Source of the DNA: Rhodospirillaceae bacterium
Lineage (GTDB): Bacteria > Pseudomonadota > Alphaproteobacteria > UBA6615
NCBI GenBank assembly: GCA_002713365.1
Contig: PASR01000003.1
Span: forward strand, 1-64,000
Direction: 5' to 3'
Length of the DNA: 64,000 nucleotides
The notes under the pieces were generated by a model. That model made no database searches. It saw only the letters and a list, made by a program, of their open reading frames with translations, and was not told where the DNA came from. The position numbers and the translations under genes are program-made. Shown piece by piece: positions 1 to 64,000 of the stretch; position 1 is the first letter of the stretch, and every line of letters begins with the position of its first letter.

Positions 1-324
1 ATAATTATTTATGCCGTCATCAATGAGGTCTTCCGTTAATCCTTCCCGCTTCGCCGAAGCAGATCGAACATTACCTCAATAGCTGCAATGAGCCTGCCGA
101 GACATAGAAACCCGGATAATTTCTTTCAGTTTGTGGTCTATACTGCCGGTTCCAAATGACGTTGTCCAAGCTATGTACATTGATTCCGCTAAGTCAATAT
201 TGTGACCCATCATAGCATGAAAACCCGGATCCGGAGCCTTATGCTTCAGACTCTGTTCAATATATGGCTTAAGCTTAGTCTTTTTTAGCTCTTCAATGTC
301 GAGCATCGTAATATTTGGGGCCAT
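1..324 (-). CDS. AhpD/carboxymuconolactone decarboxylase-like protein, probable selenoprotein (CxxU), 3' end beyond window
   Basis: The start is ATG at 324, with AGGAG seven bases upstream. The first 82 codons give a CMD/AhpD-type fold ending in RQAHCSY. An in-frame TGA (76-78) then sits exactly where the family has the second Cys of its CxxC redox pair. After the TGA the frame stays open to the window edge for 25 codons and keeps family character (GNVRSASAK, then GLTEDLIDD). A hairpin 20 nt after the TGA fits a bacterial SECIS element, so the TGA is read here as selenocysteine. Family members use the pair for alkylhydroperoxidase or disulfide chemistry. A thioredoxin gene lies 38 bp upstream on the same strand. 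The alternative is a nonsense-mutated gene. The rest of the gene is outside the window. Confidence 0.75.
44..63 (-). promoter_or_regulatory. Putative bacterial SECIS hairpin downstream of in-frame UGA
   Basis: On the minus strand the five-base stem GCTTC/GAAGC closes a three-base GGC loop (48-60). A C-G pair and two G-T pairs extend it to eight pairs (44-63). The loop starts 21 nt after the UGA at 78-76, and its first two bases are G. Known bacterial SECIS elements have the apical loop roughly 16-37 nt after the UGA with a G in the first two loop positions, so the geometry fits SelB-dependent recoding. It lies inside the coding sequence, as bacterial elements do. Confidence 0.7.
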
Positions 325-362
325 CCATTTTCTCCTAAAGTCGTTAACTAAACAATACCGTC

Positions 363-689
363 TTAGGCATAAGTTTCAACTAATTTTTTAATCACCTGTC
401 GCCTGTCAACTCCAGTTCTGGTTTCAACCAATTCACCATCTTTAATAAACAAAAGTGTTGGTGTTGTTCTGATGTTAAAGCGTTCTAGAAGTTCTATATT
501 ATCTTCTGCTTTTACACTACCTATAGTGACATCATCTGGCACTTCTTCCACCAACTGCTTCAAAATTTTAGCTAATTGACGGCAAGGGACACAAGACTCT
601 GACCAAAAATCAATTACCGTTAATCCTTTTTGATTGATTACATCTCTTTCAAAATTATGTTGACTAAACTTTTTAAAACCTTCTAGCAT
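363..689 (-). CDS. Thioredoxin-family protein (CVPC active site)
   Basis: This 108-residue single-domain protein has the length of classical thioredoxin. The active site is W29-SES-C33-V-P-C36, so CVPC replaces the usual CGPC. The cis-proline loop (RTTPTLLFIKDG) is present in the C-terminal half. There is no signal peptide, so it should act in the cytoplasm as a dithiol reductant. It lies 38 bp upstream of the AhpD-like selenoprotein candidate on the same strand, and the two are probably co-transcribed. The CxPC variant with Val may shift its redox potential or partner choice. The name trxA is withheld because a housekeeping thioredoxin is likely to lie elsewhere in the genome. Confidence 0.85.
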   Translation of the reverse strand: MLEGFKKFSQHNFERDVINQKGLTVIDFWSESCVPCRQLAKILKQLVEEVPDDVTIGSVKAEDNIELLERFNIRTTPTLLFIKDGELVETRTGVDRRQVIKKLVETYA

Positions 690-818
690 TATTTTTTCTG
701 CCTAAAATAATAGTTTTTACAATAGCTAATGTAATGATCATTAGGTTACCCTATGCCACAAGAGATACGCAATCCTAAATGATAACTAATATATACGAAT
801 AGGATCCGGAGATTTATA

Positions 819-2642
819 ATGTCTGATTTCAATAAACCCAAGTTTCGGTCACAAATGTGGTTTGATAATCCAAATAACCCCAAAATGACGGCATCTTATA
901 TTGAACGATATCTTAATTATGGGATTACACGAGAGGAACTGCAGTCAGGTAAGCCCATAATAGGTATCGCTCAGACTGGATCAGATTTATCACCGTGTAA
1001 TCGACACCATATAGAATTAGCAAAGCGTGTCCGTGATGGAATAGTTTCAAATGGTGGTATATGTTTCGAATTCCCGGTACACCCCATACAAGAGACAGGA
1101 AGAAGACCTACTCCAACTCTCGACCGTAATCTAGCTTATCTTGGTTTAGTTGAAATTCTACACGGTTATCCTATCGACGGAGTTGTATTAACAATAGGTT
1201 GCGACAAAACCACACCAGCCTGCCTAATGGCTGCGGCTACATTAGACCTACCAGCTATAGCCCTATCAGTTGGACCAATGCTAAATGGCTGGTTTCGCGG
1301 TGAACGAACCGGTTCAGGAACCATTCAATGGAAAGCGCGTGAAATGTGGGCTACAGGAGAGATTAATGACGAAGAGTTTACCAACCTCATAGCTTCTGCA
1401 GCTCCCTCAGTTGGGTACTGCAATACCATGGGAACGGCCACAACGATGAATTCTCTCGCCGAAGCCTTGGGTATGCAATTACCTGGAGCAGCCTCCATAC
1501 CAGCACCCTATCGTGAACGTGGACAAATTGCCTATCAAACCGGACAACGTGCAGTTGAATTAGTTAAAGAAGATTTAAAACCTTCTGATATTATGTCGAG
1601 AGCAGCTTTCGAAAATGCAATAGTTGTAAATTCTGCGATAGGAGGATCCACTAATGCCCCCATACACCTAAACGCAATTGCCCAACATCTAGGAATTCAG
1701 CTAGATAACGACGATTGGCAAACGATTGGTCTAGACATTCCATTACTAGTGAATTTACAGCCAGCAGGAGATTATCTAGGAGAAGATTACCATCGTGCAG
1801 GAGGAGTGCCCGCAGTTATCGGAGAGTTAATAAATGCAAAACTTCTACCACACTTAAGTGCCTTAACGGTAAATGGAAATTCTATAGGAGAAAATTGTGA
1901 AAAAATATCAATAAAGGATTCCCGTGTAATCAAAAAAGTTACTAGTCCAGTAACTCCTGCTGCAGGTTTTATAAATTTAAAAGGTAATTTATTTAGTTCT
2001 GCAATCATGAAAACCAGTGTTATTTCAGATGAATTTAGAAATAGATACCTATCTAATCCTGATGATCCAAATGCATTTGAAGGACGAGCAATAGTATTCG
2101 ACGGCCCTGAGGACTATCATAATAGAATAGAAGATCCAAAACTTAATATAGATGAAAATTGTTTATTATTCATGCGTGGGACTGGCCCCATTGGCTATCC
2201 TGGCGGGGCAGAGGTTGTCAACATGCAGCCACCAGCAAACCTTTTAAAAAAGGGAATACATTCGTTGCCATGTATTGGTGATGGCCGACAATCAGGAACT
2301 TCCGGTTCACCATCAATTTTGAACGCGTCCCCGGAGGCTGCCTTGAATGGTGGCCTAGCACTTTTAAAAACAGGCGATATAGTTCGCATCGACTTAAATA
2401 AAGCAGAAGCCAATATTTTAATTTCCAAAAGTGAACTAGCAAAACGCAGAGAAACACTGGAGTCCAATGGCGGATATCAATTCCCAGCGGATCAAACTCC
2501 TTGGCAGGCAATACAACGTTCTATAGTCGATCAATTCGATAAAGGTATGGTGTTAAAACCTGCTGTAGAGTTTCAGAAGGTTGCAAGAGGTGGAAACCCT
2601 AATTCTACTACAACTGAAAATGTACCTAGAGATAACCACTGA
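819..2642 (+). CDS. IlvD/Edd-family dehydratase, probably sugar-acid (pentonate/aldonate) dehydratase
   Basis: This 607-residue cytoplasmic iron-sulfur dehydratase of the dihydroxy-acid/phosphogluconate dehydratase family has GGAG upstream of its ATG. The three cluster cysteines are visible at C60 (DLSPCNRH), C128 (TIGCDKTTP) and C201 (GYCNTMGTA). This spacing nearly equals that of rhizobial L-arabinonate dehydratase and differs from housekeeping IlvD. The catalytic-serine loop ([11 protein letters not shown]) lies near residue 490. It should convert an aldonic acid to a 2-keto-3-deoxy acid. The gene stands alone between a divergent thioredoxin gene and a convergent VOC gene, so the substrate cannot be inferred from neighbours. 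It is unlikely to be the isoleucine/valine enzyme. Confidence 0.85.
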
Positions 2643-2739
2643 TACTTTTAATTTTTTTTCAACATCTTATTAAGATTATAATTATTTCTAAATTCTATTC
2701 TAGATAGTTTTTTTAATTTACTTATAAATCAAAGAAACA

Positions 2740-3243
2740 TCAGTTGCGACGTATAAAGTCTTCTCCTTCAACACGAATATAATCCTCTTCAAAACCAAAG
2801 CTTTCTCCCTCTTTCAAAAGACCAGCACCAGGTATATGGTTTACTTCAATCCTAATACCATCTGGATCTTCGAATAATACGTAATAGTAACCGGGCGCCC
2901 ATTCGCGTTGTTCAGGTCCGCGAATTATTTTTGCACCAAGTTTGGTAATTAATCTGGCAGTTTTATCAACATCTTCACGCGTTCTAGATCGCAAACAAAG
3001 ATGATGTAAGCCTACACGGTATTGCTGAAACCTCTCCCCATCAAATTCTTGGTCACATTTTCGTATACCAATTGCAGTACGTGCCCCCACATGATAACAG
3101 AAATCCGGTCCATTATGGATAAGTTTCATCCCAAAATATGGCAGAAGTTTGCAATAAAAATCTCGAGCTACATCAAATTGACTAACCGTCAATATTACAT
3201 GAGCCATACCATTGATATTAATATTGAATTCTTCATGATTCAT
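2740..3243 (-). CDS. VOC (glyoxalase/extradiol dioxygenase fold) family protein
   Basis: This 167-residue protein has one vicinal-oxygen-chelate unit made of two beta-alpha-beta-beta-beta modules. The first module holds the usual His (MAHVILTVSQFDVARDFY, residues 13-30). The second holds GLHHLCLR and ends with the acidic ligand strand FEDPDGIRIEVNH. Members are metal-dependent lyases, isomerases or dioxygenases, and the reaction cannot be told from sequence. Its ATG overlaps the stop of the upstream glutathione transferase gene (ATGA, 3240-3243), so the two are translationally coupled. Such pairs often process glutathione adducts, which is an inference here. Confidence 0.8.
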   Translation of the reverse strand: MNHEEFNININGMAHVILTVSQFDVARDFYCKLLPYFGMKLIHNGPDFCYHVGARTAIGIRKCDQEFDGERFQQYRVGLHHLCLRSRTREDVDKTARLITKLGAKIIRGPEQREWAPGYYYVLFEDPDGIRIEVNHIPGAGLLKEGESFGFEEDYIRVEGEDFIRRN

Positions 3244-3902
3244 GATGTTGTCATCGCATTCCCTAAGGATTTAACTGCATCGGCACGCCCCGGCGAAGGA
3301 GGAATATTCAACCCTCTTTCGCAAGCTGGTCGATTGCGCAATTGTTCCATCCACCTTTCCAAATGTAATAATCCCTCGGTGGGAACTCGTGCCCATCTGT
3401 GACTGCGTATCCAAGACCAATTCGCTATATCGGCGATAGAAAAATCACCCGCTAACCATTCATTGTCTACAAGTCTACTGTTTAGAACATTATATAGCCT
3501 TCGTGTTTCATTATGGTAACGCGCTCTAGCCGCTGGCTCATCGGTGTCGAAGTAACGTTCGAAAACTACAGCTTGCCCTTGCATAGGTCCAATGCCGCTG
3601 GCCTGAAACATCAACCATTGAATTACTTGATGACGCACTGCTCCCTTAACGGGCAATAGTTCTCCTGTTTTTTCCGCTAAATAGAATAAAATTGCATTCG
3701 AATCAAAAATTACTAGTTCCTCCACATCGTGATCTACAATCACAGGAATTCGTCCGTTAGGATTCATAGCAAGAAAATTAGTTTTAGTTTGTTCTCCATT
3801 CGCGAGGTCAATATGCTTAACGGAATAAGTCAACTCTAATTCCTCAAGCATCATAGCCACTTTCCAGCCATTAGGAGTGGGTGCAGTGTATAAGTCTATC
3901 AT
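3240..3902 (-). CDS. Glutathione S-transferase family protein
   Basis: The N-terminal thioredoxin-like domain begins MIDLYTAPTPNGWKVAMMLEEL, and the glutathione-site motif NPNGRIPVI lies near residue 50. A helical C-terminal domain completes about 220 residues, with ending and length close to the Nu/YfcG-type bacterial GSTs. ATG at 3902 is preferred over an in-frame TTG 15 bp upstream because GGAG lies at normal distance from the ATG. The likely role is glutathione conjugation or disulfide reduction in the cytoplasm. The stop overlaps the start of the following VOC gene, so the pair forms one operon. Confidence 0.85.
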   Translation of the reverse strand: MIDLYTAPTPNGWKVAMMLEELELTYSVKHIDLANGEQTKTNFLAMNPNGRIPVIVDHDVEELVIFDSNAILFYLAEKTGELLPVKGAVRHQVIQWLMFQASGIGPMQGQAVVFERYFDTDEPAARARYHNETRRLYNVLNSRLVDNEWLAGDFSIADIANWSWIRSHRWARVPTEGLLHLERWMEQLRNRPACERGLNIPPSPGRADAVKSLGNAMTTS

Positions 3903-3983
3903 GGTTATTGACTCCAATTTCCTACTAAAGATAGGGTTTACTCAGGTGGCTGCTTTGTCAACTCGCACTTTATCGAAAGGAAA

Positions 3984-4625
3984 ATGATGACACCAGTAAT
4001 ATCATCCAATTGGTATTTTGATTTTATTTCACCATTTGCATATCTTCAGTTAGCTCAATTTTCTAAGTTACCTAGCTCACTAAAAATTACCCACATACCT
4101 GTTGTTTTTTCTGGATTGCTTAAGCATTGGGGTCAACTTGGACCAGCAGAAATTCCTTCTAAACGGCGCTTTGTTTATAGGTTTTTCAAATGGAAAGCGG
4201 ATCAAATTAGCCTGCCCTTCACAATGCCCTCAAAACATCCCTACAACCCTCTACCTTCCCTACGACTTTGCGTTGCAGCGGGCGCTAAGATAAACCAGGT
4301 TATTACCATTTTTAATCTAATTTATGAACAAGGCCTGCAACCAGATTCTATAGAGGGAATAAATGCGATGGCAGAAGCTCTCAGAATAGATAATCCAGAA
4401 GCCGTTTTGTCAGACGAAGCAGTTAAAATAACACTTCATCATAATACGGAAAAGGCTATAGCTGAAGGCGTATTCGGCGTTCCTACATTCACTGTTAAGA
4501 ATGAACTTTTCTGGGGCGGAGATGCCACAGAAATGATGCTAGACTATATAAATTTTTCAGAGACATTCAAAACTTCAGAAATGAAACGTATCTCTAATAT
4601 GCCTATGGGTTTAACTCGGCGCTAA
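3984..4625 (+). CDS. 2-hydroxychromene-2-carboxylate isomerase-like (GST kappa/DsbA fold) protein
   Basis: This 213-residue protein opens with WYFDFISPFAYLQL, the signature of HCCA isomerases, in which Ser replaces the DsbA CxxC. The cis-proline motif GVFGVPTFTV and the ELFWGGDA segment in the C-terminal third also fit. Characterised members are glutathione-dependent isomerases of naphthalene breakdown, but most homologues have unknown substrates. ATG at 3984 follows AGGA by only a few bases, and the adjacent second ATG (3987) is equally possible. The gene is divergent from the GST-VOC pair, which again links this area with glutathione chemistry. Confidence 0.85.
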   Translation: MMTPVISSNWYFDFISPFAYLQLAQFSKLPSSLKITHIPVVFSGLLKHWGQLGPAEIPSKRRFVYRFFKWKADQISLPFTMPSKHPYNPLPSLRLCVAAGAKINQVITIFNLIYEQGLQPDSIEGINAMAEALRIDNPEAVLSDEAVKITLHHNTEKAIAEGVFGVPTFTVKNELFWGGDATEMMLDYINFSETFKTSEMKRISNMPMGLTRR

Positions 4626-4709
4626 TCTGGTGAAGCAGCAGTTGTTATTCAACAAATATGTATGTTGGTATTTTTGGCATCCATATTGAGCAAAAGTTTA
4701 TTGGAAAAG

Positions 4710-5951
4710 TTAACCATCTAAATACGCTTTCAAATGTTTACTGAGATCAAGTGCATCATCACCAGCCCCATCAATTAATGATGATTTTCGGCGACGTAAA
4801 AACTGCATTCCCATAAGATACATCCCAGGAAAATTAACTATGCCTCCTTCATGAAGGATTTGTCCTTTACGGTCTAAAACAGGTACATCCAACCATGAAA
4901 GGTCGGGTCTAAATCCCGTTGCCCATATAATGGTTTTAATATTATTTTCAGTTAAATTTATTTCTAGTGTTGGAGAATTTTCAATTAAGGTAGGTAAAAA
5001 ACGCTCTCTAGGATTAATACCAACGATATGATCGTTATTTGTTATCCACTCATCAATGTTATCAAGCAAACGATTCATTTTTAAATCCGCTAATGAGCAT
5101 ACGTTCTTAAGTGATCCCGAAAATAAGGCCTTATCATCCCGCATTCCAACCATACGCCCAACTAGTTTAACGCCTATACCAGTAAGTGTATTAAGATCAA
5201 GTGTTCCTCTATCCAAAGAACCTGTAAGCTGCAACGATGGTACACGCCTAGCTCTATTAATATCATCTACATCATCGTAACGTTCATCAAGAATGCCAGT
5301 AGAATCCATCCACCATTTTATATCATAACCTCGATAGACTCTAGGCACTCTAACATGCTCACCTACCGATAGTGTAACCTGCCGGCCCGAAAGCTGAATT
5401 TCTTTAGAAAGCTGAGTACCAGTTGCAGAAGCACCTACTATCATAACCCCTCCATCAGCCAATTGGTTGGGGTTTTTATATTGAATAGGTGTCAACATAT
5501 TTACTTTATAAGAAACTGCCTCAGCAATATTAGGCACAACAGCAATATTGCAAGCACCAGAGGCAATTACTAAAACCTTGCAACGCCATTCACCTTGATT
5601 AGTTATAATTTTGTAACCTGACTCAGATGAGGACACTGAGGTTACCCTCGTACTGGTCTCTACCGGCGCTGAAATAAAGTTAGCATATTGATCAATAAAT
5701 TTAATAACCTCCGGCATGTCTCTGAAACCGTCAGGATTCTCTCCTTGATATTTAAAACCCGGCAAACGACTTTGCCAATTCGGAGTAAGCAAGCGCAGAG
5801 AATCCCAACGTTCAGTTCTCCAGGAGTTTGCAACTTCTCCTCTTTCTAGTAACACATGATCGACCGAGAGCTCAGTAAGGCAACGACTCATAGCCAAACC
5901 AGCATGCCCAGCACCAATAATTACACAAGTTACATTTCTCGAGGTAACCAT
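4710..5951 (-). CDS. FAD-dependent NAD(P)H oxidoreductase/monooxygenase
   Basis: This 413-residue flavoprotein has an N-terminal FAD-binding Rossmann motif (IIGAGHAG, residues 11-18) followed by the LERGEVANSWRTERWDSLRLLTPN segment typical of class B-like monooxygenases. A second dinucleotide motif (VGASATGTQL, near residue 170) should bind NAD(P)H. The ATGFRPDLSW segment near residue 350 is the usual conserved ATG-containing strand. It is a soluble enzyme without a signal sequence. It follows the OsmC-family gene by about 36 bp on the same strand, so it may share that gene's riboswitch-bearing leader. The substrate is unknown. Confidence 0.8.
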   Translation of the reverse strand: MVTSRNVTCVIIGAGHAGLAMSRCLTELSVDHVLLERGEVANSWRTERWDSLRLLTPNWQSRLPGFKYQGENPDGFRDMPEVIKFIDQYANFISAPVETSTRVTSVSSSESGYKIITNQGEWRCKVLVIASGACNIAVVPNIAEAVSYKVNMLTPIQYKNPNQLADGGVMIVGASATGTQLSKEIQLSGRQVTLSVGEHVRVPRVYRGYDIKWWMDSTGILDERYDDVDDINRARRVPSLQLTGSLDRGTLDLNTLTGIGVKLVGRMVGMRDDKALFSGSLKNVCSLADLKMNRLLDNIDEWITNNDHIVGINPRERFLPTLIENSPTLEINLTENNIKTIIWATGFRPDLSWLDVPVLDRKGQILHEGGIVNFPGMYLMGMQFLRRRKSSLIDGAGDDALDLSKHLKAYLDG

Positions 5952-5987
5952 ATTTTATCAATTATTTTAAATAATAAATTAATTGAA

Positions 5988-6545
5988 TTAGTTAACTTCT
6001 ACCGAAACATTAGTTGGATTTGTTACGATATCATATACAGCCGAACGTTTTTGAGATTGTGCAACAAGAGCTCTAATTTCATCAGGAGTTGCATCTGCAT
6101 CAATATCATAATGTACATTAATACCATCAAACCCATTTCGTACATCTGCATCAACACCAAGAATACCCTGTATATCCATTCCGCCCTCAATCGTGGCTTT
6201 ACAAGACCTCAACTGAATATCACGATGCTGGGCTACAGCAGCTATTCCTGCTGTCAGGCAACTTGCTAAACCGACTAAAACAATTTCTACTGGGGTAGCG
6301 CCATTATCTTCAGAAGCAAAAACTTCAGGATGATCAGCATCAAAAGAAAAAGTTTTTTTATGCACCTGCTCTGAGCCAAGCCCAAAATATCCTTCGACTG
6401 ATGTTTTGCTATGAGTGCCGTTTTTCCATTCACAACTCGCACGCCATAAAAATTTTGCTGCTTCAGGAGCTTCACTTAATGCCTCACGAGCGCCAAGCAA
6501 TGCTTCAACATTTACGCCATTATTCACTACTGTAGTTTCGGACAT
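5988..6545 (-). CDS. OsmC-family protein
   Basis: This 185-residue protein has the OsmC/Ohr fold. Substrate strands lie around WRASCEWKNGTHSKT, and the central helix carries VGLASCLTAGIA with the peroxidatic-type Cys. The C-terminal segment SQKRSAVYDIVTNPTNVSVEV lacks the second Cys of classical OsmC/Ohr, so a two-Cys peroxidase mechanism is doubtful. ATG at 6545 is chosen because GAGGA is nine bases upstream, while the in-frame ATG at 6554 abuts that motif. A SAM-II riboswitch lies about 215 bp upstream on the same strand. The FAD oxidoreductase follows directly. The role is unknown beyond organic peroxide or thiol metabolism in the family. Confidence 0.85.
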   Translation of the reverse strand: MSETTVVNNGVNVEALLGAREALSEAPEAAKFLWRASCEWKNGTHSKTSVEGYFGLGSEQVHKKTFSFDADHPEVFASEDNGATPVEIVLVGLASCLTAGIAAVAQHRDIQLRSCKATIEGGMDIQGILGVDADVRNGFDGINVHYDIDADATPDEIRALVAQSQKRSAVYDIVTNPTNVSVEVN

Positions 6546-6554
6546 AATAATCAT

Positions 6555-6708
6555 TCCTCATAATATTATAAATTTTAAAATTGGGTTTAAATTAACAAAA
6601 GCAGACGTCAGAAGAATATGCTTCGACAAGTCAACAATGACACAAAGCAGACATCCCACTGCACATCAGCGTGGAAATTCATGTTCTAATTTTTGATTAT
6701 TTTTTTTT
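6555..6708. other. Non-coding stretch between SAM-II leader and OsmC gene, with a short direct repeat
   Basis: No credible gene is seen here. The motif aaagcagac(g/a)tc occurs twice in direct orientation (about 6597-6609 and 6644-6655). A 24-codon minus-strand frame (6608-6682) starts at an ATG without a ribosome binding site and is not called. The stretch resembles, from memory only, short dispersed elements with a cccaaagcggacat core seen in some Alphaproteobacteria. That resemblance is unverified. Confidence 0.3.
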
Positions 6709-6760
6709 CATAAGCGGTCTCCAGCCCTAAATTCGGGCCCGCGGAACCACTAATCCGCGG
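6709..6760 (-). promoter_or_regulatory. Candidate expression platform downstream of SAM-II aptamer
   Basis: Immediately 3' of the aptamer on the minus strand are two hairpins: CCGCGGA/TCCGCGG (6739-6760) and GCCC/GGGC (6724-6738). A Shine-Dalgarno-like GGAG (6719-6722) and an ATG at 6711 follow. That ATG opens only Met-Lys-Lys-Lys-stop across a run of nine A. The CCGCGG block is repeated in the first strand of the aptamer stem (6807-6812), so mutually exclusive pairings are possible. Confidence 0.45.
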
Positions 6761-6815
6761 CGCTTTAGCTATTGGTAACGCGGTTGCAAGCTGCCCCATC
6801 AAATTACCGCGGGTC
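6761..6815 (-). ncRNA. SAM-II riboswitch aptamer
   Basis: This is a GC-rich island in an AT-rich intergenic region. On the minus strand the stem CGCGGT/ACCGCG encloses a loop with AATTTG and CTTGCA. It is followed by CGTTA, then AATAGCTAAAG. These match in order the conserved blocks of the SAM-II (metA-type) pseudoknot aptamer known from Alphaproteobacteria and from Sargasso Sea metX: GATTT, TTGCA, P1 3' strand and GCTAAA. The classical targets are methionine and SAM biosynthesis genes. Here the next gene on this strand encodes an OsmC-family protein. Confidence 0.8.
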
Positions 6816-6873
6816 TATAAATAAAGAGGGAAGACCAAATCCCATTAGGTATTATTACGGATCACAAAAATTA

Positions 6874-6902
6874 TTTATATTTTTAAGCAATCAATAAATC
6901 AA
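6874..6902 (-). promoter_or_regulatory. Candidate sigma-70 promoter for the riboswitch leader
   Basis: On the minus strand TTGATT (6897-6902) and TATAAA (6874-6879) are separated by exactly 17 bp. This would start transcription about 50 nt before the SAM-II aptamer. Because the region is very AT-rich, such matches arise by chance. Confidence 0.35.
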
Positions 6903-7019
6903 CTTCAAGTGTACACATTATTATTACTAATAAGTAATCTGTCAACGTAATTATATTTAGTTAAAACGTATAGTATATTTTTTTATTCAAATATTTTATA
7001 TTAGAACTTGGCTTCAATA

Positions 7020-7886
7020 CTAGGTTAAATCAAAACCTTTTTCATTTAAAAAATTTTTGATGTTATCGAGATCACTATTTTCGGCTAAACGTCTTGCTAC
7101 ATTTTCAGACCAGCCATAAAAAGAAGCCGTTCCATATTTGGAAGAATTAATTTGGTTACGAAGTGGTCGGGCTTCATGACGGCGACGATCATATTTATCA
7201 ATCTCTGAACTAAGATTAGAATCATCATATTTATCTTGATGCAACACAATTGAAGATGGCAGTCGTTGCGAAATATCACGCTCTTCATTAGGCCAGCCTG
7301 CTACAAACCCAGCTATAGGAAACACACCATTTGGCAAATTTAATAAATTTGCCATCTCCGTAAGCCGTTTACGCACCTGGCTAATACAACAGCACCCAAG
7401 ACCGAGAGACTCTGCCGCCAATACCATTGTTTGCATTGCTAGTGCTGCATCAATAGCCGCATTCATAAAACTATCCAAGGTGTTTTGTGCATAAGAGAGG
7501 CCCCGCATATCACACAAACGCTGTGCGCGTCTTATGTCTCCACAGAAAACAAGTAAAACTGGGGATTCGGATAGCCATGCTATGTCACATAACTTGGCCA
7601 TTTCATCCTTTTTAGCCTGATCTCGCAAATCTATAATTGAATATTGTTGTAAATCAGACTTAGCAGAAGCAGACTGAGCACAGGAAACTAAGATTGTTCT
7701 TAGTTCTTCACTAACTTCTTGATCAGTGAACCTACGATAACTTCGTCTTTGGAGAATATTAGAAATGTACCCAAGGTTTTCGTCTGTAAAATAATTTGAG
7801 CAAGCATGCAAATCAGATCCAGTTGACACCTCTAGCCCAAAACGATCGAAAATACTAACCTCAAAAATAGACTTCATATCAGACAT
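7020..7886 (-). CDS. Nitroreductase-family flavoprotein (NfsA/FRP-like)
   Basis: This protein of about 288 residues has the nitroreductase signature RRSYRRFTDQEVSEELRTIL in its first quarter. The FMN and dimer region includes FMNAAIDAALAMQTMVLAAESLGLGCCCI, followed by PIAGFVAGWP. A C-terminal extension (YDRRRHEARPL) resembles NfsA/FRP-type NADPH oxidoreductases. ATG at 7886 is chosen because AGGGG lies eight bases upstream. An in-frame TTG 21 bp earlier lacks such a site. It should be a cytoplasmic FMN enzyme reducing nitro, quinone or other acceptors with NAD(P)H. It follows two cupin genes on the same strand and may share their transcript (51-bp gap). Confidence 0.85.
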   Translation of the reverse strand: MSDMKSIFEVSIFDRFGLEVSTGSDLHACSNYFTDENLGYISNILQRRSYRRFTDQEVSEELRTILVSCAQSASAKSDLQQYSIIDLRDQAKKDEMAKLCDIAWLSESPVLLVFCGDIRRAQRLCDMRGLSYAQNTLDSFMNAAIDAALAMQTMVLAAESLGLGCCCISQVRKRLTEMANLLNLPNGVFPIAGFVAGWPNEERDISQRLPSSIVLHQDKYDDSNLSSEIDKYDRRRHEARPLRNQINSSKYGTASFYGWSENVARRLAENSDLDNIKNFLNEKGFDLT

Positions 7887-7936
7887 CCAAAACACCCCTA
7901 ACGTCAATTAATATATTTAAACCTAAACAATGAGAT

Positions 7937-8461
7937 TTAAACTTCCTGTATATTACCGTGATCGTCCAACACAAACCCAGCAGCATGCGCCTTCTTTATA
8001 ACATCTTCGTGCCAATCAACTCGACTAGGCTTTGTCCCACCGAGAATAGTCATATGCCACGCGTCGGTATCACTAATATTTCTTATTGCACGCATTTCAC
8101 CAACTGGAACAGATATAACATCAAATGGTTCTAGGATAATTTCATTTTCACCAAAATCACCCCACGTAACAGACCATTTTCCCGTCATAGGTATAAAGAC
8201 TTCAACATGATCATGTGAATGTAAAGAAGGGCCTTTTCCTGGTGCAGCTTTTAAATAAGTAAGATTAAAATCTTGGGCATAATCTATAGCCGGTTTCGCT
8301 TCAGGGTTTTCTGCTACTCCTGTACCTATTACATTATAATTCAAACGCTCATGCCCAGGTAACATAGAATCCAAAAAAAAACGTGGATCTGTTTTTAGTT
8401 TGTCAAACCGGGCAACTCTTTCAAGCTCCATACGATCAACTTCCCATAGTGATTTGGTCAT
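7937..8461 (-). CDS. Cupin-domain protein (second of a tandem pair)
   Basis: This 174-residue single-domain cupin has a clear start with GGAGGGTGAT before its ATG. The first cupin motif is SLHSHDHVEVFIPMTGKW near residues 80-97, with His and Glu metal ligands. The second motif (DVISVPVGEMRAIRN) contains no His in the usual place. It is a paralogue of the adjacent upstream cupin. Both begin with a MExERVARF segment and share the Pro-Gly-His/Lys region and the WGD-GENEI strand. Family roles range from dioxygenases to ligand sensors. The function here is unknown. It lies between its twin and a nitroreductase. Confidence 0.8.
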   Translation of the reverse strand: MTKSLWEVDRMELERVARFDKLKTDPRFFLDSMLPGHERLNYNVIGTGVAENPEAKPAIDYAQDFNLTYLKAAPGKGPSLHSHDHVEVFIPMTGKWSVTWGDFGENEIILEPFDVISVPVGEMRAIRNISDTDAWHMTILGGTKPSRVDWHEDVIKKAHAAGFVLDDHGNIQEV

Positions 8462-8515
8462 ATCACCCTCCGAATCTATATTTATAAAAATATTTAATAA
8501 TATTCTCTCTATTAA

Positions 8516-9049
8516 CTAATGCGCATCATGCACAATCAAGTTACCTTCTGAATCCAGATGCATACCAGTTTTGCTTGCCTTATCTAGAACAGACTGTGCC
8601 CATTCTACTTTGCCATTATCGTCCCCTCCAACAACCGCGACCATGTAGGCATACTCGTTACCCTCATTTCGAAAACCTCGCATTACTCCGGGAGGGACTG
8701 ATATACAATCAAGTGGTTCTAGGCTAATCTCGTTTTCACCTTCATCACCCCAATAAATTACCCAGCTACCAGAAAACGGAATAAAAACTTCTACTGTTAC
8801 GTGATTATGTAACGCAGCACCGCAACCGGGCTCAGCCCCTACGTAAGCAATGTTAAAGCCATGATTATCTGTAATTGAAGGACGTGTTTCTGGATCTTCT
8901 GAAACGCCAGGTCCAATAATACTGAATAATTCACGTTTATGCTCAGGTATTCGTGTATCAACAAACATCATTGGGTTTGGTTCTGTATCAGAAAACCGGG
9001 CAACCCGTTCACTCTCCATTTTATTATTTGAAATCTGTAGCTTAGCCAT
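8516..9049 (-). CDS. Cupin-domain protein (first of a tandem pair)
   Basis: This 177-residue cupin has AAGGA upstream of ATG. Motif 1 is ALHNHVTVEVFIPFSGSW, with His, His and Glu as candidate metal ligands, and motif 2 is DCISVPPGVMRGFRN. It is clearly homologous to the next gene downstream, which points to a local duplication followed by divergence at the metal-binding loop. It is divergent from the TRAP transporter operon that starts 256 bp away, so both may respond to the same compound. That link is an inference. Confidence 0.8.
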   Translation of the reverse strand: MAKLQISNNKMESERVARFSDTEPNPMMFVDTRIPEHKRELFSIIGPGVSEDPETRPSITDNHGFNIAYVGAEPGCGAALHNHVTVEVFIPFSGSWVIYWGDEGENEISLEPLDCISVPPGVMRGFRNEGNEYAYMVAVVGGDDNGKVEWAQSVLDKASKTGMHLDSEGNLIVHDAH

Positions 9050-9305
9050 TTTCGTTATCCTTTTTTAGACAAAAATATATTTGAAATATAACTTTTCTAT
9101 AGAATTACCGTAATCATAAAACCTGTCTATTTCATACGGAATTATAAATTTAGTTAAGTTTAAACTGTATCTTTATTAACAACGGATCCCTTGACAACTA
9201 ACTCTAGCACGGTGAGACTTTAACACACGAAAAGCAGTTTTTATTAATTATGGAGTATTTTTTTGATAAAGAATTAAAATAAACGAAATAGGGGGACTAA
9301 GAAAA

Positions 9306-10391
9306 ATGACTTTAAGACATTCTCTTGGTAGTATAGCCATTGCTGCTACTTTATCTATTGGAATGATAGCTGCAAATGTAACAGCAGCTTCAGCCGATAA
9401 ATTTAATGTAAAGCTTGCTTCAGGGCATCCACCAGGCTTTCACTATGTAAAGTTTTTTAAAGAATATTTTGCTCCAGAACTCAAAAGGCGCGTCGAAGCT
9501 CGTACTGATCATACAATGTCTGTAACTGAGCTATACAGTGCCTCTGCAGTTAAAGTAACTGAAACCCTAGAGGGCCTTCAAAAAGGCGTTATTGATATTG
9601 GAGGAGGGTGCTATTGCTTTGAGGCAGCTAAACTTCCATTACATGCATTTCAGGTTTGGACACCTTTTGGTCCTTTCAGTCCTATAAAAAGTTTAGCGGT
9701 TGCACGTGATGTATATAGCACGACACCAGAATTAATCGATGTTTTCGAGAAGAAGTATAATCAAAAACTTATTGGGCTTATAGTACTAGATCCCTATGAA
9801 ATAGTTGCACGCAAACCATTACTTAAGCTTTCTGATCTGAAAGGATATAAGATTGGGGCTGCCGGAGCTAACCTAGCTTGGTTGAAGGGTACAGGAGCTG
9901 TTCCTGTACAAACGAATGGAGCGATTGCGTACACCTCAATGCAAACTGGAGTCTTTGACGCGGTGGTAGCGTTCGCAAGCTTTGTTGAAGCAGCTAAGTT
10001 TTATGAAATGGCTCCACATTATATGAAAATAGGCATCGGCTCAGTAACATGGCTATTTGTTCATATTAATCTGGATACCTACAATAAGTTCCCACCCGAG
10101 ATAAGAAAAATCATAGACGAAATTGGTCGTGATTATGAAACAGTTGTAGCCATGGATAAAGAAGAGTCCTATCTCCCAACACTACAAAGAATGGCAGATA
10201 AAGGAACTACTATTCATGAGTTGTCCGCAGAGACAAAGGCTGAATGGGCAGAATCTTTAAAAGGTTTACCAGCAGCTAAAGCAAAAGAGTTTGATGCAAA
10301 AGGATACCCCGCAACTGCCACTATAAAGCGCTCCTTAGCGTCAGCAGAAAAACACGGGCATGTGTGGCCAGTAAAGTATAAATTAGACTAA
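9306..10391 (+). CDS. TRAP transporter substrate-binding protein (DctP family)
   Basis: This 361-residue periplasmic protein has an N-terminal signal peptide: a hydrophobic stretch of residues 8-28 and an Ala-Ser-Ala cleavage site before DKFNVKLAS. The DctP fold follows, with VKVTETLEGLQKGVIDIGGG and the AYTSMQTGVFDAVVAF segment that forms the ligand cleft. It should capture an organic acid or related solute and deliver it to the DctQ/DctM permease encoded just downstream. A strong terminator-like hairpin separates it from the permease genes, which would raise binding-protein expression over the membrane subunits. The ligand cannot be inferred, as the usual carboxylate-binding Arg context is not clear. 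Confidence 0.9.
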   Translation: MTLRHSLGSIAIAATLSIGMIAANVTAASADKFNVKLASGHPPGFHYVKFFKEYFAPELKRRVEARTDHTMSVTELYSASAVKVTETLEGLQKGVIDIGGGCYCFEAAKLPLHAFQVWTPFGPFSPIKSLAVARDVYSTTPELIDVFEKKYNQKLIGLIVLDPYEIVARKPLLKLSDLKGYKIGAAGANLAWLKGTGAVPVQTNGAIAYTSMQTGVFDAVVAFASFVEAAKFYEMAPHYMKIGIGSVTWLFVHINLDTYNKFPPEIRKIIDEIGRDYETVVAMDKEESYLPTLQRMADKGTTIHELSAETKAEWAESLKGLPAAKAKEFDAKGYPATATIKRSLASAEKHGHVWPVKYKLD

Positions 10392-10401
10392 ATATCTGTC
10401 T

Positions 10402-10436
10402 AAGGCGGGGTTAAGTTGCCCCGCCTTTATTTTTTT
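10402..10436 (+). terminator. Intrinsic terminator/attenuator inside the TRAP operon
   Basis: The nine-base stem AAGGCGGGG/CCCCGCCTT, with an eight-base loop, is followed by a T-rich run. It lies 10 bp after the stop of the binding protein and 60 bp before the DctQ gene. It has the form of a rho-independent terminator and probably lets only part of transcription reach the permease genes. Confidence 0.8.
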
Positions 10437-10495
10437 AACTAAATTTAATGTAATAATACTTTAATCAAAACTAACAACAATAGACGGGGTAAGTT

Positions 10496-11017
10496 ATGGT
10501 CTGGGTAGAACGCGCAAACTTGGCTGTAGCAAAGTGGCTGATGGTATTTTCTGCCTTCTTAGCATTTGGATTAAGTTTTTATATTATGGTAGCAGTAATA
10601 GCCCGTAATTTTAATCACCCCATACAAGGCACCTCAGAAGTAGTTACAGAGTTAATTGTAACCATAGTGTTTTTGCAAATTTCGTACTGCGTTTCTACTG
10701 GGGGAATGTTACGTGCTGATTTCTTAATTAAATATTTTAATCTAAGTACCAGGCAAATCTTAAATATAATCGGCTATTCGTTGGGTATTTTACTTTTTGC
10801 TACAGTTTTTATTGGTAATATTGAACCAGCCTATCAGTCTTGGATTACTGGCGAATTTGAAGGTGAAGGAGCATTAAGGATGCCAACCTGGCCTGCTAGG
10901 TTTAGTCTTGTTGTTGGATGTTCATTAACAGGTTTCAGCTACACGCTTTTATTGATTAAAGAGCTACTTTCTTTAACTGGTATGAACCAATCTTCCACTA
11001 TGGAAAGTGAAATATAG
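10496..11017 (+). CDS. TRAP transporter small permease (DctQ family)
   Basis: This 173-residue membrane protein has four predicted transmembrane helices, at about residues 15-37, 50-70, 90-110 and 130-150. This is the normal topology of DctQ subunits. It carries the conserved Asn-His-Pro and TSEVVTELIV region between the first two helices. It pairs with the DctM subunit, whose gene starts 22 bp later, in the inner membrane and docks the periplasmic binding protein. GGGG precedes its ATG. Confidence 0.88.
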   Translation: MVWVERANLAVAKWLMVFSAFLAFGLSFYIMVAVIARNFNHPIQGTSEVVTELIVTIVFLQISYCVSTGGMLRADFLIKYFNLSTRQILNIIGYSLGILLFATVFIGNIEPAYQSWITGEFEGEGALRMPTWPARFSLVVGCSLTGFSYTLLLIKELLSLTGMNQSSTMESEI

Positions 11018-11039
11018 GATAAATAAAAGGCCCAATTAA

Positions 11040-12383
11040 ATGTTTGATGCAAACATTACCATTGTCGTTATTGGCCTGCTTTTACTTATGGTATTTGCTG
11101 GCATACATGTTGCTGTCGCACTTGGTGTTACTGCCATGGCTGGATTATATTTAGTCTTTAAAGGTGACATATCTCTTTTAACATTTATGGTAGGAAGTAC
11201 TGGCTACGAGGCAATTAGAGCATATGTATTTGCTGTTGTACCCCTTTTTATGCTTATGGGAGAATTCATATCTCGATCAGGAGCTGCTGCAGACCTTTAC
11301 AACTCGATCAATAAAAACCTATCACGCATACCTGGGCGTCTAGCACACGCGACTGTTTTAGGAAATGCACTTTTCGCATTTGTCACAGGAACCAGCCTTG
11401 CCTCCGCAACCGCTTTCACTGCAATTGCATATCCCGAAATGAAAAGGCACGGTTATAACCGCGGATTTGCTTTAGGTTCAATCGCTGGGTCAGCTTGCCT
11501 AGGGATGCTGATACCCCCTAGCTTGTTCATGGTAGTTTGGGGCATCTTAACAGAACAGTCTATCGGGATTCTATTTATTGCTGGTGTGATTCCTGGCTTC
11601 CTACTTGCCGGTTTAATGTTGTTTTATATTTTTATGGTTTCAATGGTTACACCCTCTATAGTTGGCGGTAGATCTGACCTCAGTACATCCGATGGTATTC
11701 AAGAACCAATGGAATCTGATGAAAAACCTCAGTCACAATTAGTTAGCTTTATTGGTCTGTTTGGAGTTATTTTTGGAGTACTTGGAGGTATCTGGGTGGG
11801 CTGGTTTACTCCTACAGAAGGAGCGGCTATTGGAGCAGTACTTGGTCTAATTCTAGGTATTTGCAAAGGAATGCGTTGGCCTGAAATTTATGAAGCTGTC
11901 CTTGCTGTTGCTAAAACATCGGTTCCTATTATGGTGCTCTTATTTGCCGCTCAACTTTATGCCAGAGTACTAGCATTAGCAGGTGTCGGAACTGCTGTTC
12001 AGAATTTTTTTATAGGAACGGGACTTGATCCCTGGCAAATACTCGCAGTAATGGTGATCATCTGGTTTGTAATGGGTATGCTAATCGATTCAGTGTCGAT
12101 AATGCTCCTAACAGTTCCCATTTTTGCGCCAATAGCAGTAGCTCTCGGATATGACCCTGTTGCATTTGCACTTATTGGGATATTAGCGATTGAAGCAGGT
12201 ATTCTTACCCCACCATTTGGCCTTCTAGTATATGCTGTGAAAGCTGTATCACCAGATAAAGATGTCACGTTAATGCAAATATTTATTGGCTCTACACCTT
12301 ATTGGATTATGCTAATGTTAGTAATGATAGCCATTGCAAATGTTCCAGAGATTGCTACATGGCTACCTTCCGTAGTTAGATGA
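11040..12383 (+). CDS. TRAP transporter large permease (DctM family)
   Basis: This 447-residue inner-membrane channel subunit has a dozen or so hydrophobic segments. Family hallmarks include FAVVPLFMLMGEFISRSG near residues 62-80, the GTSLASATAFTAIAYPEM loop, PSLFMVVWG, and WFTPTEGAAIGAV in the second half. It should use a sodium or proton gradient for high-affinity uptake with the binding protein. A hydrophilic insertion near residues 205-230 separates the two halves, as in homologues. The crotonase gene begins 20 bp after its stop and is probably part of the same operon. Confidence 0.92.
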   Translation: MFDANITIVVIGLLLLMVFAGIHVAVALGVTAMAGLYLVFKGDISLLTFMVGSTGYEAIRAYVFAVVPLFMLMGEFISRSGAAADLYNSINKNLSRIPGRLAHATVLGNALFAFVTGTSLASATAFTAIAYPEMKRHGYNRGFALGSIAGSACLGMLIPPSLFMVVWGILTEQSIGILFIAGVIPGFLLAGLMLFYIFMVSMVTPSIVGGRSDLSTSDGIQEPMESDEKPQSQLVSFIGLFGVIFGVLGGIWVGWFTPTEGAAIGAVLGLILGICKGMRWPEIYEAVLAVAKTSVPIMVLLFAAQLYARVLALAGVGTAVQNFFIGTGLDPWQILAVMVIIWFVMGMLIDSVSIMLLTVPIFAPIAVALGYDPVAFALIGILAIEAGILTPPFGLLVYAVKAVSPDKDVTLMQIFIGSTPYWIMLMLVMIAIANVPEIATWLPSVVR

Positions 12384-12403
12384 CAACCATTTGAGAAAGA
12401 TCC

Positions 12404-13192
12404 ATGGATTATAAAAACATACTTTTTGAAATTACTGACAATATTGGCGTGATAACATTGAATCGTCCTGATGAAGCAAACTCAATTCATAAACCTATGG
12501 TAGAAGAATTAGCTGATATTGCCATGCATTGCTATCGTGATGATTTAATACGTTCTGTAGTACTAACTGGCTCTGGAAAAATGTTTTGTGGTGGTGGAGA
12601 CCTTAAGGCTTTTGTAGAGCAAGGCGATGCCGTATCCAATTATGTTGACCAAACAGCTACAGTTTTACATCAGGCAATATCTCGTTTTGCGCGAATGGAT
12701 TCTCCACTAGTAATTGCAGTTAACGGGATTGCAGCAGGAGGTGGTTTTAGCCTTGCTCTAGCTGGTGACTACATAATAGCAGCAGATACTGCTAAATTTA
12801 TTTCTGCCTATACAGCATCTGGGTTATCACCAGATGGTAGTTCAACTTTTTATTTAGCTAAACATATTGGGTTATTGAGAGCTAAAGAACTAATCCTAAC
12901 TAATCGTCTTTTAAGTGCTGAAGAGGCATGTAATTGGGGAATGGTAACTAAAGTTGTTCCATCTGAAAGTTTGTTAGATGAAGCTATGGCAATGGCACAA
13001 AAATTTTCTAATGGACCTACTAAAGCCTACGGTATTAGTAAAAATTTACTAAATAGCGCCTATTCAGAAACCCTGGAAGCACAGCTCGACAGTGAAAGTA
13101 GGGGAATAGCATCCAGTATGGGTAACGAAGATGGTCGTCATGGCATAGATAGTTTTTACAAAAAGAAAAAGCCTAATTTTAAGGGAAAATAG
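12404..13192 (+). CDS. Enoyl-CoA hydratase/isomerase-family (crotonase) protein
   Basis: This 262-residue protein has crotonase oxyanion-hole segments at GSGKMFCGGGDLKAF (near 52-66) and GIAAGGGFSLALAGDYIIA (near 108-126). The usual hydratase acids are not both evident, so isomerase, hydrolase or hydratase activity are all possible. It lies directly after the TRAP permease gene, which suggests that the imported acid is activated to a CoA ester and processed by this enzyme. Its end is 5 bp from the end of a convergent ThDP enzyme gene. Confidence 0.88.
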   Translation: MDYKNILFEITDNIGVITLNRPDEANSIHKPMVEELADIAMHCYRDDLIRSVVLTGSGKMFCGGGDLKAFVEQGDAVSNYVDQTATVLHQAISRFARMDSPLVIAVNGIAAGGGFSLALAGDYIIAADTAKFISAYTASGLSPDGSSTFYLAKHIGLLRAKELILTNRLLSAEEACNWGMVTKVVPSESLLDEAMAMAQKFSNGPTKAYGISKNLLNSAYSETLEAQLDSESRGIASSMGNEDGRHGIDSFYKKKKPNFKGK

Positions 13193-13197
13193 ATACT

Positions 13198-14856
13198 CTA
13201 GACTGAACGTTCCACCGAAACATCCAGTAGAGAAGGACCGTTATGAGAAAGCGCCGCCTGAATTGCTGGTCTAACAGCGCCCGCTTCGTTAATTTTTTTG
13301 GCAGTAATCCCTAATGACTCTGCAAGACCTACAAAATTTATTGGAGGATCAGTAAAATCAATACCAATAAAATGCTCATTTCCATGAAAAGCAAGCAGGC
13401 GTTGTTTTATAATTCGGTAGCCTTGGTTATTCGCAATTAAAAATGTAATAGGTAATTTTAGATTAGCTGCTGTCCATAATGCCTGAATTGAGTACATAGC
13501 ACTACCATCGCCTATAAGGGCTATTACCGGTCGACTAGGTTGAGCAAGTTGTACACCTACAGCAGCTGGTAATGCCCAACCAATTCCTCCGCTGGCATAA
13601 GAATGAAAATTATAACGATCAGTAAAAGATAAAAAATTAAGTAAATTCCAACTAGTAGTTAAGCCTTCATTAACGACGATAATATCGTCTGGTAAGCAAC
13701 TACAAATTTCCATCATCAACCAATCACTATGGATTGGCATAGAATCACGTTTAGCTATAGCTATCTCAGTTTTCTGTTTTCGTTTTGCACTCCAATTAAG
13801 ATGGCTAATTGCTTTCAACCGTGAGGTAGCTATCATTGAGTGCTCAATTCCGCCTTTTTCATCAATTAGAGGATTTAAAGCATTTAAAGTTTCTCTAACT
13901 TCACCCCTTACCGCAATTTCTGTAGGATAGTTTTTCCCCATTTCCCAGTCTTCAAGACCAATTTGTATAATTGCCATACCCTGCGGCAGAGGATCAATTT
14001 CACTAAAAACAGACATTCGTAAAACATCCGCCCCTATAACTATCAGTAGATCATAAGCATCTAATATATTACGAACTTCTTTCTGGTTTCTTGATAATGC
14101 TCCCATAAAGGCTCTATGTTCGGAAGGAAAGTGTGAACCATAAGCAGTAGTTTGTTGATAAACTGGCGCTCCAAGAAGCTCAGAAAACTCTGAAACTTGA
14201 TCAAAGGCATCTGAAATCACCACTTCATTACCAACAAGAATTAAAGGAGACTTAGCGACCAGAAGTCTCTTAACCATTAGATCAAGACTTTCTTTGGACG
14301 GACGCACCTTGGTATCAACTCTAGTCTTATAGCCAAGGTCTATACCTTTTTGATCATTCAACACGTCCCCAGGCAATGACAAAAACACTGGGCCAGTAGG
14401 TGCCGTGGTGGCAATTTTTGCAGCTCGTCTAACAATCCTGGGCATATCCTCCAAACGATTAATCTCGGTCGCCCATTTAACTAAAGGGGTCGCCATAGGG
14501 ACCAATGGATCATAAAGTAATGGTTCTGTTAGGCCATGACCTTGTTCCTGCTGGCCCGCAGTAATAATCATGGGCGTACCAGTAAATTTAGCATTATATA
14601 TTGCACCCATAGCATTACCCAGACCAGGAGCAACATGAACATTACAAGCTGTTAACTTTCCCGAAGCACGAGAAAAACCATCAGCCATTGCAACAACCAA
14701 CGCTTCCTGCATTCCCAGAACATAACTTAAATTAGCTCGACCTGTTAGGGCATCCATTATTGGTAATTCTGTTGTACCAGGGTTACCAAATAAATGTGTG
14801 ACCCCCTCATCTTCAAGAAGGTTTAGGAAAGCGGTGCTTCCTTTCATTAGATTCAT
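13198..14856 (-). CDS. Thiamine diphosphate enzyme, benzoylformate decarboxylase/acetolactate synthase-like
   Basis: This enzyme of about 552 residues has the three ThDP domains in order. The N-terminal PYR domain has FGNPGTTELP and the catalytic Glu in MQEALVVAMADG. The central domain follows, then the PP domain with GDGSAMYSIQALWTAANLKLP and the NNQGYR cofactor motif. The segment NVHVAPGLGNAMGA keeps the His and GNAMG context of benzoylformate decarboxylase, so decarboxylation of a 2-oxo acid is more likely than acetolactate synthesis. ATG at 14856 follows AAGGA by ten bases. An in-frame GTG at 14862 is less well placed. It converges on the TRAP-crotonase operon. Confidence 0.83.
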   Translation of the reverse strand: MNLMKGSTAFLNLLEDEGVTHLFGNPGTTELPIMDALTGRANLSYVLGMQEALVVAMADGFSRASGKLTACNVHVAPGLGNAMGAIYNAKFTGTPMIITAGQQEQGHGLTEPLLYDPLVPMATPLVKWATEINRLEDMPRIVRRAAKIATTAPTGPVFLSLPGDVLNDQKGIDLGYKTRVDTKVRPSKESLDLMVKRLLVAKSPLILVGNEVVISDAFDQVSEFSELLGAPVYQQTTAYGSHFPSEHRAFMGALSRNQKEVRNILDAYDLLIVIGADVLRMSVFSEIDPLPQGMAIIQIGLEDWEMGKNYPTEIAVRGEVRETLNALNPLIDEKGGIEHSMIATSRLKAISHLNWSAKRKQKTEIAIAKRDSMPIHSDWLMMEICSCLPDDIIVVNEGLTTSWNLLNFLSFTDRYNFHSYASGGIGWALPAAVGVQLAQPSRPVIALIGDGSAMYSIQALWTAANLKLPITFLIANNQGYRIIKQRLLAFHGNEHFIGIDFTDPPINFVGLAESLGITAKKINEAGAVRPAIQAALSHNGPSLLDVSVERSV

Positions 14857-14954
14857 ATTCACAGATTCCTTAGATAAACTGATAAGTAATTAAGTGCCTC
14901 TTAGTTAACTATTCATATTTCTGATATAACAAAATGCCAATAATAATAACCTAA

Positions 14955-15575
14955 CTATTTAACAGGTGAGAATGGCGCGGCTAGTAAGATTCTGTTTTCT
15001 TGATCAGTGTAAGCACCCTTAGGAGATCCCGACGGTGGCCAGACGCCAGTTTTCATGCATTCAGCTCTAACTTCTTGCCGGTGATTAAGGCTTTCATAAG
15101 CCCAAATATGAACAAATTTATTAAGCCCTCCAAGTTCAGTATGCATTGCCATAACTAAAGGAGATATTTTGGTCCTCGCTTCAATTGCAGCCTCCCATCC
15201 TTCAACAACACCAGGCATTAGACCAGGTGTAACAGTATAACTACGCCACTCAAAAATAGGTCCAATACTACCACTTGCAAATTTATCAACGAATGGTAAA
15301 GGCAAAAATATTTCCGATTGCATTAAAACTGGTTTAACTGATGATTTTGGCGGCCAATTATCTGATGAAGCTAATTCAGAGCGTACTCTGTCGCGATGTG
15401 CTAAATCTTCATATGGCCAAACATGAATTACCTGATTAAGTTTTCCAATATCCGTATAAAAGATCCCTGAAAGTGGTGAAAACTTCTGACGGTATTCATA
15501 GACATTACCAAAAGCCTCTATAAATACATTCGCCTCTCTAGGTTTAAATTGATAAGTACGAACTTCATAAATCAT
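14955..15575 (-). CDS. NIPSNAP-family protein with duplicated domain
   Basis: This 206-residue protein is built of two similar ferredoxin-like NIPSNAP halves. The first begins MIYEVRTYQFKPREA, and the second begins FEWRSYTVTPGLMPG near residue 108. Each ends with a motif of the form HVWPYEDLAHRDRVR or HIWAYESLNHRQEVR. Bacterial members often sit in catabolic clusters, but no enzymatic activity is established for most. It lies 98 bp upstream of the ThDP enzyme on the same strand and may be co-transcribed with it. It is probably cytoplasmic. Confidence 0.85.
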   Translation of the reverse strand: MIYEVRTYQFKPREANVFIEAFGNVYEYRQKFSPLSGIFYTDIGKLNQVIHVWPYEDLAHRDRVRSELASSDNWPPKSSVKPVLMQSEIFLPLPFVDKFASGSIGPIFEWRSYTVTPGLMPGVVEGWEAAIEARTKISPLVMAMHTELGGLNKFVHIWAYESLNHRQEVRAECMKTGVWPPSGSPKGAYTDQENRILLAAPFSPVK

Positions 15576-15815
15576 CTCTTGCTTTCTCCGTTAAGATCAT
15601 AAATTTATATACAATTTCTTTTATCAAAAAGTACCATAGGTATTGGATATCACCGAGTGGCACAAAAAATATTTTATACAACAAGTTTATAACTTCATTA
15701 AGTAGATGTTATATAATGAAATAAATTAAATTTAAGGTTTATCGTAAAATTGACTGTAAACATCATTAACTAATTGTAATCTTCTTAATGTATTTTTTTT
15801 ATAGGAGTATAGATA

Positions 15816-16883
15816 GTGGCGAATGACCCTCGCGTTGAAGCAGCGTTAAATCATTGGGCTCCAAGATTCGTGGCGAACGGTATCCCATTAACGGATTTTC
15901 AGGAGGTTACAGATTCTATTGAGAAATGGGAGGATTGGTGTTCTGCGTGGGCAGCACGCGGAGAAATTCATGAAGAAATGGGTCGCAATGCCTTATCACA
16001 GGGGTACAATTTAAGTGCTGGAGAGCATTTAACTACTGCAGGCGTTTGTTATCACTTCGCTAAATTTTTATTTGTTAATGATATTCATCAAATGCGTGAA
16101 GCTCATATGAAAGCAATTAACTGCCGTAACCTTGCACTTCCTCACTTAAAGCCACCGGGTGAACGGGTTGAAATACCCTACCAAGGTAAATTACTCGCTG
16201 GTATTCTGCGAAAACCTCTGAATGTCGAAACGCCATCTGTTGTTATATTAGCAATGGGTCTGGATTCATCCAAAGAAGAGATGGGTGCTTATGAAAAACT
16301 ATTCCTTGATAGAAATTTAGCTACCCTTACTTTCGACGGCCCAGGTCAGGGAGAAGGTGAATATGAATTTGGTATTAGATATGATTATGAAGTTCCTGTT
16401 GGCAAAGTTATTGACTATATTGAAAATAGAAATGATCTAGATGCTGATCGCATAGGTCTATGGGGTGTCAGCCTTGGAGGATACTACGTTCCTAGGGCTG
16501 CGGCTTATGAAAAACGAATCCAAGCATGTATTGGACTATCAGGTCCTTATGATTGGGGTGCCGTATGGGACAGTCTACCTATTTTAACAAAAGAAGCATT
16601 CCGTGTTCGCTCTCATTCCACTAATGAAGAAGAAGCGCGCCTTCTAGCACTCAAGTTTTCCCTTAAGGGGGTAGCTTCGGAAATAACTTGTCCAATATTT
16701 ATCGTTGCAGGTAAACTTGATCGTTTAATATCATATAAAGATGCTGAAAAACTAGCCGAAGAAGTATCTGGACCCGCAGAACTTCTAATAATCAAGGATG
16801 GTAATCATGTCGCAAATAATCGAGCATACCGTTATAGACTGCAGACAGCTGACTGGATGGCTAAACAATTAGAAGATATATAA
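15816..16883 (+). CDS. Alpha/beta hydrolase, 2,6-dihydroxypseudooxynicotine hydrolase-like (copy 1)
   Basis: This 355-residue protein has an N-terminal all-helical region of about 120 residues followed by an alpha/beta hydrolase core. The catalytic parts are visible: nucleophile Ser in GVSLGGYY (near 220), Asp in GKLDRLIS (near 307) and His in GNHVANN (near 332). The oxyanion segment is FDGPGQGEGE. This architecture matches the C-C bond hydrolases of the pseudooxynicotine hydrolase/FrsA-like group. The start codon is GTG, supported by ATAGGAG nine bases upstream. A paralogue lies 1.4 kb downstream, on the other side of a glycerate kinase gene. The substrate is unknown. Confidence 0.8.
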   Translation: MANDPRVEAALNHWAPRFVANGIPLTDFQEVTDSIEKWEDWCSAWAARGEIHEEMGRNALSQGYNLSAGEHLTTAGVCYHFAKFLFVNDIHQMREAHMKAINCRNLALPHLKPPGERVEIPYQGKLLAGILRKPLNVETPSVVILAMGLDSSKEEMGAYEKLFLDRNLATLTFDGPGQGEGEYEFGIRYDYEVPVGKVIDYIENRNDLDADRIGLWGVSLGGYYVPRAAAYEKRIQACIGLSGPYDWGAVWDSLPILTKEAFRVRSHSTNEEEARLLALKFSLKGVASEITCPIFIVAGKLDRLISYKDAEKLAEEVSGPAELLIIKDGNHVANNRAYRYRLQTADWMAKQLEDI

Positions 16884-16987
16884 TCATTCAAGTCTTACTT
16901 TTGATATATATAAATTAACCTTAATTAAAAACTTAATTATCTGGTATTAGTTTACCGGTTTAAAATTGCAGGGGACTAGTTAAATTT

Positions 16988-18223
16988 ATGACTCCAGTGG
17001 TCCTATTACGGCAAATATTTGATGAAGCTATAGCTGCTGTGCAGCCTAGTATTTGTTTGCCCAAGCACATACCTAACCCTCCCCTAGGTCGTACAATTGT
17101 ATTAGGGGCAGGTAAGGCATCAGCTGCTATGGCTAAGACTTTGGAAGAGAAGTGGCCATGGCCCTTAGAAGGGTTAGTTATTACCCGTTATGGACATAAA
17201 ATAGAAAACAAACGGATAAATATTGTTGAAGCTTCGCACCCCATACCAGATCAAATAGGATTAAAGGCCAGCCAACAAATTCTTGAATACACAAAAGACC
17301 TTACATCTCGCGACCTTGTAATTGTGTTAATATCTGGCGGTGGTTCATCTCTTCTTACACTGCCTTCAGACGGTCTATCTCTAGATGATAAGAAAAAAAT
17401 TAATATAGCTTTACTGAAGTCAGGCGCACCAATCAGTTCTATAAACTGCGTGCGCAAACATATATCTGCAATCAAAGGCGGGCGGTTAGCCCGTGCTGTG
17501 GCTCCAGCACGACTTGAGACATTAATTATTTCAGACGTACCCGGTGATGACACAGCCACCATCGCATCTGGCCCTACAGTGCCAGACCCAACTACATTTG
17601 AAGATGCAATTTTTATTATTAAAAAATATAATATTGATATGCCATATAACGCCTTAATTCATCTAGAAAAGGGGTTAGATGAAAGTCCAAAGCCTGGGGA
17701 CAAATGTTTTACAAACGCATCCACAAAACTAATTGCAAGCCCCTCAATTGCATTAAAGGCGGCAGAAAAGTCCGCTATCAAAGCTGGTTATAAAGTATTA
17801 CACCTAGGAGACATTATAGAGGGTGAAGCAAGGGTTGTTGCTTTAGAACATGCAAAACAAGCATTAGCTACAAAACAAGGTACAATAATTATTTCTGGAG
17901 GTGAACTCACAGTAACCTTGACTGGTAATGGGGCTGGCGGACCAAATACTGAGTACTGCTTAGCACTTGCCCAAAGTCTGAATGGAGCACCTAATATTTA
18001 TGCTCTGGCTTGCGATACAGATGGTATTGACGGTAGCGAAGATAATGCTGGCGCGCTAATTGGCCCTGATACATTAAAAAGCGCAGCGGATTTAAATCTA
18101 GATCCTAATTTTTACCTTAAAAACAATAACTCCTATGAGTTTTTTCAAAAAATTGACGGTTTAATTCATACTGGCCCTACCCTAACAAACGTTAATGACT
18201 TTCGGGCAATATTAGTGGGATAG
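16988..18223 (+). CDS. Glycerate 2-kinase (DUF4147/MOFRL family)
   Basis: This 411-residue protein is of the GckA/TtuD family, often annotated as hydroxypyruvate reductase but shown in several cases to be glycerate 2-kinase. Visible motifs are GAGKASAAMA (near 38), LISGGGSSLL (near 114), KHISAIKGGRLA (near 158) and ISGGELTVTLTGNGAGGPN, followed by ACDTDGIDGSEDNAGA in the MOFRL domain. It would channel glycerate to 2-phosphoglycerate in the cytoplasm. It lies 104 bp after one alpha/beta hydrolase and 89 bp before its paralogue, all on the plus strand. Confidence 0.88.
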   Translation: MTPVVLLRQIFDEAIAAVQPSICLPKHIPNPPLGRTIVLGAGKASAAMAKTLEEKWPWPLEGLVITRYGHKIENKRINIVEASHPIPDQIGLKASQQILEYTKDLTSRDLVIVLISGGGSSLLTLPSDGLSLDDKKKINIALLKSGAPISSINCVRKHISAIKGGRLARAVAPARLETLIISDVPGDDTATIASGPTVPDPTTFEDAIFIIKKYNIDMPYNALIHLEKGLDESPKPGDKCFTNASTKLIASPSIALKAAEKSAIKAGYKVLHLGDIIEGEARVVALEHAKQALATKQGTIIISGGELTVTLTGNGAGGPNTEYCLALAQSLNGAPNIYALACDTDGIDGSEDNAGALIGPDTLKSAADLNLDPNFYLKNNNSYEFFQKIDGLIHTGPTLTNVNDFRAILVG

Positions 18224-18312
18224 TGGTTTTCTGATTAAAATTAATCCATAAATTCATCGATAAACACACATTCGAAGTGAATATTAGAATTTAATCCTAA
18301 GGGAAATTACTA

Positions 18313-19407
18313 ATGGTCCATAAAAAAAATAATGTAATTTCTAAAAACAGAAATATAGAAAACTATAGCAAAGATCTATTTGAGTATTGGCTTCCGCGTC
18401 TCACCGCCGATGGGGTGGACACTAATGATGTGCTCAGAGTGCATAGAAAAGTTAGTGGATGGAGTGAATGGCCGTGCGCTTGGTCTAAAATAGGTGATAA
18501 TTATCTTTCTCTTGCTAAAACTAGAAAGGCGGACGGTTACAATTTTAGTGCTGGCGAAGCTCTATTAAGAGCCAGTTTAAGTTACCACTGTGGACAAATA
18601 GTTGCCTTTAATACTCCAGAATTAAAAACTAAATTACAACAATGTAAGGTATCTGCATTTCGAGAAGCAGCCCCTTTATTAACCCCCCCTGCCCAGCGGT
18701 TAGAGATTACTTTCAAAAACATACAAATACCCGGATTCTTGCGCTTGCCCAAGGATACATCTAATCCTTTGCCTTGTGTTTTACTAGTTCCGGGCCTGGA
18801 TTCTACTAAAGAAGATTTTAACACTATTTCAGAAATGTGTATAAGAAGGTGGCTTGCAAGTTTTGCTTTTGATGGGCCTGGGCAGGGAGAGGTTCACAAG
18901 GATGCATTTCTAAAAGAGGGTTATGAAGACTGCATATTAGCGGTACTTGAGTCAATCTCCCAAAGACCCGAAATTGATAGCAAACGAATTGGAACTCTCG
19001 GACGCAGCCTAGGTGGTTATTATGTCATGCGTGCCTCGGCGTATAGTAAAAAAATAGCAGCTACTGTAGTTTTTGGGGGTACTTATGACCTCAGTGATTT
19101 TTCTAATATGCCTTTTTTAATTCGTGACGGGTTTCGTCACGCCACTGGAGCTAAAAACGAAAAAGAAGCGTTATCTTTAATGGGAAAAGCCACTCTGGAT
19201 GATTGCATAACAAAAATAAAAACCCCAACACTCGTTGTTCACGTAAAAAAAGATAAGATATTCAATTGGAAACAGGCAAAACGAATAGCAGATTCCCTTC
19301 CTGACCAAGCTACTTTGGCTTTAGATGAGGATGGTGTCCATTGTTGTCATAATCATGCATTCCAATATCGCTCCTATATGATAGACTGGCTTTCGAAAGT
19401 TTTATGA
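18313..19407 (+). CDS. Alpha/beta hydrolase, 2,6-dihydroxypseudooxynicotine hydrolase-like (copy 2)
   Basis: This 364-residue paralogue of the hydrolase at 15816 has the same helical N-terminal region (YNFSAGEALLRASLSYH) and the same core motifs: FDGPGQGE, nucleophile Ser in GRSLGGYY, Asp near KKDKIFNW and His in DGVHCCHN. The two proteins are divergent outside these motifs, so they probably act on different substrates or steps and are not a recent duplication. It is cytoplasmic. It is followed by a 2OG-Fe(II) oxygenase gene on the same strand. Confidence 0.8.
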   Translation: MVHKKNNVISKNRNIENYSKDLFEYWLPRLTADGVDTNDVLRVHRKVSGWSEWPCAWSKIGDNYLSLAKTRKADGYNFSAGEALLRASLSYHCGQIVAFNTPELKTKLQQCKVSAFREAAPLLTPPAQRLEITFKNIQIPGFLRLPKDTSNPLPCVLLVPGLDSTKEDFNTISEMCIRRWLASFAFDGPGQGEVHKDAFLKEGYEDCILAVLESISQRPEIDSKRIGTLGRSLGGYYVMRASAYSKKIAATVVFGGTYDLSDFSNMPFLIRDGFRHATGAKNEKEALSLMGKATLDDCITKIKTPTLVVHVKKDKIFNWKQAKRIADSLPDQATLALDEDGVHCCHNHAFQYRSYMIDWLSKVL

Positions 19408-19531
19408 TAAGTTGAATATATGTATTACTTTTTATCGATTTAATAGAATATTATTCAGGCTACAAATATAATCAATCACCTTTGCTATAGTAATATCTTA
19501 AATATGAGATAAATAAATAGAAAGAAATGCT

Positions 19532-20587
19532 ATGAATGGTTTAAATCAAACTAAACATACTGCTACAGACAAAATAATAGAGCGACGACCGTTACCTATA
19601 ATTGACGTTGGCCCCGTAATAAAAGGAGATGATAAGGCCATATATAATCTTGTCGATAAATGGCGAGATGTTTGGCAGTCGGTTGGGTTTATGTGCATAA
19701 TAAATCATGGTGTACCGAAAGAAACCATAAGAAAAATGGAGTCGGAAGCCAAACGCTTTCACGACCTTCCACTAGAAGTTAAAATGAGCGTACCCATTAC
19801 TACAGATCAAAAGGGTTATGCTCCCGCATATGCTGCTATTACAACACATTCTGAATACCACGAAAGCCGTAAGTTGGATAATGTAGAGTGTTTTGTTGTG
19901 GCTACTGATTTTCCCGAAGATAATCCTCACGTAAAGGCTGGTGACCCTTTCTATGGTAAGATGCCTTGGCTACCTGAAAAAACTTTACCTGGATTTAGGG
20001 CATCGGCCGAAAACTACTTAGAAACCATTACAAAACTAGGAAAAAAACTATTGCCTTTATGGGCACTTTCGTTAGACCTACCAGCCGACTATTTTGATTC
20101 TATGTTTAATCAAAATTATACTTATTTTCGGGTAGCCAAGTATCCTCCCAAGGAAAATAAAGATGGAGATGAGATGGGAGTAAATGCGCATGCCGATACT
20201 GGTTTTATGACTTTTTTACCTCCAGCAAACGAAGAAGGTCTGCAGGTTCTGGACAATAATGGTATATGGTTTATTCCAGAAATCCCGGATGATGCATTAA
20301 TTGTTAACGCAGGGCAATTCCTCGGACGATGGTCAAATGACCGCTTTAGAGCTACTCCACATAGAGTGGTTCCACCACGCAAAAATGATAGGTATTCATT
20401 AGCTTGCTTCGTAAACCCTAACTTCGAGGCAGTTGGAGAGTGCTTACCCACCTGTCAATCAAAAAGTAATCCGCCAAAATATCCGACTCAAACCTATAGA
20501 GAGTTTTTTAACTGGTACATGACAAACACTTTTACACATTATGGAAAGTTAAAAGAGGTAGACGGAAAAGCTGTCGAAATAGAATAA
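19532..20587 (+). CDS. 2-oxoglutarate/Fe(II)-dependent oxygenase, isopenicillin N synthase family (copy 1)
   Basis: This 351-residue protein has the DIOX_N region (PLPIIDVGPVI then GFMCIINHGVP) and a C-terminal jelly-roll core. The iron triad is visible as His-x-Asp in NAHADTGFMTFL and the distal His in RATPHRVVPP, with the 2-oxoglutarate Arg in RYSLACF. Such bacterial enzymes hydroxylate or desaturate small molecules, and the substrate here is unknown. It is 31 bp upstream of a GST-like gene and probably in one operon with it. A second member of the family lies at 28329. Confidence 0.87.
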   Translation: MNGLNQTKHTATDKIIERRPLPIIDVGPVIKGDDKAIYNLVDKWRDVWQSVGFMCIINHGVPKETIRKMESEAKRFHDLPLEVKMSVPITTDQKGYAPAYAAITTHSEYHESRKLDNVECFVVATDFPEDNPHVKAGDPFYGKMPWLPEKTLPGFRASAENYLETITKLGKKLLPLWALSLDLPADYFDSMFNQNYTYFRVAKYPPKENKDGDEMGVNAHADTGFMTFLPPANEEGLQVLDNNGIWFIPEIPDDALIVNAGQFLGRWSNDRFRATPHRVVPPRKNDRYSLACFVNPNFEAVGECLPTCQSKSNPPKYPTQTYREFFNWYMTNTFTHYGKLKEVDGKAVEIE

Positions 20588-20618
20588 CGTATTATTAATA
20601 AGCTAGGGTTTAATACTT

Positions 20619-21488
20619 ATGGTCAAACTACTCCCCTCCGACATTCTCACTACTGAGGTCCTTGAGTGGAAGGGTCTAAATCTATTTCACTTCCAGAGCT
20701 CGTCATGCTCACAAAAAACCAGAATTCTTCTGTCAGAGAAAGGAGTTGAATGGGAAAGTCATCCAATAAACCTTATGACACATGAAAATTTTACACATTG
20801 GTTTTTAGGCATTAATCCACGTGGTCTAGTCCCTGTAATTGTCCATAACGGTGAGGTTCACATAGAGAGTAACGACATAATGCGTTATATAGACAACTCT
20901 TTTGAAGGCCCAAAACTTTTCCCAAATAACAATGACTCAATTATTTATATGGACCATCTAGCCAAGGTTGAGGACGATCTTCACTTACATCTTCGTGCTT
21001 TAACATTTCGCTATTTAGCACCCAACGAATTACTTCGTAAAGATCCAGATGCCCTTGATATATATGAAATAGCTGGATCCGGTTATGTCAATGGTAGTAC
21101 TGACGAAAGAAAATCAATCGAGGTAGATTTTTGGCGAAAAATGGCCGTTGATGGTATACCCAAAAATCAAACAATAGCTGCCATAAAATCTTTTGAGCCG
21201 CACCTTAAAGAAATAAACATCCGCCTTGGTAATAATAAATGGCTTCTACCTGAAGGTTTCTCGGCCCTAGATATTATGTGGTGGATAAACACATATAGAC
21301 TTAAACTTTTAGGCTATCCCTTTGAAAAATATTCAAACATTAATAACTGGCACGAAACACTAGAGCAGAGACCTAATTTTATAAAGGAAGTGGCCATACC
21401 TCCAGAACGTTTAAGTGCAATAAAAAAACACCAGGAAGAAATGGCTAATAATGGTGAGAGCCTTCCTCAGCTTATGGCTAAATTATAG
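20619..21488 (+). CDS. Glutathione S-transferase-like protein, extended
   Basis: The N-terminal GST domain carries HFQSSSCSQKTRILLSEKG, where SxxSxK replaces the usual SPY or SCK, and the motif NPRGLVPVIVHNG followed by ESNDIMRYID. At 289 residues it is longer than common bacterial GSTs because of a larger helical C-terminal domain. That domain carries the second-domain motif LLPEGFSALDIMWW. It probably binds glutathione and may serve as a lyase or isomerase partner of the preceding oxygenase, 31 bp upstream. Its specificity is unknown. Confidence 0.8.
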   Translation: MVKLLPSDILTTEVLEWKGLNLFHFQSSSCSQKTRILLSEKGVEWESHPINLMTHENFTHWFLGINPRGLVPVIVHNGEVHIESNDIMRYIDNSFEGPKLFPNNNDSIIYMDHLAKVEDDLHLHLRALTFRYLAPNELLRKDPDALDIYEIAGSGYVNGSTDERKSIEVDFWRKMAVDGIPKNQTIAAIKSFEPHLKEINIRLGNNKWLLPEGFSALDIMWWINTYRLKLLGYPFEKYSNINNWHETLEQRPNFIKEVAIPPERLSAIKKHQEEMANNGESLPQLMAKL

Positions 21489-21582
21489 AGCAAACCGTAA
21501 ATAAGAATTTATTAAAAACTACTAAGGTTCCTATCTAGATTTATCTAGAGTACTGAGAAAGTATTATTAGCCATTAAATATT

Positions 21583-22548
21583 TTAAGAGATATGTAAAAT
21601 TCGTTTAGCATTTTCACTAAGAATTTTCGTTTTATCTTCGTTATTCAGATGTAATGACTCCATCCATTCTACTCCTGGATCATTAGCCACAAACGGCCAA
21701 TCGACGGAGAATAAAATTCTATCGACTCCCATTTCTTGTATACTACATAGCAGTGCAGGATCAGAAAAATTACCACTGGTTGTTACATAAAAATGCTCAC
21801 TAAAAACATCCCTAAAAGATAAACTCTTATTTCCAGGCCGAGATAAAGCATGATCGATGCGCCATAGTAAAAATGGAATCCCCTCTCCCAGATGACCCAG
21901 AATAATTTTAATCCCAGGATACTTTTCTAACACACCACTTAAAACTATTCGAATAGCAGCAGTTGCAGTTTCAACGGTGAAACCCCACGCGGCAGTTTCC
22001 AGCCCAGGATAATCAGTTAAATAGTCTTGATAATACGTGTCTACAACCGCTGGATGCGGAAGAGCCGGATGGATATATATTGGTACATCAAGTGATGCAG
22101 CACGCTCAAATATTGGCCAAAATTTCTTATCATCAAAAAAAGTGCCATTAGTTAGACCATGGATAATAGCCCCCTTAAAACCTAATTGATTAACACAACG
22201 CTCAAGTTCGTCAGCAGCTGCCGCAGCGTCGGGGGTTGGTAATGATGCCAAACCAGCAAACCTCTGAGGATTAGTTTTAATTATAGATGCCAATCGATCG
22301 TTTACCCCAGTAGCCAATAAGGATGCAGAATCAGGATCAAGACGCTGAGTTCCTGGGGGAGCATGAGATAAAACCTGTATATCAATACCCGCTTCATCCA
22401 TTTCTCTAAGGCGCAATTCTCCAACATCCTCAAGACGCTGTCGCAACCCACTTGGAACCTCATCAGCAGACGAAAAATGCTGTGTTAGCTCAGGATCAAA
22501 ATAATGTTCCTCTATTGCTATAACTTGTTGATCACGTTTAGTTGCCAT
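21583..22548 (-). CDS. Amidohydrolase-family metal-dependent decarboxylase/hydrolase (ACMSD/gamma-resorcylate type)
   Basis: This 321-residue TIM-barrel protein starts with VIAIEEHYFDPEL, the Glu-x-His variant typical of gamma-resorcylate and related decarboxylases. Further metal and active-site positions are the His in YIHPALPHP (near 160), LGHLGEGIPF (near 218) and Asp in FSVDWPF (near 280). AAGGA lies upstream of ATG. The expected reaction is non-oxidative decarboxylation or hydrolysis of an aromatic or related carboxylate, but the exact substrate is open. It is a single gene, convergent with the GST gene. Confidence 0.83.
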   Translation of the reverse strand: MATKRDQQVIAIEEHYFDPELTQHFSSADEVPSGLRQRLEDVGELRLREMDEAGIDIQVLSHAPPGTQRLDPDSASLLATGVNDRLASIIKTNPQRFAGLASLPTPDAAAAADELERCVNQLGFKGAIIHGLTNGTFFDDKKFWPIFERAASLDVPIYIHPALPHPAVVDTYYQDYLTDYPGLETAAWGFTVETATAAIRIVLSGVLEKYPGIKIILGHLGEGIPFLLWRIDHALSRPGNKSLSFRDVFSEHFYVTTSGNFSDPALLCSIQEMGVDRILFSVDWPFVANDPGVEWMESLHLNNEDKTKILSENAKRILHIS

Positions 22549-22741
22549 AACTTTTTCCTTTATCTAACCTTGATATATATATCAGCAAATTTATAGAGAG
22601 TATTAAGGATAAACCCCTTAAAAGCAAAAAACATTAAAATGAGATAACATATTTATTATAAATACAAACCTTAAGTTCTTTTATCTAACTTTCTACCAAG
22701 ATAGCAAAATAATAATACTTGTATGCATAAGGAGCAGCCAG

Positions 22742-23671
22742 TTGAGTAAAAACTTAAATCTTGATGAAAATAAAGTTATTGGAATTGAACATTGGACGTA
22801 TAAGGAAAATATTCGTCTTTTTCTTTGGGAAAAATTTATTAGCTCTCCATTAAATAAAAAGCATACACTGCTATTTATACACGGGTCTTCGATGGCATCA
22901 CAGCCAACTTTTGATTTACATGTTGAAGATCGTCCTTATTCGTCAGCTATGAATTGGTTTGCACTGCAAGGGTTTGATGTGTGGTGTTTAGACATGGAAG
23001 GTTATGGTCATTCAGATAAAGATAGAGATTCGAATTTTGATATATCCAATGGCGCTAATGATATAGCTGCTGCTTGTGATTATATATTTGAACTACGTTG
23101 TATAGATAATTTATACATGTATGGCATATCATCAGGGGCATTACGTGCAAGTCTTTTTGCACAAAACAATCCATCTAAGGTTTCTAGGCTAGCCTTAGAC
23201 GCAATGGTATGGACTGGTAAAGACAGCCCAACTTTAGAAAACAGACGTAAAAAGCTTCCTGAATTTATTAGAAGTAATAGGCGAAAAATAGATTACGATT
23301 TCGTACGCTCAATATTTCTTCGCGATCACGAAGGGTCCGCAGAAAATAGTGTAATTGATTCCTTTGCTAGAGCAATTTGCGCTTTGGATGATTCCATACC
23401 TAATGGAACTTATGTCGATATGTGCAAAAATCTACCAATAGTTAATCCAGAAAATATTACTATGCCTACTCTTATAATGAGAGGCCAATGGGATGGAATA
23501 GCTTCTATGGATGATCTCTTGGACTTTTTTAGACTACTACCCAACCCAGACAAGCAGTTTAAAGTTATGCCAGGTATATCACATGCTAGTTTTCAACAAA
23601 AAAATTATCTACTAGCCTACCAAATCCTGTATCATTTTTTAACTCAACCAGAACCAGTTTTTACTGGCTAA
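22742..23671 (+). CDS. Alpha/beta hydrolase
   Basis: This 309-residue protein has an oxyanion segment FIHGSSMAS (near 42), a GYGHSDKDRD loop, nucleophile Ser in GISSGALR (near 127) and catalytic His in GISHASFQ (near 281). The start is TTG, supported by GGAG seven bases upstream and by the absence of a better in-frame start. No signal peptide is visible. It is separated by 244 bp from the downstream CocE-type hydrolase on the same strand. It could be an esterase, lactonase or epoxide hydrolase. Confidence 0.8.
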   Translation: MSKNLNLDENKVIGIEHWTYKENIRLFLWEKFISSPLNKKHTLLFIHGSSMASQPTFDLHVEDRPYSSAMNWFALQGFDVWCLDMEGYGHSDKDRDSNFDISNGANDIAAACDYIFELRCIDNLYMYGISSGALRASLFAQNNPSKVSRLALDAMVWTGKDSPTLENRRKKLPEFIRSNRRKIDYDFVRSIFLRDHEGSAENSVIDSFARAICALDDSIPNGTYVDMCKNLPIVNPENITMPTLIMRGQWDGIASMDDLLDFFRLLPNPDKQFKVMPGISHASFQQKNYLLAYQILYHFLTQPEPVFTG

Positions 23672-23915
23672 CTCTAAAAAGTAAATTTTAAAATATTTTT
23701 TATTAATTAACCAATAACCTAAAAGTTTTATATAAATACAAATATAAACTATGTCATAAATGTAAATTGTAAAAAATTCTTATTAATAATAGTCTTGACT
23801 AAATATACGATAATCATCAACGATACTTAACGATAAATTTTGTAAATCATTAGGACAACAAATTAATAAAATAATTCTTGAATTCTCTATCGATAGGCTT
23901 AATTAGGGGGAACTG

Positions 23916-25697
23916 ATGCCAACAAAAACCATAGTCGACAACATTATTATAGAACGTGATCTGCCAATTAGAATGGACGACGGTGTTGTACTTCGTGCCG
24001 ATGTATACCGTCCCAATACAAATAAAAAAGTACCAATTGTTATGGCGGGTGGGCCCTATGGCAAAGGCGTTAAATACCAGGAACATTACAAACCTCTTTG
24101 GGATTCGCTGCTTAAAATGCATCCAAATGTTTTGTCAGGTTCAAAACATCGCTGGCTAACATGGGAAACTGTTGACCCTGAAATATGGGTACCATGGGGA
24201 TATGCTTGCGTGCGATTAGATTCTCGTGGTGCTGGTCGCTCTCCAGGCTACTTAGATATTTTTTCACCTCGTGAAACTCAAGATTTTGCTAACGCAATCG
24301 AGTGGGCAGGAGCGAGAAAATGGTCAAATGGAAAAGTTGGTCTAAACGGTGTATCTTACTATGCAATTAATCAGTGGCATGTGGCAGCACTGCAACCTAA
24401 AGCTTTAAAAGCTATGATTCCATGGGAAGGAGCTGCTGATTCTTACCGCGAGTGGGCGAGGCATGGCGGAATTTTATCAAATAAATTTATGGAAATATGG
24501 TATCCACGTCAGGTTGAAAATGTTCAACATGGTTATACGAAGGGCCCACGAGATCACTGGATGAAAACACGTGCAACTGGGCCAGCAAGCCTTAGCTCTG
24601 ATGAACTGGCAGAAAACCGTAGTGATTCATTGGAAAATTTTCGCGTTCGCGAAATGGATGATGACTGGTATAGATCACGTTCTCCTGATTGGTCACAAGT
24701 AAAAGTTCCGTTTCTAAGTGCTGCTAGTTGGGCCGGTTTTGGCTTACATCCACGCGGCAATTTCGAGGCTTTTACTCAAGCTGCGTCCAAGGAAAAATGG
24801 CTGGAAGCGCACCCTGGCCGCCATGAAGAATGGTTTTATTTAGCCTATGGCATGGAATTACAAAAACGCTTTTTTGATTATTACTTAAAAGGCGAGAAGA
24901 ATGGCTGGAACCGCGAACCAAAAGTTTGGGTAAATGTTCGTCGACCATTTTCAAAAGAATTCGAGTTACGCAAAGAAGGTGCATGGCCACTAAGAGGAAC
25001 TCAATGGACAAAATTGTATTTTAACGCTAGTGGCAACGGAAAACTCGACTGGAAAACTTCTAGTCGTAAATCATCTAAAACAATCCGTGCTCTTTCTCGC
25101 GGGGTTACTTGGATGTCTCCACCTCTCAAACAAGATACGGAGTTAACCGGCCCAATGGCAGCTAAAGTGTTCGTTTCATCGTCAACAGTTGATTGCGATC
25201 TTTTTGTTACCATGCAAGCCTTTGCCCCTAATGGACGCGAGGTGCATTTTCAAGGAACTGTTGACCCCAAAACTCCGCTTGCTCAAGGTTGCCTGCGCGC
25301 TTCTCATCGCAAACTAGACACAAAGCTCTCAAAACCTTGGCGGCCTTATCATAGTCACGATGACAAACAAATGCTTATTCCAGGTAAGGTATATGAGTTG
25401 GATGTAGAAATTTGGCCACAAAGTGTTATGTTACCCAAGGGCTACCGAATAGCTGTAAACATCACTGGCCAGGATTTTGATCGTCCGGGACCTGCTGTTG
25501 AAGCTTATGTGCCCTCGCGCGGTTCAGGTCCTTTTTTACATGATGACCCAGTTGATAGACCAAAAGAAATATTTGGCGGCAAGACAACAATTCATAGTGG
25601 TAAAGGACAAGAGTCTTATATTCTTCTGCCTATTATTCCAGAGCGCAAAAACAAGTCAGTAAAACACGATGGTAACGAAGCCAGCGTAGCTGATTAA
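23916..25697 (+). CDS. CocE/NonD-family hydrolase (X-Pro dipeptidyl-peptidase-like)
   Basis: This 593-residue serine hydrolase has a catalytic alpha/beta domain with DSRGAGRSPG (near 106) and nucleophile Ser in GLNGVSYYAINQW. A helical cap and a C-terminal jelly-roll domain follow (strands around LTGPMAAKVFVSSSTVDCDLFV and the RIAVNITGQDFDRP segment). This order is that of cocaine esterase and glutaryl-7-ACA acylase relatives, which cleave esters or amides. AGGGGGAACTG before ATG is a strong ribosome binding site. No signal peptide is seen. The gene ends 32 bp before a convergent esterase gene, with an inverted repeat between them. Confidence 0.88.
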   Translation: MPTKTIVDNIIIERDLPIRMDDGVVLRADVYRPNTNKKVPIVMAGGPYGKGVKYQEHYKPLWDSLLKMHPNVLSGSKHRWLTWETVDPEIWVPWGYACVRLDSRGAGRSPGYLDIFSPRETQDFANAIEWAGARKWSNGKVGLNGVSYYAINQWHVAALQPKALKAMIPWEGAADSYREWARHGGILSNKFMEIWYPRQVENVQHGYTKGPRDHWMKTRATGPASLSSDELAENRSDSLENFRVREMDDDWYRSRSPDWSQVKVPFLSAASWAGFGLHPRGNFEAFTQAASKEKWLEAHPGRHEEWFYLAYGMELQKRFFDYYLKGEKNGWNREPKVWVNVRRPFSKEFELRKEGAWPLRGTQWTKLYFNASGNGKLDWKTSSRKSSKTIRALSRGVTWMSPPLKQDTELTGPMAAKVFVSSSTVDCDLFVTMQAFAPNGREVHFQGTVDPKTPLAQGCLRASHRKLDTKLSKPWRPYHSHDDKQMLIPGKVYELDVEIWPQSVMLPKGYRIAVNITGQDFDRPGPAVEAYVPSRGSGPFLHDDPVDRPKEIFGGKTTIHSGKGQESYILLPIIPERKNKSVKHDGNEASVAD

Positions 25698-25708
25698 TTA
25701 AAGTTTGG

Positions 25709-25751
25709 TTCTATTGGGCAAAGGGTAAGTTAGACCCGATGCTCAATAGAA
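25709..25751. terminator. Inverted repeat between convergent genes, possible bidirectional terminator
   Basis: TTCTATTGGGC (25709-25719) and GCTCAATAGAA (25741-25751) are complementary over 11 bases with one G-T pair. The 21-base loop contains a further GGGT/ACCC pair. It begins just after one gene and overlaps the last codons of the convergent gene. No long T run follows, so termination strength is uncertain. Confidence 0.4.
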
Positions 25752-26452
25752 TCAGAAACCTCCGTACAAATACGAACTATGTCACTAGGTAATGTTATCA
25801 TAGCATCGTGGCTTGTATTCAAAACCTCTGCCCTCCAGTTAGGGTCAGATTTAGCTTCATTTAAATAACGATCGAAAGTTTCGTTAGGATAACCAGTAGC
25901 TCGAATATAAGTCCTGTTAGTAATAGCACTATGAGCACCTGTTAAATGAGCCTTGTCACGAAATGTTTTCGCCGCCTGAGGTGTCATTTTAGATCGAATC
26001 CACTTCTGGTCATTACAGTCTTCAACTCCAAATAACTTTGGATCTGGTGGAGGCATACACCAAGCATCTTCAATATTTTCTTCAATCATTACCTTTCTCC
26101 ATTCAGGTAACAAATCATTTTGTGAAACTCCATCTGAAGCTATAAAAGCATTCTGATAAACCAGGGCTGCAATACGTTCAGGCATACGGTCGGCCACGCA
26201 AGTCGTCACCATACCAGCGTAGCTCGCAGCCACTAATATAACTTCACTTAAATCCTCCCATCTAATTACATTCTCAATATCAACTATATTAGTTTCAAGT
26301 CCAATTTCTGGCGATAATAAATGACTGCGTTCTCCAAAACCTGTCAGCGTTGGGGTAAATACATTATGTCCCAAAGCAAGTAATTTTGGACTTACCCGAG
26401 ACCAACACCAGCCTCCATGCCAAGCCCCATGCACTAAAACAAAGGTTGCCAT
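25730..26452 (-). CDS. Alpha/beta hydrolase, methylesterase/hydroxynitrile lyase-like
   Basis: This 240-residue compact alpha/beta hydrolase has an N-terminus, FVLVHGAWHGGWCW, that is the hallmark of the plant methylesterase/hydroxynitrile lyase-like family common in bacteria. The nucleophile is Ser in VAASYAGMV (near 77) and the His is in TSHDAM near the C-terminus. GGGAG precedes its ATG. It is probably a cytoplasmic carboxylesterase of unknown substrate. It is divergent from the SDR gene that starts 86 bp away. Confidence 0.83.
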   Translation of the reverse strand: MATFVLVHGAWHGGWCWSRVSPKLLALGHNVFTPTLTGFGERSHLLSPEIGLETNIVDIENVIRWEDLSEVILVAASYAGMVTTCVADRMPERIAALVYQNAFIASDGVSQNDLLPEWRKVMIEENIEDAWCMPPPDPKLFGVEDCNDQKWIRSKMTPQAAKTFRDKAHLTGAHSAITNRTYIRATGYPNETFDRYLNEAKSDPNWRAEVLNTSHDAMITLPSDIVRICTEVSDSIEHRV

Positions 26453-26537
26453 TTACATCTCCCGTTTATTTTCAAATAATAATTATAACATAAATTATAA
26501 TATTACTATCGCCGCTTTTGGTCTAAGGAGAAAAATA

Positions 26538-27296
26538 ATGCATTTAAAAGATAAAACAGTTCTCGTTACTGGTGGAGGTCGCGGTTTAGGAAGAGCCTAC
26601 TGCGAAGCCCTTTCAAAAGCTGGTGCCTCGGTCGTAGTAGCCGATATTCGTGAAACACAAGACACCGTAGAAACTATTATTTCAAGAGGAGGAAAAGCAA
26701 TTGGGTTATCACTAGATGTAACTGATATGTTGAGCTGTCAAAATATGGCTGATAGAGCAATTAAAGAATACGGGAATATTCACTGTCTGGTTAACAATGC
26801 TGCCCTTTATGGAGACATTTCTGGGGGTAGGTTTGATCAATTGAGAGATGATCAATGGGATAATGTAATGGCGGTTAACGTGAAAGGTATCTGGCAGTGC
26901 TGTAAAGCTTGTGTTCCATATCTTCGAAAATCCGGTGGAGGGTCAATAATAAATATATCATCTTTGGCGGCCACTTTTGGTATGCCTTATGCACTTGATT
27001 ACGCCACCTCGAAAGCAGCGGTAATTGGTCTTACGCGCAGCTTAGCAAGAGAATTAGGAAGAGATTGGATACGTGTTAATGCAGTTGCTCCTTCAGCGGT
27101 ATTAACTGAAGGCACCAATGAGTTTATGGGCGAAAAAAAAGAAAAAACCTTACAAATAATCTCTGAAGGGCAAAGTCTAAAAAGCAACCTAAGAACAGAA
27201 GATATGACTGGTACAATAATATACTTAGCGTCAGATGATAGTAAATTTGTTACCGGTCAGACCATAATGGTAGACGGTGGAACCGTAATGCTATAA
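26538..27296 (+). CDS. Short-chain dehydrogenase/reductase (SDR)
   Basis: This 252-residue classical SDR has a coenzyme motif TGGGRGLG (residues 11-18), NNAA (near 86-89), a catalytic Ser in INISSLAA and Tyr/Lys in DYATSKAAV (near 155). The closing segment FVTGQTIMVDGG is typical. Asp in VVADIRET after the second strand favours NAD(H). It is cytoplasmic, and AAGGAG precedes its ATG. It is followed by an EamA-type exporter gene 38 bp later, so the two may form an operon. The substrate is not deducible. Confidence 0.9.
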   Translation: MHLKDKTVLVTGGGRGLGRAYCEALSKAGASVVVADIRETQDTVETIISRGGKAIGLSLDVTDMLSCQNMADRAIKEYGNIHCLVNNAALYGDISGGRFDQLRDDQWDNVMAVNVKGIWQCCKACVPYLRKSGGGSIINISSLAATFGMPYALDYATSKAAVIGLTRSLARELGRDWIRVNAVAPSAVLTEGTNEFMGEKKEKTLQIISEGQSLKSNLRTEDMTGTIIYLASDDSKFVTGQTIMVDGGTVML

Positions 27297-27334
27297 TCAG
27301 GCTGGCTCTAACCAACAACTAAATTAATGGACAT

Positions 27335-28198
27335 ATGATGAGTGGCTTCGTAATTGGCATTATTTTGCTAAGTTCACTGTTGCATGCTTCGTGGAACGCT
27401 CTAGTTAAAGCAGGAGAGGACAAATGGTTAACTCCTGCAGTGATATGTGCTTTTTCAGCTATCTTTGGTTTAATAGCCGCCATTATCCTTCCACTTCCAC
27501 ACAGCCACCACTGGCCATGGATTATAGCGTCAGGCTGTCTTCATCTTACCTATTTTACTTTGTTAGTTATTGCCTATGGACTTGGAGACTTTAGTAGAGT
27601 GTACCCAATAGCCCGCGGAACCTCACCTTTACTAGTTTTTATTGCAGCCGGACCAGTCCTTGGTGAATCATTAAAAGTAGAGTCAGGATTAGCCATAATG
27701 CTTGTAGTGGTTGGGGTGATGAGTCTTGCCTGGGACCGTAATCTTTTTATAAAAAAACAAGGAAAAGCTGTTTTATATGCCATATTAACAGGCGCAGCCA
27801 TAGCCGCTTACTCTATAACTGATGCATCTGGTTTACGAATAATGTCTAACGATATTGAACATGCGACGTTCGTTTATCTTGCATGGATAATGATAGTGGC
27901 ATGCGTGCCATTCGTTCTCGTAGTTGGCTACATTCGATGGGGAAAAATTACTCCATACCTCATTAGCTATGGTCTTCGTAGTTCTGGAGGCGCATTATTT
28001 GCCCTGATTAGTTATGCCTTAATTTTATGGGCTTATTCTAAAGCCCCTGCTGCACCTGTTGCTGCCATACGTGAAACAGGTGTAATTTTTGCAGCAATAA
28101 TTGGTGCGCTTACATTAAGAGAAAAATTTGGAATTCGCCAAATACCAGCAGCCATTCTAGTTACACTAGGAGCCGCTGGACTTCATCTAACCAATTGA
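27335..28198 (+). CDS. EamA/DMT-family transporter
   Basis: This 287-residue inner-membrane protein has about ten hydrophobic helices in two EamA repeats. The first includes SLLHASWNALVKAGEDKW, and the second contains YSITDASGLR and the AAIRETGVIFAAIIGALTLREKFG end segment. Members export amino acids, metabolites or other small compounds. The ATG at 27335 is directly followed by another ATG, and either could be used. It lies 38 bp after the SDR gene. Confidence 0.88.
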   Translation: MMSGFVIGIILLSSLLHASWNALVKAGEDKWLTPAVICAFSAIFGLIAAIILPLPHSHHWPWIIASGCLHLTYFTLLVIAYGLGDFSRVYPIARGTSPLLVFIAAGPVLGESLKVESGLAIMLVVVGVMSLAWDRNLFIKKQGKAVLYAILTGAAIAAYSITDASGLRIMSNDIEHATFVYLAWIMIVACVPFVLVVGYIRWGKITPYLISYGLRSSGGALFALISYALILWAYSKAPAAPVAAIRETGVIFAAIIGALTLREKFGIRQIPAAILVTLGAAGLHLTN

Positions 28199-28328
28199 TC
28201 TAAAATTTTAGAAAGTATCTACTCACGCTACTAAGACTTGAAAAAATAGTGACTATTTGTCAAATTCATTCTTAATAATGTTATTGACTATATAAATTTA
28301 AAAAAACAATTAATCCTAAGGTGATTGC

Positions 28329-29363
28329 ATGGGTTACAATAATAAAATAAATATTTTTGATTACCGAAAGGTTAATAAATCAGACGAATTTGAAGATATT
28401 CCCATTCTTGACGTCGGTCCATACCTGGCCAATGAACCTGGAGCCAGAGAGAATTTAGCTGAAAATATACGGTTTATTCAGGAAACCATTGGTTTCTACG
28501 TCATCGTTAACCACGGAATACCGCGCAGTGTAATGGATAATGCATATGGTGCACTTAAACAGTTTTTTTCTTTATCTACTGAAGAAAAGCTTAAACTTAA
28601 ATTTGGCAAATCTTCAGTGGGCTATATCGCACCAAAATCAACTGTATACGTCACATCCAAAGTCAATAAAAATACTAAGCAGGATCTAAATGAAACTCTA
28701 GCTCTAGCATTGGACCGAAGTGACGATCACCCTTACATCAAAAGGGGTCTAAGATTTGTTGGACCCAATCCTTGGCCACAAAATCTTCCTGGGTTCCGAG
28801 AAAACATGGTAGAGTTTCAGAATTCTATTGTTACTCTAGGCCAAAAGATAGTTCCTTTATATGCGCTAGCATTAGAAAAACCAGCTGAATATTTTGATAA
28901 TGACTTTAAAGAACCAATAGTATGGATCCGTAATGCACACTATCCTGCAGTGGAACCAGAAGACAACCAGTTTGGTATCTCACCCCACAGTGACCATAGC
29001 TTCATAACCTTACTGCCTTTATCTGCGGTACCAGGTTTACAAGTGCTCACACGCACAGGTAAGTGGCTTCCAGCTGACCCTGTTTCGGATGGCATTATTA
29101 TTAATACTGGCGAATTCTTAAACCGTTGGACTAATGGAAGATTCATTGCCTCACCGCACAGAGTAATTCCACCCACACAAGATCGTTATTCAATGGCTGT
29201 ATTTTTCAATCCTGCGCCAGACACAATTGCAGTTCCCCTTGACACATGCTGCAACACTCAAAATCCAGCAAAATATGAACCAGTTAGTATGATAGATTAT
29301 GTCTGCTGGTATATTGATCGCAACTATTCAACAGATTTTGGTGGCAAACAAAAAGGTATTTAA
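28329..29363 (+). CDS. 2-oxoglutarate/Fe(II)-dependent oxygenase, isopenicillin N synthase family (copy 2)
   Basis: This 344-residue protein has DIOX_N features (DIPILDVGPYL, GFYVIVNHGIP) and an iron triad seen as His-x-Asp in SPHSDHSFITLL and His in IASPHRVIPP, with the co-substrate Arg in RYSMAVFF. It is related over its whole length to the oxygenase at 19532 but clearly diverged. It stands between an EamA transporter and an amidohydrolase on the plus strand. Hydroxylation of an amino-acid-like or purine-like molecule is conceivable, but it is not shown by the sequence. Confidence 0.87.
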   Translation: MGYNNKINIFDYRKVNKSDEFEDIPILDVGPYLANEPGARENLAENIRFIQETIGFYVIVNHGIPRSVMDNAYGALKQFFSLSTEEKLKLKFGKSSVGYIAPKSTVYVTSKVNKNTKQDLNETLALALDRSDDHPYIKRGLRFVGPNPWPQNLPGFRENMVEFQNSIVTLGQKIVPLYALALEKPAEYFDNDFKEPIVWIRNAHYPAVEPEDNQFGISPHSDHSFITLLPLSAVPGLQVLTRTGKWLPADPVSDGIIINTGEFLNRWTNGRFIASPHRVIPPTQDRYSMAVFFNPAPDTIAVPLDTCCNTQNPAKYEPVSMIDYVCWYIDRNYSTDFGGKQKGI

Positions 29364-29459
29364 GCATTAGATTTAACCTAATAAACGATACTCGATTCAG
29401 AACTTTGAGAAATAAGCTGTGCATGTGCTTCCTTGTGCGTAGATGCTGGAGAGAAATAA

Positions 29460-30833
29460 ATGCCTAATACACTAATTAAGGGAGGAGCAATTGTTTCAAT
29501 GGACCCTAATATCCCCGAAATGGATATGGGAGATGTCTTAATAATTGATAACAAGATTGCAGAGGTGGGGCTTAATATATCAGTCAGCGACGACACCAAA
29601 ATAATAGATGCCTCTGGTATGATCGTTATGCCTGGAATGGTAAATGGTCATATACATACATGGCAAACCGGGCTTAGAGGCCTTGCTGGAGATTGGACCA
29701 CCAAAAACTATATGAGAGCAATCCACGCAGGATTAGCAACTTTCTTTCAGCCTAATGATATTTATATTGCGAATTTAGTGGGAGCCTTAAATCAAATTAA
29801 TAACGGAGTCACTACTCTTGTAGACTGGCACCATAATAATCCCACACCTGATCATTCTGATGCAGCAATTGATGGATTAGAAGATTCAGGGATACGGGCA
29901 CTCTTCTTACATGGGTCTGCAAAGCCAGACCCAAAACCAGGTCAAAAACCCTATTATGAAATACCTATGTCTCGTTCAGAAGTAAAACGACTACGTAAGA
30001 ATCGCTTTTCTGGGAATGATGGATTACTTACCATGGGAATTGCTGTTTTGGGCCCACAAATGTCCACTAATGATGTAGTATTAGAAGATTTTCGTTTAGC
30101 CCAAGAGCTTGACCTAATCGCTAGCCTTCATCATTCAGGTGCTAAAATGCTAGCACCTAATGGTTACATTAATGCTGCAAAGCAGGGGCTAATTTCAAAT
30201 AAAGTTAATATAGTGCATGGCAACGCGCTTAGCGACACTAACCTTCAGATTCTTGCTAACCATGGTGCAACATTTACTGTTACTGCGGAAGTCGAAATGC
30301 AAATTGCATACGGTGCTCCTTTGACTAGTCGGTTAAGAAAGTTAGAAGCCATTATGGCTATAGGTTCTGACGTGGAGTGTGTTTACGCACCAGATATGTT
30401 CGCAGCTATGAGAACTACACTTCAAGTTGAACGGCATTTATATAGCATGAACTACATTGATGAAAATGGAGAAGCGCCATATCCAATTCCAATAACGACG
30501 AAGGAAGCGTTAACTTGGGCTACAAATGGCGGCGCCAGCACAGCGCATCTCAGTGAGAAAATTGGATCATTAACACCTGGAAAACAAGCAGATGTAGTAA
30601 TGTTACGCGCAAGCGACTTAAACCTAGCAGGTGTTCTTAATACTACTAATGGCATCGTATTACACGCTAACCCAGGTAACATTGATACAGTAATGATTGA
30701 TGGAAAAATTCTAAAACAAAACGGAAAACTTATTTATGATGAGATTGGTGAAAAAGTATTAAGCCTAAAAAAATCAACAGATAGAATAATCAATGATTTT
30801 AAAGCTAAATCGGATAATGCCATATTTTTATAG
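29460..30833 (+). CDS. Amidohydrolase, cytosine deaminase/chlorohydrolase (AtzA/TrzN) superfamily
   Basis: This 457-residue metal-dependent hydrolase begins with the beta-sandwich and then GMVNGHIHTWQTGLRG, which gives the His-x-His pair near residues 66-68. Further ligands are His in SLHHSGA (near 220), His in VHGNAL (near 246) and Asp in IGSDVEC (near 304). The final HANPGNIDTVMIDGK strand closes the composite domain. It should deaminate or dechlorinate a nitrogen heterocycle, with guanine- or 8-oxoguanine-like substrates possible. GGAGAGAAATAA precedes ATG. It converges on the GlcG-like gene. Confidence 0.87.
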   Translation: MPNTLIKGGAIVSMDPNIPEMDMGDVLIIDNKIAEVGLNISVSDDTKIIDASGMIVMPGMVNGHIHTWQTGLRGLAGDWTTKNYMRAIHAGLATFFQPNDIYIANLVGALNQINNGVTTLVDWHHNNPTPDHSDAAIDGLEDSGIRALFLHGSAKPDPKPGQKPYYEIPMSRSEVKRLRKNRFSGNDGLLTMGIAVLGPQMSTNDVVLEDFRLAQELDLIASLHHSGAKMLAPNGYINAAKQGLISNKVNIVHGNALSDTNLQILANHGATFTVTAEVEMQIAYGAPLTSRLRKLEAIMAIGSDVECVYAPDMFAAMRTTLQVERHLYSMNYIDENGEAPYPIPITTKEALTWATNGGASTAHLSEKIGSLTPGKQADVVMLRASDLNLAGVLNTTNGIVLHANPGNIDTVMIDGKILKQNGKLIYDEIGEKVLSLKKSTDRIINDFKAKSDNAIFL

Positions 30834-30844
30834 TTTTTAATTAT

Positions 30845-31267
30845 TCAGCCTGTGTCAGCGATTAAACCTACTGCTTGTATACCTGCAATTGCACAAGCCT
30901 CATCTCGGTCAGAAATATCTCCTGTAACACCAACAGCTCCAAGTATTTTGCCACCTTGGTCGCGTATTAAAACTCCGCCGGGAGCATTCAGGGTCTTTCC
31001 CCCAGATGCAGCATTGAGAGTCATCATAAATCGATCCGGCCTATTTTCTAAAGAACGTGAACCCATACCCATACCCAAAGCTCCCCATGCTTTAGCTTGA
31101 GCTATAGCCGGCCTCAGAAAACTTGTTCCGTCTTCACGAGCAAAAGTAAGCAAATGCCCACCGGGATCTAGAACTGCGATCCCCAAAGGAAGACATTCAG
31201 TCTTCCTTCCATGTGAAAAACCAACTTCCATAATTTTCATTGCTTGATCGAGTGTAAGCTCAGACAT
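30845..31267 (-). CDS. GlcG/HbpS-family heme-binding-like protein
   Basis: This 140-residue single-domain protein has LTLDQAMKIMEVGFSHG at the start, VAVLDPGGHLLTFAREDG (ligand pocket) near residue 30 and GGVLIRDQGGKILGAVGVTGD near residue 100. GlcG/HbpS proteins occur as accessory genes in glycolate, propanediol or aromatic clusters and sometimes bind heme. Their catalytic role is mostly undefined. It is on the minus strand, 43 bp downstream of a PPOX-family gene, and probably co-transcribed with it. Confidence 0.85.
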   Translation of the reverse strand: MSELTLDQAMKIMEVGFSHGRKTECLPLGIAVLDPGGHLLTFAREDGTSFLRPAIAQAKAWGALGMGMGSRSLENRPDRFMMTLNAASGGKTLNAPGGVLIRDQGGKILGAVGVTGDISDRDEACAIAGIQAVGLIADTG

Positions 31268-31310
31268 TATTTTTCTCTTATTCTGTTATATATTTTTATA
31301 TTAGTTTTAA

Positions 31311-31934
31311 CTAATAAAGATCATTTTCAATAGCATCCTCGTAGCGTTCGTCAATTTTTTTACCATCAACTCCATACCAGTCCTGATTTAACTGTCCCAT
31401 AGTAGGAAAATCTTTTCGATCAATGTGTTTTTCGGGATTCCAAAGATCGGCTCGAATAATTGCCTTTCCACAGTGCATATACACATCTCTTATTTCAACT
31501 ATTAGAGCTGCTTTTGGATGTTTTTCTTTAACTACCATTTTTTCTAAAAGTAATGGATCTAAGGTAAGACTAGCACGACCATTTATACGTAGAATTTCAT
31601 TCATTCCAGGAACCATGAAAAGCAATCCAACCTCAGGATTTACAATAATATTATGAAAAGAATCAGCTCGCCGATTACCAGGTCGATCGGGTATGGCTAT
31701 GGTAGTATCATCTAGTATTTTTACAAACCCCGGTGCGTCACCCCTTGGGCTAGCATCAGCTGGTCCATCATTAACAGCTGATGTTGAAAGCACCATGAAT
31801 GGTGAAATAGAAATAAAATGTTTGCTATGTATGTTGAGCTTAGGTAATTCCTTTTGGCTTAAATGGCCCTTGGGATTACCATAGTGTTCCTGAAGCTTCT
31901 CAATAGAATTAATTTTGTAGGCTGTATTAGACAT
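31311..31934 (-). CDS. Pyridoxamine 5'-phosphate oxidase-family FMN-binding protein (MSMEG_1061-like)
   Basis: This protein of about 207 residues has the split-barrel flavin fold. It carries FISISPFMVLSTSAVNDGPADASPRGDAPGF near residue 45, then IAIPDRPGNRRADSFHNII and NPEVGLLFMVPGMNEILRINGRA, all typical of the MSMEG_1061 PPOX subfamily. ATG at 31934 is preferred to an in-frame GTG 27 bp upstream that has no ribosome binding site. Members bind FMN or F420 and reduce small molecules. Its substrate is unknown. It precedes the GlcG-like gene. Confidence 0.83.
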   Translation of the reverse strand: MSNTAYKINSIEKLQEHYGNPKGHLSQKELPKLNIHSKHFISISPFMVLSTSAVNDGPADASPRGDAPGFVKILDDTTIAIPDRPGNRRADSFHNIIVNPEVGLLFMVPGMNEILRINGRASLTLDPLLLEKMVVKEKHPKAALIVEIRDVYMHCGKAIIRADLWNPEKHIDRKDFPTMGQLNQDWYGVDGKKIDERYEDAIENDLY

Positions 31935-32094
31935 ATTAATAAACTTTCTTAGAACCGTCACCGCGTTCTATTCAAAATTAAAACTGAAGACCAAATCGAA
32001 GACAAAGTAAGTTAAAGCCTTCACACAAGGTGAATTTTTGACCTAAAAAGGCAGAAGAAACAATTAGATTCCGAACGTGCTAAACAAGAAAAGG

Positions 32095-33312
32095 TTACTT
32101 TTCAACTTCAGTTACACCTACTACATTATTTTTAATTAATTTCTCAACCTCTATTTTGGTGAAACCAAACTCAGCTAATATTTCTTCACTATGTTGTCCT
32201 ATTAAAGGAGCCCCACGATTTATATTTGTATGTGCTGCAGAATACTTAACTGGATGACCAATAACAGCGTGCTCTCCTCCTCTCTCCGCTCCAACTTTTT
32301 TAATCATATCCCGAGCTTTGGTGTGGGGATCAGCTACCATTTCCGCAATATCATATACAGGTCCAGCAGGAACGCCTGATTTCTCTAAAACTTCTAACCA
32401 GTGAGATGTATAATTTTTAGAAAGAATTTCATTCAAAACTTCAACTAAAACTTCGAGATTCTCCATCCGATTAACCGGCTCACAAAACCTTACATCTTCA
32501 GCTAAATGAGGCGATCCAATAGCTTCAACAAATTTTAACCAGGTGCTCTGATTTGCTGCGCCAACTATCACCCATGTATCTTTAGTTTTAAACGCCTGAT
32601 AGGGCGCCGAAAGGGGATGTGCCGACCCCATCGCTTTTGTAACTTCGCCAGTTGCCGCATGTATAGCAGTCTGCCAAAAAGTATGGATTATTCCGGCTTC
32701 ATATAAAGAGGTATCAACGTATTGCCCTTTTCCGGTCCTACTTCTTTGTATTACCGCACCACAAATACCTAAGGCGGCCAACATTCCTGCAGTTATGTCC
32801 GTTATAGGAGCTCCAACTTTTACTGGTGGTCGACCTGGCCCTTCACCTGTAATACTCATTATACCCGACATTGCCTGTGTTATAAGATCGAAACCACCCC
32901 GTTCAGCATAAGGTCCGGTTCGGCCAAAACCTGAGATTGAACAGTAAATTAGCTTTGGATTCGCCTTATGCATTGCTTCCCAACCAATTCCATAATGCTC
33001 CATTGCACCCATACGGTAATTCTCAATAAAAACATCAGACTTTTTTATAATGCTGCGCATTACTGACTTACCATTTTCCGTTTTTAAGTTAATTCCTAAA
33101 CCCCGTTTGTTTCGATTCATCATAGCAAAAGCTGCTGAATCACCGTCAATAGAATTTCCGAATCGGCGCGTATCATCGCCAGTAGGTAGCCTTTCAACTT
33201 TAATAACATCTGCTCCCATATCAGCTAAGAGCTGACCACATGTAGGTGCAGCCATAATATGACTTAACTCAACCACCTTAATACCCCCTAAAAGGTTATC
33301 ATTAATTGTCAT
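32095..33312 (-). CDS. CaiB/BaiF-family CoA transferase (class III)
   Basis: This 405-residue protein starts GGIKVVELSHIMAAPTCGQLLADMGADVIKVE and contains NRNKRGLGINLKTENGK. The catalytic Asp lies in GAPITDITAGMLAALG near residue 170, followed by the RSRTGKGQYVDTSLYEA segment. Family III enzymes move CoA between acids through an aspartyl-CoA intermediate. ATG at 33312 is chosen because AAGGA lies eight bases upstream. An in-frame TTG at 33318 would overlap the previous stop. It follows a crotonase gene by two bases, so together they probably activate and hydrate or cleave one acid. Confidence 0.9.
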   Translation of the reverse strand: MTINDNLLGGIKVVELSHIMAAPTCGQLLADMGADVIKVERLPTGDDTRRFGNSIDGDSAAFAMMNRNKRGLGINLKTENGKSVMRSIIKKSDVFIENYRMGAMEHYGIGWEAMHKANPKLIYCSISGFGRTGPYAERGGFDLITQAMSGIMSITGEGPGRPPVKVGAPITDITAGMLAALGICGAVIQRSRTGKGQYVDTSLYEAGIIHTFWQTAIHAATGEVTKAMGSAHPLSAPYQAFKTKDTWVIVGAANQSTWLKFVEAIGSPHLAEDVRFCEPVNRMENLEVLVEVLNEILSKNYTSHWLEVLEKSGVPAGPVYDIAEMVADPHTKARDMIKKVGAERGGEHAVIGHPVKYSAAHTNINRGAPLIGQHSEEILAEFGFTKIEVEKLIKNNVVGVTEVEK

Positions 33313-33314
33313 AA

Positions 33315-34121
33315 TCAACGTCCTTCAAATTTTGGCTTTTGCTTAGCAAGGAATGCTTTATAGCCAGTATGAAAATCCTTTGAATCAAAGCAGGCATAGC
33401 CTTCATTCAATTCTTCTTGTTTTAATGGTACGCCCGCATTTTCTGAGCTTAGTACTCTATCAGTAAATTTTTTGTGCCAGCGATTAACTAAAGGCGCGCC
33501 ATTAGCAATACGCATGGCAGTTGTATACACCTCCTCTTCCACTAAATCATCAGAGACCACTTTATTTACCAAGCCTTTCTCTTTAGCTTCAATGGCATCA
33601 AAAACACGAGCTTCATATAAAATTTCTAAAGCTATAGAGCGACCAACCAAACCAACCAAAGCTTCAATCTCAGGATATGCCATCACTAAACCCAGCCTAT
33701 TTACGGGAATACCAAATCGTGAGCTGCTACCGCATATACGAATATCGCACATTAGTGCTAACTCAAGCGCTCCCCCGACACATAAACCCTTTATAAGAGC
33801 TATTACAGGATGACAACAGTCACGGATAGAATGCATAGAACGATGCATTAATCCACCATATTCCGCAGCTTGCTTTGAATTAGAGCGCTCAGTTTCAAAT
33901 TCTGAAATATCAGCACCGGGACCCATAGCCTTGTCTCCAGCACCACGTAACACCACACAACGAATACTTAGATCAGCATTAATTGATGTAAAAATATCTC
34001 CGATGCTTTTCCACATCTCTTTATTCAAAGCATTTAATTTTTCCGGTCTATTTAAAATTACAGTGGCAATATCATCTTTACGCTCAAGTAGAACAAGATC
34101 TTCACCGGCAGAGGATTTCAT
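33315..34121 (-). CDS. Enoyl-CoA hydratase/isomerase-family protein
   Basis: This 268-residue crotonase has a first oxyanion segment GAGDKAMGPGADISEFE (near 60-76), where the common Phe/Ala-Gly is replaced. The second segment is GLCVGGALELALMCDIRI (near 115). MKEKGLV-type and C-terminal FLAKQKPKFEGR ends are typical. It is the first gene of a pair with the CoA transferase. The pair likely handles one acyl-CoA, but the substrate cannot be derived. The start is ATG with GGAAG upstream. Confidence 0.88.
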   Translation of the reverse strand: MKSSAGEDLVLLERKDDIATVILNRPEKLNALNKEMWKSIGDIFTSINADLSIRCVVLRGAGDKAMGPGADISEFETERSNSKQAAEYGGLMHRSMHSIRDCCHPVIALIKGLCVGGALELALMCDIRICGSSSRFGIPVNRLGLVMAYPEIEALVGLVGRSIALEILYEARVFDAIEAKEKGLVNKVVSDDLVEEEVYTTAMRIANGAPLVNRWHKKFTDRVLSSENAGVPLKQEELNEGYACFDSKDFHTGYKAFLAKQKPKFEGR

Positions 34122-34246
34122 GGTTTCTTCCTTTTTGTTGTGCCGTTTAGCTAAAGCACTTCAGTTACATAATATAATTTGGAAAATATTAGTCTACACG
34201 GTACATAGCTTTTAGAGTAACTTATTCAGGAAAAAAGAGGCAAATA

Positions 34247-35464
34247 ATGAACACTAACAAAAACATATCACAAATTAACATCCCCCATGATACGATAGGG
34301 TGCCTGGTGCCTCACAACATTCAATTGCCCATACATGGTAAGCAAGGTGGACCACTAGAAGGCAAAACATTTATAGTTAAAGACTTGTATAACATAGAAG
34401 GTAGAAAAACAGGGAATGGTTCCCCTGATTTTTATGCAAAAACGGAACCAGCGACTGAAACGGCCGTTACAGTTCAAAAACTACTTGATTCCGGTGCTAA
34501 TTTAGTTGGAATTTCAATCTGTGATGAGTTTTTTTATAGTCTTACTGGTATTAATGCACATTATGGAACACCTCAGAATCTAAATGCTCCGGGTCGTTTG
34601 CCAGGAGGATCCTCATCTGGGTCAGCAGCTGCACTTACAGCAAAATTATGTGACTTTACATTGGGTAGTGATACTGGTGGTTCGGTTCGGATTCCAGCAT
34701 CCTTCTGCGGCCTTTACGGTATTAGACCTACCCATGGTAGAGTGGATTTATCAGGAGGTAGAGCAATGGCACCTAGTTTTGATACTGCGGGTTGGTTCTG
34801 TAATGACCCATCCTTATTCAAAACTTTAGGCAGTATTCTCTTAGACAATAAATCAGCATATAGTCATACTGAACAGCTAATGCTTGCAATAGATTGTTTT
34901 AAAAAAGCTGATCCAGAAGTAAGCAAGGCTTTACGCAAAACAATTGAAGCAGTATCAAGTATTTTTTCATCCATTTCCGAAGTAACTGTCGCTCCAGATG
35001 GTCTTGACCATTGGTCAGAAGCTTTCCGTATAATACAGGCGTCAGAGGTCAAAGAGACCAACCTACCCTGGGTTCAAAAAAATGAACCTGATCTTGGACC
35101 TGGTATTAAGGAACGATTTGCTATGGCAGCTAATATAACTTTAAGGGAATCGGAAACAGCTAAGAAAACTAGAAAAAATATTAGAAATCATCTAAATGAA
35201 CTCTTCAGGCCAGGAAAAGTTCTATGCCTACCCACCTCACCTGTAATAGCTCCAAAAATTGATACAACTCCAGATGGATTAGAGTTTTTTCGTTCAAATG
35301 CCCTAGCACTTACTTGTATCTCCGGACTTTCAGGGTTTCCCCAAGTTAGTATACCAGCAACTAGTGTTGAAAATTGTCCCGTAGGGTTATCTTTTATTGG
35401 TGGGCCAGGAACTGATGAGTTACTTCTGGACCTTGCTTTACAGCTATCACCTTTTTGTACTTAA
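34247..35464 (+). CDS. Amidase signature-family enzyme, AMI1-like
   Basis: This 405-residue amidase has the Ser-cisSer-Lys triad regions: Lys in FIVKDLYNIEGR (near 45), GGSSSGSAAALTA (near 125) and GSDTGGSVRIPASFCG (near 146). The short length and the segments INAHYGTPQN and SFDTAGWFCND resemble plant AMI1 (indole-3-acetamide hydrolase) more than bacterial GatA. It should hydrolyse a small amide to the acid and ammonia in the cytoplasm. It is divergent from the crotonase-CoA transferase pair and precedes a serine esterase gene. Confidence 0.85.
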   Translation: MNTNKNISQINIPHDTIGCLVPHNIQLPIHGKQGGPLEGKTFIVKDLYNIEGRKTGNGSPDFYAKTEPATETAVTVQKLLDSGANLVGISICDEFFYSLTGINAHYGTPQNLNAPGRLPGGSSSGSAAALTAKLCDFTLGSDTGGSVRIPASFCGLYGIRPTHGRVDLSGGRAMAPSFDTAGWFCNDPSLFKTLGSILLDNKSAYSHTEQLMLAIDCFKKADPEVSKALRKTIEAVSSIFSSISEVTVAPDGLDHWSEAFRIIQASEVKETNLPWVQKNEPDLGPGIKERFAMAANITLRESETAKKTRKNIRNHLNELFRPGKVLCLPTSPVIAPKIDTTPDGLEFFRSNALALTCISGLSGFPQVSIPATSVENCPVGLSFIGGPGTDELLLDLALQLSPFCT

Positions 35465-35570
35465 CACAGGTTTAGCTAAACTGATTTAATAACTTTTGAA
35501 CATTGGCGATCCTAAAAATTGCCGCTAACATGCGTTAAAACTTACTTAACTAAAATAAGCTAGATTAGAG

Positions 35571-36734
35571 ATGGAAATTATAAATAATAATAAACTCGGT
35601 ATTCAAGGTCACTGTGAACCAGATTTCTTCCCAGTACTAACAGCGTTAGAAAAAAATTTTTCTGAACATGGTGAAACCGGAAGTGCAGTATGTATATATC
35701 ACAAAGGTAAGAATGTAGTTGATCTTTGGGGTGGTTATCAGGATGCAGCGCAAACATCTCCATGGCATAAAAACACAATGTGCATTTTTTACTCAATCGC
35801 AAAAAGCCTTTGCGCACTTTCAGTTCATATATTAGCAGATCGTGGTCAAATTGATTTAGATGACCCAGTAGCAAAATATTGGCCTGAATTTGCCCAAAAA
35901 GGGAAAGACACAGTCAAAATTCGTCATATAATATCTCATTATTGCGGAGTTTGTTTCAACGATGAGGCAGATCCAGGTGATATTTTTGATTATGAAAAAA
36001 TGATCCATAATCTTGAGATTCAAGAACTTGCATGGAAGCCCGGAACTAAAGGCGCATATAATACAGTTAACATAGGTTTTTTAGCAGGTGAGGTAGTTCG
36101 TCGAGTTAGTGGCAAGACTATACGTCAGTTTATCCATGAAAATATATGTCAACCATTAAATGCCGATTATAAAGTCGGCGTAGACAAAGATGATCTCGAG
36201 CGTATAGCTGATATTTTACCTAACCCCTCTGGTTTTTCCATGGGAGGCGAGGCAAGACCTGGCTCCCCATTAGCTAGAGCATGGCAAGCGATGCCAAAAC
36301 CTTTTGATGTAGCAATACAAAATGGGAATAAATTTCGAATGGCTGGCATCCCATCTTTCGGAGGTTTTGGAACTGCACGTGCAATGGCTAAAATTTATGG
36401 AGCGCTTGCCAATGGTGGTACACTCGATAATGTTAAAATACTTTCAGAAAAAGCTTTAACTCGTGCAACCACTGTGCAGTGGGAAGATATTTCCGATGGC
36501 ACCACAGGGCAACCAATGCGCATGACAATGGGGTTTTGGAAAAATACTGGAAAATTAAAAAATATGGGACAAAGCAAAGAAGCATTCGGACATTCAGGTT
36601 CAGGGGGTGCTCGCGCTCTCGCTGACCCTAAACACAATATAGCTCTAGCTTATCTAACTAATCTTCAGAGCGAAAGGCTTGGTTCGGGAGTGAGAACTGA
36701 AACAATAGTTCAAGCTGCATTTGATAATTTATAG
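35571..36734 (+). CDS. Serine hydrolase of the class C beta-lactamase/EstB family
   Basis: This 387-residue protein has the three motifs of the family: SxxK as SIAK (near residue 68), the Tyr-x-Asn-like YNTVNIG (near 163) and HxG as FGHSGSGGARALADP near residue 340. No signal peptide is visible, unlike true beta-lactamases. It is therefore more likely a cytoplasmic esterase, transesterase or peptidase (EstB, LovD relatives). Its ribosome binding site is weak. It ends 9 bp from the convergent nadC gene. Confidence 0.85.
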   Translation: MEIINNNKLGIQGHCEPDFFPVLTALEKNFSEHGETGSAVCIYHKGKNVVDLWGGYQDAAQTSPWHKNTMCIFYSIAKSLCALSVHILADRGQIDLDDPVAKYWPEFAQKGKDTVKIRHIISHYCGVCFNDEADPGDIFDYEKMIHNLEIQELAWKPGTKGAYNTVNIGFLAGEVVRRVSGKTIRQFIHENICQPLNADYKVGVDKDDLERIADILPNPSGFSMGGEARPGSPLARAWQAMPKPFDVAIQNGNKFRMAGIPSFGGFGTARAMAKIYGALANGGTLDNVKILSEKALTRATTVQWEDISDGTTGQPMRMTMGFWKNTGKLKNMGQSKEAFGHSGSGGARALADPKHNIALAYLTNLQSERLGSGVRTETIVQAAFDNL

Positions 36735-36743
36735 GTAATATTA

Positions 36744-37607
36744 TTAGGGTTCAAAATCCAGGCCAACATCCCAGTTTTTAACGCTATGCGTAAGCCAACC
36801 AAGTGAAATCAGATCGACACCTGTTGCCGCTACTTCGGTCACTTTTTCAGGTGTAATTCCGCCAGATGCTTCAGTGAGAACCCGACCATCTACAATTGAA
36901 ACGGCATCTGCGAGAATGCTTGGTGTCATGTTATCAAGAAGTACAGCATCAACTCCTAAATCTAATACTTCTTGCAATTGAGCTAAAGTATCCACCTCAA
37001 CTTCTAATTTAACCATATGCCCAAGACGCTTTCTAACGCTTTCTACTGCATTGCTTATTCCTCCAGCGATCAAACGATGATTATCCTTGATCAAAATACC
37101 ATCGCCCAGGCCAAATCTATGGTTTACACCTCCTCCAGCGCGTACAGAATACTTGTCCAGCAATCTAAGTCCAGGAGCTGTTTTCCTAGTGCAAACTATT
37201 CGCGCTTTATAATTTTTGACTGTCAAAGAAAGATTACGCGTCATGGTTGAAATGCCCGACATTCTTCCCAGAAGGTTAAGGGCAGTGCGTTCACCACTCA
37301 GTAGTACTCTCGCGGAACCCGATATTAAAGCTATCGTTTCACCAGCGGGAATATCTTGTCCATCTATATATTTTCTATCTATAGAAATGTCGTTATCTAG
37401 AGCAGTAAAAACAGAAAGTGCTACCTCAAGTCCAGCTAAACAACCCTCACTTCTTGATACGATTCTGGCCACAGCTTTGCTATCTACAGCAACAATGGCG
37501 TCTGTAGTAACATCGCCCGCTTCCCCAAAATCCTCATTTAGAGCGCGCTTTATAATAGGCGCATAATTAAGCGGATAAAGAGGAGGTAGCTTGTTTTTTT
37601 GTTTCAT
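36744..37607 (-). CDS. nadC: Nicotinate-nucleotide pyrophosphorylase (carboxylating)
   Basis: This 287-residue enzyme converts quinolinate and PRPP to nicotinate mononucleotide, the third step of de novo NAD synthesis. Visible motifs are DFGEAGDVTTDAIV, SRSEGCLAGLEVA, RKTAPGLRLLDKYSVRAGGG, the IKDNH loop, VEVEVDTLAQL and LLDNM followed by EASGGI. ATG at 37607 is chosen because AGAGGA lies eight bases upstream. It overlaps the end of nadB by 41 bp. It is the last gene of nadA-nadB-nadC on the minus strand. Confidence 0.95.
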   Translation of the reverse strand: MKQKNKLPPLYPLNYAPIIKRALNEDFGEAGDVTTDAIVAVDSKAVARIVSRSEGCLAGLEVALSVFTALDNDISIDRKYIDGQDIPAGETIALISGSARVLLSGERTALNLLGRMSGISTMTRNLSLTVKNYKARIVCTRKTAPGLRLLDKYSVRAGGGVNHRFGLGDGILIKDNHRLIAGGISNAVESVRKRLGHMVKLEVEVDTLAQLQEVLDLGVDAVLLDNMTPSILADAVSIVDGRVLTEASGGITPEKVTEVAATGVDLISLGWLTHSVKNWDVGLDFEP

Positions 37608-39264
37608 TGCTATAGTCCTCTTGAAGACCAAAAGGGTCTTCAAAGTCTTTCAGTTTTAAATATTGTCTTGTATTTTCTTCTATTTGTTGTTCAGGAAAAT
37701 CTAAGCGATAATGAGCGCCTCGGCTTTCACTTCTACCTAAAGCTGCTTTTGTAACCAAACATCCAGCTAAAGTTAAATTTCTAAGCTCTCCCCAGCTTCG
37801 TATAACATCTAGAGTACAGTTTAATTTTCCAGCCTGACTTTCAATATGGTTTATCTTTAACGCAAGATTCTTATGGGCTTTATAGGCTAACCTCATACCT
37901 CTGAAATCTCGACATAACCCTACATTTTCATACATATTTTTTCGAAGACTATTAGTTAGAAGATTTACTTCCTCATTTGAAACAGATATTTCAGGTATGT
38001 TAGGTATTTCAATGTCTATATTCAAATTATGAGGTGATTTTCGTTTTTTTATATCTTCTGCTACCCGGCACCCAAAAACTAAACCCTCCAAAAGAGAGTT
38101 ACTTGCCAAGCGATTGGCGCCATGAACACCTGTTGCTGCAACCTCCCCGCAAGCCCACAGCCCTTTAATAGAAGTTCTACCCAATCTATCTGATACGATT
38201 CCTCCCATATGATAATGCGCTGCGGGTGCGACAGGAATTAACTCATTAAATGGATCGAAACCTGCCTTTCTACAAATTTCAATAACTGTAGGAAATCTTT
38301 TCTCAGAGGTTTCATCAAAGATAGATCTTAAATCTAGAAAAGCACCTTTACTATTCTGTAATCTTTGCCAAATGGAACGTGCCACCACATCTCGCGGAGC
38401 AAGTTCAGCATCAGGATGCTCACCAGGCATAAACCGTCTACCAGTTTCATCCACTAAGGTAGCTCCCTCGCCTCTAAGAGCCTCAGTTAACAAAGGCATC
38501 GGTAAATTATCTTTAATATTTGGATCAGCCAAAGCAGTTGGATGAAACTGTACAAACTCTAAATCAGCGACTTCCGCACCTGCACGGTAGGCCATCGCTA
38601 AACCATCTGCAGTAGCTTCTAGAGGATTAGTAGTTCTTTGATAAAGTTGTCCCAGTCCTCCCGTTGCCATAACAATAAATGAGGACCTTAAGAATATCCA
38701 ACCATGTGGCTCTTGATAAACAAGAACTCCACCTATATGTCCATTTTTTACTTTTAATTCCCAAGCAAATGTAGATGGTTTTACACTTATAGATGGTTTT
38801 TTATATACCGCATCGGCTAACCAATTATGTATATGTATTCCCGTAGAATCCCCACCTGAATGAACTATTCTTCTGTTTTTATGCGCTGCTTCCCGACCAA
38901 GTTGTATATCACCTTTTAAATTTCGGTCGAACGGTGCCCCAGCTTCAATTAGCTTTTTTAATCTGTCTACACCATCTTGTGTTAATATATCTACTATGGC
39001 TTTATCATTTAATCCGGCTCCAGCATTTAGCGTATCTTTTGCATGTTCTTCTGGGGAATCATCATCACCAATTGCAGCTGCAATTCCTCCTTGAGCCCAT
39101 GCAGTCGAGCCCCCTGTAAGGCTTTGTGTCTTTGTTACCAAAGTGACTTTTCGTGGATATAATTGTAGGGCTGCAACCATACCAGCTATCCCTGAACCAA
39201 CAACTATCACTTCTGAATTTTCTATTATAGGTATCTGTGGACCGAAAGGCCTGATAAGTGTCAT
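37567..39264 (-). CDS. nadB: L-aspartate oxidase
   Basis: This 565-residue flavoprotein oxidises aspartate to iminoaspartate, the first step of de novo NAD synthesis. The FAD motif is VGSGIAGM (near 22-29). Substrate and active-site segments are GGSTAWAQGGIAAA, QFHPTAL and APAAHYHMGGI with the active-site His and Arg context. CGEVAATGVHGANRLASNSLLEGLVFG is also typical, and the C-terminal helical domain is complete. It follows nadA by 16 bp and overlaps nadC, so all three are one transcription unit. Confidence 0.96.
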   Translation of the reverse strand: MTLIRPFGPQIPIIENSEVIVVGSGIAGMVAALQLYPRKVTLVTKTQSLTGGSTAWAQGGIAAAIGDDDSPEEHAKDTLNAGAGLNDKAIVDILTQDGVDRLKKLIEAGAPFDRNLKGDIQLGREAAHKNRRIVHSGGDSTGIHIHNWLADAVYKKPSISVKPSTFAWELKVKNGHIGGVLVYQEPHGWIFLRSSFIVMATGGLGQLYQRTTNPLEATADGLAMAYRAGAEVADLEFVQFHPTALADPNIKDNLPMPLLTEALRGEGATLVDETGRRFMPGEHPDAELAPRDVVARSIWQRLQNSKGAFLDLRSIFDETSEKRFPTVIEICRKAGFDPFNELIPVAPAAHYHMGGIVSDRLGRTSIKGLWACGEVAATGVHGANRLASNSLLEGLVFGCRVAEDIKKRKSPHNLNIDIEIPNIPEISVSNEEVNLLTNSLRKNMYENVGLCRDFRGMRLAYKAHKNLALKINHIESQAGKLNCTLDVIRSWGELRNLTLAGCLVTKAALGRSESRGAHYRLDFPEQQIEENTRQYLKLKDFEDPFGLQEDYSNETKKQATSSLSA

Positions 39265-39280
39265 GGCTTTAAAATATTCG

Positions 39281-40285
39281 TTAGCTAAAGGCTAGCATAC
39301 GCTCCACGGCAACACGGGCTCGTTCAGCAACCGAGCTATCTACTTCAATTTTAGGAGACATATTGGTCAATGAATCCAAAATTTTAGGTAGCGTAATTAG
39401 TTTCATATGCGGACATAAATTACAGGGCCGTATGAACTCAACATTAGGATGCTCTATTGCAACATTATCACTCATAGAACACTCGGTTACCAGTAAAACA
39501 CGTCCCGGCTGAGCATCTCCAACATAATTAATCATATGAGCAGTTGAACCAACAAAGTCGGCTTCATTCAAAACATCCTCCGGGCATTCAGGATGAGCAA
39601 CTATAACTATATCTTTAAATTGAGTGCGATAATCACGAAGCTCTTTGCCAGTAAAACGTTCATGAACCTCGCAGCTACCTTCCCAGTAAATAACTTCGAC
39701 ATCTGTCTGGCTCCCAATATAACGAGCTAAGTATTGGTCCGGCAAACAAATTACACGATCTACTCCCAAAGACTCAACAATTTTTACAGCATTACCGGAC
39801 GTGCAGCATATGTCTGACTCAGCCTTCACTTCAGCCGATGTATTTACATATGTTACAACAGGAACTCCCGGATATTTTTCTCTCAGTAGCTGGATATCTT
39901 TAGCAGTAATAGATGATGCTAGTGAGCAACCAGCTTTCATATCGGGCATTAATACGGTTTTTTCTGGGCTGAGAAGTTTTGCAGTTTCTGCCATAAAGTG
40001 TACACCTGCCAGAACTATCACATCAGCATCTGTTTCAGAAGCCTTTCTGGCTAAAGCAAGTGAGTCACCAACTATATCAGCAACACCATGAAAAATCTCT
40101 GGTGTCATATAATTATGAGCTAAGATAACGGCATTACGTTCAGCCTTGAGACGGTTAATTGCCTCAACGTACGGCGCATGAATAGGCCATTCAAACTCGG
40201 GAATTACTGACTTTAAAAGTTCGTAAACTGGCTTTGTTGCCAACGCAATTTCCGGAGTATGCTCCAGTTCCGCAGTACTACTCAT
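39281..40285 (-). CDS. nadA: Quinolinate synthase A
   Basis: This 334-residue [4Fe-4S] enzyme condenses iminoaspartate with dihydroxyacetone phosphate. Motifs are [17 protein letters not shown] and [13 protein letters not shown]. The cluster cysteines are in [16 protein letters not shown] (the segment that carries the mid-protein Cys in this form) and [21 protein letters not shown] is also present. It is the first gene of nadABC. A 39-bp palindrome lies 24 bp upstream of its start and very likely serves as the operator for the regulator encoded next to it. Confidence 0.95.
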
Positions 40286-40308
40286 CTTTGGATCCCCAAA
40301 AAGTAAAT

Positions 40309-40347
40309 ATTACACAAATATGCTCAATATGAGTATATTTGTGTAAT
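40309..40347. promoter_or_regulatory. 39-bp operator palindrome upstream of nadABC (likely NadQ/NrtR-type site)
   Basis: The arms ATTACACAAATAT (40309-40321) and ATATTTGTGTAAT (40335-40347) are perfect inverted copies. The core repeats the symmetry as CTCA-ATA-TGAG (40323-40333). Only the pair at 40322/40334 is mismatched. It sits between the regulator gene and nadA, 24 bp before the nadA start, where bound protein would block transcription of nadABC. Confidence 0.8.
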
Positions 40348-40412
40348 GCTCCCATAGAGGCTATGAGCGAGTCAAGATAAATACTTCCAGTAAAAGGAAT
40401 AACCATAGTTAA

Positions 40413-41474
40413 TTACCCTATTGTCCGTAATGAGGGCAATCCCACACCAGAAACTGGACGCTCACTTAAAACCTCTCTACGAAAACGAAACAGTTCTGCT
40501 GGTCGTCCGCGACTTTGAATGTCACGCTGACCTGTAGGCTCAACTAGTCCTCCATTCACAACAAGACGTCGAAAATTTTGTTTATGTAGCCTCACACCAC
40601 CAAGAGCTTCCACTACGAGCTGTAAATTTAGAAGAGTAAAAGTTGATGGTAACAAATCAAAAACTACAGGACGATATTTTAACTTGCCTCGGACCCGACC
40701 TATGGCTGTCGCCAAAACCCGTCTATTATCTAAAGCCATAGTTGTCCCTAAAAACTTAGCAGTTTCTATTGCTTCAGAAGCTACCTGAGGTTCAGAAAGG
40801 CCAGATATTGCCGCACGTATTTTAGCATCACGTATCGCCTCACCTATCATACCAGCTTCATATAATAATTCATAACGTTCTAAAACTCGATCAAAATCCC
40901 AAGAGGCAGTGCCCGTACCAAAAGCAATCGAAAGCCGTTCTTGTGTAGATTCACGTTCATTTTTTTCATCTATATTTTTCGCCCATAGTTGAAGCTTTGG
41001 ACGAATTATTTCATCTACAACCTTAGGCCGTCCCTCGCGCCAATCTTCCCATGGGAAAAAATCGTAACAGTTTTGCCACTCAGCCTCGCCAGCCCCTGAC
41101 AAAGGAACTTGACGAACTAATGCAATATACCCAACAGAAACCAAACGTGGACCACCTGCTTGTTCTCTTGGATCGCGATGTCGATCGGCAAATGTATAAA
41201 GTTGTTCTACATATCCCAGCCCAAGTCCTGTCTGCTGTTCAACCCATTTATGTAAACCCAACTCAAGTGTTCTGTGTTGACTTGGATCAAAAGGACCAAA
41301 TGGAAGAGTAACCGGACTATCCTCATATGAATCTGCTTCCCCACGCTGAGCTGGTGTTGCTAATGAGTGAGCAGCTCGTTGAACTATGAGAATACGAGGA
41401 ACTTCATCTGTAACTGCAACTATTATTGCATTTAGACCTATAACCGCTGATTGATCAGCGTTTTTAATCGGCAT
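40413..41474 (-). CDS. nadQ: NAD biosynthesis repressor with degenerate Nudix domain (NadQ/NrtR-like, COG4111 type)
   Basis: This 353-residue protein has an N-terminal Nudix-like domain (residues about 10-150) followed by a helical linker. Its C-terminal winged helix has FTLLNLQLVVEALGG, KQNFRRLVVNGGLVEPTGQ and RGRPAELFRF, as in NrtR proteins. The Nudix box is degenerate: the REUxEE core reads KWVEQQ, so catalysis is unlikely and the domain should sense a nucleotide. In Alphaproteobacteria the COG4111 regulator NadQ is linked with nadABC, and here the gene lies directly upstream of nadA with a long palindrome between. The name rests on this context and on family memory. Confidence 0.75.
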   Translation of the reverse strand: MPIKNADQSAVIGLNAIIVAVTDEVPRILIVQRAAHSLATPAQRGEADSYEDSPVTLPFGPFDPSQHRTLELGLHKWVEQQTGLGLGYVEQLYTFADRHRDPREQAGGPRLVSVGYIALVRQVPLSGAGEAEWQNCYDFFPWEDWREGRPKVVDEIIRPKLQLWAKNIDEKNERESTQERLSIAFGTGTASWDFDRVLERYELLYEAGMIGEAIRDAKIRAAISGLSEPQVASEAIETAKFLGTTMALDNRRVLATAIGRVRGKLKYRPVVFDLLPSTFTLLNLQLVVEALGGVRLHKQNFRRLVVNGGLVEPTGQRDIQSRGRPAELFRFRREVLSERPVSGVGLPSLRTIG

Positions 41475-42447
41475 AACAACCAGATAATCTAGCCCGACTT
41501 TTTACTAAAGCTAAAACACTATCAATCAAAGGCGTTGCCACCCCAGCCAAACGGGCCAACTCTTGTACTGAACTGACTATTGCATCTATTTCCATTGGCC
41601 TGCCGAGCTCGAGGTCCTGAAGCATAGAGGTTTTATGATTCCCAACCTCACGAGCTCCAGCGATACGTTTATCTACATCAACAGCAAAACGAACTCCTAG
41701 CGCTTCTCCTACTGCCTGCGCCTCAACCATAAGATCTCGAATGACTTTATGCACTCCTGGATTATCTATCATTTGTGCCAAAGTTCCTCCGGTAAGCGCA
41801 CTTACAGGATTCAAACTGACATTACCCCAAAGCTTTATCCATATCTCATCACGAATTCTAGGCCTAACCGGCGCACGAAAATTAGCCTGCGCTAATATTG
41901 ATGATAATTCTTTTACTCTTTCGGTTTTTTCTCCACTCGGTTCACCTAAGCTTAACCTATTTCCGTATTCGTGCACTATCACACCCGGCTTAATAATTTT
42001 TGCAGCAGGGTATACCACACAGCCTATAACTCTATCTGGACCAATAAAGTCCCACTGTCTTCCCCAAGGGTCTACGGTGGACAACCTTGTCCCCTTAAGC
42101 GACCCATCGTAGTTATAAAAATACCACCAGGGCACACCATTTTGAGCAGTTACGACTGCTGTCTGTGGTCCAAACAAAGGTTTCATTTGATCAGAAATTA
42201 AAGCTGCTGAATGTGCCTTCAATGTTATAATTACATAATCTTGTGGGCCCAATTCATCGGGGTTTTCAACACACTTAATTTGAAATACTTTTTCCTCACC
42301 ATCTTTTATTAGTGTCAAGCCTCTAGAACGAATTGCCTTTAAATGTGGGCCACGAGCAATGCATGTAATTTCGACTGCATCTGTCATTGCCAACTGTGCT
42401 GCTATGTAACCACCTATAGCGCCAGCCCCATATATACAAATCTTCAT
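41464..42447 (-). CDS. Ketopantoate reductase-family (PanE/ApbA) NADP-dependent oxidoreductase
   Basis: This 327-residue protein has the N-terminal Rossmann motif YGAGAIGGYIAAQL and the catalytic Lys context IWIKLWGNVSLNPVSALTGGTL near 200. The acidic residue of the C-terminal helical domain is in LGRPMEIDAIV. It reduces 2-dehydropantoate in pantothenate synthesis or a related 2-oxo acid. Several paralogues are common, so the panE name is not assigned. AGGAG precedes the ATG. The last 11 bp overlap the start of the NadQ-like gene, suggesting coupled translation. Confidence 0.85.
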   Translation of the reverse strand: MKICIYGAGAIGGYIAAQLAMTDAVEITCIARGPHLKAIRSRGLTLIKDGEEKVFQIKCVENPDELGPQDYVIITLKAHSAALISDQMKPLFGPQTAVVTAQNGVPWWYFYNYDGSLKGTRLSTVDPWGRQWDFIGPDRVIGCVVYPAAKIIKPGVIVHEYGNRLSLGEPSGEKTERVKELSSILAQANFRAPVRPRIRDEIWIKLWGNVSLNPVSALTGGTLAQMIDNPGVHKVIRDLMVEAQAVGEALGVRFAVDVDKRIAGAREVGNHKTSMLQDLELGRPMEIDAIVSSVQELARLAGVATPLIDSVLALVKSRARLSGCYAD

Positions 42448-42465
42448 GAATTCTCCTAGAAATAC

Positions 42466-43989
42466 CTATACGCCAAGCTTTTCATGTAATCCAATTCGTT
42501 GAAGTTTTCCTGTTGCACCTTTAGGAATTTCATCAATAAATATTACCTTTCTCGGCACCTTAAAGTCAGCCAACCTTTTTGCTGCGAATCCACGTACTTC
42601 TTGTTCGTTTAGCTCGAATCCCTCTTTTAGTACAATTGCAACCCCGACTTCTTCACCTAACTTTTCATGGGGATAGGCAAAAGTAACCACCTGATCAATA
42701 GCTTCATGATCAAGTATAACTTCATCTACTTCACGGGGAGATATTTTCTCACCTCCTCGATTTATAATCTCTTTTAACCGTCCAGTTATTTGTAAATAAC
42801 CCGATTCGTCCATTATCCCTTGATCACCTGTGCGAAACCAACCCTTAATAAAAGCTTCTGAATTAGCAACAGGGTTATTATCATAGCCTAGAGTTACATT
42901 ATCACCCCTTATAACTATCTCTCCCACCTTACCAGAAGGCAGTAAATTGTTTTCATTATCCATTATAGCCACCTCTGGTCCAGCAGCAATACCAACAGAA
43001 CCCGGCCTGCGTTCAGCCGGTGGCAGGGGGTTAGAAGCCATTTGATGAGCGGCCTCAGTCATACCATAAGATTCAATAACTGGACAAACAAACACTCTTT
43101 CAAGTTCCGCCATTACCTGAGGCGGCAAAGAGGAAGAAGAGGAACGAATAAAACGCAAGCGCATGTGATCTATAACATCACTGTTACGTTTAGCCCTTGA
43201 TAAAATAGCCTGGTGCATAGTAGGTACGGCCGTATACCAAGTGGGCACCACCTCTTTAAACCAGCCGTATACTTTCAATGCATTAAACCCGGGAGAACAA
43301 TAAATACTGCTACCTGCAGATAAACTCGACAGAACCGCAGCAATAAGCCCATGAATATGAAATAATGGCATTATATTTAAACCTACGTCCTTAGCTGTAA
43401 GACCTAAAACACCAGCTATATTGCAAGCAGAGGTGCAAATATTTTTTTGACTAAGAGGCACAATTTTAGGACGAGAAGTAGTTCCTGAGGTATGTAGCAC
43501 CAGGCCTATATCTTCAGAGTTAGCATATTCAATTGAATCGTCCTTGATATTCTCAATGGTCTCTGCACCAGAAATAGTAAAATTTCCAGCGGGACCAGTT
43601 TGATCAAAATCAATTTCGTAAACTGGTATATTAAGGCCCTCGGCAACCTTAATGGATGGAGATTGACTATCAGCTTCTACTAGAAGAGCCTTTGCATTTA
43701 AATCTTCTAGATAAAAACGATACTCATCCTCTCTATAAGCTGGGTTTAGAGGAGCTGCAGTTGCTCCCGCAGCAACTGATATAAATGCAGAAGCCATCTC
43801 TGGCCCGTTAGGCAGCACAATAGCAACTCTTTGATTGCGATATATTCCTAGCTTTCTAAGAGCTTGTACAGTATTTGCCATTAATACTCTTAACTCTGAA
43901 TACATCATTGGCGTACGGCCTATTGAGCCAATCGCTACATCATGATCAGAGCCAACTTTAATAATTTCCATAAGGGTGTGTGAGGTCAT
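42466..43989 (-). CDS. AMP-forming acyl-CoA synthetase, oxalate-CoA ligase (AAE3/Pcs60)-like
   Basis: This adenylating enzyme of about 507 residues has the P-loop-like motif LHTSGTTSRPKIVPLS (near 170), the ESYGMTEAAHQM motif and TGDQGIMDESGYLQITGRLKEIINRGGEKISP. The C-terminal catalytic Lys is in PKGATGKLQR. The segments RFIRSSSSSLPP and SNPLPPAERRPGSVG are strikingly like plant AAE3 and yeast Pcs60 oxalate-CoA ligases. ATG at 43989 is chosen since the fold starts soon after and GGAA is upstream. Earlier in-frame starts exist. It is 18 bp upstream of the PanE-like gene, on the same strand. Confidence 0.83.
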   Translation of the reverse strand: MTSHTLMEIIKVGSDHDVAIGSIGRTPMMYSELRVLMANTVQALRKLGIYRNQRVAIVLPNGPEMASAFISVAAGATAAPLNPAYREDEYRFYLEDLNAKALLVEADSQSPSIKVAEGLNIPVYEIDFDQTGPAGNFTISGAETIENIKDDSIEYANSEDIGLVLHTSGTTSRPKIVPLSQKNICTSACNIAGVLGLTAKDVGLNIMPLFHIHGLIAAVLSSLSAGSSIYCSPGFNALKVYGWFKEVVPTWYTAVPTMHQAILSRAKRNSDVIDHMRLRFIRSSSSSLPPQVMAELERVFVCPVIESYGMTEAAHQMASNPLPPAERRPGSVGIAAGPEVAIMDNENNLLPSGKVGEIVIRGDNVTLGYDNNPVANSEAFIKGWFRTGDQGIMDESGYLQITGRLKEIINRGGEKISPREVDEVILDHEAIDQVVTFAYPHEKLGEEVGVAIVLKEGFELNEQEVRGFAAKRLADFKVPRKVIFIDEIPKGATGKLQRIGLHEKLGV

Positions 43990-44335
43990 AATTTTACATT
44001 CCATTAAACATGACAATTTAGCGTTGCCTTATTTAATATAGTTTCTGATAGCTACCGATTAACAAATTGATAAGTCAATTACACAAAATATGCAAAAGAT
44101 GAGTTCAGCTGCAATGATCTTTGTGGAGATTGTTTAAATTTTATTATAAAATAGTTCATATTAGTGATGCGTTATAGTTTTAAAAAATGATAATTATCTC
44201 TTTCTATAATGGATTACTGGACTTGCTTCCCGGCCAGGGCTATATCGATTAATATTAATTTAAATTCAAGCATAAAATTATACATGATAGAATACTTGTA
44301 TTTAAAAATAATTTTAAGATGAAGGAATAAGAGTC
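43990..44335. other. Intergenic region between divergent acyl-CoA ligase and thiolase genes
   Basis: No gene or RNA gene is seen in this AT-rich stretch. It must hold the promoters of both divergent genes, but no clear -35/-10 pair stands out. One 16-base segment (44078-44093) nearly repeats the outer half of the nadA operator palindrome. Confidence 0.5.
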
Positions 44336-45511
44336 ATGAATGAAGTAGTTATTACAGGCGCAACACGCACACCAGTTGGCTCTTTCAATGGATCCTTATC
44401 CAGTCTTAGCGCTGCTGACTTAGGAGCAATAGCTATATTAGAAGCATTAAAACGGTCAAACGTTGATGCAAAGGATGTAGATGAGGTTGTTTTAGGTCAA
44501 GTTCTTACTGCGGCAACAGGAATGAATCCAGCCCGCCAAGCATTGCTTTCAGCAGGTATCCCTGATGATAGAACTGCTTATCTGGTTAATCAGGTTTGTG
44601 GCTCAGGACTGCGCTCAGTTGCACAGGCATTTCAAGCAATAAAAGTTGGTGACTCTAACATCGTAGTTGCAGGTGGACAGGAAAGTATGAGCCAAGCACC
44701 TCATGCCACCCATATGCGTAATGGAACAAAAATGGGTGATACTAAACTCTTTGATACAATGATAAAGGACGGACTATGGTGTTCCTTAATGGGCTACCAC
44801 ATGGGTAATACAGCTGAAAATATAGCGCAAAAATGGCAAATCACTAGAGATGAACAAGACGAGTTTGCCGCTAACTCCCAGCAAAAAGCTGAAGCAGCAC
44901 AGAAAGCAGGCAAATTTGATGATGAAATTACACCGGTTTCTATTAAAACACGTAAAGGTGATGTTTTGTGTGCTATAGATGAATATCCCAGGTCAGGTAC
45001 TACAATAGAAACTCTTTCTAAATTGTCCCCCGCTTTTGATAGGGAAGGAACGGTTACTGCTGGTAATGCTTCAGGTATTAATGATGGAGCAGCAGCTTTA
45101 GTATTAATGAGTTTAGAAGAAGCAGAGAAACGACAAATTACCCCTCTCGCGCGGATAGCTTCCTGGGCAACTGCAGGTGTAGATCCAGCCGTGATGGGCA
45201 GTGGACCAATACCAGCATGCCAAAAAGCCCTAGAAAGGGCTGGGTGGAAAATTGAAGATGTAGAATTAATCGAAGCTAATGAAGCGTTTGCAGCTCAGGC
45301 AATAGCTGTTAACAGAGACCTTGGGTGGGATCCTGAATTAGTTAATGTAAACGGTGGAGCAATTGCAATTGGGCACCCAATTGGTGCATCAGGTGGTCGT
45401 ATATTAGTAACACTTTTACATGAAATGAACCGACGTAAGGCTAAAAAGGGCTTGGCCACTCTATGTATTGGAGGCGGTATGGGTATAGCAATGTGTGTTG
45501 AGTGTGATTAA
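44336..45511 (+). CDS. Acetyl-CoA C-acetyltransferase (thiolase II)
   Basis: This 391-residue biosynthetic-type thiolase has the nucleophilic Cys88 in [10 protein letters not shown]. The His is in [14 protein letters not shown] (near 348) and the second Cys is in LCIGGGMG (near 378). [19 protein letters not shown] and [10 protein letters not shown] also match. It condenses or cleaves acetoacetyl-CoA and supplies polyhydroxybutyrate or ketone metabolism (atoB/phaA-type), which cannot be told apart here because no phaB or phaC is adjacent. It is cytoplasmic and tetrameric in the family. AAGGAATAAGAGTC precedes ATG. Confidence 0.93.
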
Positions 45512-45606
45512 GCCTATATTGATTATTCTAAGCTTATGCATAAATGTTATTTGTTAAATAACCATAAAGACTATATGGTGAAATCCACGAAAAAAGATGA
45601 AAATAT

Positions 45607-46338
45607 ATGCTGGAGTTAATAACAAATCCTGCAGCTTGGGCCAGCTTGGCCACCCTTACTTTGCTAGAAATTATCCTAGGGGTGGACAATATCATATTCC
45701 TATCCATCGTTACCTCACGGCTTCCCAAAAAACTGCAGCCTAAAGCTCGTAGAATTGGCCTAATCATTGCACTCTTAGGGCGTATTTTGCTCCTTTTAAC
45801 ATTAAGTTGGATTATTGGGTTAACTGTTCCAATTTTCGATATAGCCAGCATAGTAATATCCTGGCGTGATATAATATTATTTGTTGGTGGAATATTTCTT
45901 ATCTACAAAGCTTCTGTTGAAATATATCAAATGGTTGCCTGCCGAGAGAATAATCAAGGAAAACCAGGTGCTGCAATGTTTGCGTATGTTTTGGCACAAA
46001 TATTTGTTTTAGATTTAGTATTTTCTCTAGACTCGGTTCTAACAGCTATAGGAGTTGCCGAACATATTGAAATTATGATTACCGCTATTGTTATTGCAAT
46101 AGGAGTAATGATGATAGCAGCCGAACCAATTAGTGCATTTGTTCAAAAACACTCTACGGTAAAAATGCTTGCACTTTCTTTTCTAGTCTTAGTTGGAATC
46201 ACATTGGTAGCTGACGCTGTTGATTTACATATACCGAGAGGTTTTTTATACCTGAGCATCGCATTTGCCACTTCTGTGGAAGTCTTAAACCTAATCGTTC
46301 GTCACCGGGCATCAAAAAAAACGGCTAAAGTGCCTTGA
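45607..46338 (+). CDS. TerC-family integral membrane protein
   Basis: This 243-residue inner-membrane protein has about seven hydrophobic helices. It carries the two acidic TerC motifs LLEIILGVDNIIFLSIV (near 20) and FVLDLVFSLDSVLTAIGVAEH (near 135). Family members are linked to manganese export and to metalation of exported enzymes, and also to tellurite resistance, but the role here is unproved. Its stop TGA overlaps the TTG start of the Nudix gene that follows. Confidence 0.9.
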   Translation: MLELITNPAAWASLATLTLLEIILGVDNIIFLSIVTSRLPKKLQPKARRIGLIIALLGRILLLLTLSWIIGLTVPIFDIASIVISWRDIILFVGGIFLIYKASVEIYQMVACRENNQGKPGAAMFAYVLAQIFVLDLVFSLDSVLTAIGVAEHIEIMITAIVIAIGVMMIAAEPISAFVQKHSTVKMLALSFLVLVGITLVADAVDLHIPRGFLYLSIAFATSVEVLNLIVRHRASKKTAKVP

Positions 46339-46820
46339 ATAAAACGCAGCTAGAGCAACCCATAATAGCAGTTGGAATAGTTACATTTAAAGATGATAAA
46401 ATTCTTATGATCCGCCGAGGCAAACCTCCACGTGAAGGGCAATGGAGCATACCTGGTGGTAAACAGAAGTTAGGGGAGACCTGGAGGGCTGCAGCCGCTA
46501 GAGAAGTAAAAGAAGAAACAGGAATAGACATAGAGGTATTAGGGCTAATCGACGTAGTTGATGCTATTATTTATGACGAACAAACACCTCAATCTAATGA
46601 GAGGCCATTAACAAATATTGATAATAAATCAATTAGTTTTCATTATACCCTAGTTGACTGCGCGGCAGAGTGGCTAAGCGGAACAGTAAATGCGGGAAGC
46701 GATGCTGCTCATGCTGAATGGCTATCTCTTTCGCAAATTAAAAAGCTAGACTTATGGTCAGAAACCCTTCGTATTATTAATGAAGCAATTAAGATGCGTA
46801 AAAAAGCTCACAAAAATTAG
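46335..46820 (+). CDS. Nudix hydrolase (ADP-ribose pyrophosphatase-like)
   Basis: This 161-residue protein has a complete Nudix box, GGKQKLGETWRAAAAREVKEETG, near residues 41-63, with all catalytic glutamates. The preceding strands PIIAVGIVTFKDDKILMIRRGKPP require a start close to residue 1. TTG at 46335 is therefore accepted; it overlaps the TerC stop as TTGA, a coupled arrangement. It should hydrolyse a nucleoside diphosphate derivative. In contrast to the NadQ-like protein at 40413, the catalytic box is intact here. Confidence 0.87.
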   Translation: MNKTQLEQPIIAVGIVTFKDDKILMIRRGKPPREGQWSIPGGKQKLGETWRAAAAREVKEETGIDIEVLGLIDVVDAIIYDEQTPQSNERPLTNIDNKSISFHYTLVDCAAEWLSGTVNAGSDAAHAEWLSLSQIKKLDLWSETLRIINEAIKMRKKAHKN

Positions 46821-46827
46821 CTTTTTT
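46800..46827 (+). terminator. Terminator-like hairpin after the terC-Nudix operon
   Basis: AAAAAAGCT (46800-46808) pairs with AGCTTTTTT (46819-46827) around a ten-base loop and ends in a T run. It overlaps the stop codon of the Nudix gene and could also act for the convergent asd gene because the A run gives T on the minus strand. The stem is AT-rich, so its strength is uncertain. Confidence 0.45.
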
Positions 46828-46845
46828 TGAACTAGCAATTAAAGG

Positions 46846-47868
46846 TTATAGGTTTTTTAAGAACTTTTGGTCTAGTGACTCCGCAATCTGAACTGCATTA
46901 AGAGCTGCACCTTTACGCAAGTTATCAGAAACCACCCACAGATTTAAGCCATTATCAACTGTCGGATCATCTCGCACACGACTTACATAAACCATGTCCT
47001 CACCAGCTGATTCGACTGGAGTCACGTAACCTTCATCTGCCCGATGATCAATTAAGGAAACACCCTTAGCGTTTTTTAGGGTTTTACGAGCTAACTCGGT
47101 TGTAATTTCTCTTTCACACTCTAAATTAACCGCTTCTGCATGACCAATAAAAACTGGAACCCTAACACAAGTAGCAGTCAAATTAATTTTGGGGTCAAGA
47201 ATCTTTTTTGTCTCGGAAACCATTTTCCATTCTTCTTTAGTTGATCCATCATCCATAAAGATATCGATCTGAGGTATAACGTTAAACGCTATTTGCTTAG
47301 TGAAGTGTTTTTTCTCAACAGGGTCATTTACATATATTGCTCGTGTCTGATTGAAAAGTTCATCCATAGCCTCTTTACCTGCACCAGATGTCGACTGGTA
47401 AGTAGAAACAACAACTCGTCTTACTACAAATTCATCATGCAAGGGTTTCAAAGCAACAACTAACTGAATAGTGGAACAGTTAGGATTAGAAATAATATTA
47501 CGTTTTTTATAGTTAGCTATATCATCCGCATTTACTTCAGGTACGACCAAAGGAATATCCGATTCCATACGGAAATGAGAAGTATTATCTATGACAATAC
47601 ACCCTGCTGCTGCTGCTCGCGGAGCGTGAATAGCTGATACCTTTGCCCCGGGTGAAAATAGGGCAATATCTGTTTCCGAGAAATCATACTCATCTAGAGA
47701 AAAAACTTCTAACGGCTCGTTTTCTCCAAATGATACTTTTCGCCCCACCGAGCGTTCACTGGCCAGAGCCACTACTTCATCAACAGGAAAATTACGTTCA
47801 TATAGCGTTTGTAGTATTTCTCTACCCACATTTCCTGTGGCGCCCACAACGGCAACCTTATAGCCCAT
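46846..47868 (-). CDS. asd: Aspartate-semialdehyde dehydrogenase
   Basis: This 340-residue NADPH enzyme of the lysine, threonine and methionine branch has the dinucleotide motif VVGATGNVGREIL at the N-terminus. The catalytic Cys is in ISNPNCSTIQLVVALKPLH (near 133) and His in IGHAEAV (near 242). TYQSTSGAGKEAMDEL is also typical. It reduces aspartyl phosphate to the semialdehyde in the cytoplasm. It lies at the end of the leu/ribosomal block, as in many Alphaproteobacteria, but 229 bp of non-coding AT-rich DNA separate it from the upstream methyltransferase gene, so it likely has its own promoter. Confidence 0.95.
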   Translation of the reverse strand: MGYKVAVVGATGNVGREILQTLYERNFPVDEVVALASERSVGRKVSFGENEPLEVFSLDEYDFSETDIALFSPGAKVSAIHAPRAAAAGCIVIDNTSHFRMESDIPLVVPEVNADDIANYKKRNIISNPNCSTIQLVVALKPLHDEFVVRRVVVSTYQSTSGAGKEAMDELFNQTRAIYVNDPVEKKHFTKQIAFNVIPQIDIFMDDGSTKEEWKMVSETKKILDPKINLTATCVRVPVFIGHAEAVNLECEREITTELARKTLKNAKGVSLIDHRADEGYVTPVESAGEDMVYVSRVRDDPTVDNGLNLWVVSDNLRKGAALNAVQIAESLDQKFLKNL

Positions 47869-48097
47869 ATCTCTATTCCGGTAATTTAAAAAGAAGCAAT
47901 ATAATTAAATTTAATAAGGATCACTTAAGCGCAATAAATAGTTTTTGCAATATCTCATTTATTAAATCCGACATAATTTTCAAGTGATACATGTCTAATA
48001 TGACTTAATATATATTTTCTCTTAATTGAAATTAAATATTTTTATGACGTTTCGACCAATAGAATAATTTAACTTCATTAACTCTACAAAAGGGTAT

Positions 48098-48910
48098 TTA
48101 TGTTTTATTAGGTTTTACGCAAATAAAACTATCATATTTCATTGCACCAAAATATTTTCCCTCAATCACCCGTCTATCGATTTCATTTTTAAGTGCTGTT
48201 GCTAATTCACGGCCAATTATACCCTCTGAAAATAGTCCGTCAGCACCTCGACGAAACCAGTTGGCAGTAGTTGCAGGTTTTTCGGTTTCAATAAAATTAA
48301 AGCTGCGTGATTTACCAAGAATAAAACCAGCAGAATTTAAAATATTTGGTAAGCTTCTCATTAACCAGGCGTGATTTACAGAATGCTCAATAAAAGAATC
48401 AGCACAAACTTGCAACGGATCTCTATCTCCAATGGCAGCTGACATAGTAGAGAAATCGCCATCGCATATTGCTAAAGTACCACCGGGCTGAAGCAACCTA
48501 TAAAATTCGGTAATCACTGAATCTGGCTTTGCCACATGAGTTAGCAATGTATGGGCAACAATTACATTAAATGATTCCTCTTTAAATGGAAGAGAATCAC
48601 CACTAGCTTCAACAAAGGATAAACCCTTAATTCCATGACTTAACTCTCGCGCACGTGCAAGCAAATATTTAGCCTGATCAGCTCCTATTACTTCTATTAC
48701 TTCAGGCAGTTTTATGAGTGTCCGTGACTGCGCACCAGTTCCACAACCTACATCCAGCACTCTCGAATTATCTGGAAAGTTAATATCATTAAGATAAGTG
48801 TTAAGTATCTTAATTTGTTGAGGCAAGGCAGCCCGTATTTCTAGGCCATCAGCTATTTCAGCTAATAAAGTTGGATCAGCCTCATTAATATTTAAATACA
48901 CATCAGGCAA
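48098..48910 (-). CDS. Class I SAM-dependent methyltransferase
   Basis: This 270-residue protein has motif I VLDVGCGTGAQSRTL near residue 53, the acidic end of strand 2 (EVIGADQAKYLL), FVEASGDSLPF and the post-motif II segment NVIVAHTLLTHVAKPDSV, as in Methyltransf_11/25. The acceptor is unknown. The start as given is TTG at 48910 with GAGAT upstream. A GTG three codons later is an alternative, and no ATG is close. It lies between asd and the leuB block, where many relatives have no such gene. Confidence 0.8.
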   Translation of the reverse strand: MPDVYLNINEADPTLLAEIADGLEIRAALPQQIKILNTYLNDINFPDNSRVLDVGCGTGAQSRTLIKLPEVIEVIGADQAKYLLARARELSHGIKGLSFVEASGDSLPFKEESFNVIVAHTLLTHVAKPDSVITEFYRLLQPGGTLAICDGDFSTMSAAIGDRDPLQVCADSFIEHSVNHAWLMRSLPNILNSAGFILGKSRSFNFIETEKPATTANWFRRGADGLFSEGIIGRELATALKNEIDRRVIEGKYFGAMKYDSFICVKPNKT

Positions 48911-48966
48911 AATTTATCTCTTTTTTTGCTTTAAACGAAATCAAAGTAAATGAAAAAATTAAGGTC

Positions 48967-49224
48967 TTATTTTCTTAGACTATCACTTGCTTGTTCTAGG
49001 GCTGTTTGAATAATAAGATTGGCTTTAAATTTTAATGCCGTTATATGATTCGATTCTTTCGGGTCGAATTTATAATCACTTGCCAAAGAACTATTACATT
49101 TATTTATTTTATTATCAGTTTTTTTTTCTTCCACCGCCTGAGCTGGAAGTGGTATGACTATCACATTAATAACCAAAATAAAAAAAACAACTTTATAGAG
49201 AGCATTAATAAATAGATTCTTCAT
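48967..49224 (-). CDS. Small secreted hypothetical protein
   Basis: This 85-residue product has a basic N-terminus, a hydrophobic core VVFFILVINVIVIPL and a PAQA signal-peptidase-like site. The mature part is about 55 residues with a single Cys. No family was recognised. AAAGAGA precedes the ATG, and the gene lies 45 bp after leuB on the same strand, so it may be a tail gene of the leucine operon. It is short but has a clear signal peptide and ribosome binding site, which favours a real gene. Confidence 0.6.
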   Translation of the reverse strand: MKNLFINALYKVVFFILVINVIVIPLPAQAVEEKKTDNKINKCNSSLASDYKFDPKESNHITALKFKANLIIQTALEQASDSLRK

Positions 49225-49269
49225 TTATAATATTTTCTCTTTAATTCTAGGTCTTGTTATCGCAGAAGG

Positions 49270-50385
49270 TCAATCTACCGTTCGATCAAGTTCTGATAAT
49301 AGTTTAGTACCCATCTCTTCTGTCGACACTAAATGACATCCACTTTGCATTATATCACTAGTGCGATAACCTTCGTTAAGAACATTCTGAACTACGGTTT
49401 CCACTCGATCTGCATCGTCACCTAAATCAAATGAGTACCTTAGCATCATTGCAAAGCTTAACAACATGGCCAATGGATTTGCTTTTCCTTCACCGGCAAT
49501 ATCCGGAGCAGACCCGTGAACTGGTTCATACATTGCATGGCGTTTTCCCGTTATTGGATCTGGATTACCTAAACTTGCCGATGGTAACATGCCAAGTGAG
49601 CCAGTCATCATTGCAGCCTCATCAGACAGGATATCACCAAATAAATTATCAGTTACAATTACATCAAACTGATGAGGATCGCGCAACAACTGCATCGCGC
49701 AATTATCAGCTAAAATATGCTGAAATTCTACATCTGGATACTCTTCCTTGGCCACTCTTGCAGAAATTTTTCTCCAGAATACGCCTGTTTCCATAACGTT
49801 AGATTTTTCAGCACAATGCACCAAGTTTTTTCTTTTACGAGCTAATTCAAATGCGACACGAATAACTCTTACGACCTCTTCTTCATTATAAGCCTGCGTA
49901 TCAACGACTCTTACTGAACCATCCTCTAATGTTTGTTCACCTCTTGGTTGTCCAAAATAGACACCAGATGTGAGTTCACGTAAAATCATTATATCTAAGC
50001 CTTTTACAACTTCTGGCTTGAGAGTAGAGGCATCTATCATTGCATCTAGAACAATAGCCGGACGTAAATTGGCAAATAAATCTAGGTCTTTACGCAACCT
50101 GAGCAGTCCAGCTTCTGGCCTATGCTCGCGTGGCACATCATCCCATTTTGGTCCACCCACCGCACCGAAAAGAACTGCATCTGTTGAAAGGGCTATCTCC
50201 ATAGTTTGATCTCTAATGGATACGCCATGTGCATCAAAACAAGCTCCCCCTGCAAGATCTTCTTTAACATCAAACCTAACGCTACCCTTTTTATCGAACC
50301 ATCCAATAACTCGCTGGACTTGCTCCATAACCTCTGGACCGATTCCATCACCAGGAAGAACTAATACACTTCTATTGGCCGCCAT
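49270..50385 (-). CDS. leuB: 3-isopropylmalate dehydrogenase
   Basis: This 371-residue NAD enzyme of leucine synthesis has [11 protein letters not shown] at the N-terminus, [12 protein letters not shown], the substrate loop [14 protein letters not shown], and Lys in EKSNVM. The cation-binding region is [37 protein letters not shown] precedes ATG. It lies 61 bp after leuD. The order leuC - RDD - leuD - leuB suggests one transcript. Confidence 0.96.
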
Positions 50386-50446
50386 GCTTGCCTCATTATT
50401 GTAAACTTAGTTAATACAGATATTTAATAATAAGTATTACCAAAAT

Positions 50447-51064
50447 TTATGTGGTTGAATATAACCAAGGTTGAGTTAATTGCTGTTTATCTTCAAATTC
50501 AGATATATTTGTATCTTTCTGCATAGTTAAACCAATGTCATCCAAACCTTCTAGTAGACATTCCTTTAGGAAGGTATCAATTTCAAAGTCATATGACACT
50601 CCATTTGGAGCATTGATTTTCTGGTTTTCTAAATCAACTGTTAATTCAGGATTCTCAGCATCACCTGCAACAGCCATGAGCTCATCAACATGCTCTGGGG
50701 AAAGCTTTATCAATAACATGCCATTTTTAAAGCTATTATTATAAAAAATATCTGCATATGAAGATGATATTACTACTTGAATACCAAAATCCTGTAATGC
50801 CCAAGGAGCATGCTCCCTTGAAGAACCACAACCAAAGTTAGGACCAGCTACAATTATTTTAGATGCAGTATAAGGCTCGCGATCTAGAATAAATTCTCCA
50901 GTATTTTTTCCATCAGTGTCAGTTCGCAACTCATGAAATAATCCTTCTGCTAGACCCGTCCTCTCGATGGTTTTTAAAAATTGCTTTGGAATAATTTTAT
51001 CAGTATCAACATTTACCATTGGTATTGGTGCCGCGACACCTGTAACCTTTTTAAATTTATCCAT
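50447..51064 (-). CDS. leuD: 3-isopropylmalate dehydratase small subunit
   Basis: This 205-residue aconitase-swivel subunit has [22 protein letters not shown] near residue 18 and [17 protein letters not shown] near residue 75, the signature that caps the active site of LeuC. AAGGAAGTAGTA precedes ATG. It works as LeuC-LeuD heterodimer to isomerise isopropylmalate. It is separated from leuC by a small RDD membrane-protein gene, which is unusual, and it starts 12 bp after that gene. Confidence 0.96.
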
Positions 51065-51076
51065 TACTACTTCCTT

Positions 51077-51523
51077 CTATCTCTTTAGAACTAGACTTTT
51101 TACAATCATGTCATGCACTGTCTGTTTTTTTTTGGTAAATGCGGAAATCAAAAAACCAATTAAAAAAGTAAATATTGTTAAGTATTTAAGCCAATATCTA
51201 ATACTAGCCCTACTAAACGCAAGACGGTCTCCATCCATATCAGTTACGTATATACCAATAAAAAGTTTTCCAATGGTCGCTTGAGCTAAAGAACTTTCCA
51301 TGACTGCAAAATAAATCCAAGCGGCAAATATAGAGGTTAGCTCAAATAATCGAAAAATAAGGAAGTCGTCTCCAGTGTGCGAAGGAGAAGTAATACTTAC
51401 GCCATAAACCAAACTAAGAATCCACACCAATATTAACAGTATACCGGCATCTATAATAGAAGACACCAACCTTAGCCAAAAACCTGCATAACGAAAATCT
51501 ATTCCAGCATATTTTTCAGCCAT
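51077..51523 (-). CDS. RDD-family membrane protein inserted between leuC and leuD
   Basis: This 148-residue inner-membrane protein has three hydrophobic helices and the RDD features: YAGFWLRLVSSIIDAGILLIL at the start, the IGKLFIGIYVTDMDGDRLAFSRASIRYWLKYL region and the closing KKKQTVHDMIVKSLVLKR. Family roles include ion transport in some cases, but most members are uncharacterised. Gaps of 8 bp to leuC and 12 bp to leuD show that it is embedded in the leucine operon and co-expressed. No role in leucine synthesis is known. Confidence 0.88.
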   Translation of the reverse strand: MAEKYAGIDFRYAGFWLRLVSSIIDAGILLILVWILSLVYGVSITSPSHTGDDFLIFRLFELTSIFAAWIYFAVMESSLAQATIGKLFIGIYVTDMDGDRLAFSRASIRYWLKYLTIFTFLIGFLISAFTKKKQTVHDMIVKSLVLKR

Positions 51524-51531
51524 ATATATGT

Positions 51532-52947
51532 TTACTCACCAGATAGGTCTCTGACGTCAATCAGTCGCCCTGAAACAGCTGCTGCTGCAGCCATGGCTGG
51601 ACTAACTAAGTGTGTAAGTCCTCCTCGGCCTTGTCTGCCCTCAAAATTACGATTTGAAGTAGACGCACAACGATCACCGGGTTCAAGGCGATCAGCATTC
51701 ATAGCAAGACACATTGAACAGCCAGGTTCGCGCCAATCAAATCCAGCTTCAACAAATATTTTATCTAAACCTTCCTCCTCTGCTTGCGCTTTTACTAAAC
51801 CAGAGCCTGGAACAATCATAGCATGTACACTAGCAGCCACCTTGCGCCCCTCCGCTACTCTTGCTGCTTCCCTTAGGTCCTCTATGCGTCCGTTGGTACA
51901 AGAGCCTATAAATACTTTATTTATAGTAATATCTTGCATGGCTAAGCCTGGTGAAAGTTCCATATACTCAAGAGACCTTTCCCATGCCTCACGTTGATTA
52001 TCGTCGCGAGCATCATTCTCCGGGTCTGGAATATTTCCAGTGATCGGCACTACATTTTCAGGACTCGTACCCCAAGTTACTTGAGGCACAATATCTCTCG
52101 CCGAGAGAACAACTTCTTTGTCATATCTCGCACCCTCATCAGTTGGCAGTGTTTTCCAATAAGAGACCGCTTGTTGCCAAGCCCCTGCTTTAGGCACCAT
52201 AGGACGACCTTCCAAATAATTATATGTAACATCATCTGGGGCAATCAGACCTGCGCGGGCTCCACCTTCGATTGACATGTTGCAAATCGTCATACGTCCT
52301 TCCATTGATAGATTTCTGACGGATTCTCCAGCATATTCTATTACATGGCCAGTACCACCAGCCGTGCCAATGGATCCAATCATTGCCAAAATCATATCTT
52401 TAGCGGTAACTCCTACTGGTAAAACACCATCAACTAAAATTCTTAGGTTTTTAGCTGGACGCTGGAGTAAGGTTTGGGTTGCTAAAACATGCTCTACTTC
52501 TGATGTTCCTATCCCAAAGGCCAGAGCACCAAATGCGCCATGAGTTGCTGTATGACTATCCCCACAAACAATAGTCGTCCCAGGTTGGGTAAACCCTTGC
52601 TCAGGTCCAATAATATGAACAATACCTTGGCGTATATCATCCATATCGAATAGTTCTATACCAAACTCTCTACAATTTTTGCTTAAAGTTTCCACCTGTA
52701 AAAGAGACTCTTCATCCGTTATACCCAAACTTCTGTCAGAGGTTGGAACATTATGGTCAGCAACAGCAAGAGTTGCATCGGGGCGACGAACTTTTCGTCC
52801 GTTAACCCTTAAGCCTTCAAATGCTTGAGGGCTTGTAACCTCGTGGACAAGATGCTTATCAATATAAATTAGACAAGTCCCATCTTCTTGTTGATTTACA
52901 AGATGGGAATCCCATATTTTATCAAATAGTGTACGTGGTTTCACCAT
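51532..52947 (-). CDS. leuC: 3-isopropylmalate dehydratase large subunit
   Basis: This 471-residue [4Fe-4S] subunit has [33 protein letters not shown] near residue 135. The first cluster Cys is in FIGSCTNGR (near 349) and two more are in [11 protein letters not shown] (near 410). The [10 protein letters not shown]-like end segment [17 protein letters not shown] is present. The ATG at 52947 is very close to AGGGA, and the adjacent GTG could serve equally. It is the first gene of the leucine block after the rplS terminator. No leader peptide or attenuator with Leu codons was found upstream. Confidence 0.96.
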
Positions 52948-52986
52948 TCCCTAGCTTGTTTCCTTCCCACAATTTGAATTTCTTGT

Positions 52987-53020
52987 AAAAAACGCCCCGA
53001 AAAATAAATATCGGAGCGTT
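52987..53020 (-). terminator. Intrinsic terminator after rplS
   Basis: On the minus strand AACGCTCCGA pairs with TCGGGGCGTT over ten positions (one G-T pair) around a ten-base AT loop and runs into six T. It lies about 47 bp after the rplS stop and separates the ffh-rpsP-rimM-trmD-rplS operon from the leucine genes. Confidence 0.85.
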
Positions 53021-53066
53021 TTCATTTATTATCTAAAACCCTGTCATAAGAGAATAATGCCCTAAA

Positions 53067-53552
53067 TTAATCCGCACTATTTTCTGATGATGATTCAGCT
53101 TCCACAACCAAATCTTCTGCGGGCCCCTCTTTCTGGTTTTCTAATGCAGTAATTTTTTTCTTCTTACCTTTAGTGTTCTTATCAATACCATGTCCAGTCG
53201 TTCGTTCGAAAATCCTCGCAGCCTTACCCGTACGTCCTCGTAAATAATATAACTTAGCTCTACGTACTTTACCCCGACGAATAACATCTATGGAATCAAC
53301 CCTAGGACTATACAGCGGAAAAACACGCTCTACCCCCTCACCAAAACTAAGTTTGCGGACAGTAAAAGAGGAATTAATACCAGCGTTCTTACGTCCAATG
53401 CATACGCCTTCATAAGCCTGGATACGTTCTCGCTCACCTTCTACAACTCGTACATTGACTCGTACTGTATCACCCGAACTAAAGTCAGGAATACTGCTTT
53501 CCCCTCCCTGCTTAGCTAATTCAGCCGCTTCAAACTTTTCTAATATATTCAT
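53067..53552 (-). CDS. rplS: 50S ribosomal protein L19
   Basis: This 161-residue protein has the L19 core in residues 1-120: [60 protein letters not shown] and [20 protein letters not shown]-terminal tail of about 40 charged residues (KKKKI, then acidic) extends beyond the E. coli length, as often in Alphaproteobacteria. AAGGAATTGTGAT precedes ATG. It is the last gene before a strong terminator. Confidence 0.97.
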
Positions 53553-53580
53553 ATCACAATTCCTTACTCAGCGTATTAAT

Positions 53581-54321
53581 TTAGTTCCGAGCTATATATT
53601 TCTTCCATAAATCTGGCCTTCGGGCCCGTGTTACTTTTTCTGCCTGTTCGTGACGCCATTCTTTAATTTTTCTATGATGACCTGAATAAAGAATTTCTGG
53701 AACCATATTTTCATTGCCTTTTTTATCTCTCCAGGTTGCCGGTCTAGTGTAATGAGGATATTCTAACAGGTCATTTTCAAAACTTTCTTCAACCAAAGAC
53801 CTCTCGCTTCCAATCACACCCGGTAGTAATCTAACAACAGCGTCAAGTAGAGCCAATGCCGCTGTTTCTCCGCCAGAAAGTACAAAATCTCCAAGACTTA
53901 TTTCTTCTATACTCCAAACGTCCAAAACACGTTGGTCTATTCCCTCATATCTACCGCATAACAATATTACACCCGAGCCAACCGCTAGTTTTTTAACTCG
54001 CTTCTGCTCTAGTGGACGCCCTCTCGGGGTGAGATAGATGATCGGGGGGGAATCGTCAACTAGGTTAGTTGCAGATGTTAATGCAGAATCAATTATATCT
54101 GGACGTAAAACCATGCCTGGACCGCCCCCAAATGGTTCATCATCAACCGAATTATGAGAATTATTAGAAAAATCCCTTATATTAAGCGTATTGAGTTTCC
54201 AGATATCATCTTCCAACGCACGACCGATAAGACTTGAAGCAAGTGGACCAGGGAATATTTCAGGAAATAAAGTCAGAATTACAGCCTGCCAAGACCGTGT
54301 CTGAGCTAGATTATTGTTCAT
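53581..54321 (-). CDS. trmD: tRNA (guanine-N1)-methyltransferase
   Basis: This 246-residue SPOUT-class knotted methyltransferase methylates G37 of tRNAs. Motifs are [51 protein letters not shown], the knot segment [15 protein letters not shown] and [16 protein letters not shown] at 54321 is chosen because AGAGAG is upstream and it leaves a 10-bp gap after rimM. Earlier in-frame ATGs at 54342 and 54354 would overlap rimM. It lies in the conserved order rimM-trmD-rplS. Confidence 0.95.
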
Positions 54322-54331
54322 AATTCTCTCT

Positions 54332-54886
54332 TTATCTATCATGAGTCTCTGCATTTATTTCATCAATATAGGATTCAGATACCGATATATATCTTTCTTG
54401 AATATCAATTACTGGAACAGCTTCTTTAGTAAATGGAACTAATATTTCCGTTCCTGACTTACTTATTATGCCTATTACGTCACTAGCTCCAAAATCATAA
54501 ACTGAATTCACCTTTCCTATAATCTGCTCCGACTCTGTCTTAACTGCCATCCCTATTAAGTCAGCATAATAAAATTCATCTGGAGAAGTTAAAGGTAACC
54601 TCTCACGTGGAACGTACAAGCGTTGTCCCTTTAGCATCTCAGCCATATCACGATCTGTTACCCCTAATACCCTAACTGCAACTTGGCCTTTTCCTGCACG
54701 ATTTGTGACTTCAAGATCTAGATGGCGACTTCCATCTTCGGTTTCAACAACGCCATATGCAGCAATTGATTCTGGAACATCAGTAAAAGGCTTAACGCGT
54801 ATCAATCCTTTAATTCCGTGCGCGCCAGTGACCACTCCTACACATACGCGATCAGCTTTCGATTCCTGCCGTAGATCTTCGATCAT
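54332..54886 (-). CDS. rimM: Ribosome maturation factor RimM
   Basis: This 184-residue protein has the N-terminal RimM domain with [22 protein letters not shown] (near 15-36). The C-terminal PRC-barrel follows, with [23 protein letters not shown] and [14 protein letters not shown]. It binds S19 and aids maturation of the 30S head. It sits 68 bp after rpsP and just before trmD, the canonical arrangement. Confidence 0.95.
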
Positions 54887-54954
54887 CTGCTTTTAACCTC
54901 AGTTGATTAAGCAAATACATCTATTAACCTTAATCAACATTTAGCCGGAAAAAT

Positions 54955-55458
54955 TTAATTTCCGTCTTTTTCTTTCTCAGAAACATCTTCTTCAACTTCT
55001 TCTGATTCTGTTTCCTTGTCGTTAGTTTCATCAACTGCTGGTGCTTCTTCCTCAGCCACCTCTTCAGGTGCTAGTGCTTCTTCCTCAGCCACCTCTTCAG
55101 TTGCTGGCGCTTCTTTAACAGTCAAAGCCTCTTGTTCAGCTTCAAGACGTTCTTGAGCTTTTTTCTTGGGTAGCTGTTGTTTCGTCTGTTCACGTCGCTC
55201 TGGTGTTTTTATTAAATCAACATTGGCTAAAAATTTAGCAACACGCTCTGAAGGCAATGCACCTACTCCGAGCCAATGCTTTGCTCTATCAATATCAATG
55301 TTTACACGAGCTGGATCTTCTTTTTGTAACATAGGGTTGTAAGTACCAATTTTTTCAATAAACCGCCCATCACGTGGACTACGCGAATCTGCTATAACAA
55401 TGCGGTAAAAAGGGCGTTTTTTTGCACCCCCACGGGATAGTCTTATACGTAGTGACAT
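54955..55458 (-). CDS. rpsP: 30S ribosomal protein S16 with extended acidic C-terminus
   Basis: The S16 core occupies about the first 85 residues: [42 protein letters not shown] and [18 protein letters not shown]. The protein is 167 residues, about twice the E. coli length. A lysine-rich linker leads to a Glu/Ala-rich tail containing two copies of an 11-residue unit built on APEEVAEEE. Long tails are known in alphaproteobacterial S16, but the repeat is a local feature. It lies 41 bp after a VOC gene and 68 bp before rimM. Confidence 0.95.
55041..55106 (-). repeat. Two 33-bp tandem repeats within rpsP
   Basis: Positions 55041-55073 and 55074-55106 are near-identical, differing only near the end of the unit, and both keep the reading frame (11 codons). 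A partial third copy begins at 55107. They encode the acidic tail of S16 and probably arose by slippage or unequal recombination. Confidence 0.85.
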
Positions 55459-55499
55459 CTTTTTGCCTTTATACTTGTTAATTAATATACTTGTTATTC

Positions 55500-55883
55500 T
55501 TATTTAGAGGGACAGTGTACAGCCTCTATTTTATGACCATCTAAGTCGACTATAAACGCGCTATAGTAAGTATCTCTATATTCTGGTCGAAGACCCGGTG
55601 GACCTTCATTTAGTGCCCCCGCCTTAATAGCCAGCTCATAAAATTGATCAACTTGTTTTTGGCTGTTTGCTTCAAAAGCAATATGGCTACCATTATTGGA
55701 ATCAGTAATTACGTCACTTCTCTTGTTTATCCAAAATGCAGCGCCACCTTGTATTGGCTTCCAGGAAGCCGTTCCAGGTTTCTCCATATATGGTCTGTAT
55801 CCCAAAGCACCTAATATATTATTATAAAATGCCTTGCTATTATTCAGATCCCTAACTCCTATTGAAACATGGTGAATATTCAT
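55500..55883 (-). CDS. VOC-family (glyoxalase-like) protein
   Basis: This 127-residue two-module VOC protein starts [27 protein letters not shown], with His in the first strand. [16 protein letters not shown] (second His) and the acidic strand [14 protein letters not shown] are also present. These are the usual metal-ligand positions, so it may be a lyase or a binding protein. It is embedded between ffh (11 bp) and rpsP (41 bp) on the same strand and therefore expressed with translation genes. The AGGAGG motif lies rather far (15 bases) from the ATG. It is unrelated in detail to the VOC gene at 2740. Confidence 0.85.
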
Positions 55884-55894
55884 TGATTTAATAA

Positions 55895-57259
55895 TTACCT
55901 CCTAAAGCCTGGTGGAAGAGATCCCATAGCCCCTTCACCTAATGAAGGCATACGTCCACCTGATTTTTTCATCCTCTTCATCATCGACTGCATCTGCTGA
56001 AACTGCTTTAAAAGCTTATTTATTTCCTGAACGCTTGTCCCAGATCCAGAAGCAATCCTTCTTTTTCGAGAAGCTTTAATGAGTGCAGGCCTATGTCTTT
56101 CATCAGGAGTCATAGATAAAATTATAGCTTCTTGGCGTCTAATCAGACCATCATCAATACTGTGTTCCGACATCTGCTTTTGTATTTTACCAACCCCCGG
56201 CAACATAGACATGATACCTCCCATGCCCCCCATTTTTTTTACCTGCCGAAGTTGATCAGCCATATCCTCAAGGTCAAACTGACCTTTTTGTAATTTTTTG
56301 GCAACTTTTTGTGCCTCTTTTTCGTCGACTACTTCCTGAGCTTTTTCTACTAACCCAACAACATCGCCCATACCCAGAATACGACCAACAACTCTATCTG
56401 GGTGAAAAACCTCCAAAGATTCTAATTTTTCACCTGTACCGAGTAGCTTAATTGGACAACCAGTTACAGCACGCATTGATAAGGCTGCTCCCCCTCGTGC
56501 ATCGCCATCAACTCTGGTTAGTACAATACCTGTTAACCCAACTTTCTCATTAAAAGCTTTACCGGTATTAACAGCATCCTGACCTGTCATAGCATCAGCA
56601 ATTAAAAGCGTTTCATGAGGACTAACGGTTTCACGAATTGCTATAGCCTCAGTCATCATTTCATCATCAATAGCTAGTCGACCTGCAGTATCTAGTAAAA
56701 CAACGTCATAACCTTCTTCACGTCCTCTTTTCATTGCCCTTTTAGCAATATCAACAGGTTTCTCGCCAAGTTTGATATCCAATGTAGGAATCAATATCTG
56801 GTCTCCAAGAACTCTCAGCTGTTCTTGTGCCGCGGGACGCCTGACGTCTAGTGACGCCATCATAACTTTCTTACTTTTTTTCTCCACTAGATAATTAGCA
56901 ATTTTAGCCGTTGTAGTTGTCTTGCCTGAACCTTGTAGCCCAACAATTAAGATAGGCACAGGAGGACGAGCATTGAGCTCAATCTCAACAGATTCACTTC
57001 CCAAAACTGAGACAAGGTGATCGTGCACAATCTTAATTACTGTTTGACCAGGGGTAACGCTTTTTAAAACTTCCTGGCCTACTGCCCGGCTTTGGACCTC
57101 GGCAATTAGGTCGCGCACTACAGGTAAGGCAACATCAGCCTCTAACAATGCTACTCTTACCTCACGTAAAGCTGAAGTAACATCAGTCTCGCTGAGAATA
57201 CCCCGACGGGTTAACCCGTCAAATACCAGACCTAATCTTTCCGTTAAATTATCAAACAA
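55895..57259 (-). CDS. ffh: Signal recognition particle GTPase Ffh
   Basis: This 454-residue protein has the N domain (LTERLGLVFDGLTRRGILSE) and the G domain with GLQGSGKTTTTAKIA, DVRRPAAQEQLRVLGDQ, LLDTAGR and TRVDGDARGGAALS. The methionine-rich M domain (KKMGGMGGIMSMLPG, MQSMMKRMKKSGG) binds 4.5S RNA and signal peptides. The start is TTG at 57259, with AAGGA ten bases upstream, and no ATG fits the family N-terminus. It heads the operon that continues with a VOC gene, rpsP, rimM, trmD and rplS. Its receptor FtsY is encoded 2.5 kb away on the other strand. Confidence 0.96.
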   Translation of the reverse strand: MFDNLTERLGLVFDGLTRRGILSETDVTSALREVRVALLEADVALPVVRDLIAEVQSRAVGQEVLKSVTPGQTVIKIVHDHLVSVLGSESVEIELNARPPVPILIVGLQGSGKTTTTAKIANYLVEKKSKKVMMASLDVRRPAAQEQLRVLGDQILIPTLDIKLGEKPVDIAKRAMKRGREEGYDVVLLDTAGRLAIDDEMMTEAIAIRETVSPHETLLIADAMTGQDAVNTGKAFNEKVGLTGIVLTRVDGDARGGAALSMRAVTGCPIKLLGTGEKLESLEVFHPDRVVGRILGMGDVVGLVEKAQEVVDEKEAQKVAKKLQKGQFDLEDMADQLRQVKKMGGMGGIMSMLPGVGKIQKQMSEHSIDDGLIRRQEAIILSMTPDERHRPALIKASRKRRIASGSGTSVQEINKLLKQFQQMQSMMKRMKKSGGRMPSLGEGAMGSLPPGFRR

Positions 57260-57595
57260 CGACGATTATTCCTTTAACTAAATTATAATACAAGCGTAAG
57301 AACCAAAAACAGCCAGTGCACGAAACTCGTGGACTAGCCCAATACCTAAGTTTTACTCTTAGGGTTATTAATTTTAGATACATAAGAATTAGCAAGAAAC
57401 TAGGTAAAGCTATGTCAAGCGTCAAGTCAGTATATGTAATTGTGTATATTTTTTTTAAAATACAAATATTTTTATAAAATAAAAAGACAAAAAAACCCCA
57501 TTTTCATTCAAATATTAGTATATTTACGTCTTTATTATATATAATTTTAGCATTTTGGGTGGACGTACGGTACCTAGCAGTCCTATATCGCCATC
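57260..57595. other. Intergenic region between divergent ffh and dapF
   Basis: This is a strongly AT-rich region of 336 bp with no open frame, tRNA or 4.5S RNA recognised. It should contain the divergent promoters of the ffh and dapF operons. No confident -35/-10 pair could be picked out among the many AT-rich matches. Confidence 0.5.
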
Positions 57596-58465
57596 ATGGT
57601 AAATACAAAATTTATTAAAATGCATGGCCTTGGCAACGATTTCGTAGTCGTAGACGCTCGTAGCACTCCTTTTAGAGTAACAAAGGAAAGTGTTTTCGCT
57701 ATGGCTAACCGGCATACAGGAATAGGATTCGATCAACTTATCACTATAGTGCCCGCAACGAACCCTGGAGCCATCGCTTTTATGAGAATACACAATTCTG
57801 ACGGAAGCGAAGTTTCAGCCTGTGGAAACGCAACTCGCTGCGTAGCTAGACTGTTATTTGAAGAAACCAAAGAATTAACAATTACTTTAGAAACTTCAGC
57901 AGGATTAATATTGGCTAGCCATGCCAAAGATAACCCGGAAAACTATGTAATAGACATGGGATTAGCGCTTCATAATTGGTGGGAAATACCATTATCAGAA
58001 GAATGTGACACAAACCATTTACCTTTATCTTACAATAAATTAACAGACCCAGTTGCTGTTAATGTGGGAAATCCTCATATAGTATTTTTTACTGAAGACG
58101 TCAAAAATATTCCCTTAGAACAACTAGGCCCTGAACTAGAATATCACTCATTATTTCCCGAACGCGTTAACATTGGAGTGGCACAAATAATTAATAAAAA
58201 TCAACTACTTCTGCGGGTTTGGGAAAGAGGTGCTGGATTAACTCAAGCTTGTGGAACAGGCGCTTGTGCAGCTGCGGTAGCTGCAAATCGTAGAGGTTTG
58301 ACTAACGAACTTGTGAAAGTAAACCTTGACGGAGGCGATTTAGATATCGAGTTACAACCAAACGGACGGATATTTATGACTGGTCCTGCTTCTATCAGTT
58401 ATACAGGTGAGTTCAATTATAATCTTTTTGATGGTAGTAAAAAATTGGATGCTCAAGGTGACTGA
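57596..58465 (+). CDS. dapF: Diaminopimelate epimerase
   Basis: This 289-residue enzyme interconverts LL- and meso-diaminopimelate for lysine and cell-wall synthesis. It has FIKMHGLGNDFVVVDA at the N-terminus, the first catalytic Cys in DGSEVSACGNATRC (near 75) and the second in TQACGTGACAAAVAA (near 222). NVGNPHIVFF is also typical. The ATG at 57596 lacks a clear ribosome binding site. It is the first gene of dapF-mtaB-ftsY and overlaps mtaB by about 17 bp. Confidence 0.95.
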   Translation: MVNTKFIKMHGLGNDFVVVDARSTPFRVTKESVFAMANRHTGIGFDQLITIVPATNPGAIAFMRIHNSDGSEVSACGNATRCVARLLFEETKELTITLETSAGLILASHAKDNPENYVIDMGLALHNWWEIPLSEECDTNHLPLSYNKLTDPVAVNVGNPHIVFFTEDVKNIPLEQLGPELEYHSLFPERVNIGVAQIINKNQLLLRVWERGAGLTQACGTGACAAAVAANRRGLTNELVKVNLDGGDLDIELQPNGRIFMTGPASISYTGEFNYNLFDGSKKLDAQGD

Positions 58466-59714
58466 TACTGAAATAATAACATTTGGCTGTCGTCTAAATA
58501 GTTATGAATCAGAAGTTATGCGAGAACATGCGAGAAGTGCAGGCCTATCAAATACAATCATTATTAATACATGCGCTGTAACAGCCGAAGCTGAGCGCCA
58601 AGCAAGACAGGCGATCCGACGCGCGCGACGTAAAAACCCTGATTCTCATATTATTGCTACAGGTTGTGCGGTACAAATATCTCCCGAAACCTACGCCGCA
58701 ATGCCTGAAGTTAGTCAAGTTCTTGGAAATATAGAAAAACTAGAACTAGAATCATTTAAATCTGAATCAAAAGATAATTCTCGCGTAAAAGATATTATGA
58801 CAGTACGGGAGACAGCAAACCATCTAATCGACGGGTTTGAAGGCAGGTCTAGAGCATTTATACAAATACAAAATGGATGTGACCATCGTTGTACTTTCTG
58901 CGTTATTCCTTTCGGCCGAGGTAACTCTCGTAGCGTACCTATGGGAGAAATTTCTCAACAAGTTCAAAAACTAGTATCTAATGGATTCCAAGAAGTTGTT
59001 TTCACAGGAGTTGATATTACCTCATATGGAACAGATCTACCCGGAAGTCCAAGTTTAGGGCAGATGGTACGGAGAGTTTTAGGAGCCAATAAAAATTTAC
59101 CCAGACTTCGTTTAAGTTCGCTAGACCCATCTGAAGTTGATAATGATCTACTGGACCTTATAACTAAAGAACCAAGGTTAATGCCTCATCTTCATTTAAG
59201 TTTACAGGCAGGTGATAATCTCATTTTAAAGCGCATGAAAAGACGCCATAGTCGTGAACAGGCAATATCCTTCACAAGTAAGGTAAGAAAATTACGGCCA
59301 GACATTATATTCGGAGCAGACTTCATTACTGGTTTTCCAACTGAATCGGATGCTATGTTTGAAAATACTCTGAATTTAGTAGAAGAATGTGGTCTGACAT
59401 ATTTACATGTTTTTCCTTACAGCCCTCGACCAGAAACACCGGCAGCGTTAATGCCACAAGTTGAACAACAAAAAATAAAAGATAGAGCAGAACTCCTCCG
59501 CTCCATTGGCGTCATGTCTTTGAATAAACATATTAATAATGAGATTGGAATATCTCGTAGTGTATTAATTGAGCGTGATGGTTTCGGTCGAACAGAGCAT
59601 TTTACACCTGTAAAAGTTTCTGGAGGAAAACCTGGACCAATTGTAGAAGTAAATATCGTTGGTCATTCAGATAATAAATTAGTTGGAATTATTCAAAAAA
59701 GCACAGCTTTATGA
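58449..59714 (+). CDS. mtaB: tRNA (t6A37) methylthiotransferase MtaB
   Basis: This radical-SAM methylthiotransferase of about 421 residues has the UPF0004 domain with Cys ligands in ITFGCRLNSYESEVM, INTCAVTAEAERQARQ and ATGCAVQ. The radical-SAM triad is in NGCDHRCTFCVIPFGRG, and HLHLSLQAGD and the IFGADFITGFPTE segment fit the MtaB branch and not MiaB. It converts t6A to ms2t6A in tRNAs. ATG at 58449 overlaps dapF by 17 bp. Earlier starts exist but add a non-family N-terminus. Its stop overlaps the ftsY start (ATGA). Confidence 0.92.
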   Translation: MLKVTDTEIITFGCRLNSYESEVMREHARSAGLSNTIIINTCAVTAEAERQARQAIRRARRKNPDSHIIATGCAVQISPETYAAMPEVSQVLGNIEKLELESFKSESKDNSRVKDIMTVRETANHLIDGFEGRSRAFIQIQNGCDHRCTFCVIPFGRGNSRSVPMGEISQQVQKLVSNGFQEVVFTGVDITSYGTDLPGSPSLGQMVRRVLGANKNLPRLRLSSLDPSEVDNDLLDLITKEPRLMPHLHLSLQAGDNLILKRMKRRHSREQAISFTSKVRKLRPDIIFGADFITGFPTESDAMFENTLNLVEECGLTYLHVFPYSPRPETPAALMPQVEQQKIKDRAELLRSIGVMSLNKHINNEIGISRSVLIERDGFGRTEHFTPVKVSGGKPGPIVEVNIVGHSDNKLVGIIQKSTAL

Positions 59715-60649
59715 GTGAAAACAACAAAAGATGGATAAGTCGATTACGTAATGGGTTGGGAAAATCGTCCAATCGACTAGTTGATGGTATTAGTAGTATA
59801 TTTTCTGATAGGCCTATAGACGCCAAGACTCTAGAAGAGCTTGAAGACCTTCTGATTTCAGCTGATTTAGGAGTTGATACTGCTAACAAGCTTATAGAAA
59901 ATATATCTAAACGTCGCTTTAGTGCTGACATCAATACTTCTGAAATTCGTAAGGCGCTAGCTAATGATATTGTAGAAATCTTGGGACCGGTCGCCCGGCC
60001 CTTAGATCAAATGACCAAACCATCAAAAGGGCCCCAGGTTATTCTGCTGGTTGGTACAAACGGCACTGGTAAGACAACTACAATTGGAAAACTAGCAAAA
60101 AGATTCCAAGAGGAAAACAAGTCTGTTGTATTGGCCGCAGGGGATACTTTTCGTGCAGCAGCTGTTGATCAATTAAAACTTTGGGGGGAACGAACAAATG
60201 CAGCCGTAATCTCCCAAAACACGGGTTCCGACCCTGCCGCAGTCGCTTACGAAGCTTTAGAATATGCAATAGCAAATAATAAAGACGTTCTTCTGATAGA
60301 CACAGCAGGTCGTCTACACAATAAAGAAAACCTAATGAGTGAATTAGAAAAAGTAGTACGTGTATTGCGCAAAATTGATGAAGAAGTTCCCCAAGAAATT
60401 ATATTAATTCTTGATGCTACTACTGGGCAAAACGCTCACATACAGGTTGAAACATTCAAGAAGTTAATTAATATTAGCGGATTGATTGTAACTAAACTGG
60501 ATGGGTCAGCCAGAGGTGGAGTAATCGTTGCTTTAGCCGATCGTTTTTCTTTACCTATATTTGCTATAGGCGTTGGTGAAGAAGCGGATGACTTACGCCC
60601 TTTTACTGCACAAAATTTTGCAGATAGCTTGCTTGAATTACCAAGGTAG
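59711..60649 (+). CDS. ftsY: Signal recognition particle receptor FtsY
   Basis: This 312-residue SRP receptor GTPase has the N domain (LEELEDLLISADLGVDTANKLI) and the G domain with GTNGTGKTTTIGKLA, DTFRAAAVDQLKLWGERT, LIDTAGRLHNKENLM and TKLDGSARGG. GVGEEADDLRPF closes the G domain. The acidic A domain of E. coli FtsY is almost absent, leaving a short basic N-terminus, as in many Alphaproteobacteria. Its start overlaps the mtaB stop (ATGA), so translation is coupled. Confidence 0.96.
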   Translation: MSENNKRWISRLRNGLGKSSNRLVDGISSIFSDRPIDAKTLEELEDLLISADLGVDTANKLIENISKRRFSADINTSEIRKALANDIVEILGPVARPLDQMTKPSKGPQVILLVGTNGTGKTTTIGKLAKRFQEENKSVVLAAGDTFRAAAVDQLKLWGERTNAAVISQNTGSDPAAVAYEALEYAIANNKDVLLIDTAGRLHNKENLMSELEKVVRVLRKIDEEVPQEIILILDATTGQNAHIQVETFKKLINISGLIVTKLDGSARGGVIVALADRFSLPIFAIGVGEEADDLRPFTAQNFADSLLELPR

Positions 60650-60696
60650 AATAAATCTTACTAATATATATAAACTAAAATTATTGATTGTCTATT

Positions 60697-61314
60697 ATGA
60701 AGCCTTGGTTAAAATTATCTATAGAAACAGGACCATTAATAATATTTTTCATTATTAATGGTCGCGGTGGACTCCCTGAGTTTAGAGATCTTTGGCTAGC
60801 AAATAATACAGTTTTAAACAGCCAGCAATCCCTTTTCGAAGCAACTGGAGCTTTCATGGTTGCCACTGTTATAGCCCTTATTACTGGTTGGTTATTAGAG
60901 AAAAGACTGCCAACTATGCCACTAATTAGTGGTTTATTTATAATAATATTTGGAGGGTTAACTTTAATTCTTGCGGACGAAACTTTTATAAAATTCAAAC
61001 CGACACTAGTGAATAGCTTATTTGCACTTATTTTATTAGGTGGTCTAATTTTTAAACGCTCTTTACTAAAGCCGCTGTTTGGATCAGCATTTCAACTTAA
61101 AGATAATGGTTGGAGAATATTAACTCTGAGATGGGGATTATTTTTCATACTTCTAGCTGTTATTAATGAAGTGGTTTGGCGAAATTTTTCAACTGATTTC
61201 TGGGTTTCGTTCAAACTTTTCGGGGTTTTGCCTCTAACACTTCTATTTGCAGCGGCGCAAACCCCTGTACTCCTGCGTGAACAAGATAAAACTAATAATG
61301 ACATTAAAACATAA
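60697..61314 (+). CDS. yciB: Inner-membrane-spanning protein YciB (intracellular septation protein A family)
   Basis: This protein of about 205 residues has five to six hydrophobic helices and the family start KLSIETGPLIIFFIINGRGG. The LADETFIKFKPTLVN segment and WRILTLRWGLFFILLAVINEVVWR near residue 145 are also typical. YciB/IspZ proteins affect cell-envelope synthesis and septation. ATG at 60697 is preferred over an in-frame TTG nine bases earlier. Neither has a strong ribosome binding site. It follows ftsY by 47 bp on the same strand, a common alphaproteobacterial arrangement. Confidence 0.9.
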   Translation: MKPWLKLSIETGPLIIFFIINGRGGLPEFRDLWLANNTVLNSQQSLFEATGAFMVATVIALITGWLLEKRLPTMPLISGLFIIIFGGLTLILADETFIKFKPTLVNSLFALILLGGLIFKRSLLKPLFGSAFQLKDNGWRILTLRWGLFFILLAVINEVVWRNFSTDFWVSFKLFGVLPLTLLFAAAQTPVLLREQDKTNNDIKT

Positions 61315-61341
61315 TAAATAATTAGTTTTTTTATGTTTTAA
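61304..61341 (+). terminator. AT-only inverted repeat at the end of yciB
   Basis: TTAAAACATAA (61304-61314) is perfectly complementary to TTATGTTTTAA (61331-61341) across a 16-base loop that carries a run of seven T. It overlaps the yciB stop codon. With only one GC pair it would be a weak hairpin, so its role as terminator is doubtful. Confidence 0.3.
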
Positions 61342-61396
61342 CATAATAAATTAGGCATAATTCAATATTATTAAAGATACTATTTGAGGAAAAAAT

Positions 61397-62158
61397 ATGT
61401 CAGAGCTTTCATCAATTAAAGGTCAGGTTGCCGTCGTTTCTGGTGGTGCTGCCGGCATCGGCCTATCATGCGCTAAAAGGTTTGCAGCCGAGGGAGCTAA
61501 AGTAGCTATTATCGACCGAGATCAAAATTTAGGCGAAGCGGGTATTTCATCCATAAATAATAATGACGGTGAAGGAATTTTCGTAGCAGGAGACTGTACA
61601 TCAGATACAGACATGGATAACGCTGTGGCCCTGATTAAAGAAAAGTGGGGACAACTGGATATATTGGTCAATTGCGCGGGCGGGTTTCATTCAGTCCCGC
61701 CACTTGAAGATGTTGATGCTGCTGCCTGGCGGGCCGGAATCGACTGGAACCTTTCAGGGGTTTATATGCCCATGCGTTCAGCCATCCCGTTAATGAAAAA
61801 TAATAAGTACGGTCGAATCATAAACATAGGTTCAGCTTCTGGTCGAACCGGTGCCGCAATTGCTGCAGTCGACTATTCTGCAGCAAAAGCAGCCGTTGCT
61901 GGCCTATCAAGACGAGCAGCGGTAGAGCTAGCGCCCTTCGGAATTACAGTGAATACTATCTCTCCGGGAACAGTTATGACGCCACGTATAGCAGTTTTAC
62001 ATAAAGAGCGAATGGCGGCTATTGAAGCATCAATACCAGTTGGACGCCTTGGGTCATCAGAAGAAATCGCTCACGCTGTATGGTACCTAGCAACTCCTGG
62101 AGCATCATTCACAACAGGGGCAACCTTTGATATAAACGGCGGCCAATGGATAGGCTAG
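61397..62158 (+). CDS. Short-chain dehydrogenase/reductase (SDR)
   Basis: This 253-residue classical SDR has coenzyme motif SGGAAGIGLS (near 15), Asp in IIDRDQN favouring NAD(H), NCAGG (near 90) and catalytic Ser in NIGSASGRTG. Tyr/Lys lie in DYSAAKAAVAG (near 154) and the C-terminus has TTGATFDINGGQW. GAGGA precedes ATG. It heads a plus-strand group SDR - GST - crotonase that looks like a small catabolic operon. The substrate is unknown. Confidence 0.9.
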   Translation: MSELSSIKGQVAVVSGGAAGIGLSCAKRFAAEGAKVAIIDRDQNLGEAGISSINNNDGEGIFVAGDCTSDTDMDNAVALIKEKWGQLDILVNCAGGFHSVPPLEDVDAAAWRAGIDWNLSGVYMPMRSAIPLMKNNKYGRIINIGSASGRTGAAIAAVDYSAAKAAVAGLSRRAAVELAPFGITVNTISPGTVMTPRIAVLHKERMAAIEASIPVGRLGSSEEIAHAVWYLATPGASFTTGATFDINGGQWIG

Positions 62159-62264
62159 GCATTTAAAGAAAAGAGGGGTTGTCCTGAAGGTAAACATTAA
62201 TAATTAATTATGTCTTTACTTAGCCCCAAACGTCCCTTGTTGGACTAAAAAAGAGGAGTTAGAA

Positions 62265-62867
62265 ATGAAAGTATATTTTGCGCCACAATCACGTGCAGTT
62301 CGTACAGTCTGGCTACTAGAAGAAATTGGTTTAAACTATGAGCTCGAGAGGTTCACCCTTGGTCAAAAGGAGATGCGTGGTCCAGAATATGCAAAAGTTA
62401 ACCCGAACGGACGTGTACCTACATTAATAGACGATGACGTAACAATTTCAGAAAGCACGGCAATAGCTCAATATCTAGGTGCGAAATATGCGCCCGAACT
62501 CACTGCCGGTCCCGAAGATCAAAACTTCGCAATGTATTTGCAGTGGTTACACTACGCAGAAGGTATGATTATGCCTCCTATAAACAATTACGTAGTTGAA
62601 ACAATTCTATTGAGCCCAGAACGTAGAAATGATGAGATAGCAGCCCGCTCAATGAAACTTCTTAACCGTACATTAGGCGCCGTAGAGTCACACATGGAGG
62701 ACCGCGAATTCATTGCAGGTAACTTTAATATTTGTGACACTATAACTGGCCACTCCGTTATAATATCCCGTCGTTTAGGAGCTGACTTTAGTAATTTACC
62801 TAACCTTTCTGCTTATGCCGATCGACTTGAGGGTAGAGCAGCTTTCCAAGCCGCTGACAACGCATGA
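62265..62867 (+). CDS. Glutathione S-transferase family protein
   Basis: This 200-residue GST has an N-terminal domain opening MKVYFAPQSRAVRTVWLLEEIGLNYELE and the glutathione-site segment NPNGRVPTLIDDD with cis-Pro, followed by ISESTAIAQYL. The C-terminal helical domain carries the FNICDTITGHSV-type hydrophobic staple. AGAGGAG precedes ATG. Its stop overlaps the start of the crotonase gene (ATGA, 62864-62867), so the two are translated together. Confidence 0.88.
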   Translation: MKVYFAPQSRAVRTVWLLEEIGLNYELERFTLGQKEMRGPEYAKVNPNGRVPTLIDDDVTISESTAIAQYLGAKYAPELTAGPEDQNFAMYLQWLHYAEGMIMPPINNYVVETILLSPERRNDEIAARSMKLLNRTLGAVESHMEDREFIAGNFNICDTITGHSVIISRRLGADFSNLPNLSAYADRLEGRAAFQAADNA

Positions 62868-63688
62868 CGGCTCGTAAAATCGATACTGGAACAAAGGAAC
62901 TATTATGTTCTGTTGAAAATAACGTTGCGACCGTCTCCTTTAACCGATCTGAAAAACGTAACGCACTAGGGGATATTGTAACCCCAGCGTTACGCGAAAC
63001 CTTACTAATATTAGAGTTTGATAGCGATGTCCGTGTCATCGTTATCACAGGTGTAGGCAAAGCATTTTGCGCAGGTGGCGATATCAAGGGAATGGGTAAT
63101 AAAGGTAACATGTCCGATAATCGTTCGCTTGATGAGAAAATTGACGATCTGCAGCACCGCCAGAACACCTTAACGCTGCGACTATATGAGCTTCCAAAAC
63201 CTACAATCGCCGCCCTTCCAGGAGCGGCCGCAGGTGCTGGTATGTCAATAGCACTAGCCTGTGATATACGTATAGGAACGAAAAATGCCTTCTACGCCTC
63301 GGGGTATGGTTTAGTAGGGCTTTCAGGTGACTACGGAGGCTCTTGGCAACTAACAAAGCTTGTTGGCCCCGCCAAGGCAAAAGAAATATTCTACACTGGC
63401 CGAAGAATAAAAGCGGATGAAGCGCTGCAACTTGGCCTTCTCAATGAAGTGGTTGAACAAGAGCACTTACAAACGCGCACAAAAGAATTAGCTAGTCAGA
63501 TAGCAAACGGCCCACCGATAGCTATTCAATACATGAAAGAAAACATTAATTTAGCAACACAAGCTGACTTCAAAGAATGCCTAAACCAATAAGCCGATAG
63601 ATTAGTCAGAACTGCCCAAACCGCTGATCATAAAGAAGCGGTGCAGGCATTCATAGAAAAGAGAGAGCCAGTTTTTAAAGGGAATTGA
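62864..63688 (+). pseudogene. Enoyl-CoA hydratase/isomerase interrupted by a late in-frame TAA
   Basis: The first 242 codons encode a crotonase with GVGKAFCAGGDIKGMGNK (near 63-80), ALPGAAAGAGMSIALACDIRIG (near 115) and DYGGSWQLTKLVGPAKAKEI. A TAA at 63590-63592 then interrupts the frame just after KECLNQ. The same frame continues without a stop for 31 more codons (ADRLVRTAQTADHKEAV, then FIEKREPVFKGN) to TGA at 63688, and this end is the normal crotonase C-terminus. A single change (for example GAA or CAA to TAA) or an assembly error explains it. The truncated protein would lack the last helix and may be inactive. It is coupled to the GST gene upstream. Confidence 0.75.
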
Positions 63689-63758
63689 ATGTCCAATAAA
63701 TTATTATTTTATATTGTTTAGTTATGTGTCCATTAGATACTCAAGATAGATTGCTTTT

Positions 63759-64000
63759 ATGAAAATTACTATCAATGAAGCCTTAGAAAAAGCTATAAAA
63801 GCCCATAAGGCAGGGAAAATTCAAGAGGCGGATAAATTTTATACCTCTATCCTTAAAGTTCACCCTAAACACCCTGATGCTAATCATAATATTGGAATAT
63901 TAGCCGCAGGTATTGGTAAAACAAACGAAGCATTAACTTTTTTTAAAATAGCCTTAGAATCTAATTCAAAAGTTCCACAGTACTGGCTGAGTTATATAAA
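63759..64000 (+). CDS. TPR-repeat protein, 5' part only
   Basis: ATG at 63759 opens a frame that runs to the window edge (80 codons). The start MKITINEALEKAIKAHKAGKIQEADKFY followed by ILKVHPKHPDANHNIGILA and KTNEALTFFKIALE gives two tetratricopeptide-type helix pairs with the usual Gly/Ala/Pro spacing. In marine Alphaproteobacteria such N-termini often precede glycosyltransferase or sulfotransferase domains, but nothing of that is visible here. No clear ribosome binding site is seen. Confidence 0.75.
   Translation, partial: MKITINEALEKAIKAHKAGKIQEADKFYTSILKVHPKHPDANHNIGILAAGIGKTNEALTFFKIALESNSKVPQYWLSYI

Follow-up and report, generated by a model that had tools for sequence, protein, structure and literature searches.

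A probable AhpD/CMD-like selenoprotein at a contig edge of a Rhodospirillaceae genome and the Cys-less tandem partner of its relatives

Does the TGA that closes a short reading frame at the very edge of a bacterial contig stop translation, or does it encode selenocysteine (Sec), and what would the resulting protein do? The window, i.e., the whole stretch of 64,000 nt analysed here, is the beginning of contig C1 of assembly G000 (G000:C1:1-64000; 19 contigs, 2.5 Mb). On the minus strand, ORF 324..76 codes for 82 residues, the last of them being ...RQAHCSY, and is followed by a TGA (78-76), which stands where a CxxC motif would have its second Cys. Downstream of the TGA, 25 open codons (GNVRSASAKREGLTEDLIDDGINNY) reach the window edge, and since the window starts at position 1 of the contig, the gene (gene A hereafter) runs off it. 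The features are as follows.

1..324, minus strand: gene A, probable AhpD/CMD-like selenoprotein, residues 1-108 of about 207; truncated by the contig start
76..78, minus strand: in-frame TGA, putative selenocysteine U83 in C80-S-Y-U83; based on TGA in 51/51 genes and the presence of selA/B/C/D
46..62, minus strand: SECIS-like hairpin, stem of 6-7 bp, loop GGC; based on invariant synonymous sites, one covarying pair and the predicted fold
363..689, minus strand: thioredoxin-like protein with CVPC (PF00085, E 1.7e-20), 38 nt upstream of gene A

Searching bacterial and archaeal genomes yielded 51 related loci, one of which ends before the site. In each of the other 50 this codon is TGA and the frame continues, which with the window included makes 51 of 51 genes, far more than chance would produce; the sampled genomes of the window's own family have TGA as well. 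Complete homologues are mostly 200-225 residues long, and the protein is conserved on both sides of the codon and for about 120 residues past it. The records belong to Alphaproteobacteria, Betaproteobacteria, Nitrospinota and Ca. Tectomicrobia, with one each from Gammaproteobacteria and Chloroflexi; these are MAG labels, and Bordetella parapertussis (two loci) and Devosia (one) were taken as labels only. The subfamily is widespread in the first four groups and perhaps in Chloroflexota, and no relative was found in plasmid records. It is highly probable, judging from the sequences compared, that gene A does encode a selenoprotein, with UGA codon 83 decoded as Sec to give a CxxU oxidoreductase. 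Routine annotation of this Rhodospirillaceae genome would then miss a real selenoenzyme.

As expected of a bacterial selenoprotein, the same genome contains the full sel gene set. Contig C2 carries selA (600 bits), selB (475 bits), the tRNA-Sec gene selC (67.8 bits) and selD (295 bits), all above the cut-off and all within 11 kb, and the tRNA-Sec has the anticodon TCA (ARAGORN), i.e., UCA. Among the 32 searched genomes carrying A, selA was detected in 28, and the four misses may reflect incomplete assemblies. In L052, about 2.3 kb separate the end of a selB gene from A, which lies downstream of it.

The original prediction also proposed a SECIS-like hairpin 20 nt after the TGA. The hairpin is conserved in the relatives, but the distance needs correction: the stem GCTTC begins 15 nt after the TGA, and it is the GGC loop that lies at 20 nt. 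A G thus opens the apical loop within the 16-37 nt expected of bacterial elements. None of the 51 genes departs from the codons GCT-TCG-GCG-AAG, whereas those around them mostly vary; third positions are free in codons 1-4 after the TGA, and variation returns beyond the run. The four codons are still invariant in 28 representatives with less than 85% DNA identity, from loci of 34-73% GC. Elsewhere in these genes GCT makes up 10% of Ala codons, TCG 30% of Ser, GCG 42% of Ala and AAG 51% of Lys, and from naive codon usage the run has p = 0.006 in each gene, with genes treated as independent. The next-to-outer stem pair covaries without a break (CG in 20, UA in 19 and UG in 6); as it switches among C-G, U-A and U-G, the encoded residues alternate between KR and KQ accordingly. 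Because the tree offers at most four pairs for independent switches, for which a sign test reaches no significance, the invariance of synonymous sites is the stronger argument. The folding energy of the window hairpin alone is ordinary (z -1.13, not significant), so that the support is comparative; single-hairpin energies in general were not clearly separated from those of shuffled sequences, L052 excepted. No family in a general Rfam scan matches the element, and the RF00031 search is uninformative, since its controls gave no match either. Judged from the alignment, the hairpin is under strong constraint at the RNA level. On this comparative basis, SelB together with the Sec-tRNA(UCA) would decode the UGA at codon 83 as directed by the hairpin just downstream.

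The protein scores above the gathering score (23) of the Pfam CMD family PF02627, with 27.4 bits for the window part and 32.9 bits for the full-length relative at L012. An AlphaFold2 model of A is helical (pLDDT 82), its best solved structural match being 6k40 (Z 15.7, rmsd 2.7, 175 residues), and by this model A is of the AhpD/CMD fold. For the AhpD core domain TIGR00778, scores of 16.6-17.5 bits fall below the cut-off of 27.8. The best named-family matches for all 19 full-length members scanned are TIGR01926 (peroxidase-related enzyme) and NF053654 (YciW-related (seleno)protein), whose active-site column is as in A; the L012 protein scores outside both, with 33.3 bits against a cut-off of 81.8 for the former and 42.5 against 310 for the latter. 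In the canonical AhpD site, a Glu precedes the first Cys of the CxxC motif by 12 residues, and a His follows the second at a distance of 3-4. Gene A keeps E68, C80 and U83, matching the AhpD Glu and CxxC, but the His is absent and an invariant R87 stands at +4.

Exchange of Sec for Cys at this column is found at a distance. In much weaker homologues, which score 45-78 bits, the motif at these columns is CxxC, and one of these proteins shows a further TGA; the TGA of A thus falls on a redox position that is Cys in related proteins, as in other bacterial selenoproteins. Among strong homologues (above about 110 bits), none with Cys for Sec was found in 385 genomes of the class and 398 of the phylum (partly overlapping sets), and the strong TGA-less homologues whose site was read are a paralogue, B, described below. 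The A subfamily therefore seems, in everything sampled, to be Sec-only and never to swap Sec for Cys; such subfamilies are informative on why Sec is retained. Besides the homologues read at that site, a further strong homologue of A (G208:C7:38024-38476; 106.7 bits, no internal stop) lies apart from the A-B pair.

AhpD-like proteins with CxxU are a known kind of selenoprotein, and the original statement that they occur in marine metagenomes is borne out by published reports. CxxU AhpD-like, CMD-domain selenoproteins were published from the Sargasso Sea in 2005 (PMC1088965), 'AhpD-like 1' (COG2128) and 'AhpD-like 2' (pfam02627) from GOS in 2008 (PMC2398784), and AhpD-like selenoproteins are listed in a 2026 review (PMC13188914). 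As described there, these families resemble A in their kinship to AhpD/CMD, the CxxU motif, the bacterial SECIS-like hairpin, the Cys homologues and the marine origin, but many Cys homologues were reported for them whereas the A subfamily has none in the sample. The A subfamily may be among them, since it is set apart here by descriptions and not by sequence comparison. In the portion of the selenoprotein literature covered, with families compared by description, neither a tandem partner lacking Cys nor an AhpD-like subfamily restricted to Sec was found mentioned. The Sec-only subfamily, the position of B next to A, and the thioredoxin upstream in the window's family and some others thus appear, within that portion, to be undescribed.

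B follows A directly in 46 of the 47 loci that extend far enough to show it, across several phyla, often with a stop/start overlap of a few bases or a gap of a few bases. It has about 180 residues, is homologous to A over nearly the whole length and has the same predicted fold. At the position of C80 it has Asp in 39 of 40 aligned sequences, and at that of U83 either Phe (35) or Ser (5), while the counterparts of H64, E68, R71, R87 and S88 are retained in 40 of 40. Such a uniform loss of both redox residues does not resemble decay. These sequence patterns suggest that B probably joins A in a mixed oligomer, where it would be a non-redox subunit with a structural or substrate-binding role, and a conserved B without redox residues offers a direct, testable handle on function. 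A more specific version, in which A and B make up an obligate hetero-oligomeric selenoenzyme, B shapes the substrate site, the operon thioredoxin recycles the enzyme and the reaction is possibly dehalogenation rather than peroxide reduction, is tentative and rather less probable than not. Alternatively, A could act alone as an ordinary peroxidase, and B could be a duplicate that has diverged to a redundant or unrelated function. Homo-oligomers do occur among AhpD-type enzymes, and B is missing in L012 and perhaps in the window genome, which would agree with such independence; the adjacency of the two genes across phyla, often with overlapping stop and start, and a loss of redox residues unlike decay both argue against it, and we regard it as rather unlikely.

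By analogy with AhpD, A would most likely be a selenol/thiol oxidoreductase that the thioredoxin recycles, B being its putative non-redox partner. The selenolate of U83 would attack an oxidised substrate, which could be a peroxide, a disulfide or another electrophile; C80 would then resolve the intermediate, and the resulting selenenylsulfide would be reduced again by the CxxC thioredoxin encoded upstream. The original reading as a selenol peroxidase or disulfide enzyme is likewise an inference from fold and motif. The thioredoxin gene is kept upstream of A in 12 fetched loci and in the relative G376, and its product is the likely reductant of A; the adjacency is absent in many loci, and the genes found upstream of A in others encode a class-III aminotransferase, an HMGL-like lyase or a cupin. 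It is also conceivable, though improbable, that A is a reductive dehalogenase with Bmp8- or deiodinase-like chemistry instead of a peroxidase. The debrominase Bmp8 (PDB 6ohi) shares with A the AhpD-like fold and the CxxC column, where it has Cys and A has Sec; it is the nearest solved sequence by profile (E 9e-13) and also the best fold match of B, and Sec is suited to deiodinase-like chemistry. However, the likeness does not extend beyond the core that AhpD proteins share, with about 18% identity across the structural match, other AhpD structures equal or exceed Bmp8 by fold, and the conserved neighbours give no pointer to halogen chemistry.

The comparative data refute the reading of the TGA as a real stop, whether of a pseudogene or of an 82-residue protein, or as a sequencing error. 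Gene A does appear as an 82-aa ORF in the standard listing of the window, and TGA terminates 12 of its 57 long ORFs; against this stand the same codon in 50 other genes of several phyla, with frame and protein conserved well beyond it, and the agreement of two contigs of the assembly across the TGA. With the full-length L012 relative as query, the second half of A was located in the same genome, at the end of contig C8. The ends of C1 and C8 share an exact 99-nt overlap inside A (window 1-99 = G000:C8:89831-89929), TGA included, and their join gives a protein of 207 residues ending at a TAG. The original description of the TGA and of the open frame after it, which agrees with the ORF listing, therefore holds beyond the contig edge: contig C8 supplies an uninterrupted CMD-family C-terminus, and no further stop codon precedes the TAG. 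Mis-assembly was rejected as the source of the TGA region, since C1 and C8 agree and the relatives carry the same codon; it is possible for the joined full-length protein. A genome-wide reassignment of TGA, e.g., to Trp, independent of selenium, would also leave the frame open but is likewise refuted, as TGA is a normal stop in the window (the same 12 of 57 ORFs) where TGG is common, several homologues use TGA for Sec and then as the final stop, distant homologues show Cys and not Trp at the column, and the Sec machinery is complete. Nineteen other TGA-interrupted frames of the window with redox-like motifs were read as noise from their position and sequence.

The shared 99-nt contig ends fit an assembly break caused by a repeat or a variant. 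The close relative at L009:4001-5914 has an array A-B-A', in which A and A' share an identical stretch of 296 nt in the second half, the result of a recent duplication or gene conversion. Since its start lies 42 nt past the TGA, the stretch takes in a part, but not the whole, of the segment where G000 breaks. As such a repeat could break or collapse an assembly inside A, which is seen as a break in G000 and possibly also concerns L012, the window genome may be A-B-A' with the middle missing, or B may have been lost; none was found in the fragmented G000, nor in the genome of L012 when searched. The joined 207-residue protein could accordingly be a chimera of A and A'.

Two details concern other selenium-related genes of this genome. 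The selD gene at L077:1944-4166 (G000:C2), adjoining tRNA-Sec, carries an NAD(P)H-dehydrogenase-like domain as a fusion (motif MRCGGCGAK), apparently the Ndh-SelD form known from GOS (PMC2398784). A second AhpD-like gene with an in-frame TGA and CxxU (NGCKYUISHN) lies at G000:C14:300-755 (L124), with an orthologue, also with TGA, at G102:C1:562129-562599. It resembles A in its AhpD-like nature, CxxU and TGA, but it differs in keeping the His after Sec, in scoring only about 48 bits to the B profile and in its locus.

Follow-up and report, generated by a model that had tools for sequence, protein, structure and literature searches.

A SAM-II riboswitch of apparent metZ-leader descent upstream of an osmC–flavoprotein gene pair in a Rhodospirillaceae bacterium

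The DNA analysed here (the window) is a 64,000-nucleotide stretch from the 2.5 Mb genome of a Rhodospirillaceae bacterium (G000; all coordinates are window positions), and the SAM-II aptamer on its minus strand is, on sequence grounds, genuine. As the original prediction had it, no methionine gene comes next: the downstream genes encode an OsmC-family protein (PF02566) and then an FAD oxidoreductase, and the usual (though not defining) SAM-II trait of a leading methionine or SAM-cycle gene is missing. In our view, the locus is likely to represent a functional SAM-II riboswitch descended from a metZ leader, which would serve as the 5' leader of the osmC–FAD pair and lower its expression when SAM is plentiful.

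Identity and conservation of the aptamer

When the window was scanned with cmscan against Rfam 15 at the gathering threshold, the sole match to reach it was a full-length one to RF00521 (SAM_alpha), which runs from 6820 to 6745 on the minus strand with an E value of 1.2e-05. Its score of 40.4 bits exceeds the family cut-off of 36 bits, and this outcome of the Infernal search proposed in the original prediction upholds the SAM-II blocks that had been read, and can be seen, in order on that strand. Since the runner-up score for RF00521 across G000 is 16.5 bits, SAM-II is considered to be single copy in this genome, in which a custom model (R1, built from family members with the window sequence included) also matches one place only, namely the same aptamer. 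Faint resemblances to SAM-II, scoring 15-16.5 bits in G000 and 17.6 bits at window position 46266, are regarded as chance. The core nucleotides AUUUG, GCUUGC and GCUAAA are invariant in 14 of 14 family sequences, the window among them, and every counted pair of the P1 stem and the pseudoknot P2 strands is formed in six leaders; these pairs show zero variation among the six, and because they never vary P1 and the pseudoknot are without covariation support. We infer that the window RNA binds SAM.

The features of the locus are collected in Table 1. The riboswitch transcript probably starts after the nitroreductase gene, and the probable promoter (6945-6920) lies ~100 nt upstream of the aptamer; TTGACA and TAATAT boxes with similar spacing can also be read in two congeneric species, G015 and G016, and the number of promoter-like matches across the region is not above chance.

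Table 1. Features of the SAM-II–osmC locus in window coordinates
Feature	Position	Strand	Basis and remarks
Nitroreductase-family gene, upstream	7020..7907	-	PF00881; same place in G015, G016 and riboswitch-free G001
Probable promoter of the riboswitch–osmC transcript, TTGACA-17-AATAAT	6920..6945	-	11/12 consensus, best in interval
SAM-II (SAM_alpha, RF00521) aptamer	6745..6820	-	Core 6758-6811; Rfam 40.4 bits; 52/54 core identity with G015
Expression-platform hairpin CCGCGG…CCGCGG	6739..6760	-	First two bases shared with pseudoknot strand
Second small hairpin GCCC…GGGC beside Shine-Dalgarno	6724..6738	-	Sequence reading and RNAfold platform model
Leader mini-ORF from AUG1, MKKK*	6697..6711	-	GGAG Shine-Dalgarno before it; aligned with metZ leaders
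osmC, OsmC-family, single-cysteine subfamily	5988..6554 (likely start 6545)	-	PF02566, 62.7 bits versus 27.5
FAD-dependent oxidoreductase, relative of MSMEG_0569/ArsO flavoproteins	4710..5951	-	PF13738; TIGR04046 333 bits, under the cut-off of 498

Conservation in this marine genus was judged from three genomes, representing three species: that of the window, G015 and G016 (ALOHA_A2.5_4). The gene order nitroreductase, SAM-II, osmC, FAD oxidoreductase is common to all three, with an aptamer-to-OsmC distance of ~230 nt in G015 and G016, so that the leader–OsmC synteny which the original prediction wanted examined in related genomes is found in both of the other species examined. Of the 54 positions in the aptamer core, 52 are the same in the window and G015, whereas four-fold degenerate sites in the three flanking genes agree at 79 of 257 (31%; Fisher p 1.5e-20 for core versus four-fold sites) and the intergenic stretches that flank the leader on both sides show 46-49% identity, which is the level of shuffled sequence. 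In the platform hairpin, all seven pairs form in six homologous leaders (7/7, 100%), three of the seven having changed on both sides and none being broken, against 24-46% paired in sliding-partner controls for the whole structure.

These figures bear on the choice offered in the original prediction, between a SAM-regulated sulfur pathway and a relic that has lost its gene. A functionless remnant of a deleted metZ would agree with a genus devoid of metZ and with a former start codon that opens merely a 3-4-codon ORF, but we hold it to be highly improbable, since the aptamer and platform hairpin have been kept while neutral sites and flanks are saturated, and since the hairpin shows compensating changes. 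Because the aptamer is strongly conserved rather than decayed, the osmC–FAD pair is likely to be under SAM control. The SAM-regulated pathway draws support from the synteny in the genus, as well as from other, independent operons in which SAM-II heads OsmC together with metZ or metY (described below).

Descent from a metZ-type leader

The SAM-II leaders that precede metZ, metY, metA and metX in Alphaproteobacteria are like that of the window in core, P1, pseudoknot strands, platform hairpin, Shine-Dalgarno and AUG, but differ in that the window has no methionine gene, its AUG opening a 3-4-codon ORF with osmC next. In the family relatives G002 and G011, metZ is preceded by two tandem SAM-II aptamers, the downstream one being of a type (b) with a shorter loop ahead of GCUAAA. 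This type b leader closely resembles that of the window through the aptamer, the hairpin, GGGCCC…GG and the start codon, and the metZ start in metZ leaders occupies the position that corresponds to the mini-ORF AUG; in the window genus, the type b aptamer alone remains. That type b should be the downstream member of the G002 and G011 pairs fits a published arrangement, in which some tandem SAM-II pairs have a terminator-type aptamer followed by one of the ribosome-site type (PMC9481103). The best reading of these likenesses is that the window leader derives from the kind of leader that heads metZ (homocysteine synthase) in related genera. The original idea of a riboswitch that has lost its gene survives to this extent, together with the missing metZ and the old start that now opens a mini-ORF, but not as a claim of decay.

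No metZ was found in the genus: the top homologs there share 36% identity, and the ones that were scanned belong to the metY or cystathionine gamma-synthase families. The genus does have a metX homolog; around its metX, metY and related loci, no other riboswitch reaches the cut-off. In G001, G002 and G011, the nitroreductase-to-osmC gap (~190-235 nt) is without a riboswitch, which indicates that the leader was placed upstream of osmC within the genus. SAM control is not general for the osmC–FAD pair, since relatives (G001, G002, G010 and G011) carry the pair riboswitch-free. Deletion of metZ in place is disfavoured as the whole story, given that osmC–FAD in G001, G002 and G011 has neither a riboswitch nor an adjacent metZ.

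From the leader to a distant start codon

The mini-ORF AUG (6711) and its Shine-Dalgarno, which were absent from the earlier note, lie ~35 nt past the aptamer. The start is kept in the three species, with products of 3-4 codons (MKKK* in the window, MKK* in G015 and MKI* in G016), and the OsmC start is found 166 nt beyond it, with a Shine-Dalgarno of its own. No terminator-like site was found in the window between the aptamer or leader and OsmC, and no shared RNA structure in the mini-ORF-to-OsmC stretch of the window, G015 and G016; this stretch shows no conservation between the window and G015.

Because no terminator is seen and type b platforms put a start right after the hairpin, control of ribosome access is the likeliest mode of action. 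A transcript from the TTGACA promoter would run through the leader to osmC, the osmC–FAD pair would be the regulated unit, and control would be exerted via access to the leader Shine-Dalgarno, not via an intrinsic terminator. Coupling to OsmC would have to be indirect, since the AUG opens so short an ORF and OsmC lies well beyond it with its own Shine-Dalgarno: the leader may provide a ribosome landing site that serves the distal start, or may act through reinitiation or transcript stability, with which the sequence is equally compatible. There is a parallel in the SAM-II leader of S. meliloti metA, where the Shine-Dalgarno is needed, AUG1 is unused and translation begins 74 nt downstream (PMC9373788). 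The window is like it in having a riboswitch Shine-Dalgarno, an AUG1 that is not the start of the gene and a real start further downstream. The two differ in that metA has an in-frame AUG1, separated from AUG2 by 74 nt that include a terminator (PMC9373788), whereas in the window AUG1 opens a closed mini-ORF, OsmC follows at a distance of 166 nt and there is no sign of a terminator.

S. meliloti also offers the model for a different mode, since its SAM-II leaders yield the small RNAs RZ and RA (PMC9373788): the riboswitch of the window could govern a small RNA or mini-ORF transcript that acts in trans, with OsmC transcribed from its own promoter. A weak promoter-like site does lie directly before OsmC, the mini-ORF start is, as described, kept in three species, and behind the mini-ORF of G015 and G016 there is a long hairpin, AATGACA…TGTCATT (interval z -1.3 and -3.3). 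We nevertheless consider this mode unlikely, for neither this hairpin nor a terminator-like site was found in the window, and the stretch behind the mini-ORF, which would be expected to be conserved in a trans-acting RNA, is unconserved between the window and G015. OsmC–FAD could also be controlled by transcription termination, if the stretch from mini-ORF to OsmC held a terminator that depends on Rho or has escaped recognition; intrinsic terminators close many SAM-II leaders (e.g. L004, L008 and L010), and through the mini-ORF the access of Rho could be tied to ribosome binding. Yet the window leader is without an intrinsic terminator, and where the same variant precedes metZ or osmC in relatives there is no T-tract, a Shine-Dalgarno and start lying just past the hairpin instead, which makes termination quite improbable in our judgement. 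Control of ribosome access by a leader that reads through to osmC is the reading we retain.

OsmC-family genes as SAM-II targets

In a class-wide sample, metZ, metY, metA or metX lies within the fetched stretch at 75 of 77 SAM-II loci, which makes OsmC on its own an unusual target for SAM-II. Among the loci listed, at least four lineages have osmC within a SAM-II operon. The order is SAM-II, osmC, metZ in G053 (osmC 27 nt past the aptamer; metZ by TIGR01325, 555 bits), tandem SAM-II, osmC, metY in G358 (L306), where the second aptamer and its hairpin belong to the window type, and tandem SAM-II, metY, osmC in G127 (L304) and G398 (L305). The chance of four such SAM-II–osmC lineages is put at a few in ten thousand, a rough figure for which gene counts were assumed. 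G053 and G358 are like the window in that SAM-II stands directly upstream of an OsmC-family gene, but differ in that this OsmC is of the two-cysteine kind and is followed by a homocysteine synthase gene. A further case is published: the osmC gene of Ca. Pelagibacter ubique is preceded by SAM riboswitches, and sulfur limitation raises osmC mRNA 50-fold (PMC5069961). This marine alphaproteobacterium is like the window in having osmC and an oxidoreductase gene (ordL) under SAM riboswitches, but there a tandem SAM-II/SAM-V precedes bhmT, and the likeness is by description, OrdL being described merely as an oxidoreductase (PMC5069961) and the two OsmC proteins being likened by family name.

Several other arrangements were seen in passing. 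A HemB-like gene (named from sequence only) comes after the metY/osmC operons of G127 and G358, and a homocysteine S-methyltransferase-like gene (likewise so named) is preceded by SAM-II in L279 (G407) and L282 (G409), both from the family of G053. In L008 (G001:C27) and L014 (G011:C92), SAM-II (44.5 and 42.8 bits) and a terminator-like hairpin are followed by a SAM-dependent methyltransferase (Methyltransf_11, ~287 aa), a further target outside methionine synthesis. In L229 (G206:C16) and L265 (G249:C208), SAM-II (72.3 and 47.9 bits) is followed by isochorismatase-domain and RimK-like ATP-grasp genes, with no methionine genes in those positions. SAM-II-like aptamers below the cut-off (34.9 and 29.6 bits), with a terminator-like hairpin, precede a conserved ORF of 52-54 aa without known family (MAKV…AGPDDPI[FY]KGGFVISSHPVR) in L010 (G017:C7:1133-1210) and L013 (G021:C32:1303-1380).

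OsmC/Ohr peroxidases require two catalytic cysteines. The window OsmC has the OsmC fold (PF02566) but only one of these residues: among 80 close relatives, Cys99 is present in 80/80 and the position of the second cysteine is Ser in 80/80. Because of this replacement, the protein should not be called a peroxidase, and is unlikely to be an OsmC peroxidase of the standard kind. Its closest solved relative (2opl, E 1.5e-39) is named only as a hypothetical protein. Both family cysteines are present in the OsmC proteins of G053, G358, G127 and G398, and function is not directly transferable from that of G053, since the window protein is 29% identical to it and belongs to a different, single-cysteine subfamily. 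An FAD oxidoreductase gene is directly downstream of single-cysteine osmC in 74 of the 74 loci with enough DNA, and the pair, which elsewhere is mostly riboswitch-free, spans many phyla, with records named from Alphaproteobacteria to Acidobacteria and Gemmatimonadota. Among loci outside the genus, the 80 closest that encode single-cysteine OsmC showed no SAM-II in the vicinity, and a search of viral contigs for OsmC relatives found none. What points to a sulfur link for the window OsmC is its riboswitch together with its family.

OsmC-family genes thus appear to be recurrent members of SAM-II regulons in Alphaproteobacteria, in at least four lineages beyond the published Pelagibacter. A bolder picture, possible but rather doubtful as a whole, would be that an unrelated operon, that of osmC and the flavoprotein, has captured a metZ leader, that a landing ORF of 3-4 codons controls a start 166 nt off, that OsmC belongs to the SAM regulon in general and that its single-cysteine form, together with the flavoenzyme, carries out an undescribed SAM-responsive sulfur step. 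The extent of SAM-II control at distant starts is unknown according to the S. meliloti authors (PMC9373788). The window leader could be a natural test of whether a SAM-II ribosome site can control such a start, and osmC–FAD offers a defined gene pair for testing a role in sulfur metabolism.
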